A stretch of 64,000 nucleotides of DNA from contig NZ_CP079946.1 in assembly GCF_019968905.1 (NCBI RefSeq), forward strand, positions 8,777,356 through 8,841,355, read 5' to 3'. This DNA is from Corallococcus sp. EGB (GTDB lineage: Bacteria; Myxococcota; Myxococcia; Myxococcales; Myxococcaceae). The translations under genes were made by a program, and so were the position numbers. This document shows positions 1 to 64,000 of this stretch, piece after piece; the stretch's first letter is position 1, and every line of letters starts with the position of its first letter. Under the pieces are notes generated by a model that did no database searches, was not told the DNA's origin, and saw only the letters and a program-made list of their open reading frames with translations.

Positions 1-326
1 ACGGCCTGCATGCGGCGGTACTGCTCGCGCGTCACGTCCGCGAAGTCCACCCGTTCATAGAGCCCCGCGTTGTGGACGACCACGTCCAGCGCGGGGTGCG
101 CCTCGCGGACCCGGGCGCCCAGCGCGTCCACGGCCTGCGCGTCGGAGAGGTCTCCGCTGTAGAGCGTGACGTCGCGGCCCAGCGCGCGCAGTTCGTGCGC
201 CAGCGCCTCCAGCGGTTCCATGGAACGGTTCGCGTGAAGCGCCAGGTCGTAGCCGGCGCGGCCGAGCGCTCGCGCCACCGCGCTTCCAACGCGCACGCCC
301 GCGCCCGTGATGAATGCGGTCCCCAT
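1..326 (-). CDS. SDR-family oxidoreductase, N-terminal part (runs off window)
   Basis: The first 108 residues of a short-chain dehydrogenase/reductase; the rest lies beyond base 1. The protein opens with the Rossmann glycine motif TGAGVRVG, followed by a strand ending in an HANRS segment typical of NADP(H)-binding SDRs, then a Leu/Ala-rich helix, the D-x-S-D pocket (SGDLSDAQ) and VHNAG, matching the NNAG motif after beta-4. The catalytic Tyr-x3-Lys would lie in the missing part, so activity cannot be judged. The N-terminus resembles pteridine-reductase/FolM-like SDRs; this is inference only. Start ATG at 326 is the only in-frame ATG just before the Rossmann motif. Confidence 0.85.
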   Translation of the reverse strand, partial: MGTAFITGAGVRVGSAVARALGRAGYDLALHANRSMEPLEALAHELRALGRDVTLYSGDLSDAQAVDALGARVREAHPALDVVVHNAGLYERVDFADVTREQYRRMQA

Positions 327-487
327 ATGCGGGCCCTGCCTAACAGGCCCGCCCGCGAAAGGCACCCGGCGCCTTCACGCACGAAACACCGCGGGGCGAC
401 ACCCGGAGTCCCCACTCCAGGCGCCGCCCCGCGTTGTTCCCCTGCTTCCCCTCTGCGTCGTTCGTCCCCTTCGTCTCCTCTGGCTGG

Positions 488-988
488 CTACGGGTAGTAG
501 GACACCGCGTGCACGTTCACCCAGCGGCGCCCGCCGTACGGCACCCAGACCCACTCCGTCACCGCCTGGTAGCCGCCCGGCACATATTGCTGGTCGTAGT
601 AGCCCGGCGTGCACCGCATGTGGCGGCCGTGGCGGCCACGCGTCACGCACTGCTCGGGGACCCAGACCTGCTCGTAGCGCGCCGGCACCCAGCGCTCCAC
701 CGTCTGCAGCTCGTAGCGGCCGCGCGAGTCCACCGGGCGCGGCATGGGGCCGTAGTTGCAGTTCGGGCCGCGGCAGCCCATGTAGCGGCGGACCTTCTCG
801 TCGTCATCGGCGTAGCGGAACGCCTGGCCCTGGGGCGCGGAGTCCCACCCGCCCTGGTACCGCGGCTGCTGGCCGCCCCAGCGCGCGTCCGCCTGCGTCG
901 GGCCGCGCCAGTCCGCCGCGAACGACGTGGAGGAACCGAGCAGCAGTGCACCGAAGGTCAGGGTCGCGAGTCCGAGCTTGAAAGCCAT
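488..988 (-). CDS. secreted hypothetical protein with WVP-type aromatic motifs
   Basis: A 166-residue exported protein of unknown function. Start ATG 988 was chosen because GGAGG lies 9 bases upstream; the in-frame ATG at 997 directly abuts that GGAGG and is less likely. Residues 1-23 form a signal peptide (hydrophobic core, cleavage near SFAA). The mature N-terminus is rich in Gly, Gln, Arg and Trp. The C-terminal half has three aromatic motifs of the type RWVPARYEQVWVPEQC, EWVWVPYGG and RRWVNVHAV, with Cys residues at CRGPNC, EQC and RCTPG that could form disulfides. I do not recognise a family. It is the sole gene in its direction here. Confidence 0.7.
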   Translation of the reverse strand: MAFKLGLATLTFGALLLGSSTSFAADWRGPTQADARWGGQQPRYQGGWDSAPQGQAFRYADDDEKVRRYMGCRGPNCNYGPMPRPVDSRGRYELQTVERWVPARYEQVWVPEQCVTRGRHGRHMRCTPGYYDQQYVPGGYQAVTEWVWVPYGGRRWVNVHAVSYYP

Positions 989-1113
989 GTCATCCATCCT
1001 CCGTCCGAGTTGCTTGTCCTGACTGACGGAGCCCCCGCCGGAACATTCAAATCCCGTCGAGTCCCCCTGAACCCCGGTGGCGGGGCCGGAGGGATGTGGG
1101 TACACCTCGTCCC

Positions 1114-1821
1114 ATGTTCCACCGCGACGGCCCCACCCTCCGCGAGCTTGCCCGGCAGGCCCTCACCTCCGTCGAGCACGGCTACGACCTGCTCGCGCCC
1201 AAGTTCGAGCACACGCCGTTCCGCACGCCGGATCCGGTGCTCAAGGCCGCGCTCGCGCACGTGGGCCCCGTGGGCAGCGCCCTGGACGTGTGCTGCGGCA
1301 CCGGCGCCGCGATGCGCGTGCTGCGCCCGCTGTGCCGCGAGCGCGTCGTCGGCTTCGACCTGAGCCAGGGCATGCTGGATGAAGCGCGGCGGCGGCTCGC
1401 GGATGCGCCTGGCAGCGCGGCGCTCGACTTCGTGCGCGGGGACGCGCTGGCGCTGCCCTTCGACGCGGCGTTCGACCTGGTCACCAGCTTCGGCGCCTTC
1501 GGACACATCCTGGAGGAGGACGAGCCCCGCCTCGTCGCGGGCATCGCGCGGGCGCTGAAGCCCGGGGGGCGCTTCGTCTTCGTCACCGCTCAGCCGCCAT
1601 CCGCACTGAACCCCGGCTACTGGGTGGCGAAGGGCTTCAACGCCGCCATGCGCGTGCGCAACGCGCTCTGGAAGCCGCCGTTCGTCATGTACTACCTGAC
1701 GTTCCTCGTGCCCCGCGCCCGCGCGCTGCTGGAGGCGGCGGGGTTCGACGTGGAGGTGCGCGAGGGCGACATGCCGGAACCCTTTGGCCGGCTCGTCACC
1801 GTCATCGCCACGAAGCGCTGA
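1114..1821 (+). CDS. class I SAM-dependent methyltransferase
   Basis: A 235-residue methyltransferase of the small-molecule type. Motif I is LDVCCGTGAAM (around residues 58-68), the acidic residue closing beta-2 is in GFDLSQGMLDEA, motif II is RGDALALPFD, and post-motif III is LKPGGRFVFVT. A hydrophobic insertion (around residues 185-205, YYLTFLVPRARALLEAAGF) follows. Substrate unknown. Start: ATG 1114 gives a typical N-terminus; a GTG at 1096 is also in frame, but the nearby GGAGGG (1088-1093) is only 2 bases before it, so either start is possible. It converges with greB, leaving 7 bases between stops. Confidence 0.8.
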   Translation: MFHRDGPTLRELARQALTSVEHGYDLLAPKFEHTPFRTPDPVLKAALAHVGPVGSALDVCCGTGAAMRVLRPLCRERVVGFDLSQGMLDEARRRLADAPGSAALDFVRGDALALPFDAAFDLVTSFGAFGHILEEDEPRLVAGIARALKPGGRFVFVTAQPPSALNPGYWVAKGFNAAMRVRNALWKPPFVMYYLTFLVPRARALLEAAGFDVEVREGDMPEPFGRLVTVIATKR

Positions 1822-1828
1822 TGCGGCC

Positions 1829-2350
1829 TCACGGCGCGGCCGAGGCGCCCTCGGACTCCGCGTACTCCACCGCGAGGATTTCGTATTCGACCGTGCCGCG
1901 AGGACGCTCCACCTGCACGGACTCGCCGGCCTCCTTGCCCAGGAGCGCGCGCGCCAGCGGGGACTCCACGCTCAGCCTTCCTGCCTTCACGTCCGCCTCA
2001 TCCGGGCCGACGATGCGGTAGCGCACGCTCGCGCCGTCCTCGTCCTCCAGCACCACCCACGCACCGAAGAAGACGCGGCCCGCCTGAGACGGATCCGGCG
2101 TCACCACGCGCACGTCCTCGAGGATGGCGGTGAGCTCACGCACCCGGCGTTCGCGCTCGCGCTTGCGCACGGCGGCCTCCAGCTCCGGCCAGTCCCCCGG
2201 CGCGGGGCCCTGAAGGTCCAGGAGCTCTTCCTGGAGCGCGCGGTAGCCCTCGGGCGTGATGTAGCGCTGCTCCGCCGACGTCGACCGGGGACGCGCGGGG
2301 GTGAGCCCCTCGTCGCCGCCCCCGTCTTCCTTGGTGAATGCCTTCGACAT
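1829..2350 (-). CDS. greB: GreA/GreB-family transcription elongation factor (GreB-type)
   Basis: A 173-residue Gre-family factor that would enter the RNA polymerase secondary channel and stimulate cleavage of backtracked transcripts. After a charged N-terminus it has YITPEGYRALQEEL, the start of the coiled-coil, and GDWPELEAAVRKRERE, where Asp and Glu of the catalytic tip are kept (compare GDLSENA in classical GreA/B). The C-terminal FKBP-like domain includes FFGAWVVLEDEDG, YRIVGPDEAD and SPLARALLGKEAGE. Start ATG 2350 is supported by GGGAGGAGGGAG 7-8 bases upstream. The N-terminal 30-residue Asp/Gly-rich leader is longer than in E. coli GreB. GreB rather than GreA is a best guess from YRIVGPDEAD. 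Confidence 0.85.
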   Translation of the reverse strand: MSKAFTKEDGGGDEGLTPARPRSTSAEQRYITPEGYRALQEELLDLQGPAPGDWPELEAAVRKRERERRVRELTAILEDVRVVTPDPSQAGRVFFGAWVVLEDEDGASVRYRIVGPDEADVKAGRLSVESPLARALLGKEAGESVQVERPRGTVEYEILAVEYAESEGASAAP

Positions 2351-2535
2351 GGCCCGCTCCCTCCTCCCAGGAGATCTCTCAACGTTTCCCGGGCATTGCA
2401 CACGGGGCCCGCCTGCCCGCCTGGTTCTTGATGAAGGCGGGCGCTCTCCTGGGAGGCGCGTTGATTCTGGGAGACGGGGCGCTCAGGCGCTCGCAGGGCA
2501 GGCACCTGATCCGCGGGCCCACCTGACGGCGGTGC

Positions 2536-2994
2536 CTACTTGGGGGTCTCGGGGTTCGCCGGGGTCTCCGACGGCGCGCCGGGCGTCGCGGGCGCGGTGG
2601 ACGACTCCGGGGGGGCGATGGGCTCGCCTTCGGGCGCGGGGGCCTGACCGGAGGGCACCAGCTGGAGCTTGTAGTGGCTCACGCCCTTGGGCAGGACGAC
2701 CTCCACCAGCGGGTTCTCCTTCACCAGGCCCGGGTCGAGCTGGAGGGCGACCTCGCCGTTCTCATCGCTGGTGGCGTTGAGGTGGTTGCGGTACTCGCCG
2801 CCCAGAATCTTGGCGCCCTTCACCGGCTTGCCCGTCTCGGCATCCGTCACGCGGAGCACCACGAGCTGGTTCTCCTGGAGCGCGGTCGCGCCGTTCGCCT
2901 GGACGATGTCGTTGTAGCGCGGGCGCAGCGCGCAGGCGGACAGCAGCGCGGAGGAGAGGAGGGCGACGGTCAGCAGGTTGCGGCGAAGGCTCAT
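2536..2994 (-). CDS. putative lipoprotein with carboxypeptidase-regulatory-like fold
   Basis: A 152-residue lipoprotein. Residues 1-21 are a lipoprotein signal ending in the lipobox LSAC, so the mature protein would be anchored by a lipidated Cys. The core (around residues 35-100) looks like a small beta-sandwich with repeated LRVTDAETGKPVKGAKI and NATSDENGEVALQL phrases, the pattern seen in carboxypeptidase-regulatory or Ig-like peptidase-associated domains. The tail is a disordered Pro/Ala/Glu/Thr stretch. ATG 2994 is preferred over 3003 because it gives the compact signal peptide. Function unknown. Confidence 0.65.
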   Translation of the reverse strand: MSLRRNLLTVALLSSALLSACALRPRYNDIVQANGATALQENQLVVLRVTDAETGKPVKGAKILGGEYRNHLNATSDENGEVALQLDPGLVKENPLVEVVLPKGVSHYKLQLVPSGQAPAPEGEPIAPPESSTAPATPGAPSETPANPETPK

Positions 2995-3263
2995 GGAATC
3001 CATCCAGGCTGGGAAGCGGTACGGCGGAGGCGCGGCAGCATAGCCGCCAGCCACCGAACGCCAAGTCCCCGGTGTGTCACGGTCCCGGGGTATGGCATCC
3101 GCCCTCACGCCCGGTGGCGGAAATTCCCGGCGGGCAGGCGAAACCCGCGCCCTCTCCCTCGAGGGCCGGTGGACCCCTCAGCCCTTCCACCCGCTCGCCT
3201 CCAGCACCATCTCCCAATGGTCCGGGCACGTCCTTCCCCCGCCCGCACGGAGGCCCCTGCGCC

Positions 3264-3878
3264 ATGGATGAGACCTATACGGAGGCATCAGGACACGTCA
3301 CGACTTCGAGCAAGCGCTCGCCGGTGCGGGAAGGGCGGGTCGAGTACTACGCGGCCGCGCCGCCCGACACGCGTGTGGAGGAGAGCCGGTTCATCTGGAA
3401 GCGCAACCGCTTCGACGTGAGCGTGCTGACGATGACGCTCATCAGCGCCGTCACGTTCTTCATGCCGCTGCTCAACGGCCTGCTGGCCGGCACGTTCGGC
3501 GGCTTCCACGCGGGACGGCCTCGCCGGGCCCTGGCCGCCGCGCTCGTCGCCGCCGTGTTGGTGCCCGCATCGTTCTTCGTGGCCTACAACGTCTTCAGCG
3601 TGGGCTCCGAGCGCCTCTTCTACGGCCTGGGCTGGGTGAACTGGACCATCCTGAATGCCATCGGCCTGTTCATCGGCGCCCTCTGCGGGGCCTCCAGCCG
3701 CCCGATGTTCAGCGGGGAGATCACCCCCGGCTACGCGTACCCGTCGGGCATCAGCGGAGCTCCACTCCTAACGCAAGGCGATGTCGCTCCAGCCCTTCCG
3801 GAAGGCTCGCGAGACCTGTCCCGCGACCTGCCCACGACGCAAGTGTCCCCTCCCAGTGGAGCTGGGCGCGAGGAGTGA
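3264..3878 (+). CDS. hypothetical small membrane protein
   Basis: A 204-residue protein of unknown function. Residues 1-50 are polar. Three hydrophobic segments follow: around 55-75 (VLTMTLISAVTFFMPLLNG), 90-110 (LAAALVAAVLVPASFFVAY) and 125-145 (NWTILNAIGLFIGALCGASS). The C-terminal 45 residues are polar and Pro/Ser-rich. ATG 3264 follows GGAGG by about 10 bases. The last 128 bases overlap the end of the convergent DUF4105 gene, so the tail may be less constrained or one stop may be mispredicted. It may belong to the DUF5518-like small membrane group, but I cannot confirm that. Confidence 0.6.
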   Translation: MDETYTEASGHVTTSSKRSPVREGRVEYYAAAPPDTRVEESRFIWKRNRFDVSVLTMTLISAVTFFMPLLNGLLAGTFGGFHAGRPRRALAAALVAAVLVPASFFVAYNVFSVGSERLFYGLGWVNWTILNAIGLFIGALCGASSRPMFSGEITPGYAYPSGISGAPLLTQGDVAPALPEGSRDLSRDLPTTQVSPPSGAGREE

Positions 3879-6624
3879 GCAGCACGCTCCAGCGGGCGAC
3901 ACGCCCCAGGTACCACTCCACCTGGAGCGTCGCGTCCGCCTCGTGCGTGAAGCCCGGCGTGAGGCCCAGGCGCCACGAGGGCACATACGTGGCCTCCAGG
4001 CGCAGCGCGCTGTTGCCCGGGCCGGGCAGGCCCGTGCGGTGGGCCAATGACAGACGGGGCCCGACCGTCGGGACCGTCTCCCCCCGGCTCCAGGCCATCG
4101 TGGCCTGGGCGCCCAGCCCCACCGCGAGGAAGGTGTCGAAGCGCTCCGAGGCCGCCACCACGCCCAGCGCCTCCGTGTCCACCGTCGCGCGGTAGGGCAA
4201 CGGGCGGTCGATGTCCGTGGACATCCTCGCCTCCGCGCCCCACCCCAGTGAGTCGAGGAGCGACCGCCGCTGCTGGGGCAGTTGCGGCAGCAGGGTGCGG
4301 TAGCCCACCAACGTCAGGCGCGAGCCGATGATGCGCGGCACGCCCCAGCGGGGCTCCACCGCCAGCTCCCCGTCCAGCACGCGCAGCTCGCTGCTGGACT
4401 GGAAGCCGTGCAGGCGCGCGTCGCCCAGGGATTCATTCATCGCGGAGGTGCGCAGGCTCACCACCGGACGCGCGGCGCCCACCTCCGGGAAGTCCACGCC
4501 GCCGCTCACCACCATGCGGGCCGCGCCGGATTCGCGCAGCGCGCCCTGGGCCCAGGTGGTCTCCGCGTCCACCTTCCGTTGATGGTCCCGCGCGAGGAAG
4601 GCGCGCGGATCCACGTCCGCGAACGGCCCGTCGTTGAGCGCGCCCTGGGCCTCCGTGGCCGCGGCGAAGGCGGCTTCGGTGTGCTCCGCGCGGACCAGGG
4701 CCTTGAGCTCATCCGGCGTGGGCAGGCGCTTGGTGGCGGTGTCCAGGGCCTGCTGGAGCAGGGCCGTGCGGTCGAGCACCGCGAGCTTCCGCTGCATGGC
4801 GTCCTCGCGCTCGAAGAGGCGCTGACGTTCACGGACACCTTGCGCGGCGCCTCCCTCGCCCTTGAGGTCGACGGCGACGAGGCGCTCGCGTTCGATGGAG
4901 AGCTTCTCCTCTTCTGCCTGGTCCACCGCCGCGCGCTCCACGCGCACCGCGTGCGCCACGTAGGCGTGCAGGGCCTCGCGGGCCTTCGCCTGCTCGGACG
5001 GTGCCGCGGCGCCGAGCGCCGTCATCGCGGCGGAGGGCAGGTGTTCGTAGGCCTGCCGGCGGACATCGGGCTCGGGAGACTGGAGCTGGCGGTGGACGTG
5101 TCGCAGGGGCGCGAGGGCCGTGGCCGGCAGCAGGGAGGCCAGCGCCGTGAGCCGCCGCTCCTCTTCCACCAGCGCGCGCCGGGCCCGGTCTGCGGTGGAT
5201 TCAAAGGCATCTGGCAGGTGCTCCAGGAGCGGCACCGTGCGGCCCCGGGCGTCCACGACGTTCGTCTTCGCGAGCGTGTCCAGCGTGGCGGTGGGCAGGA
5301 CCCACAGCGTGCCGGGGGCGCTCACGTGACGGCCGTCCTCCAGCGAGCCGTTGAGGAGGAAGAGGAGCGCGGCGGCGCAGTTGTCGGTGAAGAAGTAGTA
5401 GCCCAGGTAGCCGCGACGCTCGAGCTCCCAGATGCGCTCCAGCATGCGCTGGGATTCGCCGGGCGTGAGGTTCAGCCGGAAGCGGCGGATGGTGCGCTGC
5501 TCCAGCTCCAGCGATTCGTGGGTGATGTCGCCCAGGGTGCCCGTGAGGAAGACGGTGCTGTAGCCGCCTGTCATTCCCTTCATCAGGTAGCCCAGGCCCT
5601 TCTCCTCCATGCCCGTGAGCGCCACGAGCTGCACGACGCGCTCGAAGTCCGGGCCCCGCACCGTGGCCCCTTCGCGCCAGACCGGGCGCAGGAGGAGGTG
5701 GCCGAAGAGGGACTGGGGCTGGCGGCCCGAAGCCGCGACGAGCAGGACCTCCAGATGGGAGAGCGCGTCCGCCTCCGCCCAGTCATCGAAGGCCGGGCAG
5801 CCGCCCCTCGCGGGCAGCGTGCCCAGGCGCGCCTCCGAGATGAACTCCGACAGGGCGCGCGCCTTGGAGAACTCCTGGCAGCGCACCTGCTCATCCACGG
5901 GCAGCGCGTCCGGGCGCAGCGACTCCACGGGGACGAGCAGCTCCTCCGCGAAGGTGACCAGGTCCAACGACGCGCTGACCTGGCCCCGGGCGCGGCTGAA
6001 GGCGCCCGCGTAGGTGATGCTCGCGGATTCCCTCCACGTGAGGGGCCGCTCCAAGGGCAGCAGCCATCCGTCCAACCTGCGCCACGGGGGACGCCTGCTC
6101 CAGCCGCGCGCGTCGTCCCAGCGCTGCATCACGGCGTGCACCACGGCGCGGCGGCGCCACAGGTGCTCGGCCTCCGTGTCGGTGAGACGCGACAGGCGCA
6201 GCATGGCCCGGCGCTCCTCGGACGGGGCGTAGCGGTAGAGGTGGAACTGCTCGCGCTGCTCCGACCAGTCGGGCCGGGCCTTGGTGCCATCACCCAGGCC
6301 CAGGGGCGCGGGCTCCGGGTGGAGGACGAGCTCCAGCCGGCCTCCTGGCGGACGCCGCATCGCGGGAGGCAGGGCGGCGAGTCCCGCCTCCACGTCCGAG
6401 ACGAGCGATGCGTCCTGAGCCGCGGCGCCCCGCAGGAGGATGCCCGCCGTGGCCTCCAGGACCGCGACCCTCGAAGCCAGGGCGACCTCCGGGGACACCC
6501 TCAAGAACGCGGGCACCGCGAGGTGGCCTGGGGGCTCCTCGAAGGCCGCGTCCTGCGCATGCGCCCGCGGGCTCACGGCCAGCAGCACCGTGAGCCATCC
6601 CAGCCACACCGGGCGGGGTTTCAC
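3751..6624 (-). CDS. large periplasmic DUF4105 / Lnb N-terminal-domain protein with C-terminal barrel-like region
   Basis: A 957-residue exported protein. Residues 1-23 are a signal peptide (cleavage near AHA/Q). The DUF4105 core spans about residues 285-440: SLFGHLLLR with its conserved His (around 306), LMKGMTGGYSTVFLTG, and the FFTDNCAAAL motif with the conserved Cys (around 415). In this family the His/Cys pair is proposed to be catalytic, and the Bacteroides relative Lnb is described as a lipoprotein N-acyltransferase; applying that here is inference. A charged helical stretch (around 540-680) precedes a C-terminal series of alternating strands that looks like an outer-membrane barrel. 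The GTG start at 6624 overlaps the previous gene's stop as GTGA, indicating translational coupling to the upstream lipoprotein gene. Confidence 0.8.
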   Translation of the reverse strand: MKPRPVWLGWLTVLLAVSPRAHAQDAAFEEPPGHLAVPAFLRVSPEVALASRVAVLEATAGILLRGAAAQDASLVSDVEAGLAALPPAMRRPPGGRLELVLHPEPAPLGLGDGTKARPDWSEQREQFHLYRYAPSEERRAMLRLSRLTDTEAEHLWRRRAVVHAVMQRWDDARGWSRRPPWRRLDGWLLPLERPLTWRESASITYAGAFSRARGQVSASLDLVTFAEELLVPVESLRPDALPVDEQVRCQEFSKARALSEFISEARLGTLPARGGCPAFDDWAEADALSHLEVLLVAASGRQPQSLFGHLLLRPVWREGATVRGPDFERVVQLVALTGMEEKGLGYLMKGMTGGYSTVFLTGTLGDITHESLELEQRTIRRFRLNLTPGESQRMLERIWELERRGYLGYYFFTDNCAAALLFLLNGSLEDGRHVSAPGTLWVLPTATLDTLAKTNVVDARGRTVPLLEHLPDAFESTADRARRALVEEERRLTALASLLPATALAPLRHVHRQLQSPEPDVRRQAYEHLPSAAMTALGAAAPSEQAKAREALHAYVAHAVRVERAAVDQAEEEKLSIERERLVAVDLKGEGGAAQGVRERQRLFEREDAMQRKLAVLDRTALLQQALDTATKRLPTPDELKALVRAEHTEAAFAAATEAQGALNDGPFADVDPRAFLARDHQRKVDAETTWAQGALRESGAARMVVSGGVDFPEVGAARPVVSLRTSAMNESLGDARLHGFQSSSELRVLDGELAVEPRWGVPRIIGSRLTLVGYRTLLPQLPQQRRSLLDSLGWGAEARMSTDIDRPLPYRATVDTEALGVVAASERFDTFLAVGLGAQATMAWSRGETVPTVGPRLSLAHRTGLPGPGNSALRLEATYVPSWRLGLTPGFTHEADATLQVEWYLGRVARWSVLLTPRAQLHWEGTLASWAGRGTGLASLPEGLERHRLALGVELR

Positions 6625-7412
6625 GGAAGGGCCTCGGCCGCTCGGGTCGCCCCTTCCTGTTGCTGGAGGAATGCCTGCCGGTCCTCTTCGAGCCGGGGTT
6701 CGGTGCGCGCCAGCTGGCCCACGCGCTCCAGCCATGCGCGGGCGCGCTCGGGCGTCAGCGTCTTCGCGTCCGCCATCTTCAGCAGCTCCTGGCGGTGCGT
6801 GCGCAACAGCTTGCCGAAGACATCCTGGTTCCCGCGGCGGATGTGCGCCGCCTGCGCCAGGTCATCCACCGTGGGGCCCGCGCCCAACGCCAGGTCTTCG
6901 CGCAGCTGGTGCGTGCGGGCCCGCAGATACACCTGGGCCGCCTCCCCCACCTCCCTCGGCGAGGGCCGCCTGCCCTTGCGCCGCGCCGAGTGCTCATACG
7001 ACTGCCAGATGACGATGCCCAGGCCCAGCACCGTCAGCGCCACCGTGGCCGTCGACAGGAGCTGATTCTCCTTGCCGTTGCTGCTCTCGCTGCGCGTGCG
7101 CGAGTCGTCGCCCTGGTCCACCTGGTTCGACTCGCTGGTGCCCGAGTCGCTGTGCTCGCTGGAACCGGAGTGGCTGGAGTCCCCTTCTCCCGTGCTGTGG
7201 TCGCTGGAGCCCGAGGAGCCATCCGAGTTCGTCTGGCTCGAATCCCCGTGGCTGGAGTTGCCCGAGTCGGACCGGCTGGAGTCCCCCTGGCTCGAGTTGG
7301 CCGAGTCCGACGCCTCCGAGGCCCGCAGGCCCGCGGAGGGCGTGCGACACCCCACGGCGAGCATCAGCATCGACGCCGTCACCGCGCGCTTCCATGAAGA
7401 CTTCGTCCGCAT
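6621..7412 (-). CDS. Ser/Asp-rich membrane-tethered putative lipoprotein
   Basis: A 263-residue protein in three parts. A signal ends in AVGC, an acceptable but not ideal lipobox. Residues about 28-112 are an extremely low-complexity Ser/Asp/Gly/Asn/His tract of degenerate GDSSxSDSGNSS-like units. A transmembrane helix (around 120-140, TATVALTVLGLGIVIW) leads into a charged all-helical C-terminal domain with repeated Glu/Arg/Gln. ATG 7412 follows GAGGGGG. The stop overlaps the GTG of the DUF4105 gene by 4 bases, so both form one operon. A Ser-rich spacer between a lipid anchor and a membrane helix suggests an envelope-spanning tether; that is inference. Confidence 0.7.
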   Translation of the reverse strand: MRTKSSWKRAVTASMLMLAVGCRTPSAGLRASEASDSANSSQGDSSRSDSGNSSHGDSSQTNSDGSSGSSDHSTGEGDSSHSGSSEHSDSGTSESNQVDQGDDSRTRSESSNGKENQLLSTATVALTVLGLGIVIWQSYEHSARRKGRRPSPREVGEAAQVYLRARTHQLREDLALGAGPTVDDLAQAAHIRRGNQDVFGKLLRTHRQELLKMADAKTLTPERARAWLERVGQLARTEPRLEEDRQAFLQQQEGATRAAEALP

Positions 7413-7592
7413 CCAGCCCCCTCGAAAGGGCGCCACCGGGCCTGGCGCCGACCCACGCCCTAGCCAACCGCATGCCGGGCGATGAATTGTGCATTATCGA
7501 GAGGTTGGTGGATCGTCTGACGCGATACGGCGCGAAAATCCGGCCCCAGGTGCGTCAAGGACTTCGCGCCTCGTGTTTCACGGCGAGTGGGT

Positions 7593-8954
7593 CTACGCGA
7601 GCCTCGCGCCGCCGGTTTCGTTCCGCGGGCGGCGGGCGCCCTCCCCCAGGAAGAGACGTCTCAGATAGGGATTGAGGAAGCGCCCCTCCGGGTCCAGCTG
7701 CTCGCGCACGCGCTGGAAGTCGTCCCAGCGCGGATACAGGTGTTTCAGTGTCTCCGCCGTCTGCGTGTGCAGCTTGCCCCAGTGCGGGCGGCCGCCGTGG
7801 TTGCGGAAGATGGCCTCCGCGCCGGAGAAGTAGGGCTCCAGCGGCATGCCCCGGTACTGGTGCACCGCGATGAACGCGCGGTCCCCGCCGTGCGCCGGAC
7901 TGAGGAACACGTCGTCGCCGCGCACGAAGCGGTACTCCACCGGGAAGTGCACGGGCAGTTGCTCGCGCATGATGTACTCGGACAGCTCGCGCAGGCAGTC
8001 CGGTCCGCGCTCCACCGGCACGGCGTATTCCATCTCCTGGAAGCGCACGAGCCGCGGCGTGGCGAACAGCGTGTGGCTCTCTCCCGCCAGCACCCCCTCC
8101 GATGCGAGCTTCGCCGACAGCCGGCTCACCGGCGCGCACCACGCCGGGCGCATGCGGCACGCGCGGCTCACCGCGCCGAAGACCGCGTTCTCCATCACCA
8201 TCTCGCTGAACCAGCGCCCCATGCCCACCCCGTGCGGCGTTTCATCCGTGAGGTCCATGGCCTTGGTCATCACGCGGTCGGAGTGCGGGAACCAGAAGAA
8301 CTCGTAGTGCCGGTGGCGCGCCCGCGCTTCGTGCAGCCCCGCGAGGCACTCCTCCAGCCCCAGGTTCCGGCGCGTCAGCCGCAGCCGGTACGCGGGCAGC
8401 AGGCGCAGCCGCACCCGCGTCACCACGCCCAGCGCGCCCAGGGACACGCGCGCGGCCTGGAGCAGCTCCGGCGACGCGTCCTCCGAGCACGTCACCTCGT
8501 CCCCGCTCGCCGTGACGAGCGTCATGGCCGCCGCCTGCGTGGAGAGGATGCCCAGCCCCACGCCCGTGCCGTGCGTGCCCGTGCCCAGCGCGCCGCCCAG
8601 CGACTGCTTGTTGATGTCGCCCAGGTTCTCCATCGCGAGCCCGTGGGACGCGAGCAGCGTCCCCAGCTCCCGCAGGTTCGTGCCCGCCCACACCACGGCC
8701 TCGCGCGTCCGCTCGTCCACGGACTCCAGGCCCCGCAGCGCCTCGAGCGACACCATCGTCTCGTCCGTCGCGCACAGGGGCGGGAACGAGTGGCCGCTGC
8801 CCACCACGCGCACGGTGCGCGCCTGGGCGCTGGCGTCGCGGAGCGCGGCCTTCAGCGCGTCCACGGACTCCGGTTGGAGGAAGCCGGACGGATGGGCCAC
8901 CACCGCGCCGGACCAGTTGCGCCACGTCTTCACCTTCGCCGCCTCGGTCGTCAT
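7593..8954 (-). CDS. FAD-linked oxidoreductase of the D-arabinono-1,4-lactone / L-gulonolactone oxidase family
   Basis: A 453-residue flavoenzyme. The N-terminal PCMH FAD-binding fold includes VVGSGHSFPPL (the His of GHSF carries covalent FAD in this family), NLGDINKQSLGGALGTGTHG and a conserved LxLVTASGD segment. The C-terminal ALO domain ends with GGRPHWGKLHTQ, the substrate-binding HWGK motif, then a DPEGRFLNPYLRRL tail. Members oxidise aldonolactones or polyols with O2 or a cytochrome acceptor; the substrate here is unknown. Start ATG 8954 lies 4 bases after the upstream aldolase stop, and GGTGAAGG precedes it; the two genes form an operon. Confidence 0.85.
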   Translation of the reverse strand: MTTEAAKVKTWRNWSGAVVAHPSGFLQPESVDALKAALRDASAQARTVRVVGSGHSFPPLCATDETMVSLEALRGLESVDERTREAVVWAGTNLRELGTLLASHGLAMENLGDINKQSLGGALGTGTHGTGVGLGILSTQAAAMTLVTASGDEVTCSEDASPELLQAARVSLGALGVVTRVRLRLLPAYRLRLTRRNLGLEECLAGLHEARARHRHYEFFWFPHSDRVMTKAMDLTDETPHGVGMGRWFSEMVMENAVFGAVSRACRMRPAWCAPVSRLSAKLASEGVLAGESHTLFATPRLVRFQEMEYAVPVERGPDCLRELSEYIMREQLPVHFPVEYRFVRGDDVFLSPAHGGDRAFIAVHQYRGMPLEPYFSGAEAIFRNHGGRPHWGKLHTQTAETLKHLYPRWDDFQRVREQLDPEGRFLNPYLRRLFLGEGARRPRNETGGARLA

Positions 8955-8958
8955 GCCT

Positions 8959-10134
8959 TCACCCCCATTCACCCCGGTAGGTCGGGGCCTCTTCCACGAC
9001 GCGGCCATTCGAGATGAGCAGCAGCGTGCGGAAGTGCTCGCACACCTCCCCGGCCTTCGCGTGCCGGAAGAACACCGGCGCGCCCAGGGGCAGCGGCACC
9101 GGGCCCGTGTACGCGATGGGCGTCTGCACCTCCCCCGCGCCCTCCAGCGGGAGGAGCCTGGCGCCCTCGGGCAGGTAGGGCGCCGGCAGCTTGTCCACGC
9201 CCGCCGCCCCAGAGGCCACGTAGCCTCCGCCCTGCAGCGTGAAGAGGCCCGGGCCGGGACGCCGCGTGACGGGGATGGCGAACGCCACCGCGGGCTGGTG
9301 GCGGAAGCCGCGGTAGCCGTCGAAGAGCGCGGGCGAGTACAGGCCGCTGCCCGCGGTGAGCTCGGTGACGCTGGTGTCCTCGCGCGTGGACTCCAGGCTG
9401 CCGGTGCCGCCGCCGTTCACGAAGCGCGGCGCGAAGCCCGCGTCCTTCAGCGCGGCCACCACCGCCTGCCGGCGCGCGTGCACGCGGCCCACGGATGCCC
9501 GCTTGAGCGCGCGGATGACCACGTTCTTCGCCCCCGCGTGCGGAGCGGCGTCCGGCACGCCCGCGAGCTGGGCCTCGTAGCCCATGACGCCCGCCAGGAA
9601 CACGGCGTCCCCTTCCGCCGCGATGCCGCTGGCCACCGCCAGCGCGTCCTCCGGCGAGCGCACCGGCGAGCGGTGCACCCCGAAGCGCAGGCCCGGCAGG
9701 TCCACGGACAGGTCCACGTCCAGGCACAGCGGCGCACGCGTGCCGTGGCGCCTCGCGGCCCGGGCGGCGAGCGCCACGTGCTCCACCGAGTCGATCATCA
9801 GCGTCACGGGCGCTGGCGGCCGGCACAGCTCCGCCAGGGCCTCGGCATCCACGACGGGGTAGCCCATGAGCAGGTCGGTAAAGCCGCGCTCGCGAAGGCG
9901 CACGGCCTCGTCGGCGCTGAAGCACATGAGGCCCTGGAAGCCGGGATGCCCATCGAGCACCCGCCGCAGCAGCGCGACGCACCGCACCGACTTGGTGGCC
10001 ACCCGCACCGGCAGCCCCCCGGCGCGCCTCAGCAGCGCCGCCGCGTTCTCGCCCAGCAGGTCCAGGTCCGCGAAGGCCAACGGCAGCCGCCGTCCCTCCA
10101 GTGCCCGGGCGTAGTAGGCGTAATCACGCGGCAT
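8959..10134 (-). CDS. PLP-dependent amino acid deaminase/aldolase (D-threonine aldolase-like)
   Basis: A 391-residue fold-type III PLP enzyme. The N-terminal alanine-racemase-like barrel contains RVATKSVRC, where the Lys is the expected Schiff-base residue, followed by GFQGLMCFSADEAVRL and TLMIDSVEHV. The glycine-rich phosphate site is VNGGGTGSLES. The C-terminal beta-domain carries FFRHAKAGEVCEHF, with His and Cys positioned like the metal-binding residues of D-threonine aldolase and D-serine dehydratase. The reaction is probably retro-aldol cleavage or deamination of a beta-hydroxy D-amino acid; the exact substrate is not determinable. ATG 10134 follows GGAGG by 7 bases. It is the first gene of the operon with the flavoenzyme. 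Confidence 0.85.
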   Translation of the reverse strand: MPRDYAYYARALEGRRLPLAFADLDLLGENAAALLRRAGGLPVRVATKSVRCVALLRRVLDGHPGFQGLMCFSADEAVRLRERGFTDLLMGYPVVDAEALAELCRPPAPVTLMIDSVEHVALAARAARRHGTRAPLCLDVDLSVDLPGLRFGVHRSPVRSPEDALAVASGIAAEGDAVFLAGVMGYEAQLAGVPDAAPHAGAKNVVIRALKRASVGRVHARRQAVVAALKDAGFAPRFVNGGGTGSLESTREDTSVTELTAGSGLYSPALFDGYRGFRHQPAVAFAIPVTRRPGPGLFTLQGGGYVASGAAGVDKLPAPYLPEGARLLPLEGAGEVQTPIAYTGPVPLPLGAPVFFRHAKAGEVCEHFRTLLLISNGRVVEEAPTYRGEWG

Positions 10135-10524
10135 TTCAGGCCTCCGGACGCGGTGACGCAGGGAGCGGCCATCATCGCCGCGCCCCGTCAGGGTGGGGAC
10201 GTCCCGGCGGCGGGCCCGTGGGGTGGTGGACACGTGGGTGGGAGTCGCCAGAAAAGGGGCAGCGCGCCGGACATTCCTGGGGGAACGCCCGGCGCGCGCA
10301 CACGCGGATTCTTCGACTCCTAGGGTCGGCCCACCCCCCCGGAAGGGCACGGAACGCCATGGTGCCGTCAGCCGAAATTCATTTCTATTGAGGAAATCAC
10401 GCGAGTCTTAAACGACTCGGGGGTCTGGGAATCACTCCCCACCTGGATAGGCGGAAGAAACGCGCATTCCATTTCCGACCTTACACGTCTTCCAATGGGC
10501 CCCAGCGGCTATAGCAAGTAAACC
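10135..10524. other. intergenic region between divergent aldolase and LuxR genes
   Basis: 390 bases without a gene. The part near 10375-10420 is AT-richer than its surroundings and contains an inverted repeat, CGAGTC (10402-10407) and GACTCG (10414-10419). This is the shared upstream region of two divergent transcripts and probably holds both promoters, but I see no clear -35/-10 pair. TATAGC at 10510-10515 is too close to the GTG to be convincing. Confidence 0.4.
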
Positions 10525-11652
10525 GTGATTGATTTGATTTCCGAGGACCAACGTCTCTTGCAGGAGATGGAGGGCCTGCTGGAGGGATTGGAGCCTGGCT
10601 CCGAGGCCCTGCCGGCGGTCCTCGTCGCGCTCCGCAACGCCTTGCGCGCGGAGCGGACGGCGGCCTTCGGCGTGGATGTGGGCCCGGACCGCTATCACAC
10701 GGCGTTCGTGCACGGCGTGGGCTTCGCGCAGCCGCCCTCGGTCCTGGCGGAGCTGTTCGACGCGTCGCTGCCGCCGGCGGGGAGCCGCTTCGGCTATTTC
10801 GATCCCGCGCGTCCGCCCCTGGCCCAGCGCAACCGCGCGATGCGCTTCTCACCGCTGGGGCTGTCAGAGCCGCTGCGGGCCCTGCCCATCACGGGCGAGG
10901 GCGCGGGGCCGCTGTGGGAGCGGCTGGGATTGAGCGAGGAGGAGTGGGAGCACGCGCGGACGCAGCTCGCCGGGGCCACGGCCAATCTCTACCGGCAATT
11001 GGGATTGGAGCACCTGGCGCAGCTGCGGGTGCTGGTGTGTGAAGGCGACATGATGCTGGGCTGGGTGGGCGCCTTCCGGAGCGAACCCTTCACGGAGCGG
11101 GAGCAGCGGCTGCTGCAGGCGCTGACGCCCGCCATCCAGCGGCGGATGGCCATGGACCGGCGGCTGCGCGAGGCGGGCCTGCTGGGTCCGGCGCTGGGCG
11201 CGGCGCTGGAGGTGCTGGGGCGGCCCGCGTGGGTCGTCACGTTCAGCGGCCGGGTGATGCACGCGAACAAGGCGGGACAGGCGCGGTGGGAGCAGGACGC
11301 CCAGGGGCTGGCCGCGCAGGTGCGCGAGTGCCTGCGGAGCACGCCGGGCACGGGGCCGCTGTTCTCCTCCGGGCCGCTGCGCACGCAGGGGCTGCCGGAC
11401 CACTACCTGGTGCTGGACCCCGGGCCGCCGATGGAGCCGACCTCGCGCCTGCCGGTGCTGACCCAGCGCTGGGGGCTCACCGCGCGCGAGGCGCAGGTGC
11501 TGGAGCACGTGGTGCAGGGCGAGACGAACAAGGCCATTGCCCTGCACCTGGGCTGCGCCGAGCGCACGGTGGAGGTGCACGTCACGCACCTCTTGAACAA
11601 GGCCCAGGTGGAGAGCCGCTCCGCGCTCATCTCGCGCTTCTTCCAGTCCTGA
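10525..11652 (+). CDS. LuxR-type transcriptional regulator
   Basis: A 375-residue DNA-binding regulator. The first ~200 residues are a sensory-type region with no motif I can name (GAF-like in pattern). Around 215-285 a PAS-like segment appears (PAWVVTFSGRVMHANKAG). The C-terminal 60 residues are a GerE/LuxR helix-turn-helix: LTAREAQVLEHVVQGETN, KAIALHLGCAERTVEVHV, then NKAQVESRSAL. No N-terminal response-regulator Asp motif is visible, so it is not a classic two-component regulator. The start is GTG 10525; an alternative start would be ATG 10567. Target unknown; the neighbours do not identify it. Confidence 0.8.
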   Translation: MIDLISEDQRLLQEMEGLLEGLEPGSEALPAVLVALRNALRAERTAAFGVDVGPDRYHTAFVHGVGFAQPPSVLAELFDASLPPAGSRFGYFDPARPPLAQRNRAMRFSPLGLSEPLRALPITGEGAGPLWERLGLSEEEWEHARTQLAGATANLYRQLGLEHLAQLRVLVCEGDMMLGWVGAFRSEPFTEREQRLLQALTPAIQRRMAMDRRLREAGLLGPALGAALEVLGRPAWVVTFSGRVMHANKAGQARWEQDAQGLAAQVRECLRSTPGTGPLFSSGPLRTQGLPDHYLVLDPGPPMEPTSRLPVLTQRWGLTAREAQVLEHVVQGETNKAIALHLGCAERTVEVHVTHLLNKAQVESRSALISRFFQS

Positions 11653-11694
11653 CGGGCCGGTGGGGACGGGCCGGGGCGTGACTAGGATGGAGGG

Positions 11695-12846
11695 ATGGAC
11701 GACGCGCTCTTGAGGAAGGCGTTGGCTCGCGCCGACGCCGCGGTGGCGAAGGGGCCGCACGCGGCCGGGGCGGAGGGCCGGCGCCGCACGCTGCACGTGG
11801 CGATGGGAGACCCGCAGGCGGACTTCGAGCGGGTGCTGTCCATCCTCTCGTTGCATGGGCTGCTGGACGGAGCGGGAGGGCTGCGGCCGGACGTGTGCCT
11901 GGTGTCCGTGGGCGACCACTTCGACTGGGGGCCCGCGGCGGACCGCGAGCGCGTGGCCCGAAGCGCGCTCCGTCTGGTGGCGTGGCTCGCGTCCCATCCG
12001 GCGGACCAGGCGGTGATGCTCCTGGGCAACCACGACCTGGGGCGCGTGGGAGAGCTGGCGGGCTTCAGCGATGAGACCTTCCGCGCCGCGCAGAGGGACG
12101 CGGATCAGGTCTACGCGGGGGATGACACCGACGCGGCGGCGGAGCGGGCCTTCCTCCAGCGCTGGCCGGGGCTGCCGAGCGCGGAGCTGGCGGCGCGCGA
12201 CTTCAGCAGTTGGACCGGGGAGCAGCGTGCATGGGTGGAGCACCTGCTGCGCGCGCGGCGCTTCCGCGTGGCGCATGCGGTTGGGGACTCGATGGTGGTG
12301 CTGCACGCGGGCGTCACGCGCGCGGACCTGCGGGTCGTGGGGCTCGCGCCCGAGCGGTGGGCGGATGCGCGCGCGGTGGCGGAGGCGCTCAACGGGGTGA
12401 TGGACCGGGCGGTGGCGGCGTGGAAGGGCGGGCCGCTCGTGCTGCCGGGGCTGCACCACCCGGGCAACGCGAAGGAGGGCGAAGGGCTGGGCATCTTCTA
12501 CCAGCGGCCCAGCCTCCTGGCGGAGGACGCGGAGCGCGTGCGGGGGACGCCCCGGCGCAGGTTCGATCCCCGGGACCTGCCGCGGGGACTGGTCCAGGTG
12601 GTGGGCCACACGCGGGACAAGCGGGTGCGGGAGCTGGTGTCGGCGCCGGGGCCCGCGCGCGATGGGGTGCTGCGCCACCTGGTGACGGATGGGGCGCGCG
12701 TGGACTACGCGCACGGCCCGCCGCCAGCGACGGGCCCGGGCGAGGCGGTGATGGTGTTCACCGACGGCGCGATGCGCGAGGGCCGCGCGGAGGACTTCGA
12801 GCTGTTCGACCTGGATGCACGGCGCGCGGTGAAGCGAGCTCCGTGA
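11695..12846 (+). CDS. calcineurin-like metallophosphoesterase
   Basis: A 383-residue metallophosphoesterase. The metal-site series is present in modified form: MGDPQADF (around residue 38; the first Asp motif, with Gln in place of the usual His), SVGDHFDWG (second Asp) and LLGNHDLGR (the GNHD motif). Distal metal-binding His candidates are VVLHAGVT and VVGHTRD. The protein would hydrolyse a phosphodiester or phosphomonoester with two metals; the substrate is unknown. The GDxH-to-GDxQ change is noted as a finding. ATG 11695 follows GGAGGG closely. It ends 50 bases before a convergent thioredoxin gene, with a hairpin between. Confidence 0.8.
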   Translation: MDDALLRKALARADAAVAKGPHAAGAEGRRRTLHVAMGDPQADFERVLSILSLHGLLDGAGGLRPDVCLVSVGDHFDWGPAADRERVARSALRLVAWLASHPADQAVMLLGNHDLGRVGELAGFSDETFRAAQRDADQVYAGDDTDAAAERAFLQRWPGLPSAELAARDFSSWTGEQRAWVEHLLRARRFRVAHAVGDSMVVLHAGVTRADLRVVGLAPERWADARAVAEALNGVMDRAVAAWKGGPLVLPGLHHPGNAKEGEGLGIFYQRPSLLAEDAERVRGTPRRRFDPRDLPRGLVQVVGHTRDKRVRELVSAPGPARDGVLRHLVTDGARVDYAHGPPPATGPGEAVMVFTDGAMREGRAEDFELFDLDARRAVKRAP

Positions 12847-12847
12847 A

Positions 12848-12883
12848 CCTTCGCGCGTGCCCCATGCAGGGCACACGCGAGGG
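12848..12883. terminator. hairpin between convergent genes
   Basis: A 15-base left arm (12848-12862) pairs with a 15-base right arm (12869-12883) with one mismatch and one G-T wobble, over a 6-base loop. It starts 1 base after the phosphoesterase stop and precedes the end of the thioredoxin gene at 12896. No T-run follows on either strand, so it may need Rho or act only as an RNA 3' end stabiliser. Confidence 0.6.
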
Positions 12884-12895
12884 AGGGGGTCACTG

Positions 12896-14275
12896 CTACG
12901 GAGCCGCGCCCGGCACGGCGGCGGGCGACTTGAGGCCGGCGAGCTTCTTCTCCAGCGCCTCCACCTGACGCGGAGACACCTGCGCGGCGGGCAGCGTCCT
13001 GGCGAAGGTCAGCGCCTCCTCCAGCGTCTTCACGGCGCCCGCGGTGTCCTTGCGCGCGACCTGGATGTCCGCGCGGCCGGAGAGGACGGACAGCCTGCGG
13101 GCCCCCTGCACCCGCGCGAGGGCCCGGTCGTTCGCGGCGAGCGCGTCATCCAACCGGCCCGACAGGCGGTACAGCGTCGCGAGCCGCGCGGGCGGGTTGT
13201 AGTCCTGGGGCAGGTCCTTCTCGCTCTGCTCCAGCGCGGGGATGGCCCGCTGCGGCTGCTCCAGCGTCATCGCCGCGAGCATGCGGTGCGAGTCGAACAC
13301 GCTGCGCGCCTCGGGGTTCGGCGCCTTCGCGGCCTCGGCCTCCAGGTACGTCAGCCACTCCTGGGCCACCTGCTTCGCGCCCGCGGCGTCCTGGTCCTGC
13401 TTGCGCGCCTCCACCAGCACCTCGTACAGGCCGGAGCGGTCATCCGCCGCCATCTCGATGGCGGGCGGCGCCAGCACCTCGCGCGCCTTCGCCTCCAGCG
13501 TGTGCCGCAGGTCCGCCGCCTCGGGCGTGCCCTCGGGGAGGGCCAGCGCGCAGGTGAGGCCGTTGAGGACGCTGTTGGCCTGGTTGAGCGAGCGCGGCAC
13601 CGACGGCAGCTCCGCCACCGCCTTCCGCGCGCAGGGCTCGTACTGCTTCGCCCCGTATTGCGCCATCAGCAGCGACTCCAGCGCACGGCCCCGGCGGGAC
13701 CAGTCCGCGGGGGCCTCCGCGAGCGCGAGCGTCAGGGCCTCCGCGGCCTCCGCGGGCTTGCGCTCGCCGTAGAGGGCATCGCCCCGGGCGAGCAGCGCGT
13801 CCGCGCCGGTGGCGCCGCCCTTGTAGGCGCGCTCGCCGTCCTCGAAGAGGCGCTCCAGCTGCGGCACCGTCGCGCTGCCGGCGAAGCGCAGCAGGGCCTT
13901 CTCCTCGCGCGGGTCGATGATGAAGAAGGTGGGCCAGAACTCCACCGGGTACTTCTCCTGGAACGCCGCGTTCTGGGTCAGGTCGGTGTTGAGCTCCAGC
14001 CACACGAAGCGGTTCGCCTGCTTCGCCAGCGCCTTGTCCGTGAAGACATACGCGCGCATGGAGCGGCAGGTGTGGCACCACGGCGCCCAGGTGTCGACGA
14101 ACAGGGGCACGCCCTTCGCCTTCGCGTCCGCGAGCGCGCGGGCGTAGTCATCCGGGATGAAGGGCAGTGGGCCTTCGGCGTGGGCCTCGGCGGACGCGGT
14201 CGCGGGCGCGTTGGCGTTCGTGGCCGTGCAGGCGATGGACCCCGACAGGAGCAGACAGGCGAGGAGGGAGCGCAT
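12896..14275 (-). CDS. thioredoxin-family lipoprotein with TPR-like C-terminal region
   Basis: A 459-residue exported protein. The N-terminus is a hydrophobic signal ending in SIAC, a lipobox-like site. The thioredoxin domain (around residues 30-140) contains FVDTWAPWCHTCRSM with the redox Cys-x2-Cys, and PTFFIIDPREEKALL with the cis-proline loop. The remaining 300 residues are Ala/Leu/Arg-rich helices that look like tetratricopeptide repeats (for example ALTLALAEAPADWSRRGRAL and LATLYRLSGRLDDALAAND). A periplasmic disulfide/thiol role with a protein-binding scaffold is likely; the client is unknown. Start ATG 14275 places the signal at the true N-terminus. Confidence 0.8.
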   Translation of the reverse strand: MRSLLACLLLSGSIACTATNANAPATASAEAHAEGPLPFIPDDYARALADAKAKGVPLFVDTWAPWCHTCRSMRAYVFTDKALAKQANRFVWLELNTDLTQNAAFQEKYPVEFWPTFFIIDPREEKALLRFAGSATVPQLERLFEDGERAYKGGATGADALLARGDALYGERKPAEAAEALTLALAEAPADWSRRGRALESLLMAQYGAKQYEPCARKAVAELPSVPRSLNQANSVLNGLTCALALPEGTPEAADLRHTLEAKAREVLAPPAIEMAADDRSGLYEVLVEARKQDQDAAGAKQVAQEWLTYLEAEAAKAPNPEARSVFDSHRMLAAMTLEQPQRAIPALEQSEKDLPQDYNPPARLATLYRLSGRLDDALAANDRALARVQGARRLSVLSGRADIQVARKDTAGAVKTLEEALTFARTLPAAQVSPRQVEALEKKLAGLKSPAAVPGAAP

Positions 14276-14379
14276 GCGGCGCACCCTACCGCGCCTCTCC
14301 AGGGGTGTCCCCGGTGGACAGAGTGCGCACACTTGTCTGGGCACCGCGCGGCGTGCGTGGTGTCCTGCGCCCGGCCCCT

Positions 14380-16131
14380 ATGCCCATGAAGGACCCTCGC
14401 GCCCTGCGCACCGCCCTCGCGTCCGCCCTGGACGCCCTGCCCGCCTCCGAGCGCTTCCCCGACGGAGGCGACGCCGACGTGGCCCGCCGCCTGGCCGAGC
14501 GCCTGCGCCGCGACCTGCTGCCCCGCCTGGGCTCCGGCGACGGGGATGTGCCCCTGCTCCTCGTGGCCATCGCCGGGCCCAACAACGTCGGGAAGTCCAC
14601 GCTCTTCAACGCGCTGGCGAAGGCGCCCCTGTCGCCCGCGCGTCCCGAGGGCGGGCTCACCAAGCAGTGCCTGGCCGCTTCGAATCCGGAGACGTGGACG
14701 GGCGCGCTGAAGGACGTGCTCACCCAGCGCTACGACATCGTCCCCGTGGCCCACGGCACGGTGGCGCCGGTGGACGAGCCCGGGCCTCCGGGCCGGCTTT
14801 ACCTGGTGCTGTCGGACGCGGTGCCACGCGGGCTGCTGGTGATGGACACGCCCGACTTCGACAGCGTGTACCGCGACAACCGCGAGCGGGCCGAGGCGCT
14901 GCTCGTCACGGTGGACGTGCTGGCGTTCGTGGTGAGCCGGCAGACGTACCAGAACGCGGCGCTGGTGGACTTCCTGCGCGCGGCGGTGGGCCACGGCAGG
15001 CCGTACCTGCTCGTCTACAACGAGGCCACGCGCGAGGACGTGGCGCGCGGACACCTGGACAAGCTGGCCCAGGACGTGGGCCACCCGCCCATCGCTCGCT
15101 ACCTGGCGCCGCATCAGCCGGACGTGGAGGCGGGGCTGAAGCCGCTGGCCACGGAGGCGCTGGATGGACGGCCGCCGCTCGCCGCGCTGCTGGGACAGGC
15201 GGAGCATGCGCGTGAGCTGAAGGCGCGGGCGTTGGAGGCCTCGCTGTCGGATGCGCGCTCGGAGCTGGACGCGGTGGCGCGGGCGGCGATCCGCGCGGCC
15301 CGTGAACCGGAGCGGCTGCGGCAGCGGCTGCGGCACGACCTGCTGGGCATCGGCGCGCAGGCGGCGCTGAAGGCCGTGCCCGCGGACGTGCTCGTGGACG
15401 CGTTCCGCGACGAGTTGGATGCGCGCAGCACCTTCCACCGCTTCGTTCGCCTGCCGTTCCGCGGGCTGGCCACGGCGCTCACGTTCGTGAGCCGCAAGGT
15501 GCGTGATTCCTTCACCGGGCCCCGGCCCCAGGAGGCGCTGCCCACGCAGGCGGTGGATGAATCGCTGAAGGACGGGCTGCGCAGGCTGGTGGATGCCTTC
15601 GCGCCGGAGGTGGCCGCGTGGCGCGGCGACGCGGAGACCCGGGAGATGCTGGCGCAGTCCTTCGGGCCCGCGATGCTCGGCCGCCTGGACGCCCCGCTGG
15701 ACCTGGGCGCGCTGCACGCGCACGCGGCGGACCGGGCGACGCTGTATGACTTCTGCCGTCAGCTGGTGGGGAGCGAGCTGCAGGGCGGCATGCGCGAGGA
15801 GCTGCTCCAGACGCTCACCACGCTGGTGTACTCGGTGCCGTCCGGGGCGGCGGCGGTGGTGACGGTGGCCACCGGCGGCTTCGGGCACGACGCGGTGGTG
15901 TGGGCGGGGACGCTCCTGTCCACGCCGCTCCTGGAGCGCTTCGTGGACCTGCTGGGCGCCCAGGTGCGCGCGACGGTGACGCGCAAGTGGGCGGACGCGC
16001 ACGGGGCCACGCTGGCGCAGGCGCTGGAGACCCGCTTTTTCGCGGAACTCCTGTCCCACCTGGACACCCAGGCGGAGGGCTGGCTGCGCACCGCCTCCAC
16101 CCTGGAGGCGGCACGGCGGGCGGCGGAGTAG
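14380..16131 (+). CDS. dynamin-like GTPase-domain protein
   Basis: A 583-residue P-loop GTPase. Motifs: G1 GPNNVGKST (around residue 66) and G3 DTPDFDSVYRDN (around 157). The usual G4 NKxD is replaced by a YNEAT-type segment after LLV, so base specificity is unclear. A long helical region (around 250-580) with membrane-facing hydrophobic stretches near 485-530 (ALVYSVPSG, VVWAGTLLSTPLLERFVDL) follows, as in dynamin-like or membrane-remodelling GTPases. A second gene with the same DTPDxxSV arrangement lies at 37739-39448. The start is ATG 14380 (14386 also possible); no good ribosome binding site is visible. Confidence 0.75.
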   Translation: MPMKDPRALRTALASALDALPASERFPDGGDADVARRLAERLRRDLLPRLGSGDGDVPLLLVAIAGPNNVGKSTLFNALAKAPLSPARPEGGLTKQCLAASNPETWTGALKDVLTQRYDIVPVAHGTVAPVDEPGPPGRLYLVLSDAVPRGLLVMDTPDFDSVYRDNRERAEALLVTVDVLAFVVSRQTYQNAALVDFLRAAVGHGRPYLLVYNEATREDVARGHLDKLAQDVGHPPIARYLAPHQPDVEAGLKPLATEALDGRPPLAALLGQAEHARELKARALEASLSDARSELDAVARAAIRAAREPERLRQRLRHDLLGIGAQAALKAVPADVLVDAFRDELDARSTFHRFVRLPFRGLATALTFVSRKVRDSFTGPRPQEALPTQAVDESLKDGLRRLVDAFAPEVAAWRGDAETREMLAQSFGPAMLGRLDAPLDLGALHAHAADRATLYDFCRQLVGSELQGGMREELLQTLTTLVYSVPSGAAAVVTVATGGFGHDAVVWAGTLLSTPLLERFVDLLGAQVRATVTRKWADAHGATLAQALETRFFAELLSHLDTQAEGWLRTASTLEAARRAAE

Positions 16132-16218
16132 GCGGCGGGTGCCTGACAGGCCGCCGCCTCGGGGAGGGCAGCGAGACTTCGTGCCTCACCGCCACCGATG
16201 CGTCATGCTGGGTCCGCC

Positions 16219-17283
16219 ATGACCGGTCCGGGCCCGGAGGCGGGTTCGCCTCTCATCCTGTCGTTCCGTCACCTGCTGACCGAGTCCGTCAGTGCGTTCC
16301 TCGACGAGGCGGACATGACGTGTCCGCAGACGGCGGACTCGCTCAGCGAGCTGCTGGTGACGCTGTCGCGCTACCGCGAGGAGGGCGCGCTGCTGTTCCC
16401 CACCGCGTTCGTGGGAGACGACCTGGGCATGATGATGGAGCTCCTGGGCGGACACGATCCGATTCCGCTCGGCGTGGGGCCGCGCAACCGCGCCACCATC
16501 CAGCGGGCGCTCAAGCAGTGCGCGCCGTTGGGCCAGGGGCGCTGGTGGGCGCTGTACCTGCTGCGCGAGCCGGCGGGCCTGTCCTACGGCATCTTCCGCA
16601 CGGATCCGTTCCCCCTGTCGGAGACGCCGCTGGAGCGCCTGCGGCACGCGCCGGACCGGGGCGCGCGCGTGGTGGGCGTGTTGCAGCTGGCGGACAACAT
16701 CATCGAGCTGCGTGGATGTGGCGGCCTGTGCCGGCACGTGTACCTGTCCGGCGCCCGCACTGATTTGGAGCCGCCCTCGGTGGTGCTGGACGCGCTGGCG
16801 AGCGCTGTGACCGAGCAGGTCCTGCCCTCCAGCCGCGAGCACGCGCGGGGCTTCTTCCGGCGGGTGCTGTTCGAGGTGATGCAGTCGTCGCACGGCACGC
16901 TGGTGGCGGTGCTGCCCCGGGAGCGCGCGGGTTCGGCGCTGTTCGTGGACGGCATCCTGCTGCCCCGGCCCATGGACGTGGTGGCGCTGTTGGATCGGCA
17001 TCACGCGACGCAGGAGGGCACCGCGGCGTCGGCGGTGCGTGCGACCGCGCAGCTCTTGCGCGGCATGATGGCCACTGACGGCATCACCGTGCTGCGCGCG
17101 GATGGGTGCATCCTCGGGTACAACGTCTTCGTGCGTCACCCGGAGACGCTGACCCGGCAGCCCGGCTTCTTCGGCGGGGCGCGGCGGCGGACGTACGAGG
17201 TGCTGTGCGCGGCCCTGGGCAGCGAACTCGCCGCGGCGTTCATCCGTTCACAGGATGGTGACGTCGCCTGCCGTCGCGCGTGA
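16219..17283 (+). CDS. DAC-like (DACNV-type) sensor domain protein
   Basis: A 354-residue protein whose second half resembles the diadenylate cyclase (DAC) fold: HGTLVAVLPRER, SALFVDGILLPRPMDV, ATDGITVLRADGCILGYNVFV and GGARRRTYEVL. In true DAC enzymes the corresponding motifs are DGA and RHR; here they read DGI and RRR. Catalysis is therefore doubtful and nucleotide sensing is more likely. I infer the DACNV group, a predicted sensor variant of DAC. The N-terminal half (around 1-180) is a separate domain with no motif I can name. It ends 138 bases before the proposed traA start on the same strand. The start is ATG 16219; ATG 16198 is also in frame. Confidence 0.6.
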   Translation: MTGPGPEAGSPLILSFRHLLTESVSAFLDEADMTCPQTADSLSELLVTLSRYREEGALLFPTAFVGDDLGMMMELLGGHDPIPLGVGPRNRATIQRALKQCAPLGQGRWWALYLLREPAGLSYGIFRTDPFPLSETPLERLRHAPDRGARVVGVLQLADNIIELRGCGGLCRHVYLSGARTDLEPPSVVLDALASAVTEQVLPSSREHARGFFRRVLFEVMQSSHGTLVAVLPRERAGSALFVDGILLPRPMDVVALLDRHHATQEGTAASAVRATAQLLRGMMATDGITVLRADGCILGYNVFVRHPETLTRQPGFFGGARRRTYEVLCAALGSELAAAFIRSQDGDVACRRA

Positions 17284-17421
17284 CGTTTCCGGTTTTGCAT
17301 GCTGTCCTGATTGACTGCGGTTCCGAGGAGCGGAGGACCCTGGAGGTCACATTCCGCACGGGGACTCGGGACATGGCCGATTGTTGGCAACGTCAACCCA
17401 ATCTGTAAGGCTGCGCACGTT

Positions 17422-19524
17422 TTGCGCACTGCTCCCCTGCCCTTCCGCGCGTCCGCCGCGCTGTTCCTGCTCGCTGTGTGCCTCGCGAGCGCGCCTGCCG
17501 TGGCGCAGAAGCTGCCGGATGTGGTGGTGAACGGGCCGCCCTCAGCGCCATCCCCAACTGAGATCGGTACAGGGCTCTGCATGGCGTCCAACGTGTGGAC
17601 GCGCACCGCGGCGGAGTACCCGCAAAGTCAGTCGCTCTATACGGACAGCCTGAACGCATACATGGAGGAGAACCGCGGGACGCGGATGACCTCCGTGCTG
17701 CGCTCCGCGTTCGACCTGTCGAACAACCTGAATGACGGTCGAATCCTGAGCTACGGCGACTTCGTCAACGAGGTCTCGGGCTGCGCCCAGGGCGGTTGCC
17801 CCTTCCACTACAACGACTCGACCACGCGATTTGTCTCTCGCTTCCGCGGCTACCTGAACGTCACCCCAGACATGGTTGGGCGTGTCCTGCACTTTGGCTT
17901 CTACGCCGACGATGCCATCAGCCTCGTGCTGTTCGATAAGGCCAGCAGGCGCTACGACATCGTCATCCGGCCACCAGAGCTCGGCGCCCCCACGCGACGC
18001 ACCACCAACTCCGTCACCTTCACTCAATCCGGGCTCTACCCCATTGAGTTGCTCTACGCGCAGATCGTAGAGCACGCGGCGCTAGAGTTCTCAGTGCTCG
18101 ACGGACCGTTTACGGACTACGACCGTCCGGCGAATCAAGTTCCAGTCGTTCCGCTCAACACCGCTGAATTTAAACTGGTCCGGCCCACGCGGCTGTTCCA
18201 GACCGAAACCGGCCGTCCGTCGTTCCCGGACAACCTGGATCAGTGCATCCAGTGCAACCGGCAGTTCGCGAACCAGCCCGGCAATGGCAGTTGCGGTCCG
18301 TCCTACTACTGCAACTCCGCTGCGCTCTGCGCCCCCTGTGACACGAACCTCCTGTGCGGCGACACGTGCTCACCCTGCGGGCCCACCGCGCCCATCTGCG
18401 CGCAGGTCAGCGGCCAGTTCACCTGCGTCCAGTGCACCCAGAACAGCGACTGCGCCACCGGCCGCTGTGACACGACCACCAACGTGTGCACCGGCTGCGT
18501 CCGCGACTCCGACTGCGGCTCCGGCAAGGTCTGCGACGAGCCGAACTTCACCTGCGTCCAGTGCACCGCCGACTCGGAGTGCCCCGGCAGCCAGGTCTGC
18601 GACCTCACCGCGAACACCTGCGTCGAGTGCAACGAAGACACGCAATGCGACCGCGGCGAGTCGTGCTCCAACCACGTCTGCACGCCCTGCAACACCAACG
18701 ACGCCTGCGCCGGCAACTCCTGCAACTGCTGCCCCCATGGCACCCAGTGCGCCGCGCCCACTCCCGGCGCCCAGCCCTCCTGCGTCGAGTGCACCACCGA
18801 CAGCCAGTGCGCCAACGGCAAGCGCTGCGACACCCTGAACGGCGCCTGCGTCGACGCCATCCCGCAGTGCAACACCTCCGACCGCTGCGGCCCCGGCTGC
18901 TCCAAGTGCCCCGGCGAGCGCCCCTTCTGTCTCGACGGCGAGGTCTGCGTCCAGTGCCGCAACGACCTGGAATGCGGCGACGGCCAGTTCTGCCTCAGCG
19001 GTGAATGCAGCTCCTGCACCACCGACAAGCGCTGCGGCCCGCGCTGCGATGCCTGCGGCGGCGACACCCCGTTCTGCCTCTCCGACGGCACCGTGCAGAA
19101 CAGCGTGTGCGTGGGCTGCGTCAATGACTCCGACTGCGGCAGCGGCAAGTGCGACCCCACCACCCGCACCTGCTCCAACACCGGCGCGTGCGCCGTGACG
19201 TGCGCGGCGGGGCTCGTGTGTGACGGGTCCTCGTGCGTCGAGTGCTTCGCCGACGCCCACTGCCCCTGCGGCGGCACCTGCGACCTCACCACCAACACCT
19301 GCCTCGAATCCTGCTCCGACAGCGGCGACTGCCTGGGCGTCGAGTTCTGCTCCGCCCAGACCCAGCAGTGCGAACGCGGCCGCCGCAAGCCGGGCACCGA
19401 GCCCCAGGGCGGCGCCTTCTGCTGCGGCACCACCGCCGAGGACACCCCCACCGGCAGCACCGCCATGCTGGTCACCCTCGCCCTGGGCTTCCTCTTCCTG
19501 CGCTCCGCCCGCCGCGTCCGATGA
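17422..19524 (+). CDS. traA: outer membrane exchange receptor TraA
   Basis: A 700-residue cell-surface receptor that in Myxococcus recognises identical TraA on a neighbour and, with TraB, triggers outer membrane fusion and exchange of lipids and lipoproteins. A signal peptide (cleavage after AVA near residue 28) precedes a PA14-like recognition domain at about 70-235 (HFGFYADDAISLVLFD, GLYPIELLYAQIVEHAALEF). About 255-650 is a long Cys-rich region of EGF-like units such as CVQCTxxSDC and CDLTxNTC. The tail has FCCGTT, a hydrophobic helix and Arg residues, a MYXO-CTERM-like sorting signal. The start is a TTG with AAGG 11 bases upstream; a TTG at 17311 would add a poor N-terminus. The stop overlaps traB as ATGA. 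Confidence 0.9.
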   Translation: MRTAPLPFRASAALFLLAVCLASAPAVAQKLPDVVVNGPPSAPSPTEIGTGLCMASNVWTRTAAEYPQSQSLYTDSLNAYMEENRGTRMTSVLRSAFDLSNNLNDGRILSYGDFVNEVSGCAQGGCPFHYNDSTTRFVSRFRGYLNVTPDMVGRVLHFGFYADDAISLVLFDKASRRYDIVIRPPELGAPTRRTTNSVTFTQSGLYPIELLYAQIVEHAALEFSVLDGPFTDYDRPANQVPVVPLNTAEFKLVRPTRLFQTETGRPSFPDNLDQCIQCNRQFANQPGNGSCGPSYYCNSAALCAPCDTNLLCGDTCSPCGPTAPICAQVSGQFTCVQCTQNSDCATGRCDTTTNVCTGCVRDSDCGSGKVCDEPNFTCVQCTADSECPGSQVCDLTANTCVECNEDTQCDRGESCSNHVCTPCNTNDACAGNSCNCCPHGTQCAAPTPGAQPSCVECTTDSQCANGKRCDTLNGACVDAIPQCNTSDRCGPGCSKCPGERPFCLDGEVCVQCRNDLECGDGQFCLSGECSSCTTDKRCGPRCDACGGDTPFCLSDGTVQNSVCVGCVNDSDCGSGKCDPTTRTCSNTGACAVTCAAGLVCDGSSCVECFADAHCPCGGTCDLTTNTCLESCSDSGDCLGVEFCSAQTQQCERGRRKPGTEPQGGAFCCGTTAEDTPTGSTAMLVTLALGFLFLRSARRVR

Positions 19525-21140
19525 AGCCTTCCCGCACGCCGCTCCTCCCGCTGCTGCTGGCCCTCGCGCTGTCCACCGCCGCCCACGCCGCGCCGGATCC
19601 GCGCTTCAACATCCAGGTCTTCCGCCCGTCCGGCGCGCCGCAGGACCTGGTGATGGTCACCCAGTCCCGGCCCCTGTCCCACCTGTCCGTCTCCGCCGGG
19701 CCCTACCTCAGCTACTCCATCAACCCGCTCTCGCTCGTCCCCAAGGACGGCAACCTGGGCTCCATCAGCCTCGTGGGCAACCGGCTCCAGCTGGACGTCA
19801 TGGCCACGGTGGGCCTCTTCGACTGGGCCGAAGTGGGCGTGGACATGCCGCTCGTGCTCCTGCAGGGCGGCCAGAACCTGGAGGTCATCGGCACGGAAGG
19901 GCCCGTGGAGAGCTTCGCCCTGGGCGACCTGCGCCTCACCGGCAAGGTGGCCATCCCCGGCCTGCGCCGCCCCGCCGAGGGCCACGGCTGGGGCGCCGCG
20001 CTCACCCTCAACGTCAGCTTCCCCACCGGCGTGCGGGAGGCCTTCGCCGGTGACGGCGAGCTCACCTGGGCGCCGGGCCTGGTGCTCGACTACCGCTTCG
20101 AGTCCGGCATCCTCCTCGCCTTCAACGGCGGCTTCTGGAAGCGGCCGGACATCATCTTCAACAACGTGGAGCTGGGGGACATGGCGCCGTTCGGCCTGGG
20201 CACGGAGGTGCCCCTGTTGCGCGGCAGCGGCATCACCGCGCTCGGCATGGTGAACGGCGCGTTCGGCCTCAAGAAGGCGCCGGGGCAGGAGCGGCAGATT
20301 CCCGCGGAGCTGCTCATCGGCCTGCGCTGGTACAGCTCGCTGGGCGTCACCTTCACCTTCGGCGGCGGCCTGGGCTGCGGCTGCTCGCTGGCGTCGCCGA
20401 ACCTGAGCTTCTTCACGTCCATCCTCTGGGTGCCCGCCAAGACGCGCGAGTGGGAGGCCATCGAGCGCTTCAAGGAGCCGCCCCCGCCGCCCCCGCCGCC
20501 CGTGGACCCCGACAACGACGGCGTCATCGGCGAGCGCGACCGCTGCCCCACCGTCGCGGGCCCGGTGGAGAACGCGGGCTGCCCGGACACCGACGCGGAC
20601 TCCGACGGCGTGGTGGACCGGCTCGACAAGTGCCCGGACGTCCCGCAGGGCAAGCGCGGCCGCGACGGCTGCCCGCTCGCGCGCACGACGGGCAACAAGA
20701 TCGTCATCCTGGAGCAGGTGAACTTCGCCACCGACCAGGACGTCATCCTCTCCGAGTCCTACCCCGTGCTGGAGGAGGTCGCGCGGGTGATGCAGGAGAA
20801 CCCGAAGATGGACCGCATCCTCGTGGAGGGCCACACCGACTCGCGCGCCAGCGACCAGTACAACCTGGAGCTGTCCAAGCGCCGCGCCTCCAGCGTGAAG
20901 CGCTTCCTCATCGAGAGCGGCGTCGCCGCGGAGCGCGTGTGCTCGCAGGGCTTCGGGCGCAGCATGCCCGTGGCCGACAACGCCACGGAGGAGGGCATGG
21001 CCCTCAACCGCCGCGTCGAGTTCACCATCCAGCCGCCGAGCGACGGGCCCCGCCCGCCCTGCCCGGATGACGTGGAGGCCGCGTCCAAGAAGAAGGGCGG
21101 CAAGCGCCCCACCGCGCCGCCGCCCGCGAAGAAGCCTTGA
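19521..21140 (+). CDS. traB: outer membrane exchange partner TraB, beta-barrel with OmpA domain
   Basis: A 539-residue outer membrane partner of TraA. A signal peptide (residues 1-23) is followed by a beta-barrel region (around 30-310, alternating strands such as RLQLDVMATVGLFDWAEVGV), then a Pro-rich linker (PPPPPPPPVDPDNDG), calcium-type acidic repeats (DPDNDGVIGERDRC, DTDADSDGVVDRLDKC) and a C-terminal OmpA peptidoglycan-binding domain with LVEGHTDSRASDQYNLELS and NRRVEF. The family role is in outer membrane exchange, anchored to peptidoglycan. Its ATG overlaps the traA TGA, so translation is coupled. It is followed by a strong hairpin at 21150-21175. Confidence 0.9.
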   Translation: MKPSRTPLLPLLLALALSTAAHAAPDPRFNIQVFRPSGAPQDLVMVTQSRPLSHLSVSAGPYLSYSINPLSLVPKDGNLGSISLVGNRLQLDVMATVGLFDWAEVGVDMPLVLLQGGQNLEVIGTEGPVESFALGDLRLTGKVAIPGLRRPAEGHGWGAALTLNVSFPTGVREAFAGDGELTWAPGLVLDYRFESGILLAFNGGFWKRPDIIFNNVELGDMAPFGLGTEVPLLRGSGITALGMVNGAFGLKKAPGQERQIPAELLIGLRWYSSLGVTFTFGGGLGCGCSLASPNLSFFTSILWVPAKTREWEAIERFKEPPPPPPPPVDPDNDGVIGERDRCPTVAGPVENAGCPDTDADSDGVVDRLDKCPDVPQGKRGRDGCPLARTTGNKIVILEQVNFATDQDVILSESYPVLEEVARVMQENPKMDRILVEGHTDSRASDQYNLELSKRRASSVKRFLIESGVAAERVCSQGFGRSMPVADNATEEGMALNRRVEFTIQPPSDGPRPPCPDDVEAASKKKGGKRPTAPPPAKKP

Positions 21141-21149
21141 TGACTCCGC

Positions 21150-21175
21150 GGCCCGCCGCGCGAGGGCGGCGGGCC
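21150..21175. terminator. strong hairpin after traB
   Basis: A perfect 10-bp stem, GGCCCGCCGC (21150-21159) with GCGGCGGGCC (21166-21175), and a 6-base loop. It lies 10 bases after the traB stop and 20 bases before the end of the convergent Ig-like lipoprotein gene, so it can serve both directions. No T-run follows. Confidence 0.7.
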
Positions 21176-21194
21176 CGGACTTCGAAGGACGGGC

Positions 21195-22034
21195 CTACTC
21201 GACGATGAAGTCCGCGGCGGTGCGGCGGCGGCCGGCCACCACCGACACCACCGCGCGGCCCGGGCCCACGGCCGTCACGCGGCCCTCGGGCGACACCGTC
21301 ACCACGGCGCTGTTCGAGCTGAACCACTCCAGCGGCACCTGCTCCAGGGCCACGCCGTTGCGGTTGTACGCGCGCGCCTGCACCATCACCGACTGGCCCT
21401 TCTTCTTGAAGGTGTACGAGGTGAGGTTCAGCCCCAGGCGCGCGAAGTCCGGCGGCACCACCTGCACGGCGATGGCGCGGTTCAGGTGCCCCAGCGTCGC
21501 GGTGACGGTGGCCACGCCCGCGGACGCGGCGATGAGCTCGCCGTTCTCCACGCGCGCCACGGCCTCGTTGCTGGAGCGGAAGGTGGGCGCCGCGTCCGCG
21601 ATGACGTGGCCCGACTCGTTGCGCGCCACCACGCGCAGCTTGAGGGTGCGCCCCACCTCCACGAAGTCCGCCCCTGGCGCGCGCACGTCCAGCGACGCGA
21701 GGATGGTGAGGTCCAGCGGCAGCGCCGCCTTCGCCCTTCCGCCCTGCACGCCGATGATTGTTTTTCCGGACTTGCGCGCCACCACCGTGCCGTCCTCCAG
21801 CACGGAGGCGACCTCCGGCGCGGAGCTGGTCCAGCGCAGGCGCGCGTCCATCATCTTGCGCCCGTCCGCGTCCAGCACCGTGTAGCCGAGCGGCAGGTTC
21901 TGCCCCTGCGTGCGCAGGTAGCGCAGCTCGGGCGGCTCCAGGGTGATGGTCGTGGGCGACGGTCCACACGCGCCCAGCACACCCAGCGCGAGGAAGCCCA
22001 TGAGGGAAATGGAGAAGGAACGTGACGTCTTCAC
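21195..22034 (-). CDS. Ig-like (BIG2-type) repeat lipoprotein
   Basis: A 279-residue lipoprotein. The signal ends in the lipobox LGAC. The rest is three Ig-like beta-domains of the BIG2 type, each with the signature pattern WTSSAPEVASVLEDGTVVAR, FRSSNEAVARVENGELIAA or WFSSNSAVVTVSPEGRVTAV, separated by about 85 residues. Such domains usually mediate surface adhesion or structural roles; the function here is unknown. Start GTG 22034 (VKTSRSF...) keeps the whole signal; an ATG at 22001 is possible but leaves a truncated n-region. It converges on traB. Confidence 0.8.
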   Translation of the reverse strand: MKTSRSFSISLMGFLALGVLGACGPSPTTITLEPPELRYLRTQGQNLPLGYTVLDADGRKMMDARLRWTSSAPEVASVLEDGTVVARKSGKTIIGVQGGRAKAALPLDLTILASLDVRAPGADFVEVGRTLKLRVVARNESGHVIADAAPTFRSSNEAVARVENGELIAASAGVATVTATLGHLNRAIAVQVVPPDFARLGLNLTSYTFKKKGQSVMVQARAYNRNGVALEQVPLEWFSSNSAVVTVSPEGRVTAVGPGRAVVSVVAGRRRTAADFIVE

Positions 22035-22158
22035 GAAGGCAGGCACGGGGCGGGTGGGGGTAACCGAGTCTACCGGCGGACCACCCGGCGGGCGTGAAAA
22101 CCGTGAGCGCCCGCGCCAAAGTCCTCGCGCCTGCTCGCCTGCCGACGTTTTCCCGCCC

Positions 22159-25100
22159 CTAGCGGCGGGGTGCCCGGGCCTCCATGGCCCCCAGCACCTG
22201 CGCGGCCAGGGCCTCCCCCTCCCGCCAGCCCGCCACCCGGGCACGCTCCCTCGCCTGCTCCAGCCGCTCGCGCGCCTCTGGAGCCCGGCCTCCCGCCACC
22301 AGCAGGCGCCCGGCGTTGAAGTGGATGCGCGCCACCTCCTGGGCGTCCCCCCCCTGCTCGGCCAGCACGAGCGCGCGCTCCAGGTCCGACAGCGCCTGGC
22401 CCGGCTCGCCCGCGAGGACCCGCAGGCCCGCGAGCTGCGACAGCGCCCGCGCCTGGCCCACCGCGCTGCCCACCGACCGCGCCTGGTCCGCCGCGCGCGT
22501 GAAGGCCACCCGCGCCCGGTCCAGCTGCCCCAGCCGCTGCTGGAGCCGGCCCAGCAGCAGGTAGTGCTCCCAGAAGAAGTCCGCCGCGTGCGGGGTCCGG
22601 TTGCCCATGCGCTGGAAGGCCCGCGCCAGCAGCTCCACCGCCGCGGTCGTCTCGCCCTTGGCCTCACGCACCCGCGCGAGCTCGCCCAGCACCAGGGCCT
22701 CCACCTCCGGGTCCGCGCCCGAGGGGCCCTGCGCCATGCTGAGGCGCACCTCCGCGTCGTCCACGCGCCCCAGCTTCAGCTCCGCGACGGCCAGGCGCCT
22801 CGCGGCCTCCGCCCAGCGGCCGGGCGTCTGCATCACCGGCACGTTGTCCAGCCACGGCGTCACCAGCCCGTCCACGGCGGCGGGGTCCACCTGCGTGAGA
22901 CACCCCGCCGCGCGCGCGAGCACGTCCAGCTGCCAGCGCACCACCGTCGCCGTCGCGCCGGGCGCCCGGCCCAGGGCCCAGCGGTAGAAGTCCACCGCCG
23001 CGCGCCACTCGCCTCGCGCCGCGAACCAGTCTCCCGCCCGCTCGCACGCGGCCGGCGCGCCGGCGGACTCCGCGCCCAGCAGGTGGTCCGCCACCCGCAC
23101 CTCGCGGGCCGGCTCCTGCGCGAACGCCTTGTGCTCCAGCGCCTCCGCCAGCTCCTGGTGCGCGCCGCGCAACCGCGGGAGCGACAGGCGCTCGCGCAGC
23201 ACCTGCCGCGCCTCCTCGCGCGTGAAGCGGAAGATGCCGGGCTGCCCGGGCACGGGCACCACCCACTCCGCGTCCTCGAGCACCTCCGCGCCGTCAGGGG
23301 CCGTCAGCGACGCGCGCACCAGCTCCGCGCAGAAGAGCGAGCCCTCCACCGCGGCCCGCTGGAGGAAGCGCAGCGACGCGGCGGGCAGCAGCTCCAGCCG
23401 CGCGCCCAGGGCCTGCCCCAGGCCTTGCGGCAGCGACGCGGAGGACAGCGGCCCGTTGGACTGGAAGCCGCCCTCCGTGCGCTGCAGCACGCCCACCGCC
23501 ACCAGCAGCCGCACCAATGCCAGCGCATGCGCGGGATTGCCGCGCACCCGGTCCGCCACCGCCCGCTCCAGCGGCGGCGACAGGGCCATGCCCAGGCTCG
23601 CGGTGAGCAGCGCGTTCAGCTCCGACGGCGACAGCCCCTCCAGCACCGTCACGGGCAGGGGCGCCAGGGCCGTGGGCACCGCGTCCACGTCGCCCGTGGC
23701 CACCAGCGCCACGCCCGCGTCCTTCGCCGCGAGCACGCTCGCGAGCAGCTCCAGCGAAGGGCCGTCCACGCGGTGCACGTCGTCCACCAGCAACAGCAGG
23801 CCGGACGGCTTCGCCACGCGCTGGAGCGCGTCCACCACCGCCCCGTCCCCCGCCGGCAGGTGCCCGCCCGCTGGCGCGCCCCGCGCGAGCCTCCGCCAGA
23901 GCGCCGCGGCCTCCGGCTCGGAGAGGCCCAGCCCGGACAGCGGCGGCAGCGACGCGTCGCCCCCCGTCGCGGCCCGCGACAGCGTGGCGAACACCGTGCG
24001 CCACAGCCCCATCGCGCCCGCGGAGCGGGGGTCTCCCCCCCACGCGTACACCACGCGCGGCGAGCTGCCCGCGGCCAGCTCCGCCACCGCCTCCAGGAAG
24101 CGGCTGCGGCCCACGCCCGTGGGGCCCACGAAGAGCCGCGCGCCGCCCTCGCCCTTGCGCGCCGACTCCACCACCACCGCCGCCTGGGTCAGCGCCTCGT
24201 CGCGCCCCACCAGCGCATCCACGCGAGTCGCGGGCGCGCCGGACTCCACGCGCCACGCCGTGCCGCCCGGCACCTCGCGCGCCACGCCGATGCGCACCCC
24301 GCCCGCCTCCACCAGCAGCGCCTTCACCGACGCGCCCACCAGCAGCTCTCCGGGCACCGCCGCGTCCGCCAGCGCCTGGGCCCGCTCCAGCCCCTGGCCG
24401 GACAGCCGGGGCACTCCGGCCTCCGTGCTCACGCGCACCACGCCGGACTCCAGGCCCCGCCGCACGTTCAGACCGGCGCTGCCCAATTCCTCCGCGCACT
24501 TCAACGCCTGCGTCGCGCCCTCGGGGTGCGCCTGCGGCAGCCCGAAGGACAGACACCAGTGCGTGGCCGACAGCGCCACCGCCTCCACGGAGTGGCGTAT
24601 CGACACCTGCACGACGGCGTCGCGCAGCCGGGCCGCGTGGGCCGGCTCGGCCGCGACCACCAGCAGCGTGAGCCGGCGCATCTGCGCCTGCGCGTCCATC
24701 GCGCGGATCTTCACCGTGGGGCCCGGGGCCTCGTCTCCCAGGGGCGGGGGGCCGTCATCGTCCCCGGCGACAGGCGGCGCAGGGTCCCGGGCGGAGGCCA
24801 GCGGCGCGGGCACCTCCATCGTCGGGTCGGTGGGCGGCTCGTGCACGGCGCCATCGGCGCGATGGGCGGGCGCCTTCGCCGTCGGCGCGTCGGGGACGTC
24901 CTCGTCGCCCAGGTGCACGGGCGGCTCGCGCAGCGCGGGCATCATCGGCGGCTTCGGCGCGGCGCCTCCGGCGGAAGGCGTGAGCGACCTGGGCGCGGCG
25001 TCCCCGGGCGGAGGCGCGAGCGCGTTGCCGCACGCGGGGCAGAAGCGGTTGGTCGCGCTGGTGCGCTGGCCGCAGCGCGGGCATGACACGTTGGAGGGCT

Positions 25101-26124
25101 CGCGGACCTGGGGCAGGCCGGGCTCACCGCTGCCCGCGTCGCGCAGCCGCGCCAGCACCGCGTCCCCCACCAGCCGCGTCACCACCGCGGAGACGCTCTC
25201 CTCCGGCGCCTCCGGCACTTCATCCAGATAGGCCTGGAGCGCGCGGGCCACGTCCGCGCAGCGGGCGAAGCGCTGCGCGGGCGCCCGGTGGAGCATGCGC
25301 AGGATGATCTGCTCCAGCAGCGGCGACAGCCCCTCCACGAACTGCGAGGGCCGGGGCACCGCCGCCAGCGCGATGCGCCGCATGGCCTCCGCGGGGTTGT
25401 CCGTGTCGATGAACGGCCGGCGCGTGCACAGCTCCCACAGCACCACGCCCAGCGCGAACTGGTCGCTGGTGCCGGAGACGGGCTCGTTGCGCACCTGCTC
25501 CGGCGACATGTACCGCAGCTTGCCCTTGAGCACGCCCGTGCGCGTGCGGCTGGCGCGGATGGTCGCCTTGGCCACGCCGAAGTCCACCACCTTCGCCAGG
25601 CCGTCCAGGCGCACCATGATGTTCTGAGGGCTGATGTCCCGGTGCACCAGCTCCATCGGCTGGCCCTGGCTGTCACGCGCGTGGTGCGCGTGGTCCAGCC
25701 CCAGCGCCGCGTCGCGGATCATCTGCGCGCAGACGCGGTGGGGCAGCGGCGTGCCGGCCCGCTGCGCCGCCTTCGCCAGGCGGCCCAGGTTCTCGCCCTC
25801 GATGTACTCCATGGCGATGTAGAACGTGCCCTGCCACGCGCCCACCTCGTACAGCGAGACGACGTTCGGGTGGTTCAGGTGCGCCGCGACGCGGGCCTCG
25901 TCGAGGAACATCTCCACCGAGCCCTCGTGCTCCAGCAGGTCCGGCAGCAGGCTCTTGAGGATGACGGGGCGCTCGAAGCCGCTCACCCCCACCTGACGGG
26001 CCAGGAAGATCTCCCCCATGCCCCCCACGGCCACGCGACGCAACACCGCGTACCTGCCGAAGATGAGGGAAGACGGGGAAGCACCGGACACCATCGCCCT
26101 TGCACCGTACCCAGCGTTCCCCAT
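22159..26124 (-). CDS. Ser/Thr protein kinase fused to zinc ribbon, cyclase-like domain, AAA+ ATPase and TPR repeats
   Basis: A 1321-residue multidomain signalling protein. The kinase domain (around 22-300) has GGMGEIF, the ILK lysine, HRDISPQN (around 161) and VDFGVAK (around 180): a complete Hanks-type set. A zinc ribbon (CPRCG...CPACG, around 346-364) and a Pro/Ala/Glu-rich linker follow. About 475-640 looks like a degenerate nucleotide-cyclase-type domain with no obvious metal Asp pair. The AAA+/STAND ATPase has Walker A GPTGVGRSR (around 669) and Walker B LLLLVDDVH (around 778). The C-terminal half is TPR-like, for example ALSQLAGLRVLAGEPGQAL. This resembles the cyclase-ATPase-TPR regulators, here with an N-terminal kinase. 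Input unknown; the start could also be ATG 26094. Confidence 0.85.
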   Translation of the reverse strand: MGNAGYGARAMVSGASPSSLIFGRYAVLRRVAVGGMGEIFLARQVGVSGFERPVILKSLLPDLLEHEGSVEMFLDEARVAAHLNHPNVVSLYEVGAWQGTFYIAMEYIEGENLGRLAKAAQRAGTPLPHRVCAQMIRDAALGLDHAHHARDSQGQPMELVHRDISPQNIMVRLDGLAKVVDFGVAKATIRASRTRTGVLKGKLRYMSPEQVRNEPVSGTSDQFALGVVLWELCTRRPFIDTDNPAEAMRRIALAAVPRPSQFVEGLSPLLEQIILRMLHRAPAQRFARCADVARALQAYLDEVPEAPEESVSAVVTRLVGDAVLARLRDAGSGEPGLPQVREPSNVSCPRCGQRTSATNRFCPACGNALAPPPGDAAPRSLTPSAGGAAPKPPMMPALREPPVHLGDEDVPDAPTAKAPAHRADGAVHEPPTDPTMEVPAPLASARDPAPPVAGDDDGPPPLGDEAPGPTVKIRAMDAQAQMRRLTLLVVAAEPAHAARLRDAVVQVSIRHSVEAVALSATHWCLSFGLPQAHPEGATQALKCAEELGSAGLNVRRGLESGVVRVSTEAGVPRLSGQGLERAQALADAAVPGELLVGASVKALLVEAGGVRIGVAREVPGGTAWRVESGAPATRVDALVGRDEALTQAAVVVESARKGEGGARLFVGPTGVGRSRFLEAVAELAAGSSPRVVYAWGGDPRSAGAMGLWRTVFATLSRAATGGDASLPPLSGLGLSEPEAAALWRRLARGAPAGGHLPAGDGAVVDALQRVAKPSGLLLLVDDVHRVDGPSLELLASVLAAKDAGVALVATGDVDAVPTALAPLPVTVLEGLSPSELNALLTASLGMALSPPLERAVADRVRGNPAHALALVRLLVAVGVLQRTEGGFQSNGPLSSASLPQGLGQALGARLELLPAASLRFLQRAAVEGSLFCAELVRASLTAPDGAEVLEDAEWVVPVPGQPGIFRFTREEARQVLRERLSLPRLRGAHQELAEALEHKAFAQEPAREVRVADHLLGAESAGAPAACERAGDWFAARGEWRAAVDFYRWALGRAPGATATVVRWQLDVLARAAGCLTQVDPAAVDGLVTPWLDNVPVMQTPGRWAEAARRLAVAELKLGRVDDAEVRLSMAQGPSGADPEVEALVLGELARVREAKGETTAAVELLARAFQRMGNRTPHAADFFWEHYLLLGRLQQRLGQLDRARVAFTRAADQARSVGSAVGQARALSQLAGLRVLAGEPGQALSDLERALVLAEQGGDAQEVARIHFNAGRLLVAGGRAPEARERLEQARERARVAGWREGEALAAQVLGAMEARAPRR

Positions 26125-26229
26125 CCCCCGCCAGTCCCCGGCCCCACGCTTTCACACGGGGGAAACCCTTCGCCGCTCCGCCTCGGTGTGGGGTCCTGAC
26201 ATACCGGGCCCGAGAGGCCCGGGCGCGGC

Positions 26230-28113
26230 TCAGACGTGCCAGGTCAGCCGTCCGGCCTGCTCGGAGGCCCCGGGCGCGAGGGTCAACGGCGACACATACA
26301 GCCCGCGCCGCTCCCGCTTCCACCAGGCCCCGGTGCGCTGGCGCTCCTCGGCGGACGTCATCCGGTAGTCGTGGAGCACCGCCCGCACGATGCGGGGGGG
26401 ATGGTCCGGGAAGGGATTGGACGCGAACAGCCCCAGCACCTCCGGCGAGCCCTCCAGCAGCCGCTCCATCAGGGCCAGGAACCACGAGGGCGGCGACCCG
26501 AGCGCGGCGAACCACATCTGCCAGTCCAGCCGGGGCTGGTGCGGAGCCACCTGGCGTGGCGGCCGGTCCACGGCGGACGTCTTGTAGCGGAACGGGTACT
26601 CCACCCAGTGCACGCCGTCGTCCGAGCCTTCGATGGTGATCTCCGGCCGGTCCACCGTCATCACCGCGAAGAGGCCATAGGAGTTCACCGAGCGCAGCGG
26701 CAGCACCCGGTCCTCCAGCCAGTCCACCGCCCGCACCAGGCGCTCCGGGCCGCGCGGCCACCACCCCATGCGGCGCAGCTGCTCCACGGTGCCCAGCGTG
26801 AGCACCGGCACCGCCGCGGCCATGGACAGCGCCGTGCCCGGCACCGACGGCCGCCGCGCGGGCCCGGCGCCGCGCCACAGCGCCTCCGGCAGCACGCGCT
26901 TCAGCGCCGCGTCGTCCAGCAGCCACAGCCCCAGGGCCAGCGACTGGACGTTGAAGAAGCCGTAGTTGCCCGTGGCCATGATGGCCGCCTGTAGCGCGGA
27001 GAAGATGCCGAAGGCGGCCTGCCGCACGCGCCGGGGACCGAAGGCGAGGAAGGGCACCGCGGTCTCCACCGCCAGCACCGCCGCCGTGCCCGCGTGGCGC
27101 ACCTGGCGCGGGAGCTGGTGCGCGGCCCAACCGCCGCGCGTGGGCAGGGGCGCGGTCTCGAAGTACACGTCGCACGCGCTCAGCTCGCGCCACGTCCGGT
27201 CCCCCGAGTGGAACTTGCTGATGCCCGACCCGAAGTAGAGCCGGAACACGAGCATCCGGAAGAGCAACACGTCCACCGCGGACACATCCCGCTTCCCCAG
27301 CCCGGGCCGCACGCCGCCCGGCGCGGTGAGCGCGCCCAACACCCCCATCTCCAGGAGCAGCACGTCCCACTGGAACGACAGGAACTCGCGCCCCATCGAC
27401 ACGTAGGACAGGTACAGGCCCCACAGCGCGCCCGCGCTCAGGCGAGGCGCCACGTCGAGGAGCAGCGCCAGCGACAGGGCCTGCCCCACGCGGCAGCCTC
27501 GCACCAGCGCCGCGTCCGACGCGTCCCTCCAGAACACGGAGGGACGGCGCCAGCGGCCCTGCTCGGCGTAGCGCTCGGACTGCGCCACGTCGCGGATGGG
27601 GCGGATGCCCTTCTCTCCATAGAGCCCCAGCACCTGCTTGCCCAGCGACGTGAAGGCGATGAGGAACGTGCCGCCCAAGAGCCGCAGGAAGGCCCAGCGC
27701 ACCAGCCGGTGCTCCGCGGGCTCCGTCACGCGGCTGAACAACCACGTGTCCCACCGCGACGCGCGCCCCCGGTCGTGCGCGATGACCGAATACACCGCGC
27801 CCGCCACCTGCCGGACTCCGGGCAAGAGGCCCAGCCGCGCGGCGAGCCGCGTGCTCCAGCGGGGCGACCAGGCGAGCACGCGGAAGACGGCCTCCGCGCC
27901 GGACGAGCGGCGCCCCGATGGCTCCACGAGCTGCATCGCCTTGCGCATGTCCTTCTTGGAGATGCCCAGGAGCTTGAGCAGCCACCCGCTCCCGCGCACG
28001 AAGCGCACGCGCCCTTCCGTGCCCTGGCGCCAGCGCGCCACCCAGCGCTTGCAGAAGCCGCAGTCCCCATCGAACAGCACGAGCGGTTTCATCTCGCGGG
28101 TCATCGCGCGCAT
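26230..28113 (-). CDS. DCC1-type thiol oxidoreductase domain fused to lipase maturation factor domain
   Basis: A 627-residue fusion. Residues 1-130 form a DCC1-like thioredoxin-fold domain with VLFDGDCGFCKRWVARWR (the DGDCxxC motif). The rest (around 150-627) is a lipase maturation factor (LMF) family membrane protein: several transmembrane stretches, FRLYFGSGISKFHSGDRTW, VYFETAPLPT, NYGFFNVQSLALGLWLLDD, RSVNSYGLFAVMT and a C-terminal RPEITIEGSDDG...WVEYPFRYK domain. Bacterial LMF proteins have no established substrate; vertebrate LMF1 helps fold lipases. The thiol domain suggests a disulfide-linked folding role; inference only. ATG 28113 follows GGAGGG by 5 bases. Confidence 0.85.
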   Translation of the reverse strand: MRAMTREMKPLVLFDGDCGFCKRWVARWRQGTEGRVRFVRGSGWLLKLLGISKKDMRKAMQLVEPSGRRSSGAEAVFRVLAWSPRWSTRLAARLGLLPGVRQVAGAVYSVIAHDRGRASRWDTWLFSRVTEPAEHRLVRWAFLRLLGGTFLIAFTSLGKQVLGLYGEKGIRPIRDVAQSERYAEQGRWRRPSVFWRDASDAALVRGCRVGQALSLALLLDVAPRLSAGALWGLYLSYVSMGREFLSFQWDVLLLEMGVLGALTAPGGVRPGLGKRDVSAVDVLLFRMLVFRLYFGSGISKFHSGDRTWRELSACDVYFETAPLPTRGGWAAHQLPRQVRHAGTAAVLAVETAVPFLAFGPRRVRQAAFGIFSALQAAIMATGNYGFFNVQSLALGLWLLDDAALKRVLPEALWRGAGPARRPSVPGTALSMAAAVPVLTLGTVEQLRRMGWWPRGPERLVRAVDWLEDRVLPLRSVNSYGLFAVMTVDRPEITIEGSDDGVHWVEYPFRYKTSAVDRPPRQVAPHQPRLDWQMWFAALGSPPSWFLALMERLLEGSPEVLGLFASNPFPDHPPRIVRAVLHDYRMTSAEERQRTGAWWKRERRGLYVSPLTLAPGASEQAGRLTWHV

Positions 28114-28253
28114 CGGGTCCCTCCTTCGTCCGTCCGACGACAAAGGTGCGCGCGGCGGGATGGATGCGAAGGGGGCGGGAGGGCCCGCTGGAGGGGCAGG
28201 CAGGCGGAGCGCGCTCCCCTGTCATCCCGGGACAGGTGCCTAGCTTTGTCCGC

Positions 28254-28907
28254 ATGAGCGAGCCCAAGGCCCAGGCGAAGAAGACGGAGGAGATCGTCCC
28301 CGGCGTGCACCACTGGACCGTCTCCGACGACCGGCTCGGCGGCATCCGCAGCGACGCCTACGCGGTGGTGGATGACGACGGCACGGTCACCCTCATCGAC
28401 CCGCTGCCCATCGACGAGAAGGCCCTGCGCAAGCTGGGCGACATCGACGCCATCGTGCTCACCGCGGGCAACCACCAGCGCTCCGCGTGGCGCATGCGCA
28501 AGGCGTTCGGCGTGCCCGTCTGGGCCCCCGAGGGCGCGCAGGGTCTGGAGGAGAAGCCGGACTTCGAATACGTGAACGGCACCACGCTGCCGGGCGGCCT
28601 CAACACCTTCCAGACGCCGGGGCCCACGGAGGCCATGTACACGCTCTGGCTCCAGAAGAGCCCGCACGCCGTGGTGTTCATCTCCGACCTGCTGTCACAT
28701 GAAGGCAAGCGCACGCCGGACTTCGTCCCCGGCGAGTATCAAGACGAGCCGCTGCGCACGCGCACCAGCATCCAGCGCATCCTGGACCACCTGCCCATCC
28801 AGACCGTCTGCTTCGCGCACGGCGCGCCCATCCTCAAGGACGGCGCCAACGCCCTGCGCAAGGCCCTGGAACAGGACGACGAGTTCCCGCACGCCCCCGC
28901 GCCCTGA
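28254..28907 (+). CDS. MBL-fold metallo-hydrolase-like protein
   Basis: A 217-residue protein with an MBL-type beginning (IVPGVHHWTV, DAYAVVDDDGTVTLIDPL). In true metallo-beta-lactamases the metal motif HxHxDH follows at about this place. Here the matching segment reads IVLTAGNHQRSAWRMRKAF, which keeps a His but not the full set, so metal binding is doubtful. A distal His occurs in VCFAHGAPIL. The likely role is a degenerate or non-metal relative. It stands divergent from the LMF gene and ends 5 bases before the convergent hypothetical gene. Confidence 0.75.
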   Translation: MSEPKAQAKKTEEIVPGVHHWTVSDDRLGGIRSDAYAVVDDDGTVTLIDPLPIDEKALRKLGDIDAIVLTAGNHQRSAWRMRKAFGVPVWAPEGAQGLEEKPDFEYVNGTTLPGGLNTFQTPGPTEAMYTLWLQKSPHAVVFISDLLSHEGKRTPDFVPGEYQDEPLRTRTSIQRILDHLPIQTVCFAHGAPILKDGANALRKALEQDDEFPHAPAP

Positions 28908-28912
28908 AGCCC

Positions 28913-29707
28913 TCAGTCCGGCGGCAGCTCGCGCACCAGCACGTGGCCGCCGTCCTGGCCCGGAGGCGCCAGTTCCAGCCGGGCGCCCCGCTCCGCGCGG
29001 TCCAGCAGCGCGCCCAGGGACAGCAGGTCCGTGACGGGGATGCGGACCGCGGACCGCGGTGAAGCTCCCCGGAGCATCGCCCGGGCCACGCGGGTCTCGT
29101 CGCTCAAGTCCGTCTCGTAGACGAAGGTGCGCTCGTCGTACTCGTGTCCGCCGGGGACGCGCCCCACCAGCCGCATGGGCCCCAGCCGCGAGTGCACGCG
29201 CACGGCGGGGTTGTCCCACTGGGTGACGCCGCGCAGCCGCTTCGCGCGCACCATGCCCAGCGTGAGCAGCTTCACCCACGCGGACACGCCGCGCCCCGGC
29301 AGGAAGCTGAACAGCGACACGCCCACGAACAGCCCCGGCGTCAGCGTCGGCGCCACGTAGCAGGCCGCGCCGATGGCGGACTCCTCGTCCGCCAGCAGCA
29401 GCCGCTCGCGCGCGGGCGCCTTGAGCAGCCGCGCGGGACAGCGCAGGAGCCCGATGGCGCCGGGCAGCAGGTACAGGTCCGACAGCACCCAGCGCGGCAC
29501 GCCGATGCCGCCGAACGCCAGCTGGTTGAGCGTGAGGTATTGCCGCGCGAGCTCCGCGTTGTGCTCCGCCAGCAGGTGCTTCACCGGGACGCCGTAGGGC
29601 TCCAGGTCCAGCGACGGGACGTGCACGCCGGAGCCCAGCGCCTGAAACGACAGCTCCGGGGTCGCGGCGAAGAACGCCTGGGCCAGCGCCGCGAGCTCAC
29701 CCGCCAT
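28913..29707 (-). CDS. conserved hypothetical protein paired with an amidinotransferase-like gene
   Basis: A 264-residue protein I do not recognise. It has no signal peptide and only weakly hydrophobic segments (PTLTPGLFVGVSLFSFLPGRG). Segments such as HNAELARQYLTLNQLAFGGIG and RVPGGHEYDERTFVYETDLSDE suggest a soluble alpha/beta protein. Its start (29707) overlaps the last 11 bases of the upstream amidinotransferase-like gene, so the two are co-transcribed and probably act in one pathway. That is the only functional clue. Confidence 0.6.
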   Translation of the reverse strand: MAGELAALAQAFFAATPELSFQALGSGVHVPSLDLEPYGVPVKHLLAEHNAELARQYLTLNQLAFGGIGVPRWVLSDLYLLPGAIGLLRCPARLLKAPARERLLLADEESAIGAACYVAPTLTPGLFVGVSLFSFLPGRGVSAWVKLLTLGMVRAKRLRGVTQWDNPAVRVHSRLGPMRLVGRVPGGHEYDERTFVYETDLSDETRVARAMLRGASPRSAVRIPVTDLLSLGALLDRAERGARLELAPPGQDGGHVLVRELPPD

Positions 29708-30599
29708 CGGCTTCCAGGTCCTTCGCCACGACGTCCAACCGATACTCGGGCGGCAGCGTGACGCGGGAGGCCTCCACCGACGCGCGCGACACGAGGCAGC
29801 GCGACGAACCGCCGCCCTTCTCCGTCAGCTCCGGCATCGGCATGGACACCACGCGCAGGCCCAGCCGCTCGAACGTCTCCACGATGTGCGGAGGCATCAC
29901 CGTGGGCGCGAGCAGGTCCCGGCCCAGCGGCAGCCCGTTCGTCGCATAGCGGCGGATGTCTCCCTCCGTCACGCGCACCAGCCGGTTCGCGCCGAAGCGC
30001 TGCTCCAGGAGCGCCACCGACTCCGGCGCCATCACGTCCGGGCACACCACCAGCCGGTCCACCGCCGGCAGCGGCAGCACCGCCATGTTCCCGTGGAACG
30101 CGGGCTCGCGCACCTGCACGCGCAGCACCTCGCCGGGGAAGGACCTCTGGGCCGCCTCCAGCCCGTCGAGCGTGGTGCGCCCGCCCCAGAACAGCAGCGT
30201 CACGCCGTCGAACGTGGCCACGTCGCCGTGCGCCTCCCAGATGCCCACGCCCGGGTCCACGACCTCCATGCCCATGCGCCGGGCCAGCGGCGCCCAGTGG
30301 TCGCGCTCCGCGAAGCGATGCGCGCTCATCATCCTGGGCAGGAGGAACAGCGGCGCCTGCCCCTCGCGCGCCACCACCTGGCCGCACTCGGCCGCGTAGG
30401 GCATGCCCGTCAGCGCGTCCGACGGCGAGGGCAGCGCCACCACCGTGCCGCCTCGCGACTCGATGTGGCGGGCCAGCGTCAGCCACTCCCGCCGCGCGCC
30501 GCGCGCATCCGCCGGAGCGGCCTCGCGGCTGCGGAAGTTCGAGCGGCCCCGCAGCGCCCAGCCCCGGCCCGGGGGCGACATCAGGAAGAGGTCCATCAT
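29697..30599 (-). CDS. amidinotransferase / arginine-deiminase-type (guanidine-modifying) enzyme
   Basis: A 300-residue enzyme of the guanidine-modifying superfamily. The catalytic set is visible in variant form: GGGSSRCLVSRA with the nucleophilic Cys near the C-terminus (around 275), FHGNMAVLPLPAVDRLVV with the central His, and IWEAHGDVATFDG providing acidic residues. Related enzymes hydrolyse or transfer amidino groups of arginine derivatives; DDAH, citrullinase or amidinotransferase activity cannot be separated here. It is cotranscribed with the 28913-29707 gene. Start ATG 30599, or ATG 30596 with better spacing to GAGGG. Confidence 0.75.
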   Translation of the reverse strand: MMDLFLMSPPGRGWALRGRSNFRSREAAPADARGARREWLTLARHIESRGGTVVALPSPSDALTGMPYAAECGQVVAREGQAPLFLLPRMMSAHRFAERDHWAPLARRMGMEVVDPGVGIWEAHGDVATFDGVTLLFWGGRTTLDGLEAAQRSFPGEVLRVQVREPAFHGNMAVLPLPAVDRLVVCPDVMAPESVALLEQRFGANRLVRVTEGDIRRYATNGLPLGRDLLAPTVMPPHIVETFERLGLRVVSMPMPELTEKGGGSSRCLVSRASVEASRVTLPPEYRLDVVAKDLEADGG

Positions 30600-30698
30600 C
30601 CCTCGCTTCTAGCCGCCGGCCCGGGGCCCCACAATGCACCCGGCCCGCTCCCCCCGCCCGCCCGAAGCCCGGCCGTCCACCGCTCCACAGTGGATGTT

Positions 30699-30723
30699 CA
30701 TTCCATCGGAGGTCCATTCCATC
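30699..30723. repeat. 9-bp direct repeat upstream of antiporter gene
   Basis: CATTCCATC occurs at 30699-30707 and 30715-30723, 16 bases apart start to start (about one and a half helical turns). It lies about 170-200 bases upstream of the antiporter start. It may be a regulator site, or chance. Confidence 0.3.
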
Positions 30724-30895
30724 CGTGTGCACGCCTGCCCGTTCACGCGGCTGCGTCTCCCGCCGTGAGAAACGCGTCTGGCAAAATGCCACGCTCGCCT
30801 GTCCCCTCTCATTTCCCCTCGAAAGGGGGTTGCCCCACCGCCCCGCGCGCATGGCATCCTCGCCATTTTTTGGGCACGAACGAGGCTGGGGATTC

Positions 30896-32506
30896 ATGCA
30901 CTTCGAGTTGGCCTTCGTGCTGCTCTTCTCCATCGCGACGGCGGTGGCGATCGCGGCGCGCTACTTCAAGTTTCCGTACACGGTGGCGTTGGTGCTGGCG
31001 GGCCTGGCCCTGGGCATCGTGCATGCCTTCGAACCCCCGCACCTGACGAAGGAGCTGCTGTTCGCGGTCATCCTGCCGGGCCTGCTGTTCGAAGCGGCGT
31101 TCCACGTGGACTTCCGCAAGTTCATGAAGAACAAGCTGGCCATCACCTCCATGGCGATTCCGGGCGTGGTGGCGTCCATGGCGCTCACGGCGCTGCTGCT
31201 GTCCCCGGCGATGCGGGGGATGAACCTGCTGGAGGGCTTCGGCCTCATCCACGCGATGGTGTTCGCGTCGCTCATCGTGTCCACGGACCCCATCGCGGTG
31301 GTGGGCCTGTTCAAGGCGCTGGGCGCGCCCAAGCGGCTGGCCATCCTGGTGGAGGGCGAGAGCCTGCTCAATGACGGCACGTCCGTGGTGCTCTTCACGC
31401 TGGTGGTGGGCGTGGCCGGCGGCCAGGCCTTCACCGTGGGCGGCGCGGTGATGGACTTCATCAAGGTGGCGGGCATGGGCGCCGTCATCGGCGCGGCGGT
31501 GGGCTGGGCGGTGTCCAAGGTCATCCTCCGGGTGGAGGACGCCATGGTGGAGATCACCCTCACGGTCATCGCCGCGTACGGGTCCTTCGTGGTGGCGGAG
31601 CACTTCCACTACTCGGGCGTCATCGCGGTGGTGGTGGCGGGCCTCCTGTGCGGCAACTGGGCGGCGCGCCTGGGCATGGGCCCCACCACGCGCATCGCGG
31701 TGGAGAGCTTCTGGGAGTACCTGGCGTTCGCGCTCAACTCGGTGGTGTTCCTGCTCATCGGCCTGGAGGTGCAGCTGACGTCGCTGCTCCAGTCGTGGCT
31801 GCCCATCCTGCTGGCGTACGGGGCGGTGCTGCTGGGCCGCGCGCTGGTGGTCTACATCACGTCCGGCGTGCTGCGGTTCACGTCGGAGAAGCTGCCGTGG
31901 TCGTGGAGCGCGGTGCTCACCTGGAGCGGCCTGCGCGGCGCGGTGTCCATGGTGCTGGTGCTCGGTCTTCCGGACGACTTCGCCCACCGCGAGCTGCTGG
32001 TGAACATGACGTTCGGCGTGGTGGTGCTGTCCATCATCTTCCAGGGCCTCACCATGGCGCCGTTCCTCAAGTGGCTGGGCATCACCGGCCAGAAGGACGT
32101 CTACCAGGAGAAGTACGAGCTGGCCCGCGGCAAGCTGGGCGCCATCCACGCGGCGCTCGCGTCCCTGGAGGCCATGCGCCGCGCGCGGGAGATTCCGGTG
32201 GACGTGCTGGAGCCGCTGGAGCGCGACTACCAGCAGAAGGCGCAGGCGGTGGAGCAGGAGCTCACCACGCTCAAGCAGCAGTCCACGCGCTTCCACGAAG
32301 AGGAGCAGCAGGAGGCCATCCGCCGCGTCCTCATCGTGGAGAAGGACGCCCTCTTCAACGCCTACCAGCAGGGCACGCTCAACAAGGAGGTCTTCGAGCA
32401 CCTCACCGCGGAGCTCGACGAGCGCATCGCCAAGGCGAAGGACGCGGAGGCCCACGTCCCGGCGGAGGACGCCCACGCCCCTCCGCCGCAGGCCCTGGCC
32501 TCCTGA
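30896..32506 (+). CDS. Na+/H+ antiporter (CPA1/NhaP-type)
   Basis: A 536-residue monovalent cation:proton antiporter in the inner membrane, controlling pH and sodium. About 12 transmembrane helices fill residues 1-415. Family motifs: LIVSTDPIAVVGLFK (the conserved DP motif), EGESLLNDGTSVVLF and SGLRGAVSMVLVLGLPDD. The C-terminal ~120 residues are a charged cytoplasmic coiled-coil-like domain (LEPLERDYQQKAQAVEQELT). ATG 30896 begins the hydrophobic part directly; longer N-termini from upstream are not supported. It is followed by a nested hairpin at 32520-32575. Confidence 0.9.
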   Translation: MHFELAFVLLFSIATAVAIAARYFKFPYTVALVLAGLALGIVHAFEPPHLTKELLFAVILPGLLFEAAFHVDFRKFMKNKLAITSMAIPGVVASMALTALLLSPAMRGMNLLEGFGLIHAMVFASLIVSTDPIAVVGLFKALGAPKRLAILVEGESLLNDGTSVVLFTLVVGVAGGQAFTVGGAVMDFIKVAGMGAVIGAAVGWAVSKVILRVEDAMVEITLTVIAAYGSFVVAEHFHYSGVIAVVVAGLLCGNWAARLGMGPTTRIAVESFWEYLAFALNSVVFLLIGLEVQLTSLLQSWLPILLAYGAVLLGRALVVYITSGVLRFTSEKLPWSWSAVLTWSGLRGAVSMVLVLGLPDDFAHRELLVNMTFGVVVLSIIFQGLTMAPFLKWLGITGQKDVYQEKYELARGKLGAIHAALASLEAMRRAREIPVDVLEPLERDYQQKAQAVEQELTTLKQQSTRFHEEEQQEAIRRVLIVEKDALFNAYQQGTLNKEVFEHLTAELDERIAKAKDAEAHVPAEDAHAPPPQALAS

Positions 32507-32519
32507 GCCTGACGGCCGC

Positions 32520-32575
32520 GTGACCGGTCCGGGCCCCTCTCCCCGTATGAAGGGGAAAGCGGGCCCTGCAGTCAC
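32520..32575. terminator. nested hairpin after the antiporter gene
   Basis: Three nested stems: GTGAC/GTCAC (32520-32524 and 32571-32575), GGGCCC/GGGCCC (32531-32536 and 32561-32566) and TCCCC/GGGGA (32540-32544 and 32552-32556). It lies 13 bases after the antiporter stop. It is a good terminator or 3' stabiliser, without a T-run. Confidence 0.55.
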
Positions 32576-32692
32576 GGTACGGCCTGGCCTCGCTGCGCAC
32601 CGTCGAGCACCTGTCCATCTTCTCCAAGGGAGCTGCGCGTCACCGCGTCCAACGACGACCCCTCGGGCGCCTGCGCGGCACCGTGGCCGCCG

Positions 32693-33355
32693 TCAGCGCT
32701 CCGGCTCGCCCTCCACCCGCGACTGGAGCACCGCGCCCAGCACGTCCGCGGTGTCCTCGCGCAGCCGCGGCAGGTGCGTGTAGAGCACGTCCTCCACCTG
32801 GGCCACCGTCTCCTTCGGCGCGCCCGCCTCGCGCAGCCCCGCCAGCACCGCGTAGGCGGCCACCGCCAGCGGCCCCACGTAGCCGCGCGACTCCTCCCAG
32901 AACTCCTCGAAGCACGGCACCGCCTCGCCCGCCACCACGCGCGCCAGCCGCCCCAGGCACGCCTCCCAGTAGGCGCGGTGCGCGTCCCGGGCCGCGTCGT
33001 CCGGGAACGGGCCCTGGCGCAGCTCCAGCCGCGTGCCCTCGTCCGCCGCATGGAAGGTCAGCTCCGCCCGGGTGCGCCCCCGCGGCATGGGCCCGCCCTC
33101 CCAGTCCATCTCCAGCGCCAGGAAGCGCCCCGGCTCCACCTCCACGATGCAGCCCACCTGCGCGAACGGGCGGCCCGCCGCGTCCCGCAGGCCCACCCGG
33201 TAGGGCTGGCCCAGCGCGCCCGGATCCGGCGCGTGCGTGCGGTGGCAGCCCGGCGGCGCTCCGAACCAGCGGCGGATGAGCGCGGGCTCCGACAAGGCGG
33301 GGAACACCGCGTCCGGCGGCGCGGGCAGCCTCCACTCCAGCGCGAGGTCGCTCAC
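32693..33355 (-). CDS. SRPBCC/AHSA1-type lipid- or ligand-binding domain protein with helical extension
   Basis: A 220-residue protein. Residues 1-150 have the SRPBCC/AHSA1 pattern: LEWRLPAPPDAVFPALSEP and LIRRWFGAPPG at the start, then beta-strands (VVEVEPGRFLALEMDWEGGP, TRAELTFHAADEGTRLELRQ) and a long C-terminal helix (HRAYWEACLGRLARVV). A second helical part (around 150-220) has no known domain. The GTG start overlaps the previous oxygenase stop as GTGA, so the two are coupled. Confidence 0.75.
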   Translation of the reverse strand: MSDLALEWRLPAPPDAVFPALSEPALIRRWFGAPPGCHRTHAPDPGALGQPYRVGLRDAAGRPFAQVGCIVEVEPGRFLALEMDWEGGPMPRGRTRAELTFHAADEGTRLELRQGPFPDDAARDAHRAYWEACLGRLARVVAGEAVPCFEEFWEESRGYVGPLAVAAYAVLAGLREAGAPKETVAQVEDVLYTHLPRLREDTADVLGAVLQSRVEGEPER

Positions 33356-34002
33356 GCCCGCACCCCCGAGCGCGTGCGCAGCTCGAAGCGCGGCACGTTC
33401 GCCAGCAAGTCCTCCGGCGCGCGGTACTGCTCCACCACCAGGCTGATCCGCGAGTCCGAGAGCCCCGGCGCGCCGGAGGTGACGGCCTCCACCTCGTGCA
33501 GCAGGTCGCCCCGGAACATCACCAGCGCGTTCTGTTGCGGCTTCAGCTCCGCCACCTGCCCTCCCCGGTGGTACAGCCTCAGCGCCCCGCCCCGGAGTTC
33601 CTTCGGAACCTGGACATACAGCACGCTCACCGCCACCGGGCAGCCGATGCTCGGGCCGTAGAATTCAAGACTCCGGTCGATGTGCGCCGCGACGTTCCGG
33701 CCCTGCCCCACCAGCAGCGGGTTGAGCAGGAAGGCGTTGCACTCCGGCAACAGCGTCTTCGCCAGGTACGGGGCGAAGGCCGGGAAGCGCTGGTGGACCT
33801 CCGGCAGCGCGTCCCGGCGGAACGTCAGCGAGAAGCCGTACGTGCCGGAGAACTGCCCGGACAGGTTCGACTCCCCCAGGAGCGACGAGCCCAGGATGGC
33901 CGAGCGGATGGAGGCCATCGTCTCCTCGGGCAGGGCGTCCGGGGTGCGGTGGAAGAAGGTGTCGAGCCGGAAGGCTCCACCCCACGGTGGCTGGAAGCGC
34001 AT
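33352..34002 (-). CDS. 2-oxoglutarate/Fe(II)-dependent oxygenase
   Basis: A 216-residue double-stranded beta-helix oxygenase. The iron-binding triad is AAHIDRS (HxD) plus LLHEVEAV (distal His); the 2-oxoglutarate-binding Arg is RISLVVEQY. The N-terminus (FRLDTFFHRTPDALPEE) matches no classic motif. The hydroxylation substrate is unknown; a small protein or metabolite is possible. ATG 34002 (MRFQPPW) is preferred over longer upstream readings. It is coupled to the SRPBCC gene, suggesting a joint function such as modifying and binding one small molecule. Confidence 0.8.
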   Translation of the reverse strand: MRFQPPWGGAFRLDTFFHRTPDALPEETMASIRSAILGSSLLGESNLSGQFSGTYGFSLTFRRDALPEVHQRFPAFAPYLAKTLLPECNAFLLNPLLVGQGRNVAAHIDRSLEFYGPSIGCPVAVSVLYVQVPKELRGGALRLYHRGGQVAELKPQQNALVMFRGDLLHEVEAVTSGAPGLSDSRISLVVEQYRAPEDLLANVPRFELRTRSGVRA

Positions 34003-34124
34003 GGGCCCGGAGTCTACCCACCCACGCCGCGCCGCCCCATCCCCCGCCGCCGCTCGGGGACGGGCACGTCCACGCCCCACTCCCAACACAACGCGTCAAT
34101 CCCTGACAGCACAGCGCGTCAAGG

Positions 34125-34157
34125 ATGACATCAATTTCGCTTATTTATCATTTATCA
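34125..34157 (+). promoter_or_regulatory. AT-rich promoter candidate with a tandem 7-bp repeat
   Basis: The sharpest AT-rich island here lies about 135-165 bases upstream of the di-heme gene: ATGACA (34125-34130), 15 bases, TATCAT (34146-34151). TTTATCA occurs twice in tandem (34144-34150 and 34151-34157). It may hold the promoter of the di-heme gene and a regulator site; spacing is short, so certainty is low. Confidence 0.35.
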
Positions 34158-34292
34158 CGCCTAAGCCGAATTCTCAGCCATCCCACCTTGCGGCTTCCAG
34201 CCGTTCCGACTTTCTTCGGACAAGCTACGAAGTCCCCATTCGTAGCGCTGGCCGTCCCACGCCCCATCCACCCCACAATGGAGTTCGCAACC

Positions 34293-36554
34293 ATGAGCCG
34301 AAGCAGACTCACGGGAATCGCGCTCGCATTCCTGGCCGTCAGTTGTCTGGCGGTGCAAACCGCAGAAGCCGCCACGTATGGCGTTACGCCGTCTGGCTCC
34401 TCCGCCGTCTTCTACGTCGACACGACGGACTGGGCGGACATCCACTACAAGCTCAACGACGGAGGACAGCTCAACATCCGCATGGCGGTGACGGGCGGAC
34501 GCAACCAGTACACCGTCACGGGCCTGAGCAACGGCAACTACATCGACTACTTCTTCACGTACTGGGACGTGTCCTGCGCCTGCGCTCGGGACACGGCCTG
34601 GACGCGCTACACGCATACCGGCACCGGCGGCGGCACGGACGCGGGCACCGGTACGCCGGACGCGGGCACGCCCGACGCGGGCCCTCCTCCCAGCGGCGAC
34701 GCAGGCCCGGTGGTGCCGCTGTTCACCAGCGCCACCGCGCTGGAGCCGGCCACGGTGGAGACCACCGCCACCGCCATCATCACCCGCGTGGGCGACCGCG
34801 TTCGCGACCGCCACATGCGCGAGGACCAGTACCAGGCCTACGACCACTACCTGAAGCTGTACTTCGAGAAGCGCACCCACTGGATCGAGATCGTGGATGA
34901 GGTGGCCAAGGGCGGCAGCACCATCACGGTGAACCTGTACACCCTCTACCCGTACGACTCGCCGGACTTCCGCGCGTTCTTCCGCGGCATCAACACGGTG
35001 GCCGAGTACTGGCACAACGCGGACTTCGTGAAGGTCAACGACTACAAGTACACGTCGTCGGTGAACTTCAACGCGAAGGAAGGCCGCGCCATCCGCGTGG
35101 GCGACCGGATGGAGCTGGAGATTGGCGTCTTCCTCCAGCAGCCGGTGGAAGGCCGCTTCAACTACTACTCCACGGCGATGCTCTACATCGTGGGCCAGGG
35201 CGGCCTGCTGCCCTTCGAGGGCCAGGGCTCGCTGCGCGACTCCTTCCCGCTGCCGGAGAAGGCCTGGGCGGGCGGCCGCGGCACGCTGCACACGCCGTTC
35301 TCCAACGAGCCGGACAACCGCTTCCTCCAGATGCCCACGAACCTGGCGCCGGTGAACGCGCAGCCCTTCGTCGAGGGCCGCCGCCTGCACCACACGAACT
35401 TCCGCGACGGCAGCCACTCCGAGCCGGACAACCCCATCTTCACGGCGCAGGCGAACAAGCTGGGGAACAACTACGTCAACGTGTCCTGCGTCTCCTGCCA
35501 CAAGCAGAACGGCCGCGGCCTGCCGCCCGCCACCACGAACACCACGCTGGAGAACTACGTGGTGAAGGTGGGCAAGGTGAACGGCAGCACCGTGACGGGG
35601 GACCCCGCGCTGGGCTTCCGCCTGCAGCCGCGCGCGGTCAGCGGCACGCCGGAGGCGGACGTGCGCATCAGCGGCTGGACGACCACGAGCGGCACGCTGC
35701 GCGACGGCACGGCGTACCAGCTGCGCAAGCCCAACTACAGCTTCCTCAACGTGACGCCGACGAACTTCTCGCCGCGCATCTCGCCGCAGCTGATTGGCAT
35801 GGGCCTGCTGGAGGCGGTGCCCGAGTCGCAGATCGCCGGCCTCGCGGACCCGAACGACGCGAACGGCGACGGCATCTCCGGCCGCATGCAGACGGTGACG
35901 GACCCGGAGACGGGCGTCACCCGCCTGGGCCGCTTCGGCTGGAAGGCGGGCACGGCGCGCGTGAAGCACCAGGTGGCCGAGGCGCTCAACAGCGACATGG
36001 GCGTGACGACCAACGTGTTCAAGGCGATGGACTGCGGCTCGGCGCAGCAGGGCTGCGCGGGCACGAGCGTGGAGCTGGCCGACAGCGACCTGGACAAGCT
36101 CACCCGCTACATCGCGCTGTTGGGCGTGCCCGCGCGCCGCGACCACTCGGACGCGACGGCGATGCAGGGTGAGACGGTGTTCAACAACGCGGGCTGCGCG
36201 AAGTGCCACGCGCCCACGCTGACCACCAGCCAGTACGCGGCGATGAACGAGTTCCGCAACCAGACCATCCACCCGTACACGGACCTGCTCCTGCACGACA
36301 TGGGCGCGGGCCTGGCGGACAACCTGCCGGAAGGCCAGGCCTCCGGCGCCGAGTGGCGCACGCCGCCGCTCTGGGGCATTGGCCTGACGGCGGGCGTGTC
36401 CGGCGGTGAGGCGTACCTGCACGACGGCCGCGCGCGCAGCGTCACCGAGGCCATCCTCTGGCACGGCGGCGAGGGCGAGGCCGCCAAGCAGGCCTTCGTG
36501 AACCTCAGCGCCGCGGACCGCAACGCGCTCCTGAAGTTCGTCAACTCGCTGTAA
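34293..36554 (+). CDS. di-heme oxidoreductase with N-terminal carbohydrate-binding-like domain
   Basis: A 753-residue exported c-type cytochrome. After a signal peptide (residues 1-27, AEA/A), about 28-112 looks like a carbohydrate-binding domain of the CBM56 type (SSAVFYVDTTDWADIHYKL, GNYIDYFFTYWDVSCACA). A Gly/Thr and Asp-Ala-Gly linker joins a beta-rich middle domain. The C-terminal half is a di-heme oxidoreductase (DUF1111-like): heme sites CVSCH (around 398) and CAKCH (around 634), with RTPPLWGIGL, YLHDGRARSVTEAI and LWHGGEGE near the C-terminus. ATG 34293 has GGAG 9 bases upstream. The electron partner and substrate are unknown. Confidence 0.85.
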   Translation: MSRSRLTGIALAFLAVSCLAVQTAEAATYGVTPSGSSAVFYVDTTDWADIHYKLNDGGQLNIRMAVTGGRNQYTVTGLSNGNYIDYFFTYWDVSCACARDTAWTRYTHTGTGGGTDAGTGTPDAGTPDAGPPPSGDAGPVVPLFTSATALEPATVETTATAIITRVGDRVRDRHMREDQYQAYDHYLKLYFEKRTHWIEIVDEVAKGGSTITVNLYTLYPYDSPDFRAFFRGINTVAEYWHNADFVKVNDYKYTSSVNFNAKEGRAIRVGDRMELEIGVFLQQPVEGRFNYYSTAMLYIVGQGGLLPFEGQGSLRDSFPLPEKAWAGGRGTLHTPFSNEPDNRFLQMPTNLAPVNAQPFVEGRRLHHTNFRDGSHSEPDNPIFTAQANKLGNNYVNVSCVSCHKQNGRGLPPATTNTTLENYVVKVGKVNGSTVTGDPALGFRLQPRAVSGTPEADVRISGWTTTSGTLRDGTAYQLRKPNYSFLNVTPTNFSPRISPQLIGMGLLEAVPESQIAGLADPNDANGDGISGRMQTVTDPETGVTRLGRFGWKAGTARVKHQVAEALNSDMGVTTNVFKAMDCGSAQQGCAGTSVELADSDLDKLTRYIALLGVPARRDHSDATAMQGETVFNNAGCAKCHAPTLTTSQYAAMNEFRNQTIHPYTDLLLHDMGAGLADNLPEGQASGAEWRTPPLWGIGLTAGVSGGEAYLHDGRARSVTEAILWHGGEGEAAKQAFVNLSAADRNALLKFVNSL

Positions 36555-36926
36555 GGCGTCAGCGCCTGCCATGACCGACGCCGGGCGGGAGGGGCCCCCT
36601 GTGCCCCTCGCATCCGGCGTCGTGTCGTCCCAGGCGAGGCCTGCCCGTCTGACGTTCCCGCCAGGGCCCGTCACGGACGTAGGGATGCCCCAGGCCGTGA
36701 GGTCCGCTCCCGATTGCGGAGGGATGAGCACACGGGGCCCTCGAGCGCTCCCTCGCGGAACCACATGCGCGGAGGCCCCCTGACACCCGGGCGTGCCGGG
36801 TCACTGCGCACGAGCGCACGTTCCGCTTCCGCGATGCGCAATGGCAGACATGCGGGAGGGCGGCCCCACTTCCGGCCTTGTGAAGCGTTCCGACATTTCG
36901 GGTGTCCCCTTGCCCGGAGAACGCCC
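36555..36926. other. intergenic region with terminator hairpin
   Basis: 372 bases without a supported gene. It holds the hairpin 36576-36622 (see separate entry) near its start. The remainder is GC-rich with no clear promoter; GGAGA at its end is the ribosome binding site of the next gene. Confidence 0.4.
36576..36622. terminator. nested hairpin after the di-heme gene
   Basis: A perfect 9-bp stem, CGACGCCGG (36576-36584) with CCGGCGTCG (36614-36622), encloses a second GAGGGG/CCCCTC stem. It starts 22 bases after the stop. It lacks a T-run, as is usual in this window. Confidence 0.6.
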
Positions 36927-37637
36927 ATGGCGCACCGCACCGTTGCCCCTCCGCCGCTTTCCGACCATGTCATCCAGGTGGAGGCCATCGCCTTCCTGGA
37001 CGCGCGGGGACACTGGCTGACCGCGGCCACGGCGCGGAGGGTGGCCGCGGTGCGTGAGTTCTTCCGGCAACATGCCCACCTGCGGCGCGACTTCCTCCGG
37101 GAAAGGGCCGCGGAGGAGCGGCTCGCGGGACGCCTGGCGCTGGAGCTGTTCTCGCGCGCCACCCAGCGCGTCCGATGGCTGCTCACCACCGGAGAGGGCC
37201 CCACCACGCGCATCCATCGCGCGGAGGCGGGACGCGACCTGGGCCTGCTGTTCGCGGGGACGGACTCCGGCCTGGATGGCCTGACGTCGGAGCGGGACCA
37301 GCGCTGGAACCTCAACCACCCGCGCCCGCTCCCGCCCACCGGCTTTCGCGTCAGCCGCCTCGACGACAACGGAAGCGCGGGGCGGGACCAGACCCACCAC
37401 CTGGCCTTCTACGCGATGTTCGGCGCCACCAACGACAGCGCTCCGGGAGAACAGATGGTCAAGCTGATGGCCATCCTCAGCGACCTGGGCCCTCCGGATG
37501 ATCACCACCTGGCCTGGGACGGCATCGACCTGGGACGCAAGCTGGGCGACCCGCGCTTCGACGTGAACGCCTGGCTGTGGAAGACCGTTGGAGACCCGGG
37601 TCAGGTCCCGCAGCCCGTCGAGGCCGTCGCGAGCTGA
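36927..37637 (+). CDS. conserved hypothetical protein
   Basis: A 236-residue protein of unknown function, without signal peptide or membrane segment. It contains DQTHHLAFYAMFGATNDSAPGEQ and MAILSDLGPPDDHHLAWDGID, with paired His residues that could bind a metal; this is speculative. ATG 36927 follows GGAGA by 8 bases, and the reading continues in good GC-rich codons. It precedes the GTPase gene by about 100 bases on the same strand. Confidence 0.6.
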   Translation: MAHRTVAPPPLSDHVIQVEAIAFLDARGHWLTAATARRVAAVREFFRQHAHLRRDFLRERAAEERLAGRLALELFSRATQRVRWLLTTGEGPTTRIHRAEAGRDLGLLFAGTDSGLDGLTSERDQRWNLNHPRPLPPTGFRVSRLDDNGSAGRDQTHHLAFYAMFGATNDSAPGEQMVKLMAILSDLGPPDDHHLAWDGIDLGRKLGDPRFDVNAWLWKTVGDPGQVPQPVEAVAS

Positions 37638-37738
37638 GGGACAGCGCCCGCGGGCCCCTGGGAGAATGCACGCTGGCGCACCGTCGCCGCTCAATCCTGG
37701 TAGCCAGCACGAGCGCGCCACGTCACGCTGGCCCTTCC

Positions 37739-39448
37739 GTGGACGACACCCGCCTTCCCGACCCTGAAGCCCTCCGGCCGCTGCTCACCGACGCGCTGTC
37801 GCTGCCCGCGCTCAAGCCCCATGGCCCGCGCCTGGAGCGCCTGCTGGAGGACTACGCGCGGGGCATCGCCCGGAGGGACGCGCCGCTCGTCGTCGCGCTG
37901 GTGGGCGCCACCGGCGCGGGCAAGTCCACCCTGCTCAACGCCCTCTCCGGCCAGCACCTCTCCCGCGAGGGCGTGGACCGCCCCACCAGCACCGCCTCCA
38001 CCCTCTTCGCGCCGGAGGGCATGGCCACGGACGAGCTGGCCCGCACCGGCGCGCGCGTCGTGCGCTACACGCCCGGCCCCCAGGGCCTGTGGAGCGGCCA
38101 GGTCTTCATCGACACGCCGGACCTGAACAGCGTGGCCACGGCGCACCGCGAGGTCGCGCGCGCCGCGCTGGACAAGGCCGACGTGGCGCTCGTGGTCATG
38201 CACCGGGGCAGCGTCGCGGAGGCCACCCAGGTGGAGTTCCTCGCCGAGTTCGCCCGCCGCCGCGCGCTCGTCTTCATCCTCAACTTCGCGGACGAGCTCT
38301 CCGCCGACTCGCGCGACGCGCTGAAGTCCCAGGTCCGCCGCCTGGCCACCCAGCACTACGGCCTGGCCGCGGAGGACGTCCCCGTCTTCGCCATCAGCGC
38401 GCGCGCCGCGAAGGACGGCCAGGACGTCTCCGGCGAGTTCGGCCCGCTCCTCTTCCACCTGCGCGGGCTGGCCACCCAGGCCGTGGCCGCGCGCGTGCGC
38501 CACACCAACGCGCTGGGCGCGCTGGAGGAGCTCGCCTCCATCATCCAGAGGGCGCTCGATGACACGGACGCGCTGCTCGCGAAGACGCGCACCGCGCTGG
38601 ACGCGGGGCTCGCTCGCGCGGCGGAGGCGCTCCAGGCGGACTTCGACGCGCGGCTGTCCCTGGCCCACGGACACCTGGCGTCGGAGGTGCGCCGTCAGGC
38701 CGCGGGCCGCTTCTGGGGCCCCGCCGCGTGGGGACTGCGGCTGTCGTTGTGGGGAGCGTCCGGCATGGGCGCGGGCGCGCTGGTGGCCCGGCGCAGCCTG
38801 CCCGCGGGGCTCGCGGTGGCGGCGGCCTCCACGGTGGTGGACGCGGTGAGGGACCGCACCCGCGCCCGCGCCGCGGAGGTGGCCGTGGTGGAGCCCTTCG
38901 AGGACGACTTCCTCGCGGAGTCCGCCGCTCGCACCGCCCTGGCGGAGGCGCGCAGCGTGGCGCGCACGCAGGGACTGGAGGCGGAGAGCCTGGGCGTGCC
39001 GGACGTGGAGGCGATGCTGGCGGAGCTGCGCGTGGCCCGCGCGGGCGCGTGGCGCTACACGGCCTCCACCGCCGTCGCGGAGGCCGTGGCCCGCTGGTGG
39101 CGCACGGCCCGGTGGCTGGTGCTGCCGCTCATCAACCTGCCCCTGCTCGCGCTGCTGGCGCACGTGGGCTACCGCGTGGTGCGCGGATACGTCGAAGGCC
39201 CCCTGTTGCCATTGGAGTACTTCCTCAACGCGGGGGCCTTCTTCGGGCTGCTCGCGGGCGCCGGAGCGCTGCTCGCGTCAGCGAGTCTCGTCGGAGCCGC
39301 TCGCCATGCGGGGCGTGCGGGCCGGAGCCGCTTTGTCGAGGCCCTCGCCGCCCTGGGCGGGAGGCTGGGAGAGGCCGTCGAGGAGGGCCTTGGCACCGGG
39401 CGGCAGGCCGCGCGACGCATCCTGGAGCGTATTCGCGTTCTCGGGTGA
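37739..39448 (+). CDS. dynamin-like GTPase with C-terminal membrane segments
   Basis: A 569-residue GTPase resembling the protein at 14380-16131. G1 is GATGAGKST (around residue 57), G3 DTPDLNSVATAHREV (around 124), and G4 is NFADE, a variant of NKxD. Around 325-345 and in the last third lie hydrophobic helices (WLVLPLINLPLLALLAHVG, LNAGAFFGLLAGAGALLA), so the protein is membrane-attached. The start is GTG 37739; no ATG is available nearby. The last 171 bases overlap the end of the convergent M23 gene. Confidence 0.75.
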   Translation: MDDTRLPDPEALRPLLTDALSLPALKPHGPRLERLLEDYARGIARRDAPLVVALVGATGAGKSTLLNALSGQHLSREGVDRPTSTASTLFAPEGMATDELARTGARVVRYTPGPQGLWSGQVFIDTPDLNSVATAHREVARAALDKADVALVVMHRGSVAEATQVEFLAEFARRRALVFILNFADELSADSRDALKSQVRRLATQHYGLAAEDVPVFAISARAAKDGQDVSGEFGPLLFHLRGLATQAVAARVRHTNALGALEELASIIQRALDDTDALLAKTRTALDAGLARAAEALQADFDARLSLAHGHLASEVRRQAAGRFWGPAAWGLRLSLWGASGMGAGALVARRSLPAGLAVAAASTVVDAVRDRTRARAAEVAVVEPFEDDFLAESAARTALAEARSVARTQGLEAESLGVPDVEAMLAELRVARAGAWRYTASTAVAEAVARWWRTARWLVLPLINLPLLALLAHVGYRVVRGYVEGPLLPLEYFLNAGAFFGLLAGAGALLASASLVGAARHAGRAGRSRFVEALAALGGRLGEAVEEGLGTGRQAARRILERIRVLG

Positions 39449-40075
39449 CATGGACATCACGGCCTGGCCGGGCACGTGGACGCCACCGTTGGAGGCCATC
39501 AGCGGCTGCGCGGAGTCCTTGCACAGCGGCGCCGACACCAGCGTGTCACGCACCGGGTCCCCGTAGCCCACGATGCGCGCGGGCACGGAGGGGTTGTTCC
39601 AGCCGGCGCCCTGCTCCCTGGCGACCTTGAAGTGCAGGTGCGCGCCGCACGCCCAGCCCGTCGCGCCGGAGAAGCCGATGAGCTGGCCCTCCTTCACGCG
39701 CTCACCGGCCTTCACCACCACGGCGCTGAAGTGCAGGTACTGCGTCTCCAGCCCGTCGCCGTGGGAGATGACGACGTAGTTGGCCATGGGCGCGAACTGC
39801 TCGCCGCATCCGCCCTGCTTGCTGTCGCCGCGCGCCATGCGCACGACGCCGTCATGCGCCGCCACGATGGGCGTGCCTTCCGGCATCCGGAAGTCCCACG
39901 CGAACGTGTCGTTGTGCTGGTGACTGCCCGTCTCGTGACCCTGGCTCACCGTATAGATGCGACCACAGGCGAAGGGCACGCCCACCTCGGGCATGTTCGC
40001 GGCCGCCGAGGCGGCGGGAGGGAGGGCAGGAGCAGAAGCGAGGAGGGAGCCGACGAGAAGAGCGGAGAAGTTCAT
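39278..40075 (-). CDS. M23-family (LytM/lysostaphin-type) metallopeptidase
   Basis: A 265-residue exported peptidase. Residues 1-24 are a signal peptide. The zinc site is complete: HQHNDTFAWDF (HxxxD) and CGAHLHFKV (HxH), with an EGTPIVAAHDGVVRMARGD segment typical of M23. Such enzymes cleave peptidoglycan peptide bridges or act as cell-separation factors. The C-terminal 75 residues (LVSAPLCKDSAQPLM onward) are disordered-looking and Gly/Pro/Asp-rich, and part of this tail overlaps the convergent GTPase gene. ATG 40075 gives a correct signal peptide. Confidence 0.85.
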   Translation of the reverse strand: MNFSALLVGSLLASAPALPPAASAAANMPEVGVPFACGRIYTVSQGHETGSHQHNDTFAWDFRMPEGTPIVAAHDGVVRMARGDSKQGGCGEQFAPMANYVVISHGDGLETQYLHFSAVVVKAGERVKEGQLIGFSGATGWACGAHLHFKVAREQGAGWNNPSVPARIVGYGDPVRDTLVSAPLCKDSAQPLMASNGGVHVPGQAVMSMSPENANTLQDASRGLPPGAKALLDGLSQPPAQGGEGLDKAAPARTPRMASGSDETR

Positions 40076-40444
40076 ATCGGGGCGGGCGGACAACCAGCGC
40101 AAGGCCTCGCGCTATTTCACAGCCATTTTCGCTCAGTCCCGAACGGATCACTAGCAGCCGAGCCACGCCCCGCCCTGTCTCAAGGGGGCGAGCCTTGACC
40201 ACACTCCAGAGGGAAAACGGCCCGGAAGCACGAGAGCGCCTGCCTCCCTGCCTGTCCGGTTGGCAGGCATTGCGCCTCCCAATCACATCCGCCCCCATCC
40301 CTGTCAGCTGCACGGGCGCAAAGACAGACGCCCGTCCGCCTGAACGCCCCACGGGCAGGCCCGGGCGTCCGCGATCCGACCTCCTGGAGCCGGGCCCCAA
40401 GAAAGTGACTGGTCACTTTTTAAGTCAGCGGTTATCGTTCCGGC
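40076..40444. other. intergenic region with two hairpins and a palindromic operator
   Basis: 369 bases without a gene between divergent M23 and TetR genes. It holds hairpin TGCCTG/CAGGCA (40250-40255 and 40265-40270), hairpin ACGGGCG/CGCCCGT (40313-40319 and 40330-40336) and the palindrome 40402-40419. AT-richer bases near 40110-40160 may be the promoter of the M23 gene. Confidence 0.5.
40402..40419. promoter_or_regulatory. perfect palindromic operator upstream of tetR-type gene
   Basis: AAAGTGAC (40402-40409), TG, GTCACTTT (40412-40419): an 18-base sequence with exact 8-base arms, 25 bases before the TetR start. Its position and symmetry fit a TetR dimer binding site that would repress its own operon, including the downstream hydroxylase gene. 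Not proven. Confidence 0.7.
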
Positions 40445-41083
40445 ATGTCCCCGAAGTCCGCCCCCCGGAAGGCCGCGGTCCCGGTGCGCCGCACGCAGGC
40501 GGAGCGCCGCGAGTCGACGCGCCGCAAGCTGCTGGACGCCACCCTCGAGACGCTGGTGGAGCAGGGCTACGCGCGGCTGACGACGGTGGAGGTGGCGAAG
40601 CGGGCGGGCGTGTCGCAGGGGGCGCTCTTCACGCACTTCGAGACGAAGGAGGAGCTGCTCGCGGTGGCGGTGGAGCACCTGTTCCCGCGCCTCATCCAGG
40701 ACTTCCTCGCGGGCGTGGGCGCGCGGCCCTCCGGCAAGGACCGCGTGGGCGCGGCGGTGGACATGCTGTGGGCCGCCTACCAGCGGCCGGAGTTGCAGGC
40801 CGCCATCGAGCTGTACGTCGCGGCGCGCACCAGCCCCGAGCTTCAGAAGGCGCTGGCGGCGGTGGACGGGCCGCACCGCCAGAACATGCACCGCGTGGCG
40901 CGCGAGCTGTTCCCGGACGTGGCCGCCACGCACCCGGACTTCGACGACGTGGTGGAGCTGGCGCTGGACGCGGTGCAGGGCGCGGCGGTGGGTGGCGCGG
41001 CCCGGCCTTCGGACCCCGCGCACCGCCGCATGTTGGACACGCTGGCGCGCTTCATGCGCGTCGCGTTCGCACCCAGGGATTGA
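40445..41083 (+). CDS. TetR-family transcriptional regulator
   Basis: A 212-residue repressor. The N-terminal HTH is typical: STRRKLLDATLETLVEQGY, LTTVEVAKRAGVSQGALF and THFETKEELLAVAVEHLF. The C-terminal part is a helical ligand-binding domain. The perfect palindrome 40402-40419 just upstream is the likely operator. It is followed 21 bases later by a fatty acid hydroxylase gene on the same strand, which probably forms one operon; the inducer may be a lipid or related compound (inference). Confidence 0.9.
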   Translation: MSPKSAPRKAAVPVRRTQAERRESTRRKLLDATLETLVEQGYARLTTVEVAKRAGVSQGALFTHFETKEELLAVAVEHLFPRLIQDFLAGVGARPSGKDRVGAAVDMLWAAYQRPELQAAIELYVAARTSPELQKALAAVDGPHRQNMHRVARELFPDVAATHPDFDDVVELALDAVQGAAVGGAARPSDPAHRRMLDTLARFMRVAFAPRD

Positions 41084-41104
41084 ATTCGCAGGAGGTCAGC
41101 AGCC

Positions 41105-42004
41105 ATGGACATGACGCACATCCCCGACCTCATCACCCCGGCCATCCCGGTGTTCGTCATCACCGTCATCGCCGAGGTCTTCTGGGTGAGGAGGCTGCGG
41201 CAGGAACGTGGCGAAAGCATCAAGGGCCACACGTGGAAGGACACGCTGGCCAGCCTCTCCATGGGCCTGGGCAACGTGGCGGTGGGCGTGTTCTGGAAGG
41301 GCGTGGCCTTCGCGGGCTACGCGGCGCTCTACCACCTGACGCCCTTGCGCATGGGCCACGGGCTGGTGGCGTGGGTGCTGCTCTTCTTCATGGAAGACCT
41401 CTGCTACTACGCCTTCCACCGCGTCCACCACGAGAGCCGCTTCTTCTGGGCGTCGCACGTGGTGCACCACTCCAGCCAGCACTACAACCTGTCCACGGCG
41501 CTGCGGCAGACGTGGACGCCCATGACGGGCTGGGTGTTCTGGGCGCCGCTGGCGCTGCTGGGCTTCTCCCCGGAGATGATCGTCACGCAGCAGGCGGTGA
41601 GCCTGCTGTACCAGTACTGGATCCACACGGAGGCCATCAACCGGCTGCCGCGTCCGGTGGAGTGGCTGTTCAACACGCCCTCGCACCACCGCGCGCACCA
41701 CGCATCCAACGCGGCCTACATCGACGTGAACTACGCGGGCATCCTCATCATCTGGGACCGGCTCTTCGGCACGTTCGTCCCGGAGACCGAGCGCCCCATC
41801 TACGGGCTGACGAAGAACCTCACCACGCACAACCCGGTGCGCATCGCGTTCCATGAGTTCGCCGCCATCGTGAAGGACGCGGCCCGCCCCGGACCGCTGA
41901 GCCAGCGGCTGGGCTACATCTTCCGAAACCCGGCATGGAAGCCCAAGGAGGCGCCGCCGGCGGCGGGGCCCCCCACCGTGGAGGCCGCCAACCCGGCGCC
42001 TTGA
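41105..42004 (+). CDS. fatty acid hydroxylase / sterol desaturase family membrane protein
   Basis: A 299-residue integral membrane diiron enzyme. The histidine cluster of this superfamily is complete: HRVHH, HVVHHSS and NTPSHHRAHH. Around four transmembrane helices precede and alternate with them (ITPAIPVFVITVIAEVFWV, LVAWVLLFFMEDLCYYAF). It would hydroxylate or desaturate a lipid-type chain with O2; the substrate is unknown. AGGAGG lies 10 bases before ATG 41105. It is probably repressed by the adjacent TetR protein. Confidence 0.9.
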   Translation: MDMTHIPDLITPAIPVFVITVIAEVFWVRRLRQERGESIKGHTWKDTLASLSMGLGNVAVGVFWKGVAFAGYAALYHLTPLRMGHGLVAWVLLFFMEDLCYYAFHRVHHESRFFWASHVVHHSSQHYNLSTALRQTWTPMTGWVFWAPLALLGFSPEMIVTQQAVSLLYQYWIHTEAINRLPRPVEWLFNTPSHHRAHHASNAAYIDVNYAGILIIWDRLFGTFVPETERPIYGLTKNLTTHNPVRIAFHEFAAIVKDAARPGPLSQRLGYIFRNPAWKPKEAPPAAGPPTVEAANPAP

Positions 42005-42173
42005 GGGCCTCGCCCTTCCGGGTGGAGGACAGCCCGGGGGTGGAACCGACGTCCAGGCAACGCGGCGCGCGACATCGTTGCGTCCCCGCCATGCGGGCCT
42101 TGCTACGGTGCGCCGCGACGGTTCTGGCGGGCGCCGCGCATGAGGTCGGCGCCCCTTGCAAGGGAGTCGGGTC

Positions 42174-43763
42174 ATGACGGAGCGCGAGTTGTGGGAGCGG
42201 TACCAGCGGCACCTGTGCGTCGTCCCTTCCGTGGGGCTCACGCTGGACATCTCCCGCATGAACTTCGGCGCGGACTTCCTGGACGGGATGCGCTCGCGCA
42301 TGGACGCGGCCTTCCAGGCCATGGACGCGCTGGAGAAGGGCGCCATCGCCAATCCGGATGAGAAGCGCCGCGTGGGCCACTACTGGCTGCGCGCCCCGGA
42401 GCTGGCGCCGGACGCGGAGCTGAAGAAGGCCATCACGGACATGCAGGCCCAGGTGGCCGCGTTCGCGAGGGACGTGCACGCGGGCAAGGTGAAGCCCGCG
42501 AAGGCGCGGAAGTTCACGCAGGTGCTGATCGTCGGCATCGGCGGCTCCGCGCTGGGTCCGCAGCTGGTGGCGGACGCGCTGGGCAGCGGCCGGGACGCCA
42601 TGCAGGTGCACTTCCTGGACAACACGGACCCGGACGGGATGGACCGCGTGCTCAACGGCCTGGGCGAGCGGCTGGCGGAGACGCTCACCGTGGTCATCAG
42701 CAAGTCCGGCGGCACCAAGGAGACGCGCAACGGCATGCTGGAGGCGGAGGCCGCCTACAAGCAGCGCGGCCTGGACTTCGGCGCGCACGCGGTGGCGGTG
42801 ACGGGCGACGGCAGCGAGCTGGACGCCTACGCCAGGGGCCACCAGTGGCTGCGCACCTTCCCCATGTGGGACTGGGTTGGCGGGCGCACGTCGGTGATGT
42901 CGGCGGTGGGGCTGGTGCCGGCGTACCTGCAGGGGCTGGACGTGGACGGCTTCCTCGCGGGCGCGAAGGACATGGACGCGGCGACGCGCGGGCATGACGT
43001 GGCGGCGAACCCGGCGGCGCTGCTCGCGCTGATGTGGTTCCACGCGGGCGGCGGCAGGGGCCAGAAGGACATGGTCATCCTGCCGTACAAGGACCGGCTG
43101 ATGCTGATGTCCAAGTACCTCCAGCAGCTGGTGATGGAGTCGCTGGGCAAGGAGCTGTCGCTGGACGGCAAGGTCGTGAACCAGGGCATCGCCGTCTATG
43201 GCAACAAGGGCTCCACGGATCAGCACGCCTACGTGCAGCAGCTGCGCGAGGGCGTGAACAACTTCTTCGTCACCTTCGTGGAGGTGCTGAAGGACCGCGA
43301 CGGCAGGTCCCTGGCGGTGGAGGGTGAGAACACCAGCGGCGACTACCTGCTGGGGTTCCTGTTGGGCACGCGCCGGGCGCTGTTCGAGAAGGGCCGCGAG
43401 TCGATGACGCTCACCGTGCCGGACGTGAGCGCGCGCACGCTGGGGGCGCTGATCGCCCTGTACGAGCGGGCGGTGGGCTTCTACGCGAGCCTGGTGAACA
43501 TCAACGCCTATCACCAGCCGGGCGTGGAGGCGGGCAAGAAGGCCGCGGGGCGCGTGCTGGAGCTGCAGGGCAAGCTGCTGGCGAAGCTGAAGGCGGCGAA
43601 GGCGGAGGCGCGCTCGGCGGAGCAGCTGGCGCAGGACATCGGCGCGGCGGATGAAGTGGAGACGGTGTTCAAGCTGCTGGAGCACCTGTCCGCGAACAGC
43701 GACCACGGCGTGAAGCGCTCGGGCGGCGCGCGTCCGGCGGAGGCCCGCTTCCAGGCCGGCTGA
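42174..43763 (+). CDS. pgi: glucose-6-phosphate isomerase
   Basis: A 529-residue cytosolic isomerase that converts glucose-6-phosphate to fructose-6-phosphate. The phosphate/sugar site is visible: [48 protein letters not shown] and [14 protein letters not shown]. The His/Lys pair of the C-terminal motif is present. Length fits the family. ATG 42174 follows AAGGGAG. It stands alone, with a NodS-like gene 130 bases later. Confidence 0.95.
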
Positions 43764-43892
43764 CCCTGCGCTGACCAACGCCAGACGCTCCGACTGCCCC
43801 TGGGTCGACACCTCCTGGCCCCGGGCGCACGGGATGTGGGGGGCGCGGACGGTTCCCATCCTGAGAGTCCATCTCCTCAGGAGCCCCTCGCG

Positions 43893-44474
43893 ATGAAACC
43901 AGCCTCCGCCCTCCTGCGGCCCCCGCCCCTTGCCTCCCGGGAGGCCGAGGATCCGTGGGGCCCCGACACGCTGGGCTGCGTGCGCAGCCGCGACGACGTC
44001 ACGCTGGCCTCGCTCCCCCACGCGCGCTACCGCTCCGGCCTGGAGATTGGCGGCAACATCGGGCTGCTCACGGAGAAGCTCCAGTCGCGCTGTGACGCCC
44101 TGCTCTCCCTGGAGTCCTCCGGGTCCGCCCAGGCCCGCGCCATCCACCGCTGCCGCCACCTGTCGCACATCCGCTTCGAGCAGACGGACATCCTGGTGCG
44201 CTACCCCGCGCAGACCTTCGACCTCACCCTGGTGGCCGGACGCGCCGCCTACTGGAACCTCCGCGAGATGGCGCTCGCGCAGCAGCGCATCCTGGAACAC
44301 CTGGAGCCCGGCGGGCACCTGGTGCTCGTGCACTGGACCGGCCAGACGCGCGACATGTGCCTGGACGGTCACGCGGTCCACGACGCCTTCCGCCAGCTCG
44401 CCCCCACGCACCTGCGCCACCTGCGCGGCGTGATGGAGGGCGCCTGGCGCCTGGACGTCTTCGAACGCCTTTGA
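43893..44474 (+). CDS. SAM-dependent methyltransferase, NodS-like
   Basis: A 193-residue protein resembling NodS-type N-methyltransferases: LEIGGNIGLLTEKL (motif I-like; Asn replaces a glycine of the loop), LLSLESSGSAQARAI, IRFEQTDILVRYP, FDLTLVAGRAAYW and LEHLEPGGHLVLVHWTGQ. NodS methylates an amino sugar of nodulation factors, but in a myxobacterium a different acceptor is expected. ATG 43893 follows AGGAG by 8 bases; a longer upstream reading is not supported. Confidence 0.75.
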   Translation: MKPASALLRPPPLASREAEDPWGPDTLGCVRSRDDVTLASLPHARYRSGLEIGGNIGLLTEKLQSRCDALLSLESSGSAQARAIHRCRHLSHIRFEQTDILVRYPAQTFDLTLVAGRAAYWNLREMALAQQRILEHLEPGGHLVLVHWTGQTRDMCLDGHAVHDAFRQLAPTHLRHLRGVMEGAWRLDVFERL

Positions 44475-44530
44475 ACGCCCCGGCGAATCCCCTCCCCCAC
44501 CCGGCCCGGGCGGGCGGTAGAACGGACGGC

Positions 44531-45298
44531 ATGGAACTCGGAATCACGGGGAAGACAGCGCTCGTCACCGGCAGCAGCCGGGGCATCGGGAGGGCCATCG
44601 CCACGGTGCTGTCGCGCGAGGGCGCCCGGGTGTGCGTGTGCGCGCGCCACCTGGAGCCGCTGGAGGCCATCGCGAAGGAGCTGCGCTCCGAGGGCGCCCA
44701 GGTGGCCACGGTGGTCGCGGACGTGGCCACGCAGGAGGGCGCGTACCTGGCGGTGGACTCCGCGGTGCGCGCCTTCGGCTCGCTGGACATCCTGGTGAAC
44801 AACGTGGGCGGCAGCGGCGGCGCGGGCGCCTTCGACGCGGCCAGCACCCAGCAGTGGAACGACGTCCTCCAGCGCAACCTGATGTCCGCCGTGTGGTGCA
44901 GCCAGCGCGCGGTGCCGGTGATGCGCCAGCGCGGCGGCAGCATCGTGCACATCAGCTCCATCTTCGGCCGCGAGTACGCCACCAGCGCGCCCTACAGCGC
45001 CGCCAAGGCGGGCCTCGTCGCGCTCACCAAGGAGATGGCCGTGGACCTGGCGTCCCACCGCGTCCGCGTCAACTCCGTGGCCCCGGGCTCCATCTTCTTC
45101 CCCGGCGGCAGCTGGGACAAACGCCAGCAGCACGACCCGGAGGCGGTGGCGAAGATGGTGCGCGAGCAGATTCCCTGGGGCCGCTTCGGCACGCCGGAGG
45201 AGGTGGCGGACGTGGTCGCCTTCCTCTGCTCCGAGCGGGCGAAGTGGGTGACCGGCGCCACCCTCCCCGTGGACGGCGGACAGGGCCGTGCCTACTAG
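44531..45298 (+). CDS. SDR-family oxidoreductase (FabG-like)
   Basis: A 255-residue classical SDR. Motifs: TGSSRGIGRAIA (Rossmann), ILVNNVGGSG (NNAG variant with Val), SIVHISSIFGRE, YSAAKAGL (the catalytic Tyr-x3-Lys) and VAPGSIFFPGG. Complete catalytic set, so it probably works on a ketone or alcohol with NAD(P)H; substrate unknown. ATG 44531 is the first in frame before the Rossmann motif. It lies 56 bases after the NodS-like gene and may be in the same transcript. Confidence 0.9.
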   Translation: MELGITGKTALVTGSSRGIGRAIATVLSREGARVCVCARHLEPLEAIAKELRSEGAQVATVVADVATQEGAYLAVDSAVRAFGSLDILVNNVGGSGGAGAFDAASTQQWNDVLQRNLMSAVWCSQRAVPVMRQRGGSIVHISSIFGREYATSAPYSAAKAGLVALTKEMAVDLASHRVRVNSVAPGSIFFPGGSWDKRQQHDPEAVAKMVREQIPWGRFGTPEEVADVVAFLCSERAKWVTGATLPVDGGQGRAY

Positions 45299-45340
45299 GG
45301 CCCGTTGCGGTATGGAGTCCGCCCGCATGAGGCCAACGCA

Positions 45341-45868
45341 TTGCTGAAGCTCTACAAGAAGGACGGCGACACCTTGCGCTACTGGGAGGCGTGGGAGCAC
45401 GAGGGGGTCGTCACGGTGCACTGGGGCGCCGTCGGTGATGGCGGCGAGCAGAAGACCGTCCCCGTCCCCCCGGACGAGGACCCCGACATGGTCATCGCCC
45501 AGGAAGCCGGGGCCCTGGTGGACGCCGGCTACGACGAGCCCGAGCCGGACGCCATGGCCGTGCTCCTCGTCGAGTACACCGTGCAGGGCAAGGGCACCGG
45601 CCACGACTTCGAGCAGCGCAACGCCGTGGAGGAGCTGCTCACGGACGCGCTCGGCTGGACGGGCAACGGCGAGGTGGAGGGCGGCGAGACGGAGGCGGGC
45701 GTCATGCGCGTGCACTGCCGCGTGATGGACCCGGACTCGGCCGCGCGCACCGTGGTGGAGGCGCTGGACGCGGAGGACCTGCTCGAAGGGGCCCGCGTGC
45801 TGGTGGCGCGGGGCGACGAGCCGCCCCGCGTCGTGCACCCGCCGCTCTTCCCCGTGCTCAAGTCGTAG
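45341..45868 (+). CDS. WGR-like domain protein
   Basis: A 175-residue protein. The first 35 residues (KLYKKDGDTLRYWEAWEHEG, TVHWGAVGDGGE) resemble a WGR-type beta-domain, and the region to about residue 175 is an acidic alpha/beta protein with repeated TGHDFEQRNAVEELL-type segments. Start: TTG 45341 with GAGG 7 bases upstream gives the compact domain; TTG 45305 would add 12 unlikely residues. Function unknown. Its last 11 bases overlap the convergent cydB gene. Confidence 0.6.
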   Translation: MLKLYKKDGDTLRYWEAWEHEGVVTVHWGAVGDGGEQKTVPVPPDEDPDMVIAQEAGALVDAGYDEPEPDAMAVLLVEYTVQGKGTGHDFEQRNAVEELLTDALGWTGNGEVEGGETEAGVMRVHCRVMDPDSAARTVVEALDAEDLLEGARVLVARGDEPPRVVHPPLFPVLKS

Positions 45869-46913
45869 GCGTCTCCGGAGCCTGGGGGGGAGCCTGGGGG
45901 GGAGCCTGGGGCGCCTGGCCGCGCGGCCCGAAGACGCGGAACAGCAGCACCAGCGACGGCACCACCGTCACCAGCCCCACGGCCAGGGCCACGAGCAGCA
46001 GCCGCTGGACCTCCGGCGGCGCGGCCGTGCCCTGGAGCGTCAGGTGCGGGTAGACGAGGTACGGCGCCTGCGACACGGCCCACCCCAGCACGATGAGCCC
46101 GCCCTGCGTGGCCGCCGCCACCCGGGCGGCCCGGAAGCGCCGCGTCCACAGGAGCGCGAACGCCGTCACCGCCGCCACCGCCGTGCCCGCGTGCAGCGCC
46201 AGCGCGAACGGCGTCTGCAAGAGCCCCGTCCACACGCGGGGAGCCCCCTCGCGCGACAGCAGCAGGGCGGCCAGGGCCAGCGGGAACAAGAGCCCGCCCA
46301 TCACCAGCGCCCGGCGCCGGAAGTCCTCCGCCAGCTCGGGCGTGCGCGCCTCGTGCGTGAGGTACACGGCCGCCAGGAACGCGAACAGCCCCAGCGTCAG
46401 CGCGCCCACGGACAGCGCGAAGGGCGACAGCCACGACGCGAAGAAGCCGCTCACCACCGCGTGCCCCTGCATGCGGATGGCGTCGCTGGCCACCGCGCCC
46501 ACGCACATGCCCAACAGGAGCGGCGCCACCACGCTCGCGACGCTGAACACCACGCCCCAGCGGCGCTCCACCGCGTCGCCGCGCGTGTCGTAGGCGCGGA
46601 AGGTGAACGCCGTGCCGCGGAACACGATGCCCAGCACCAGCAACGTCAGGGGCACGTGCAGCGCCACGCTCAGCGCCGCGAAGGCGCGCGGGAAGCCGCT
46701 GAAGAGCAGCACCAGCCCGACGATGAGCCAGACGTGGTTCACCTCCCACACCGGCCCGATGGCGTGGGCGATGAGCGCTCGCTGCTCCGCCTTGCGCGGC
46801 CCCCGCGCCAGCAGGTCCCACACCCCGCCGCCGAAGTCCGCTCCGCCCAGCAGCGCGTACAGCACGAACGTGCCCGCCACCGCGAAGCCCAGCACCGCCG
46901 TCTCAGGGGACAT
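45858..46913 (-). CDS. cydB: cytochrome bd-type quinol oxidase subunit II
   Basis: A 351-residue integral membrane subunit of the bd-type oxidase (about eight transmembrane helices). Family features: LGGADFGGGVWDLLA at the N-terminus, IGPVWEVNHVWLIVGLVLLF, FRGTAFTFRAYD, MCVGAVASDAI and a Pro/Gln/Ala-repeat C-terminus (APQAPPQAPPQAP) encoded by a 12-bp DNA repeat. It overlaps the cydA stop by 11 bases, so the genes are coupled. Together with CydA it reduces O2 to water, using quinol and giving high O2 affinity. Confidence 0.95.
   Translation of the reverse strand: MSPETAVLGFAVAGTFVLYALLGGADFGGGVWDLLARGPRKAEQRALIAHAIGPVWEVNHVWLIVGLVLLFSGFPRAFAALSVALHVPLTLLVLGIVFRGTAFTFRAYDTRGDAVERRWGVVFSVASVVAPLLLGMCVGAVASDAIRMQGHAVVSGFFASWLSPFALSVGALTLGLFAFLAAVYLTHEARTPELAEDFRRRALVMGGLLFPLALAALLLSREGAPRVWTGLLQTPFALALHAGTAVAAVTAFALLWTRRFRAARVAAATQGGLIVLGWAVSQAPYLVYPHLTLQGTAAPPEVQRLLLVALAVGLVTVVPSLVLLFRVFGPRGQAPQAPPQAPPQAPETPTT
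45877..45912. repeat. tandem 12-bp repeat encoding the cydB tail
   Basis: Three consecutive copies of GGAGCCTGGGGG (45877-45888, 45889-45900, 45901-45912; the third ends in C). Read on the minus strand they encode the QAPPQAPPQAP segment of CydB. Units of 12 bases change the protein by four residues without a frameshift, so the copy number may vary between strains. Confidence 0.75.
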
Positions 46914-48255
46914 GGGCCACCTCGCCTCCCGCGGGCGCGCCGGGCGTCTTGGAGCCGGGCAGCGTGCCCGCCACCTGCCGCCAGAGCACGAAGAGCACCG
47001 TCACCCCGAGGAACAGGTACACCCCCGTGAAGGTGAGGAACGGCGCGGCCAGGTGCGGCACCGGCGTCACCGCCTCGCCCGTGCGCATCACGTCCCGGAC
47101 GATCCAGGGCTGCCGTCCCCACTCCGTGACGAGCCACCCCGCCTCCAGCGCCACCAGCCCCAGCGGCCCCGCCCAGAGCCACGCGCGCATCATCCCCTTG
47201 CCGTGCGGCCACTCGCGTCCGCGCCACCTGCGCCACAGCGTCACCAGCGCGAGCAGCGCCATCAGGCTGCCCGTGCCCACCATCACCTGGAAGGCCCCGT
47301 GCACCCTGGCCACCGGCGGCCAGTTCTCGCGGGGGAACTCGTTCAGCCCCTTCACCACCGCGTCCGGATCCGCGAACGCCAGGATGGAGAGCCCCTTCGG
47401 CAGGTCGATGGCGCCCGGCACCGTGCCCTTCTCCGCGTCCGGCCATCCGCCCACCCTCAGCGGCGCGCCCGCCTCCGTGTGGAAGTGCGCCTCCATCGCG
47501 GCCAGCTTCACCGGCTGCGCGCGCGCCACGTGCTTCGCGGACAGGTCCCCCACCAGGGGCTGCACGAGCGCGGTGACGCACGCGAGCGGCAGCGCGATGG
47601 ACAGCGCCTTCCGGTGGAACGCGGCGCCCGGGTGCCGCAGCAGGATGAAGGCGTGGATGCCCGCCATCGCGAACGCGCTGGCCTGATAGCAGGACAACAG
47701 CACGTGCGCCGTCTGGTACTGCCAGCCGGGGCTGAACATGGCCACCAGCGGCTGCACGTCCGTGGGCCCCGCCGGCGTGGGCGTGAAGCCGGACGGGTTG
47801 TTCATGAACGTGTTCACCAGCGTGACGAAGAACGCGCTCGCCGCGCCGCTCACCGCCACCATCCCGCCGCTGAACAGGTGCAGGCCCGGCGACACGCGCT
47901 CGCGGCCGTACAGGTAGATGCCCAGGAAGATGGCCTCGGTGAAGAAGGCCACGCCCTCCAGGCTGAAGGGCAGGCCAATCACCTCCCCGTAGCGACCCAT
48001 GAACTCCGGCCACAGCAGGCCCAGCTCGAACGAGAGCACCGTCCCGCTCACGGCCCCCACCGCGAACAGGATGGCGGTGCCCTTCGCCAGCTTCTCACTG
48101 AGCTTCCGGTAGTCCGCGTCCCCCGTCCGCCGGGACTTCAGGTCGCTCAAGACCATCAAGACAGGCAACGCCACGCCGGCCGCCGCGAAGACGATGTGGA
48201 ACGCGAGCGACAGTCCCATCTGCGCGCGCGCATAGAGCAGGTCCGTCATGGACAT
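46903..48255 (-). CDS. cydA: cytochrome bd-type quinol oxidase subunit I (CIO-type, short)
   Basis: A 450-residue subunit carrying the hemes. Heme ligand candidates: LAFHIVFAAAG (the His near the N-terminus), AHVLLSCYQASAF and the Met-rich helix near FMGRYGEVIGLP. Other motifs are PFSLEGVAFFTEAIFLG, GWLVTEWGRQPW and a short quinol loop. The shorter loop compared with E. coli CydA suggests a cyanide-insensitive (CIO) type; inferred. Start ATG 48255 (ATG 48249 also possible). It comes first in cydAB. Confidence 0.9.
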   Translation of the reverse strand: MSMTDLLYARAQMGLSLAFHIVFAAAGVALPVLMVLSDLKSRRTGDADYRKLSEKLAKGTAILFAVGAVSGTVLSFELGLLWPEFMGRYGEVIGLPFSLEGVAFFTEAIFLGIYLYGRERVSPGLHLFSGGMVAVSGAASAFFVTLVNTFMNNPSGFTPTPAGPTDVQPLVAMFSPGWQYQTAHVLLSCYQASAFAMAGIHAFILLRHPGAAFHRKALSIALPLACVTALVQPLVGDLSAKHVARAQPVKLAAMEAHFHTEAGAPLRVGGWPDAEKGTVPGAIDLPKGLSILAFADPDAVVKGLNEFPRENWPPVARVHGAFQVMVGTGSLMALLALVTLWRRWRGREWPHGKGMMRAWLWAGPLGLVALEAGWLVTEWGRQPWIVRDVMRTGEAVTPVPHLAAPFLTFTGVYLFLGVTVLFVLWRQVAGTLPGSKTPGAPAGGEVAHVP

Positions 48256-48285
48256 CAGTCTGCTTTATGCGCGATTTTTACGCAT

Positions 48286-48783
48286 TCAGGATTTCTTATC
48301 CTTGTCCGCAGGCACCTTGGTCATCACCCTGGAGGGCACCAGGGACTGGATGGAGTTGCGGGCCACGGCGGTGGCGAGCGACGTGGCGAAAATCATCACC
48401 ACCTTGCGGCCCAGCTCCGCGCCCAGCGGCTTGTCCTCGATGCTGGTGGCCACGCGGTCCGGGTGGGCCCAGGCGCGCTCCAGGGCCTTGCGGCGCTGGC
48501 GGCGCACGCGCTCGTCGTGGTGGCGGGCGCGGTAGATGGCGTAGCCCACGCCCAGGCCCACCGCCACCAGGGCGGCGGCGCCCACGGTGACGAGCAGGTC
48601 GCGGTGCTGGTTGACGTGGTAGCGCACGTCCGTGGCGCGGGCGCGCCGGCGGTCCAGCTCCTCCAGGGTGAGCAGCAGCTCGTCGCGGATGCGGTCCGCG
48701 GTCTGCTCCACCTGCTCGCGGTCGCCCATGCGCCGGGTGATGGCGTGGTCCTCGTGGGCTTGCGTCTCGGGTGCCTGGCTCAT
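48286..48783 (-). CDS. YqjD/DUF3618-like membrane-anchored protein
   Basis: A 165-residue protein. The N-terminal part is charged and helical (MGDREQVEQTADRIRDELL, LEELDRRRARATD), followed by one transmembrane helix (around 60-80, LLVTVGAAALVAVGLGVGYAI) and a basic C-terminal region. The pattern resembles DUF3618/YqjD-type proteins, which tether to the inner membrane and are linked to envelope or ribosome hibernation. Its ATG overlaps the stop of the upstream holin-like gene by 4 bases. Confidence 0.65.
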   Translation of the reverse strand: MSQAPETQAHEDHAITRRMGDREQVEQTADRIRDELLLTLEELDRRRARATDVRYHVNQHRDLLVTVGAAALVAVGLGVGYAIYRARHHDERVRRQRRKALERAWAHPDRVATSIEDKPLGAELGRKVVMIFATSLATAVARNSIQSLVPSRVMTKVPADKDKKS

Positions 48784-49184
48784 TGCAGCGTCTCCCGGGT
48801 CATCTGAAAGTCCGTCTTCAAGCGCTCCTGGGTGTGGACCAGCGGCTTCTTGGGAATCCGCTTCGTGCCCAGGAACAACAGGAGGCCGGCCACGGCCAGC
48901 AGCACCACCCCCACGATGAGCACGCCCACGGCGGCCCCCAGCGGCAGCGCCAGGCCCAGCGCGACGAAGAGCACGGCCAGCGACGTGAGGGCGAGCACGG
49001 CCCCCGCGCCCACGAAGATGCCCGCCAGCTTGGCGGACTGCAGCTCCTGCTTCAGCTCCTTCTTGGCGTGCATCACCTCCGCCTTCACCAGCAGGCGGGT
49101 TTCCGACAGCGCGTGCCGGATGAGTTCCGCGGTGGAGAGCGTCTCCAGCTGCGTCCGCTCCAGGCGTTCCGATTCGAGGTCCAC
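48780..49184 (-). CDS. phage-holin-superfamily-III (YqjE-like) membrane protein
   Basis: A 134-residue inner membrane protein. A polar N-terminus (STAELIRHALSETRLLVKAEV, MHAKKELKQELQSAK) precedes two transmembrane helices (IFVGAGAVLALTSLAVLFVAL and GAAVGVLIVGVVLLAVAGLL) joined by a short loop, and a short basic C-terminus. The architecture fits PF07332 (YqjE/holin III). The GTG start 49184 follows GGAGG by 7 bases. The pair with the DUF3618 gene is like E. coli yqjD-yqjE. Confidence 0.75.
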   Translation of the reverse strand: MDLESERLERTQLETLSTAELIRHALSETRLLVKAEVMHAKKELKQELQSAKLAGIFVGAGAVLALTSLAVLFVALGLALPLGAAVGVLIVGVVLLAVAGLLLFLGTKRIPKKPLVHTQERLKTDFQMTRETLQ

Positions 49185-49379
49185 GACCGTGCCTCCGACA
49201 GGATGACTTCCAGAGCGCAGCCCTCGGACGCCTGACTGGCCGTCCCGGCTGCCCCCGGTCTGTCCCTCAAGGTGGTCAGGAAGGATGTGTGGGAGAAGTC
49301 CCGCCGCACACCCCTTTTCCGTCCGGCTGCCTGCCTGGTGCCCCCGCCCCGTGAGGAGAGGCATCCGGCCCCCGGTCAA

Positions 49380-50411
49380 CTACCGGCGGCGCTGCTGATG
49401 CGCGATCGCCGTGGCCAGGGTCTCGCGCACCTGGCGGGCCCGGAAGAGGCGGTCCGCGGTGTCCAGCAGGTTCTCCGCGTACAGCACCTGCTTGCGCAGG
49501 CGGGCCGGGATGGCGCGGGTGCCCAGGTGCGCGCCCAGGAGGGCCCCGGTGAGCGCGGCCGTCACGTCCGCCTCGCCGCCGCAGCGCAGCGTGAGGACCA
49601 CGGCCTCGCGGAAGTCGTGCGGCACCTTCAGCGTCGCGTACAGCGACGTGAGCAGCACCGGCACCACGTGGCACGGCAGGCCGTCCACGCCCTTCAGCTC
49701 GCTGGGGGGCACGCCCACCTTGCGCAGCTGGTTGAGCGCGCGCTGGGTGTCCCAGGTGAGCAGCCGCGGCAGGTGGCGGATCTCCTCCGCCAGGTTCTTG
49801 TCGTGCACGGCGGCGGACAGCGCCAGGGCCTCGCAGAAGGCCGCGGGCGTGAGGGCCTCCTCCTCCATGCCCAGCGCCACCGCCTGCGCGAACGCGGCCG
49901 CGGCCGCGGCGCAGACGGGGTCCTTGTGCGTGATGACGGTGAGCACGCCCGCGTCGTGCGGCAGGCGCGCACGCTGGCCGCTTTCGAAGAGCCCCACCAC
50001 CAGCGCGCGGCTGAGCACCGACGGGCACTTCGTGCCCAGGGGCGCGCCCGCGCTCATCCACGGCGTGCCGCCCGCCAGCCGCTGCAGCGCCTCGGAGAGG
50101 CTGCGCGGCGGCTGGAGGATGATGCCCTCCTGCCACAGCCACGCCAGGTGCAGCGCCGCGCTGCGGCCGTCCACCTTGCCCTCGCGGATGACGCTCTCCG
50201 CGGCCGCGAGCAGCAGCTGCGTGTCGTCGCTGAACTGGCCCTTGGCGAACTTGCCGCGCGGCCGGGGCGCGAAGTCCTCCGCCAGCCCGGGCAGCCGCGC
50301 CAGGCTCGCCGGGGGGATGCCCCTCAGCGGAAAGCCGAGCGCATCCCCGATGGCGAGCCCCAGGAATGCCGCATGAAAACGGTCCTGGCGGTCTGCGGGA
50401 GTCAGCGGCAT
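49380..50411 (-). CDS. ADP-ribosylglycohydrolase-family protein
   Basis: A 343-residue ADP-ribosylglycohydrolase (DraG/ARH) fold protein. Metal-binding motifs: [30 protein letters not shown] (DDT) and [21 protein letters not shown], matching the Mg-binding Asp/Glu/Thr set of the family. It would remove ADP-ribose from a protein or small molecule. ATG 50411 is the first in-frame start before the fold; a longer start at 50501 adds a basic, unlike extension. No partner ADP-ribosyltransferase is visible nearby. Confidence 0.8.
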
Positions 50412-50847
50412 CGGAGGGGCGGAGATTACCCGAGCCTCAGCCAAGGACGAGCACCGAGATGAACGCTGCGTGGGCGCGCGACGCGACGGCGGATCGATCA
50501 TGGGGCCTTGACGTGCACGAAGCGGGTGCGGTGAAGCGCTGGACAAGAAAGGTCCCGCTGGATTGCACCACGCGCGTCGCCACTGTCCGCCTCCTCCGCC
50601 GTCACCACGGCGCAACCGGGGGCGCGGTAGCTATCGCATCCTGCCGCTTTTCAGCAAGCAGGCGGGCCCGTGGAAACGCGCGAGCATGTCCAACTTCGAA
50701 TGCTGCACATGGACCGAAAGGGACGCATGGGTGGCCGCGCGTGGGTGCGCAAGGCGCCGTGCGCGTGCGCGACCCACGGGCTCAGGTGTTCACCTTGACG
50801 CGCGCGACTTCACTTCGTCCACGCGATGCGCGAGGTGCGCGCGCGGA
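50412..50847. other. intergenic region without a supported gene
   Basis: 436 bases. I see no reading frame with myxobacterial codon use and no ribosome binding site, no clear promoter, and no strong hairpin. Open frames here read mostly Arg/Ala/His/Cys and are artefacts of high GC. It lies upstream of the glycohydrolase gene and downstream of the small gene 50848-51117. Confidence 0.4.
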
Positions 50848-51117
50848 TCACGCGCCGTCGCGGCCCAGGTTCACCACCGCCATCAGCCGCGCCACCACGG
50901 CCTCCGCGCCCTGGTGCAGCCGCGCGCCGTCCCACAGCGCGGGGGACGTGTGGCCGCCGCGCTCGCGCCAGTCCCGCTCCACTTCTTCGTAGGTGAGGTT
51001 GCGGAAGCGCACGCGGTCCTCCAGCGCGTGGTCCGTGACGAAGCGGCGCGCGGTGGCGGACGGCGGATCCGCGATGCGGTGGAACAGCTCCAGGACGGGC
51101 GAGTCGGGTGTGCTCAT
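50848..51117 (-). CDS. small glutaredoxin-like protein without active-site Cys
   Basis: An 89-residue protein. It has a thioredoxin-fold-like order of elements: SPVLELFHRIADPPSATARRF (beta-1 and the loop), VRFRNLTYEEVERDW, then SPALWDGARLHQGAEAVVARL, where SPALWDG sits at the position of the cis-proline loop. No Cys-x2-Cys is present, so it cannot do thiol redox chemistry in the usual way. The function may be regulatory or binding. Inferred only from pattern. It lies downstream of the atp terminator, so it is probably a separate unit. Confidence 0.5.
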   Translation of the reverse strand: MSTPDSPVLELFHRIADPPSATARRFVTDHALEDRVRFRNLTYEEVERDWRERGGHTSPALWDGARLHQGAEAVVARLMAVVNLGRDGA

Positions 51118-51150
51118 GACAGCGCCGCATCATGCGCCCTGGAACGCGAA

Positions 51151-51201
51151 AAGGGTGGAGCGCCGGCCCCCGTGCCTCGGGAGCTTCGGGACTCCACCCT
51201 T
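51151..51201 (-). terminator. terminator of the atp operon
   Basis: A perfect 10-bp stem, AAGGGTGGAG (51151-51160) with CTCCACCCTT (51192-51201), with a smaller CCCG/CGGG hairpin inside. Read on the minus strand the right arm runs into TTTT, giving a Rho-independent pattern 47 bases after atpC. It shares the 12-mer CCCGTGCCTCGG with the hairpin in the atpG-atpD gap. Confidence 0.75.
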
Positions 51202-51247
51202 CCGGATGCCGCCTGCGCGCGCCGGGGAGGACGCGCGAAGCAGGACG

Positions 51248-51652
51248 TCAGCGCGTCTCGGCGGCGCTGATGCGCGCGGTCTCGCGGCGCACCGTGGCCT
51301 GCTCCATCGCGTAGCGCGCGTCCGCGCTGTTCAGGTCCTTGAGGCGCGCCTGGGCGTCCTCCATGCGGCGGCGGGCGCTGGCCACGTCGATGCCGGTGAC
51401 GTGCTCGGCGGCGTCCGCCAGCACCAGCACCTTGTCGTTGCTCACCTCCACGAAGCCACCGGCCACGAAGTAGCGGTCCTGACGGCCCGCCTCCATGAGG
51501 GTGAGCGTGCCCGGCTCCACCAGCGACAGGAACGGCGTGTGGCCGGGACGCACGCCGAACAGGCCCTCGCCGCCCGGCACGATGGCCTCGTCGGCCTGCA
51601 CGGACAGGATGCGCTTCTCGGGGGTGACGATCTCGACAGTCAGCTTGGCCAT
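51248..51652 (-). CDS. atpC: F-type ATP synthase epsilon subunit
   Basis: A 134-residue epsilon subunit of the F1 head. It has a beta-sandwich N-terminus (LTVEIVTPEKRILSVQADEA, IVPGGEGLFGVRPGHTPFLS) and a helical C-terminus (SARRRMEDAQARLKDLNSAD). It regulates ATP hydrolysis and couples F1 to Fo. GAGGACC lies about 6 bases before ATG 51652. Last gene of the atp operon, followed by a T-tailed hairpin. Confidence 0.95.
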   Translation of the reverse strand: MAKLTVEIVTPEKRILSVQADEAIVPGGEGLFGVRPGHTPFLSLVEPGTLTLMEAGRQDRYFVAGGFVEVSNDKVLVLADAAEHVTGIDVASARRRMEDAQARLKDLNSADARYAMEQATVRRETARISAAETR

Positions 51653-51681
51653 GAAGGTCCTCGTGCTACCGCACTACCGCA

Positions 51682-52239
51682 TCAGAAAGTCAGCCGCTGG
51701 GTCTGCGCGCCCACCGGCTCGAACTCCAACACCCCGGCGTCCGTCAGGCGGGGGCCCTTGCCCGGAATGCCCAGGGTGCCCTCCAGCCACTTGAGGTGGT
51801 GGGCCAGCTGCCGCACCTCCGGCAGCTGCTTCGTCGTCATCAGCTCCGTCAGCCGCCGCTCCTGGAGCTTCTGCCCGGTGCGGTCGAACTGGGCCGCCAC
51901 CATCACCCGCGCCCACGCCAGGCCCTGGCCCTTCGCCTTCTTCCTGCCCTGGCTGGGGAGCGGCTTGCCCTTCTCCACCAGCGGGTACAGCACCCAGACC
52001 TTCTCCCCGTCGTTGGACGCGAAGTAGAGGTCATCCACCGTCCCCACGCACACGTCCGCCGACCAGAGGGGCCCGCTCTCCTTGAGCATCTCCAGCCGGC
52101 ATTTCCCCACGCCCACGTCCACGGTGCGGACGCTGTAGAGGCCGTTCCCGCTCACCCGTGCCCGGCTGCCGCGCTCCTCCGCCAGGGCGGAAGGCGCGGC
52201 ACCACAGAGCAGCAGGGCGAGCGCGACGGTCAGGCGCAT
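51682..52239 (-). CDS. secreted hypothetical protein inserted in the atp operon
   Basis: A 185-residue protein between atpD and atpC. Residues 1-20 form a signal peptide (VALALLLCGAAPSALA/EE). The mature part shows beta-rich segments (NGLYSVRTVDVGVGKCRLEML, WSADVCVGTVDDLYFASND) and two Cys that may pair. Function unknown; it is not an ATP synthase subunit. GGAGAG precedes ATG 52239. It is 22 bases from atpD and 29 from atpC, with matching strand, so it is cotranscribed. Confidence 0.75.
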   Translation of the reverse strand: MRLTVALALLLCGAAPSALAEERGSRARVSGNGLYSVRTVDVGVGKCRLEMLKESGPLWSADVCVGTVDDLYFASNDGEKVWVLYPLVEKGKPLPSQGRKKAKGQGLAWARVMVAAQFDRTGQKLQERRLTELMTTKQLPEVRQLAHHLKWLEGTLGIPGKGPRLTDAGVLEFEPVGAQTQRLTF

Positions 52240-52261
52240 GGGGACGCTCTCCGGGAGGCGA

Positions 52262-54926
<2,665 letters not shown>

Positions 54927-55005
54927 GGACCGGAAACTCCTCTGGAACGACGTGCGGCGCGCGCCCCTGTGACAGCCCGGGCTGGCCATGAGGGACGGCG
55001 GGCCC

Positions 55006-55034
55006 CCTATATAGGCGGGGCGGGGGCCGGTCAA
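55006..55034 (-). promoter_or_regulatory. sigma70-type promoter of the atp operon
   Basis: On the minus strand: TTGACC (55034-55029), a 17-base spacer, TATAGG (55011-55006), about 80 bases before atpG. The -10 lies within a perfect palindrome, CCTATATAGG (55006-55015). This is the best promoter match in the window and faces atpG. Confidence 0.65.
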
Positions 55035-55170
55035 CGGCGGGGTGCCCGGATGAGGCCCCCACCCTGCCCCCGGGCCCGCCGCCACCGCCGTCCGGGGACC
55101 GGGCGGGCGTGACCGGTTCCCATCAACGGGCCGCCGGTGGTGCTTTCCGAGTGGGGGGCGCCGGAAGAGA

Positions 55171-55848
55171 ATGGCCCCTTCCGACCGTTCTGCGGGGTCC
55201 ATGAAGGCTGGCGGCACGACCAGGGTGTGGGTACGCAGGGGCCTGGGGCTGCTCGGGCTGGCCCTGGCCGTGCTGCTGGGTCTGTCCCACTTCGTGCGCC
55301 TGCGCTACCAGGGCCGCATCGTGCCGCTGGCGGTCGCGCCAGAGGCCCCGGTGGCCCTGGTGTTCGGGGCGGGGCTGGCGCCGGGCGCGGTGCCGTCTCC
55401 CGTGCTGGCGCAGCGGCTGGACGCGGCCATCGCGCTGTGGCGGCAGGGCAAGGTGCGGTCGCTCCTGGTGAGCGGGGACAACTCCGCGCCCTTCCACAAC
55501 GAGACGCGGGCCATGCGGCGCTACCTGCTGGAGCGCGGGGTGCCCGCGGACGCGGTGCTGGGAGACGAGGCGGGGCTGTCCACGTACGACAGCTGCCTGC
55601 GGGCGCACTCGGTGTTCGGCGCGGACCGGGCGGTGCTCGTCACGCAGCGCTTCCACCTGTCGCGGGCGCTCTTCATCGCCAACTCGGTGGGCATCGACGC
55701 GTGGGGCGTGGCGGCGGACGAGGGACGGCCGACCCCCTGGCGCTACACGGTGCGCGAGACGCTCTCCCGGGTGCTGGCGCTGGGGATGGTGCTGCTGGAC
55801 GTGAAGCCCGGCAGCCCTGACGCCCGGCCGCCGACGGCTCCCCGCTGA
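55171..55848 (+). CDS. DUF218 (SanA/YdcF-like) membrane protein
   Basis: A 225-residue protein. A single N-terminal transmembrane helix ([17 protein letters not shown]) precedes a DUF218 domain: [53 protein letters not shown] and [20 protein letters not shown]. SanA-type proteins are linked to envelope barrier function, and YdcF relatives bind SAM; the exact function here is unknown. Start ATG 55171; ATG 55201 would also work. Confidence 0.8.
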
Positions 55849-55963
55849 CGAGGGCCGGGCCCGGCAGGCAGGCGGGCTGCGTTCCATTGCGGCCGCCTTC
55901 CCGGGGTCCCATTTTCGTGAGGACACGGAAGCTTTTCTCAACCGTCCCTGTCGAGGAGACCCC

Positions 55964-56239
55964 ATGCGGTTCAACAAGCTCGGAGATGAGGACGTGGGCG
56001 AGTCCACCTCACTGCGCCACCGGAACCCGGACACCGGCGAGGATGAAATCAACATCTCGGACCAGGACCTGGCCGCGTCGCCGCCCATGGAAGAGGAGGC
56101 GGATGCGCGGGACATCCTGCCGGATCAGATCCAACGCTTCGGCCGGGGGGACGAGGAGGAAGAGGAGCGCGAGGTGAGCGCGCAGCCCGACGAGCCCGGG
56201 GCCCGCGCGCAGTCGCCGGACCTGCTGCCCGAGGGGTAG
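55964..56239 (+). CDS. small acidic hypothetical protein
   Basis: A 91-residue, very acidic protein (runs of Glu, for example GRGDEEEEERE, plus many Asp and Pro). It has no membrane segment and no family match. GAGGAG precedes ATG 55964. It lies between the DUF218 gene and the SUKH-H1 gene. An acidic partner for a basic histone-like tail is an idea only. Confidence 0.6.
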   Translation: MRFNKLGDEDVGESTSLRHRNPDTGEDEINISDQDLAASPPMEEEADARDILPDQIQRFGRGDEEEEEREVSAQPDEPGARAQSPDLLPEG

Positions 56240-56348
56240 CCGGGTCCGACCCGGGGATGTGAACAGGGCGCGTCCCCCGTGCGTGGGACGCGCCCTTTGT
56301 TCGTCAGGTGGAGGGCCCGTCAGGAGCCCCCCATCCACCGGGTCCGGC

Positions 56349-57533
56349 TCAGGACCGGCGGCGCGAGGACTTCTTCGCCGCGGACCTGCGGGCCGGAGCC
56401 TTCTTCGCGGCCCCGCGCTTCCGGGCAGCGCCCTTCTTCGCGGCGGCGCCACGCTTCTGGACAGCGCCCTTCTTCGCGGTGGCCTTGCCCGTGGCCTTCT
56501 TCGCGGCGGCCTTCTTCGCGGCCCCGCGCTTCTGGGCAGCGCCCTTCTTCGCGGTGGCCCCCTTCTTCACGGGGGACTTCTTCGCGGCGGCCTTGACCGT
56601 GGCCTTCTTCGCGGGGGCGCCCTTCTTCGCGGCCCCACGCGCGGGCGCGGACTTCTTCGCGGCGGCCCCCTTCTTGGCGGGGGCGGCCGGCGCCCCGGTG
56701 ATGGGCGGCTCGCGGCGGGCCTTCTTCGCGGCGGGGCGCTTCGGCTTGGCCTCCTCGAACAGCTCCTCCTGTTCGGGCGCCTCTTCGTCGCGCACGTCCT
56801 CGTCGGCTCCGGACTCCGCCTCACCGGTGTCCTCGGCGAGTTCCTCCTCCAGTTCCTCCTCGCCGGACACCTCGGCCTCGCCCTCGTCGTCGAAACCGTC
56901 CTCGTCGGCGGCCTCGGCGGCCTCGAATGCCTCCGCGTCGGCGGCATCCGTGTCGGCCTCCTCGCCCTCGTCGCCCACCCGCGCCGCGGCGCCGGACAGC
57001 GCGCCCTGGAGCACGGCGTTCATGGCGCGCGCGAAGGTGCGCTCCCCGAAGGTCTCCTTCTCCTCGACGGGCGGAATCAGCACCTCCAGCATGTCCTTGA
57101 GCGAGCGGTACATCCGCATGTCCTTCTTCTCGCCGTCCCAGGTGCCGAAGACCCAGTCCTCCCCGTCCAGCGCGTCCACCCAGCCGGGCAGCGGCCCGCC
57201 GCCGTCCCCCTGCTCCTCCATGGCGGACTTGCGCGCGACGAACAGGTGCCGGTGCGTCCCCTTCAGCCCGAAGCGCCACACGCCCGCGGCGGGCAGGCCC
57301 ACCACCATCAGGCGGCTCTTCTCCAGGACGCTGGGCTCCCCCTCGCCGCCATGCAGCGGGTACAGCCGCACCTCGCCCTGGAACTCACCGCCGTTGAGCG
57401 CCTGATACAGGTCCGCCAGGTCCTCGGGAAACGGGACGCCGCACTCCGTCTCCGCGCGGCGGACCTCCTCCGCCTGCACACCCTCCGAGGTCGTCTTCGC
57501 CGACTTGCGCAGTGACTCCAACCACTCGTGCAT
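56349..57533 (-). CDS. SUKH (SMI1/KNR4)-domain protein with histone-H1-like lysine-rich tail
   Basis: A 394-residue fusion. Residues 1-170 are a SUKH/SMI1-KNR4 domain: VRRAETECGVPFPEDLADLY, QALNGGEFQGEVRLYPLHGG, SRLMVVGLPAAGVWRFGLKG, DWVFGTWDGEK. About 190-265 is acidic (DEGEEADTDAADAEAFEAAE). The last ~125 residues are Lys/Ala/Arg/Pro-rich repeats (AAKKGAPAKKATVKAAAKK) like histone H1 or Hc1 tails and would bind DNA. Such an acidic-then-basic order recalls HMGA-like regulators of myxobacteria such as CarD. SUKH proteins are often immunity or scaffold proteins. Start ATG 57533. Confidence 0.8.
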   Translation of the reverse strand: MHEWLESLRKSAKTTSEGVQAEEVRRAETECGVPFPEDLADLYQALNGGEFQGEVRLYPLHGGEGEPSVLEKSRLMVVGLPAAGVWRFGLKGTHRHLFVARKSAMEEQGDGGGPLPGWVDALDGEDWVFGTWDGEKKDMRMYRSLKDMLEVLIPPVEEKETFGERTFARAMNAVLQGALSGAAARVGDEGEEADTDAADAEAFEAAEAADEDGFDDEGEAEVSGEEELEEELAEDTGEAESGADEDVRDEEAPEQEELFEEAKPKRPAAKKARREPPITGAPAAPAKKGAAAKKSAPARGAAKKGAPAKKATVKAAAKKSPVKKGATAKKGAAQKRGAAKKAAAKKATGKATAKKGAVQKRGAAAKKGAARKRGAAKKAPARRSAAKKSSRRRS

Positions 57534-57745
57534 GACCCCTCCACGACATCGACAGCCACCAGGGCTCGCACCTTAAGGCGCCTGGGCCCTCGTGCGCAGT
57601 GTGCATGTCGGGTTTCGTCTACCCGACGCCTGTAGACATACCTGGACAACCTGACACGCCGCCCCCGCCATCCCTCCTGGCCGCCTGCCCCCGAGCCTGG
57701 CGGCCCCGATGGAAGCCTGGCCCCTCGGGCGTTAGGAAGGACGCC

Positions 57746-58105
57746 ATGGCGCATCCCGTAAGCATCGAGGCGACGACCGAGACCTTCGACTCGCTCGTCA
57801 TGGAACCCCGCGACGAGCTGGTGGTGGTGGACTTCTGGGGTCCCGGCTGCCCCAACTGCGACATCTACGCGGCCGCCGAACCCGAGCTCCTCGAGGAGCT
57901 GGACGGCGCCCCCATGCGCGTCGTCAAGGTCAACGCCTACGAGCACGAGGCGCTGGCCACGCGCTTCGGCCTGTTCGGCATCCCCACCTTCCTGCTGTTC
58001 CGCAACGGGAAGCTCCTGGGGAAGATGAGCCAGTACTACGGCAAGCCGTACTTCCTGGGCGTCATCCGGGACCACCTGCCCGGCGGCGCCAAGGCCCAGG
58101 CCTGA
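57746..58105 (+). CDS. thioredoxin-like protein
   Basis: A 119-residue thioredoxin-fold protein without a signal peptide. The active site is WGPGCPNCDIY (Cys-x2-Cys with Pro-Asn inside), the cis-proline loop is FGIPTFLLFRNG, and the fold is complete. It would be a cytosolic thiol-disulfide oxidoreductase with an atypical CPNC centre. AGGAAGG precedes ATG 57746. It converges with the ABC gene. Confidence 0.85.
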   Translation: MAHPVSIEATTETFDSLVMEPRDELVVVDFWGPGCPNCDIYAAAEPELLEELDGAPMRVVKVNAYEHEALATRFGLFGIPTFLLFRNGKLLGKMSQYYGKPYFLGVIRDHLPGGAKAQA

Positions 58106-58123
58106 AAGAGGCCCGGGCCCCGT

Positions 58124-59989
58124 TCAGTCCCGGTAGCCGCGCGCCTGAAGCCGGAACAGGTGCGCGTACCGCCCCTCGAGCGCCATCAGCTCGTCGTGGC
58201 TGCCCAGCTCCTGCACCGTCCCGTTGTGGAGCACGGCGATCTGATCCGCCATGCGCACCGTGGAGAAGCGGTGCGAAATCACGATGGCGATGCGGTCCGC
58301 GGCCAGCGCCTGGAAGCGCTCGAAGAGGGCGTGCTCGGCCTCCGCGTCGATGCTGGCCGTGGGCTCGTCCAGGATGAGCACCTCCGCGTCGTCGCGCATG
58401 AAGGCGCGCGACACCGCCAGCTTCTGCCACTGGCCGCTGGACAGCTCCTGGCCCTTCTCGAACCAGCCGCCGAGCATCGTGTCGTACTGGCCCGGCAGCG
58501 CCGCGATGACCGTGTTGGCGCCGCCCTGCTCCGCCGCCCGTTCGATGCGCGGCCGGTCCTCCAGCGCGGGCACGTGTCCCAGGCCGATGTTCTCCGCCAC
58601 GCTGAACTGGTAGCGCACGAAGTCCTGGAACACCGCCCCGAAGCGGCCGCGCAGGTCGTCCGCGTCCATCCGCGCCGTGTCCACGCCGCCGTAGAGAATC
58701 TGGCCCTCCGTGGGCTCGTACATGCGCAACAGCAGCTTCACCAGCGTGCTCTTCCCCGCGCCGTTCTCCCCCACCAGCGCCAGCTTCTGGCCGGGCTTGA
58801 GCGTGAGCGACACGTTGCGCAGCGCCCACGCGTCCTTGCCCGCGTAGCGGAAGGACACGTCGCGCAGCTCGATGGCGTTGTTCCTGCCGCGCGGCGGTGA
58901 GACGGCGGGCAGCAGCCCCGGCGCGTTCTCCGCGGTGGGGATGTCCAGGTAGGCGAAGAGGTTGCTCATGAAGAGCGCGTCCTCGTACATGGAGCCCACG
59001 CTGGTGAGGATGCCCTGGAACGCGGCCTGCCCCTGCCGGAACACGGACAGGTACAGCACCATGTCGCCCACGGAGATGGTGGCGGACGCCGCGCGGCTCG
59101 CGACGAAGAGGTAGCAGCCGTAGAAGGCCGCCAGGGACACCAGGCCCAGCCCCAGGCCCCAGCCCATGCGCTTGCGCGCGAGCGCGCGGTCCTCCGCGAA
59201 GAACTTCTGGAACAGCGTGCGGTAGCGCCCCATCACCAGCGGCCCCAACCCGAAGAGCTTCACCTCCTTCACGGTGCTGTCGCGCGTGAGGATCCACTCC
59301 AGGTAGTTGAGCTTGCGCCCCTCCGGCGCGCGCCACGAGTACAGCCGGAAGCCCTCCGCCGCCAGGCGCGCCTCCGCGATGAACGCGGGGATGGACGCGG
59401 CGAGCAGCACCACCACGCTCCACGGCGACAGCGCCACGAGCAGCACCGCGTAGGTGGACAGGGTGATGACGTTGCGCACGATGCTGAACGCCTGCATCAC
59501 CAGCGACAGCGGGCGCGCGTTCGCCTCGCGCCGCGCGTTCTGCATCTTGTCGTAGGTGTCCGAGTCCTCGAAGTGCTTGAGCTCCAGCTCCAGCGCCTTC
59601 TGGAGGATGCGCTCATTGAGCAGGTTTCCCAGGTGCGCGCGCAGCAGGTCCTTGGTGAGCGTGAGCCCCCGGTCCACCACCGCGGAGGCCACCATCAGCC
59701 CGAACTCCGTGGCCACCAGGCCCAGCACGCGCGAGTGCGCCGCCGCGTCGCCCTTCGCCGCGGCCACCACCGTGTCCACGATGAGCTTGCCCACCCACGC
59801 GATGCCCGCCGGCAGCACCGCCGCCACCAGCGTGAGCACGCCCAGCACCACCGCGCCCCGGGGGCTCGCCCGCCAGAAGAGGTGGAAGGTGCCCGGCAGT
59901 TGCTTGAAGAGGACGCCCGCGTTCTTCAGGCGGGCGCGGAGGGATGGCGGTGTCGACGGCGTGGGAGGTGGCAAGGTGCCGCCCCTCAT
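58124..59989 (-). CDS. ABC transporter, fused membrane and ATPase domains
   Basis: A 621-residue half-transporter that would dimerise in the inner membrane. The N-terminal half (around 30-345) has about six transmembrane helices (GVLTLVAAVLPAGIAWVGKL, TLSTYAVLLVALSPWSVVVL). The nucleotide-binding domain has Walker A GENGAGKSTL (around 407), signature LSSGQWQKLAVSRA, Walker B VLILDEPTASID and the H-loop VISHRFSTV. It looks like a type IV exporter; substrate unknown. Confidence 0.9.
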   Translation of the reverse strand: MRGGTLPPPTPSTPPSLRARLKNAGVLFKQLPGTFHLFWRASPRGAVVLGVLTLVAAVLPAGIAWVGKLIVDTVVAAAKGDAAAHSRVLGLVATEFGLMVASAVVDRGLTLTKDLLRAHLGNLLNERILQKALELELKHFEDSDTYDKMQNARREANARPLSLVMQAFSIVRNVITLSTYAVLLVALSPWSVVVLLAASIPAFIAEARLAAEGFRLYSWRAPEGRKLNYLEWILTRDSTVKEVKLFGLGPLVMGRYRTLFQKFFAEDRALARKRMGWGLGLGLVSLAAFYGCYLFVASRAASATISVGDMVLYLSVFRQGQAAFQGILTSVGSMYEDALFMSNLFAYLDIPTAENAPGLLPAVSPPRGRNNAIELRDVSFRYAGKDAWALRNVSLTLKPGQKLALVGENGAGKSTLVKLLLRMYEPTEGQILYGGVDTARMDADDLRGRFGAVFQDFVRYQFSVAENIGLGHVPALEDRPRIERAAEQGGANTVIAALPGQYDTMLGGWFEKGQELSSGQWQKLAVSRAFMRDDAEVLILDEPTASIDAEAEHALFERFQALAADRIAIVISHRFSTVRMADQIAVLHNGTVQELGSHDELMALEGRYAHLFRLQARGYRD

Positions 59990-60026
59990 AACGCCCTGGC
60001 GCCCGCCGCGCTGGGCTTCCCTGCTT

Positions 60027-60992
60027 TCAGGAGGTGGGGGCGACCACGCCGTCCGGCAGGGCGCCGGGCGGGGCCACGTGCCGGGAGATGAGCACGTCGC
60101 AGGGCGAGTGCCGCACCACGAACTCGGTCAACGAGGACGGCGGATTCGCGGAGGACATGCCCAGCGTGAGCAGGTCCGAGTCGCGCTCCCGGGCCTCCGC
60201 GAGGATGCACTCGCGCGGGTCCCCGAAGCGCAGGCGGATCTCCAGCGCGCGGCCCGTCTCGCGGTAGGGCGCGAGGAAGCGCCCGAGCGCCCTGCGCGTC
60301 GCGTCCTCACGCTCCTGCCGCAGCCGCAGCTCCAGCGCCAGGGGCGCGTCCCGCCGGTGCAGGGCCGCCGCCTCCTCGCGCACGTCCACCACGTGCAGCA
60401 CCTCGATGGGGGTCGACGCGGGACACAGGCGCATCGTCAGCTCCAGCGCGCGGCGCGACTCCCGCGAGAAGTTCACCGCGACGAGGGGGCGGTGATAGAC
60501 GCGGCCCGGGTGCGGCATCACCACCAGCACGGACGCGTCCACCTCCCGCACCAGCCGCATCACCATGGAGTCCTCCGGCAGCGGCACCACCGGGGGGCCC
60601 GGGTGCGGCCGGCCCACCACCAGCACCTCCACGCCCTGGTCCTTCGCCAGCTCCGCCGCCTCGTGGGGCGCGTCCCCGGTGCGCAGCTCCTCGCGCACGT
60701 CCACGTCCGGCCGCTGCCGCAGCCGCTTCGCCACGGATGACACCGACCGGCGCAGGCATCGCTCGCTGCCCACCATCCCGTCCGAGCCCTTGTGGCCATC
60801 CCACCGGCTCACGTGCAGCACGCTGAAGGCCGCCCCATGCGCGAGCGGGAGCCGCAGCGCGCGGGCCAGCGCGAACTCGGACTGCAGGGAGAAGTCCAAC
60901 CCCACCGCCACCCGGTGCAGCCCCCGCTGAGCACGCAGGAGGCCGGCGGGCAGCAGCGGCAAGGTCCTCCTGGAAGACGCATTCGGCCTCAT
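60027..60992 (-). CDS. tandem universal stress protein
   Basis: A 321-residue protein of two UspA domains. The first begins RVAVGLDFSLQSEFALARAL and reaches VEVLVVGRPHPG; the second begins RPLVAVNFSRESRRALELTM and ends DSDLLTLGMSSANPPSSLTEF with the G-x2-G-like nucleotide loop partly altered. Such proteins sense stress or bind ATP. GGAAGGGAG precedes ATG 60992. The gene stands alone, with ABC transporter genes downstream. Confidence 0.85.
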   Translation of the reverse strand: MRPNASSRRTLPLLPAGLLRAQRGLHRVAVGLDFSLQSEFALARALRLPLAHGAAFSVLHVSRWDGHKGSDGMVGSERCLRRSVSSVAKRLRQRPDVDVREELRTGDAPHEAAELAKDQGVEVLVVGRPHPGPPVVPLPEDSMVMRLVREVDASVLVVMPHPGRVYHRPLVAVNFSRESRRALELTMRLCPASTPIEVLHVVDVREEAAALHRRDAPLALELRLRQEREDATRRALGRFLAPYRETGRALEIRLRFGDPRECILAEARERDSDLLTLGMSSANPPSSLTEFVVRHSPCDVLISRHVAPPGALPDGVVAPTS

Positions 60993-61466
60993 CTCGACTC
61001 CCTTCCACCGCTCCGCGCTTGGACGCACCCCATGGGCGTCGGCGTGGCGGCACGGCGGCTCACGCGGGCGCTCATGGACATACATTCAGCGCCGTCGGTG
61101 GATGTGCCACTTGTCTTGCGGGCGTGTTGGGTGGGGATGCCACGTCCGCAGCCTGGCGGGGGGCCACGCGAGCGGCGGAGCCCGGCGGGCCGCTTCACCG
61201 GGAACAGGCGAACAGGCCGTCCCGTCTTTGGAAGGAGTCCTGTTTCTGTAACGTTTTCAGGGCGCCCCACCGCTTCGTTCAAGGACTCCAGGGCAGACGG
61301 GCGCTCAGGGCCGTTGTTTCAACGGCTTGGGGCGTTGAGCGCACGACGCTCGCGGATGGGGGCGCTTTCAGAGGTCCGGCCAGCCCTTTGCAAAGACCTC
61401 TGCCCGGCTCCGCACGAAGGGCCATGGGCGGCGGGTCGGACGGCAGGAAGGCAAGGGAGCGGGAAC
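60993..61466. other. intergenic region with two perfect hairpins
   Basis: 474 bases without a convincing gene. It has two tight inverted repeats: GCCGTTG/CAACGGC (61310-61316 and 61320-61326, 3-base loop) and GAGCG/CGCTC (61337-61341 and 61347-61351). They lie upstream of the small gene 61467-61628 and could be leader structure or part of an sRNA. Confidence 0.45.
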
Positions 61467-61628
61467 ATGCGAGGGGTCATCACCGGACGTGAGGTGGTTG
61501 CCAACCTGGGACTCATCTACCGGGAGTTCGGTACAGCCTGTGTGTTGCGCTGCCTCTGGGTGATGCTCAGCGGCAAGTCCACCACCTTCCTCGAGGTGGC
61601 GTGTCCCTGCGAGAAGATGCGGCGTTGA
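61467..61628 (+). CDS. small hypothetical protein (53 aa)
   Basis: A 53-residue frame with good support: AGGGAG 8 bases before ATG 61467, a stop followed by a strong hairpin at 61655-61689, and a varied amino acid mix (VVANLGLIYREFGTACVLRC, then LEVACPCEKMRR). A hydrophobic middle (around 13-33) and C-terminal Cys-Pro-Cys are noticeable. No family recognised. Confidence 0.5.
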   Translation: MRGVITGREVVANLGLIYREFGTACVLRCLWVMLSGKSTTFLEVACPCEKMRR

Positions 61629-61654
61629 GCACCCCGCGGGGATGTGAAGACGGC

Positions 61655-61689
61655 TCGGGCCGCGAGAAGCACTGGCTTCCGCGGCCCGA
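61655..61689. terminator. bidirectional terminator hairpin
   Basis: A perfect 10-bp stem, TCGGGCCGCG (61655-61664) with CGCGGCCCGA (61680-61689), continued by GAAGC/GCTTC over a 4-base loop. It sits between the ends of two convergent genes (61628 and 61715) and can serve both. Confidence 0.7.
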
Positions 61690-61714
61690 ACGGTTTCAAC
61701 GGGGGTGACTGGCG

Positions 61715-61918
61715 CTACTGCGGATCCGCGTCGCCGCGGCGCGCTTCCTCGCGCTCGTCGCGCTTGTCCTTGATGGCGTGCTTCACGTCCTCGACCACGC
61801 CCTTGACCTTGCCCTTGAGGGTGTCCGCCTTGCCCTCGGCTTCCAGGGAGCGGTCGCCGGTCGCGACCCCCACGGTTTCCTTCACCTTGCCCTTGGCCTT
61901 GTCAGTCCACTCGCCCAT
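61715..61918 (-). CDS. CsbD-family stress protein
   Basis: A 67-residue hydrophilic protein of the CsbD family: DKAKGKVKETVGVATGD at the start and KADTLKGKVKGVVEDVKH in the middle, typical of short helical CsbD proteins induced by general stress. Function unclear. The C-terminus is highly charged (REEARRGDADP). Confidence 0.9.
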   Translation of the reverse strand: MGEWTDKAKGKVKETVGVATGDRSLEAEGKADTLKGKVKGVVEDVKHAIKDKRDEREEARRGDADPQ

Positions 61919-62242
61919 GGCGTCCTCCTGACGTCGGTGTGTGAATCGTTGTGGAGGACAACGTGCTCACGTCACCCGCCGGCGGCATGCGTCGGCGGTG
62001 GCTCGCCCGCACGGCTGCCCCCGGGCCGTGACACGTCCGCGACAGCCAGGAATGTCAGGCGATGGACAGGGTGCGGCGTGCGGTAGAACGACACGCGCCC
62101 TGCCCTCCCCACCCGCCGTGTCCCTGCTTTTTCGCGGAGACCCGAGAGTCCATGCCACGGCCCGCGACAAGACGTGGACGTTGCATTGACGCACCCGCGC
62201 TTCCCGCTCAGGCTTGAGCGGTCCTCCCGGATCCGTCACCCG
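61919..62242. other. intergenic region upstream of CsbD and chemoreceptor genes
   Basis: 324 bases without a gene; it probably holds the promoters of both divergent genes. The only visible structure is GTTGT/ACAAC (61948-61952 and 61958-61962). No convincing promoter was identified. Confidence 0.4.
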
Positions 62243-64000
62243 ATGATACAGCCCTCCTCCACCTCGACCCAGGCGCTGCTCTTCAAGCTGCTGTTGCTGC
62301 GCACGCTGGTCGTCACGGTGGCGGTGGCGCCGGCCATCTACGTCGACATGCAGCTGTTGGACGTGGACGCGAGCATGGCGGGGTTCGTGCTGGGCGTCGT
62401 CACGCCCATCGTGATTGGCGGGCTGGCGCTGGTGGTGCCCATTGGGGCGGTGGGGGCGCTCTTGCGGCACGCGGTGGAGGCGGAGGCGAGTCCGGCGGAG
62501 CGGCTGGGGCGGCTGTTGCGGCTGCCGGGCGTGCTCACGTTCGTGGAGGCGCAGGCGGGCTGGTTCCTGGGCGGCATCTTCTTCAACGGCGCCATTGGCC
62601 TGGCGCTGGACCGGCCGCCGCGCGTCATCCTGGTGGGCGTGGCGGTGGCGATGAGCGCGGGCCTCTTCAGCGCGCCCATCATGTACATGCTCTACGAGAA
62701 GGCGCTGGCGGCGGTGACGCTGGAGGCGTTCCGCCGGGCGCCGCACGAGCGCCCTGTCGGCGAGGGGCTGTTCCTGCCGCGGCAGAGCTGGTTCCTGCCG
62801 GCCATCGTGGTGTCCGCGCTGCTGATTACGTGCATCACGAGCATCGCCACGTTGCAGCTGCGGCTGGAGAAGAACCTGTCGGCGCTGGCGGATGACCTGG
62901 AGCTGTCGGGCGAGTACCGGGGCGCGGCGCGGGTGCGCTCGCGCATCCACCCGCTGCAGCGCGACCTGACGTTGCCGGTGGCGTTCCTGGGTGGGTTCGC
63001 GGCGCTGGGGGCCATCTTCACGGCGGCGTGGGCGGCGCGCCGGCTGGCGCAGGGGGCGAAGGCGGTGGGGGCGTCGCTGGACGCGCTGGTGGAGGGCCGC
63101 GCGTCGCCGCCGCAGTGGGTGTCCACGGATGAGCTGGGGGACTTGTCCGCGCGCACGTGGTTGCTCTACGAGCAGTTGCAGGAGCTGCCCCGGTCGTTGC
63201 GCTCGTCCGCGGGGCACCTGGCGAAGGCGGGCACGCGGCTGACGGAGGCGAGCGACCAGCAGAACCGCACGCTGTCGCGGCAGGCGTCGGCCATCCACCA
63301 GGCGCGCACGACGGCGCAGGAGATCCAGCAGATGTCCAAGCTGGCGGCCAGCCGCGCGGGGAGCGTCCTGCAGGTGGCGGAGCGCACCGCGGCGATGGGC
63401 AGGCTGGGCGAGGAGTCGCTGGCGGGCACGGAGCAGGGGCTCGACGACATCCGGGGCCTGACGCACGGGTTGAATCAGCAGGTGGCGGACCTGGGCACGC
63501 GGGCCCGCGAGGTGGGCCGGGTGTCGGAGGTGGTGAAGTCGCTGGCGGACCAGTCGCACATGCTGGCCATCAACGCGGCCATCGAGGCGAGCCGCGCGGG
63601 CGAGCAGGGCCGGGGCTTCGCGGTGGTGGCCCGGCAGATGCGGGAGCTGGCGGACCAGTCCATCAAGGCGACAGGGCAGGTGCGCGGGCTGCTGGAGGGC
63701 ATGGAGGCCGCGACGGGTGAGGCGGTCATCACCGCGGACAAGAGCGCGCAGGGCGTGGAGGCGGCGCTGGTGCCGCTGCGCAAGAGCGGCGAGCGGCTGC
63801 GGGAGCTCATCAAGCTGACGCACGAGTCCGCGTCAGCGGTGCGGCAGATCGCCGAGGCCGTGGCGCAGCAGCACGCGGGCGTGGATCAGCTGTTCAGCGC
63901 GGTGAGCGAGATGGACGAGCTGATGGCCGCGACGCTGCGGCAGCTGGGCACGACGCAGGAGGCGGCGACGGCGGTGGCCCAGGCGACGGGGCAGGTGTCG
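62243..64000 (+). CDS. methyl-accepting chemotaxis protein, C-terminus cut off
   Basis: 586 residues before the window ends. The N-terminus has about six hydrophobic helices (LLFKLLLLRTLVVTVAVAPA, FVLGVVTPIVIGGLALVVPI, WFLGGIFFNGAIGLALD, VILVGVAVAMSAGLFSAPI, SWFLPAIVVSALLITCITSI, FLGGFAALGAIFTAAWAAR) instead of the usual two, then a HAMP-like segment and the coiled signalling domain. The hairpin tip (around 432-474) is SLADQSHMLAINAAIEASRA and GEQGRGFAVVARQMRELADQ. This signals to a CheA/CheW-like complex; the ligand is unknown. Start ATG 62243; a TTG at 62186 could extend it. Confidence 0.85.
   Translation, partial: MIQPSSTSTQALLFKLLLLRTLVVTVAVAPAIYVDMQLLDVDASMAGFVLGVVTPIVIGGLALVVPIGAVGALLRHAVEAEASPAERLGRLLRLPGVLTFVEAQAGWFLGGIFFNGAIGLALDRPPRVILVGVAVAMSAGLFSAPIMYMLYEKALAAVTLEAFRRAPHERPVGEGLFLPRQSWFLPAIVVSALLITCITSIATLQLRLEKNLSALADDLELSGEYRGAARVRSRIHPLQRDLTLPVAFLGGFAALGAIFTAAWAARRLAQGAKAVGASLDALVEGRASPPQWVSTDELGDLSARTWLLYEQLQELPRSLRSSAGHLAKAGTRLTEASDQQNRTLSRQASAIHQARTTAQEIQQMSKLAASRAGSVLQVAERTAAMGRLGEESLAGTEQGLDDIRGLTHGLNQQVADLGTRAREVGRVSEVVKSLADQSHMLAINAAIEASRAGEQGRGFAVVARQMRELADQSIKATGQVRGLLEGMEAATGEAVITADKSAQGVEAALVPLRKSGERLRELIKLTHESASAVRQIAEAVAQQHAGVDQLFSAVSEMDELMAATLRQLGTTQEAATAVAQATGQVS

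What the first reader, a model, noticed from the sequence alone, without database searches (positions are those of the whole stretch)
56349..57533. SUKH domain with acidic linker and histone-H1-like tail
A SUKH domain is followed by an acidic region and a tail of many AAKK/APAKK-type repeats. Such a combination could tie a protein-binding module to chromosomal DNA. It also recalls the acidic-basic tail of CarD in Myxococcus, but without the CarD domain.
Basis: partly seen in the sequence, partly recalled or inferred. Interest (0 to 1): 0.6.

Follow-up and report, generated by a model that had tools for sequence, protein, structure and literature searches.

The report
SUKH protein with histone-H1-like tail
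A conserved single-copy protein of the Myxococcus family joins a domain of a type best known for binding and cancelling toxins to a long acidic-then-basic tail like that of histone H1, so it may hold a partner protein on the chromosome or on another negatively charged polymer.

Summary
Window 56349-57533, minus strand, encodes 394 aa: a head (1-186), an acidic block (187-261, 52% D+E) and a basic tail (262-394; 34% A, 26% K, 10% R). The head belongs to SUKH-1 only by its N-terminal signature (residues 19-62; 26.5 bits against Pfam's 25.4); the fold was not confirmed (AlphaFold pLDDT 50.8). One copy occurs in 64 of 96 Myxococcaceae genomes and none in the other 99 Myxococcota. It usually lies between a small acidic-protein gene and thioredoxin, near the ATP-synthase genes. 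Head and tail stay together: 62 of 62 orthologues with a tail of at least 60 residues have a K/R-rich end, and 56 of 62 a clear acidic block before it. The head is under purifying selection and no toxin gene was recognised nearby, unlike copy-variable SUKH relatives. Most likely it is a partner-binding adaptor held on DNA by the tail, working like CarD, PhaF or AlgP with a different head. That is inference: DNA, RNA and polyphosphate cannot be told apart here, and valyl-tRNA synthetase and Obg of this genome carry similar tails. New variant of a known kind; moderate interest.

The parts
56349..57533 (-). whole gene, 394 aa, ATG start, stop codon at 56349-56351
   Evidence: orthologues in 64 of 96 Myxococcaceae genomes
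56976..57533 (-). head, residues 1-186, conserved (mean column identity 68% over 23 relatives)
57348..57479 (-). SUKH-1 (PF09346) signature, residues 19-62
   Evidence: profile-profile match to other SUKH domains over residues 15-50
56997..57050 (-). conserved FG(E/D)RTFARA stretch, residues 162-179, at the end of the head
   Evidence: conserved columns; helix in a low-confidence model
56751..56975 (-). acidic block, residues 187-261
56352..56750 (-). histone-H1-like Ala/Lys-rich basic tail, residues 262-394
   Evidence: HC2 (PF07382) 21.6 bits against a cut-off of 40; NF038053 27.8 bits against a cut-off of 80
57570..57575 (-). TAAGGT, a -10-like element upstream of the gene
   Evidence: present in each of the 20 chosen upstream regions aligned; reading it as -10 is inference, and the sigma-70 scan found no site
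56265..56296 (.). hairpin between the convergent genes, probably a terminator
   Evidence: plus strand (3 terminator-like sites found against a mean of 1.5 in shuffles); the minus strand folds at -34.4 kcal/mol, z -3.75
55964..56239 (+). small acidic 91-aa protein, convergent neighbour, almost always found with the focal gene; possible partner
   Evidence: both present in 62 of 96 genomes; no Pfam family at E<=0.01
57746..58105 (+). thioredoxin-fold protein, divergent neighbour
   Evidence: synteny

Best explanation
It is a housekeeping adaptor of Myxococcaceae. The SUKH-type head (residues 1-186) binds one fixed partner protein. The long, probably disordered tail binds DNA without sequence specificity through its Ala/Lys-rich basic part and so holds that partner on the nucleoid; the acidic block keeps the basic part from sticking everywhere and sets the spacing. 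Shown: the gene, its domain order, its conservation as a unit, and purifying selection on the head; no toxin gene was recognised nearby. Inferred: partner binding, DNA binding, disorder, and the role of the acidic block.
For: Head and tail are inherited together: 62 of 62 orthologues with a tail of at least 60 residues have a K/R-rich end and 56 of 62 a clear acidic block before it. One copy in each of 64 of 96 Myxococcaceae genomes, in the same gene order atpG - DUF218 - acidic 91-aa - gene - thioredoxin in 29 of the 34 loci fetched with up to 5 kb on each side. Head dN/dS 0.06-0.45 in 21 pairs. Myxobacterial CarD binds DNA through its acidic plus AT-hook tail (PMC4374960, passages). [quoted passage not shown]
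Against: No DNA-binding data. Similar AAKK tails occur in this genome on valyl-tRNA synthetase and Obg, and the synthetase's tail is present in 12 of 12 genomes of the genus looked at, so the tail may be a general polyanion binder. Five of 62 tails are net acidic overall (L058, L062, L066, L067, L068) and net charge ranges from -30 to +69. Six of 62 lack a clear acidic block. One distant orthologue (L072) has only 8 residues beyond position 185. CarD's basic part is of the AT-hook kind, so it is not a direct precedent for this tail. The own-genome search with the H1-like family HC2 gave four places and the focal gene was not among them. The SUKH label rests on 44 residues and the fold was not confirmed.
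Confidence: 0.45

Rival explanations
1. The tail is a general polycation that binds RNA, ribosomes or polyphosphate rather than the chromosome; the protein is an RNA- or granule-associated adaptor.
For: AAKK tails also on valyl-tRNA synthetase and Obg in the same genome; the synthetase's extension and tail are present in 12 of 12 genomes of the genus looked at. AlgP, with an H1-like tail, associates with polyphosphate granules (PMC9239181, passages).
Against: CarD, the experimentally studied myxobacterial protein of this layout, uses its acidic plus basic tail on DNA (PMC4374960, passages). The annotated neighbours do not point to RNA or polyphosphate.
Confidence: 0.27
2. It is an immunity protein of a polymorphic toxin system, with the tail parking it on DNA so that it can neutralise a nuclease toxin there.
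For: SUKH proteins act as immunity proteins against the widest range of toxins, many of them nucleases (PMC3482391, passages).
Against: No toxin was recognised: the four window neighbours scanned are a DUF218 protein, a thioredoxin, an ABC transporter and the acidic protein without family, and 20 of the 36 recurrent flanking ORF clusters, scanned by one representative each, gave 8 with a family, none a toxin gene (the name 'putative AbiEii toxin' there and is an AAA-ATPase model overlapping the ABC transporter). The gene is fixed, single-copy and slowly evolving, while PF09346 hits number 4 to 14 per genome in 12 genomes of the genus, and of 30 other SUKH ORFs inspected none has such a tail.
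Confidence: 0.1
3. The tail is low-complexity sequence drifting by repeat slippage in a high-GC genome, with no specific role; only the head matters.
For: Tail length varies from 101 to 469 residues among 62, and tail dN/dS exceeds head dN/dS in 20 of 21 pairs.
Against: Acidic then basic order is kept in 62 of 62, and segregation exceeds all 500 shuffles in 57 of 62; dN/dS of the tail stays below 1 in 21 of 21 pairs (rough alignments).
Confidence: 0.12

Closest known systems
CarD of Myxococcus xanthus and the H1-like CarD of Anaeromyxobacter and Vulgatibacter
   Same: Folded protein-binding N-terminal part, then a disordered basic C-terminal tail; in M. xanthus CarD and in this genome's CarD the tail begins with an acidic segment (PMC4374960, passages).
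   Different: The head is SUKH-like and not the CarD/CdnL RNA-polymerase-binding domain; no RGRP AT-hook in 62 tails, against four in this genome's own CarD.
AlgP and PhaF of Pseudomonas (granule spacing or tethering proteins with H1-like tails)
   Same: A head plus a K/A-rich H1-like tail that binds, or is thought to bind, DNA (PMC9239181, passages).
   Different: Heads are not described as SUKH there; the repeat is KPAA there and AAKK-like here; whether they have an acidic block was not tested. No sequence comparison was run.
SUKH-1 / SMI1-KNR4 immunity proteins
   Same: The N-terminal SUKH signature (PF09346).
   Different: The focal gene is single-copy and syntenic, no toxin gene was recognised nearby, and it has a long tail; of 31 SUKH ORFs inspected, 26 end within 16 residues of the domain and only the focal one has an AAKK tail.
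Bacterial histone-H1-like proteins (HC2; NF038053)
   Same: Similar composition of the tail.
   Different: Scores are far below the curated cut-offs (21.6 of 40 and 27.8 of 80 bits), and the protein has a head domain.

Membership tests
SUKH-1 (PF09346) | profile score above the gathering cut-off | tested here: inconclusive
   Isolated head 26.5 bits against 25.4 (met), and 27.1 bits in the genome search; whole protein 25.0 bits (just missed). Only residues 19-62 match, profile positions 2-52 of 125.
SUKH-1 (PF09346) | similarity across relatives and to other SUKH proteins | tested here: met
   22 of 23 relatives match at E<=0.01; hhalign probability 90.9% over 36 columns; an iterated profile of myxobacterial SUKH proteins also reaches the focal protein, over positions 16-63 of the open frame.
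SUKH-1 (PF09346) | SUKH fold | tested here: inconclusive
   AlphaFold model from 9 close sequences, mean pLDDT 50.8; Foldseek: no PDB match at E<=0.001.
SUKH immunity protein of polymorphic toxin systems | gene next to a toxin gene, variable and multi-copy | tested here: not met
   Fixed single-copy locus with housekeeping neighbours; no toxin among 20 of 36 recurrent flanking ORF clusters scanned, so not every flanking ORF was tested.
CarD family | CarD/CdnL RNA-polymerase-interacting domain (PF02559) | tested here: not met
   The own-genome search with PF02559 gives three other places, not this one; Pfam shows no such domain in the protein at E<=1.
CarD family | acidic segment followed by AT-hook (RGRP) repeats | tested here: not met
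   Acidic segment present, but RGRP in 0 of 62 tails.
Histone-H1-like tail | K/A/P-rich C-terminus | tested here: met
   34% A, 26% K, 10% R, 7.5% P; but the curated HC2 and NF038053 cut-offs are not reached and HC2 did not list the focal gene in the own genome.
Histone-H1-like tail | disordered and binds DNA | not testable with these tools
   Needs a binding assay and biophysics; no disorder predictor was run.

The most novel reading that the evidence does not exclude
A toxin-immunity-type SUKH domain was taken over in an ancestor of large-genome Myxococcaceae as a core-genome chromosomal adaptor. It is joined to a histone-H1-like tail and works with the 91-aa acidic protein encoded next door, forming a nucleoid tether that is independent of CarD.
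Probability: 0.25. Interest if true: 0.6.

Novelty: new variant of a known kind. Interest (0 to 1): 0.42.

Why it matters
SUKH proteins are known mainly as interchangeable immunity proteins, so a fixed, slowly evolving SUKH protein with a DNA-binding-type tail would show how such a domain becomes part of the core genome. It would also show that the H1-like tail of myxobacteria is a reusable module on several unrelated heads (this protein, valyl-tRNA synthetase, Obg, a TfoX-domain protein, and CarD in some genera), which makes 'what does that tail bind' a testable question.

Tried and rejected
A profile search of PDB sequences gave nothing at E<=1. Plasmid and phage collections: no match. IMG/VR: 16 stretches matched a pattern, none a relative. 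The immunity reading was considered and set low. L115, another SUKH ORF with three KK, was looked at: they lie far apart, so it has no such tail. Literature: nine searches. The ones aimed at this protein were SUKH with Myxococcus (20 of 49 listed), SUKH with Smi1, immunity and toxin, SUKH superfamily, SMI1 with M. xanthus, histone H1-like with myxobacteria and tail and SUKH domain with DNA-binding; no title or abstract start in those listings, and no passage read, described this protein. Only openly licensed papers are held. Garcia-Heras et al. 2009, on H1-like and HMGA-like CarD tails, is not held; its title was seen only in reference lists.

Full report
What is there. The ORF at 56349-57533 on the minus strand encodes 394 residues. 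It has three parts: a head (1-186), an acidic block (187-261) and a basic tail (262-394), with the compositions given. The window lies in a 9.43-Mb genome. The named relatives nearest to it are Corallococcus species, so the window is probably Corallococcus; this is inference from the relatives.

SUKH assignment. Pfam SMI1_KNR4 (SUKH-1) matches residues 19-62: 25.0 bits for the whole protein and 26.5 bits for the isolated head, against a cut-off of 25.4. Of 23 aligned relatives, 22 match at E<=0.01. A profile comparison with 16 other SUKH domains of myxobacteria gives 90.9% probability, over 36 columns only. The rest of the head found no family; the AlphaFold model is poor (pLDDT 50.8) and its Foldseek hits mean nothing. 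NCBIfam shows nothing for the head of the window protein at E<=1. I therefore accept SUKH as likely, from its N-terminal signature.

Distribution. A match is found in 64 of 96 Myxococcaceae genomes, one per genome, in 11 of 26 genera, and in 64 of 195 Myxococcota overall, so by difference in 0 of 99 outside the family. A profile of 23 relatives finds the same count, 64 of 195. Three genomes of the window's own genus have no match; they are assemblies of 890 to 1490 contigs and also lack the acidic neighbour, so an assembly gap is possible. No plasmid, phage or viral-contig relative was found.

Head and tail travel together. Of 64 distinct orthologues, two were left out of the tail count: L069, cut by its contig end, and L072, whose tail is 8 residues. 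In 62 of 62 the most basic 40-residue stretch lies after the most acidic one; in 56 of 62 the acidic stretch has a net charge of -10 or lower; in 57 of 62 none of 500 shuffles segregates charge as much. The tails vary from 101 to 469 residues and from -30 to +69 in net charge; five are net acidic. None of the 62 has an RGRP AT-hook; this genome's CarD has four. HC2 and NF038053, the H1-like families, match the tail below their cut-offs, and the own-genome search with HC2 did not list the focal gene.

Selection. In 21 pairs the head has dN/dS from 0.06 to 0.45, and the third codon position changes most in each; the tail's value is higher in 20 of 21 and below 1 in all (tail alignments are rough).

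Neighbourhood. In 29 of the 34 loci fetched with up to 5 kb on each side (L040-L073) the order is atpG, DUF218 protein, acidic 91-aa protein, this gene, thioredoxin; the exceptions are L054, L069, L071, L072 and L073, and all of these but L072 reach a contig end. Other genes can lie between: an AI-2E-type transporter gene next to the focal gene recurs in 16 of the 40 loci (family). The acidic 91-aa protein is found in 63 of 96 Myxococcaceae. Set, both genes occur in 62, only the focal gene in two (G043, G083) and only the acidic one in one (G001); the match in G051 is weak (E 1.2e-6). In G014 and G015 the two genes lie 30-35 kb apart, and in G051 and G080 they are on different contigs. Shared descent and synteny alone could give this pattern, so a partnership is only a suggestion. 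The 20 chosen upstream regions share TAAGGT about 40 bases before the start and a purine-rich stretch before the ATG; the sigma-70 scan found no site.

Toxin neighbours. Four window neighbours were scanned, and one representative of 20 of the 36 flanking ORF clusters that recur in six or more loci. Eight of the 20 have a Pfam family (AI-2E transporter, ABC transporter, terpene synthase, DJ-1/PfpI, peptidase M3, universal stress protein, chemotaxis receptor, DUF3857); several of the rest are probably antisense frames. No toxin was recognised. The remaining 16 clusters were not scanned.

Other SUKH and other tails. Hits to PF09346 in 12 genomes of the genus number 4 to 14 each, the focal gene included where it is found. 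From the loci held, a capped selection of those places, 31 SUKH ORFs were inspected: 26 end within 16 residues of the domain, and two have three or more KK after it, the focal one and L115, whose three KK lie far apart. A DNA-pattern search for AKKxxAKK in the own genome gave six sites in five proteins: this one, valyl-tRNA synthetase, an Obg GTPase, a TfoX-domain protein (families confirmed) and a small H1-like protein (my reading). The pattern is strict, so more may exist. The C-terminal extension of the synthetase was found in 12 of 12 genomes of the genus searched, and its AAKK tail in the 12 loci held.

Mechanism. The best-supported reading is a partner-binding head held on nucleic acid by an H1-like tail, with an acidic block that moderates it. 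Precedents, read as passages: CarD, whose C-terminal domain of acidic segment plus AT-hooks binds DNA (PMC4374960); CarD with an H1-like C-terminus in Anaeromyxobacter and Vulgatibacter (PMC9304148); AlgP, whose H1-like C-terminus is needed for granule spacing, and PhaF, whose tail is thought to tether granules to the nucleoid (PMC9239181). SUKH as the immunity superfamily with the widest range of toxins: PMC3482391 (passages). PMC12919014 (one passage) mentions an SMI1/KNR4 protein only in a table.

Verdict. It is a conserved new combination of known parts rather than a new kind of system.

Noticed in passing
L085:1084-1806 (also L076, L120); G000 contig 1 near 4015630-4016406, plus strand: Valyl-tRNA synthetase carries a C-terminal extension with a TPR-like stretch (my reading) and an AAKK H1-like tail; extension and tail are present in 12 of 12 genomes of the genus looked at.
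   Followed up: partly
L074:376-1662, plus strand: An Obg-type GTPase of 429 aa ends in an AAKK-rich tail.
   Followed up: partly
L075:1473-1892 (minus) and L078: A TfoX-domain protein with an AAKK tail and a small stand-alone H1-like protein in the same genome.
   Followed up: partly
window 55964-56239, plus strand: Acidic 91-aa protein without Pfam match, almost perfectly co-occurring with the focal gene (62 of 96 genomes have both).
   Followed up: partly
counts; loci L080-L084 and L089-L116: PF09346 SUKH hits vary from 4 to 14 per genome in 12 genomes of the genus, as expected of fast-turning immunity repertoires.
   Followed up: no
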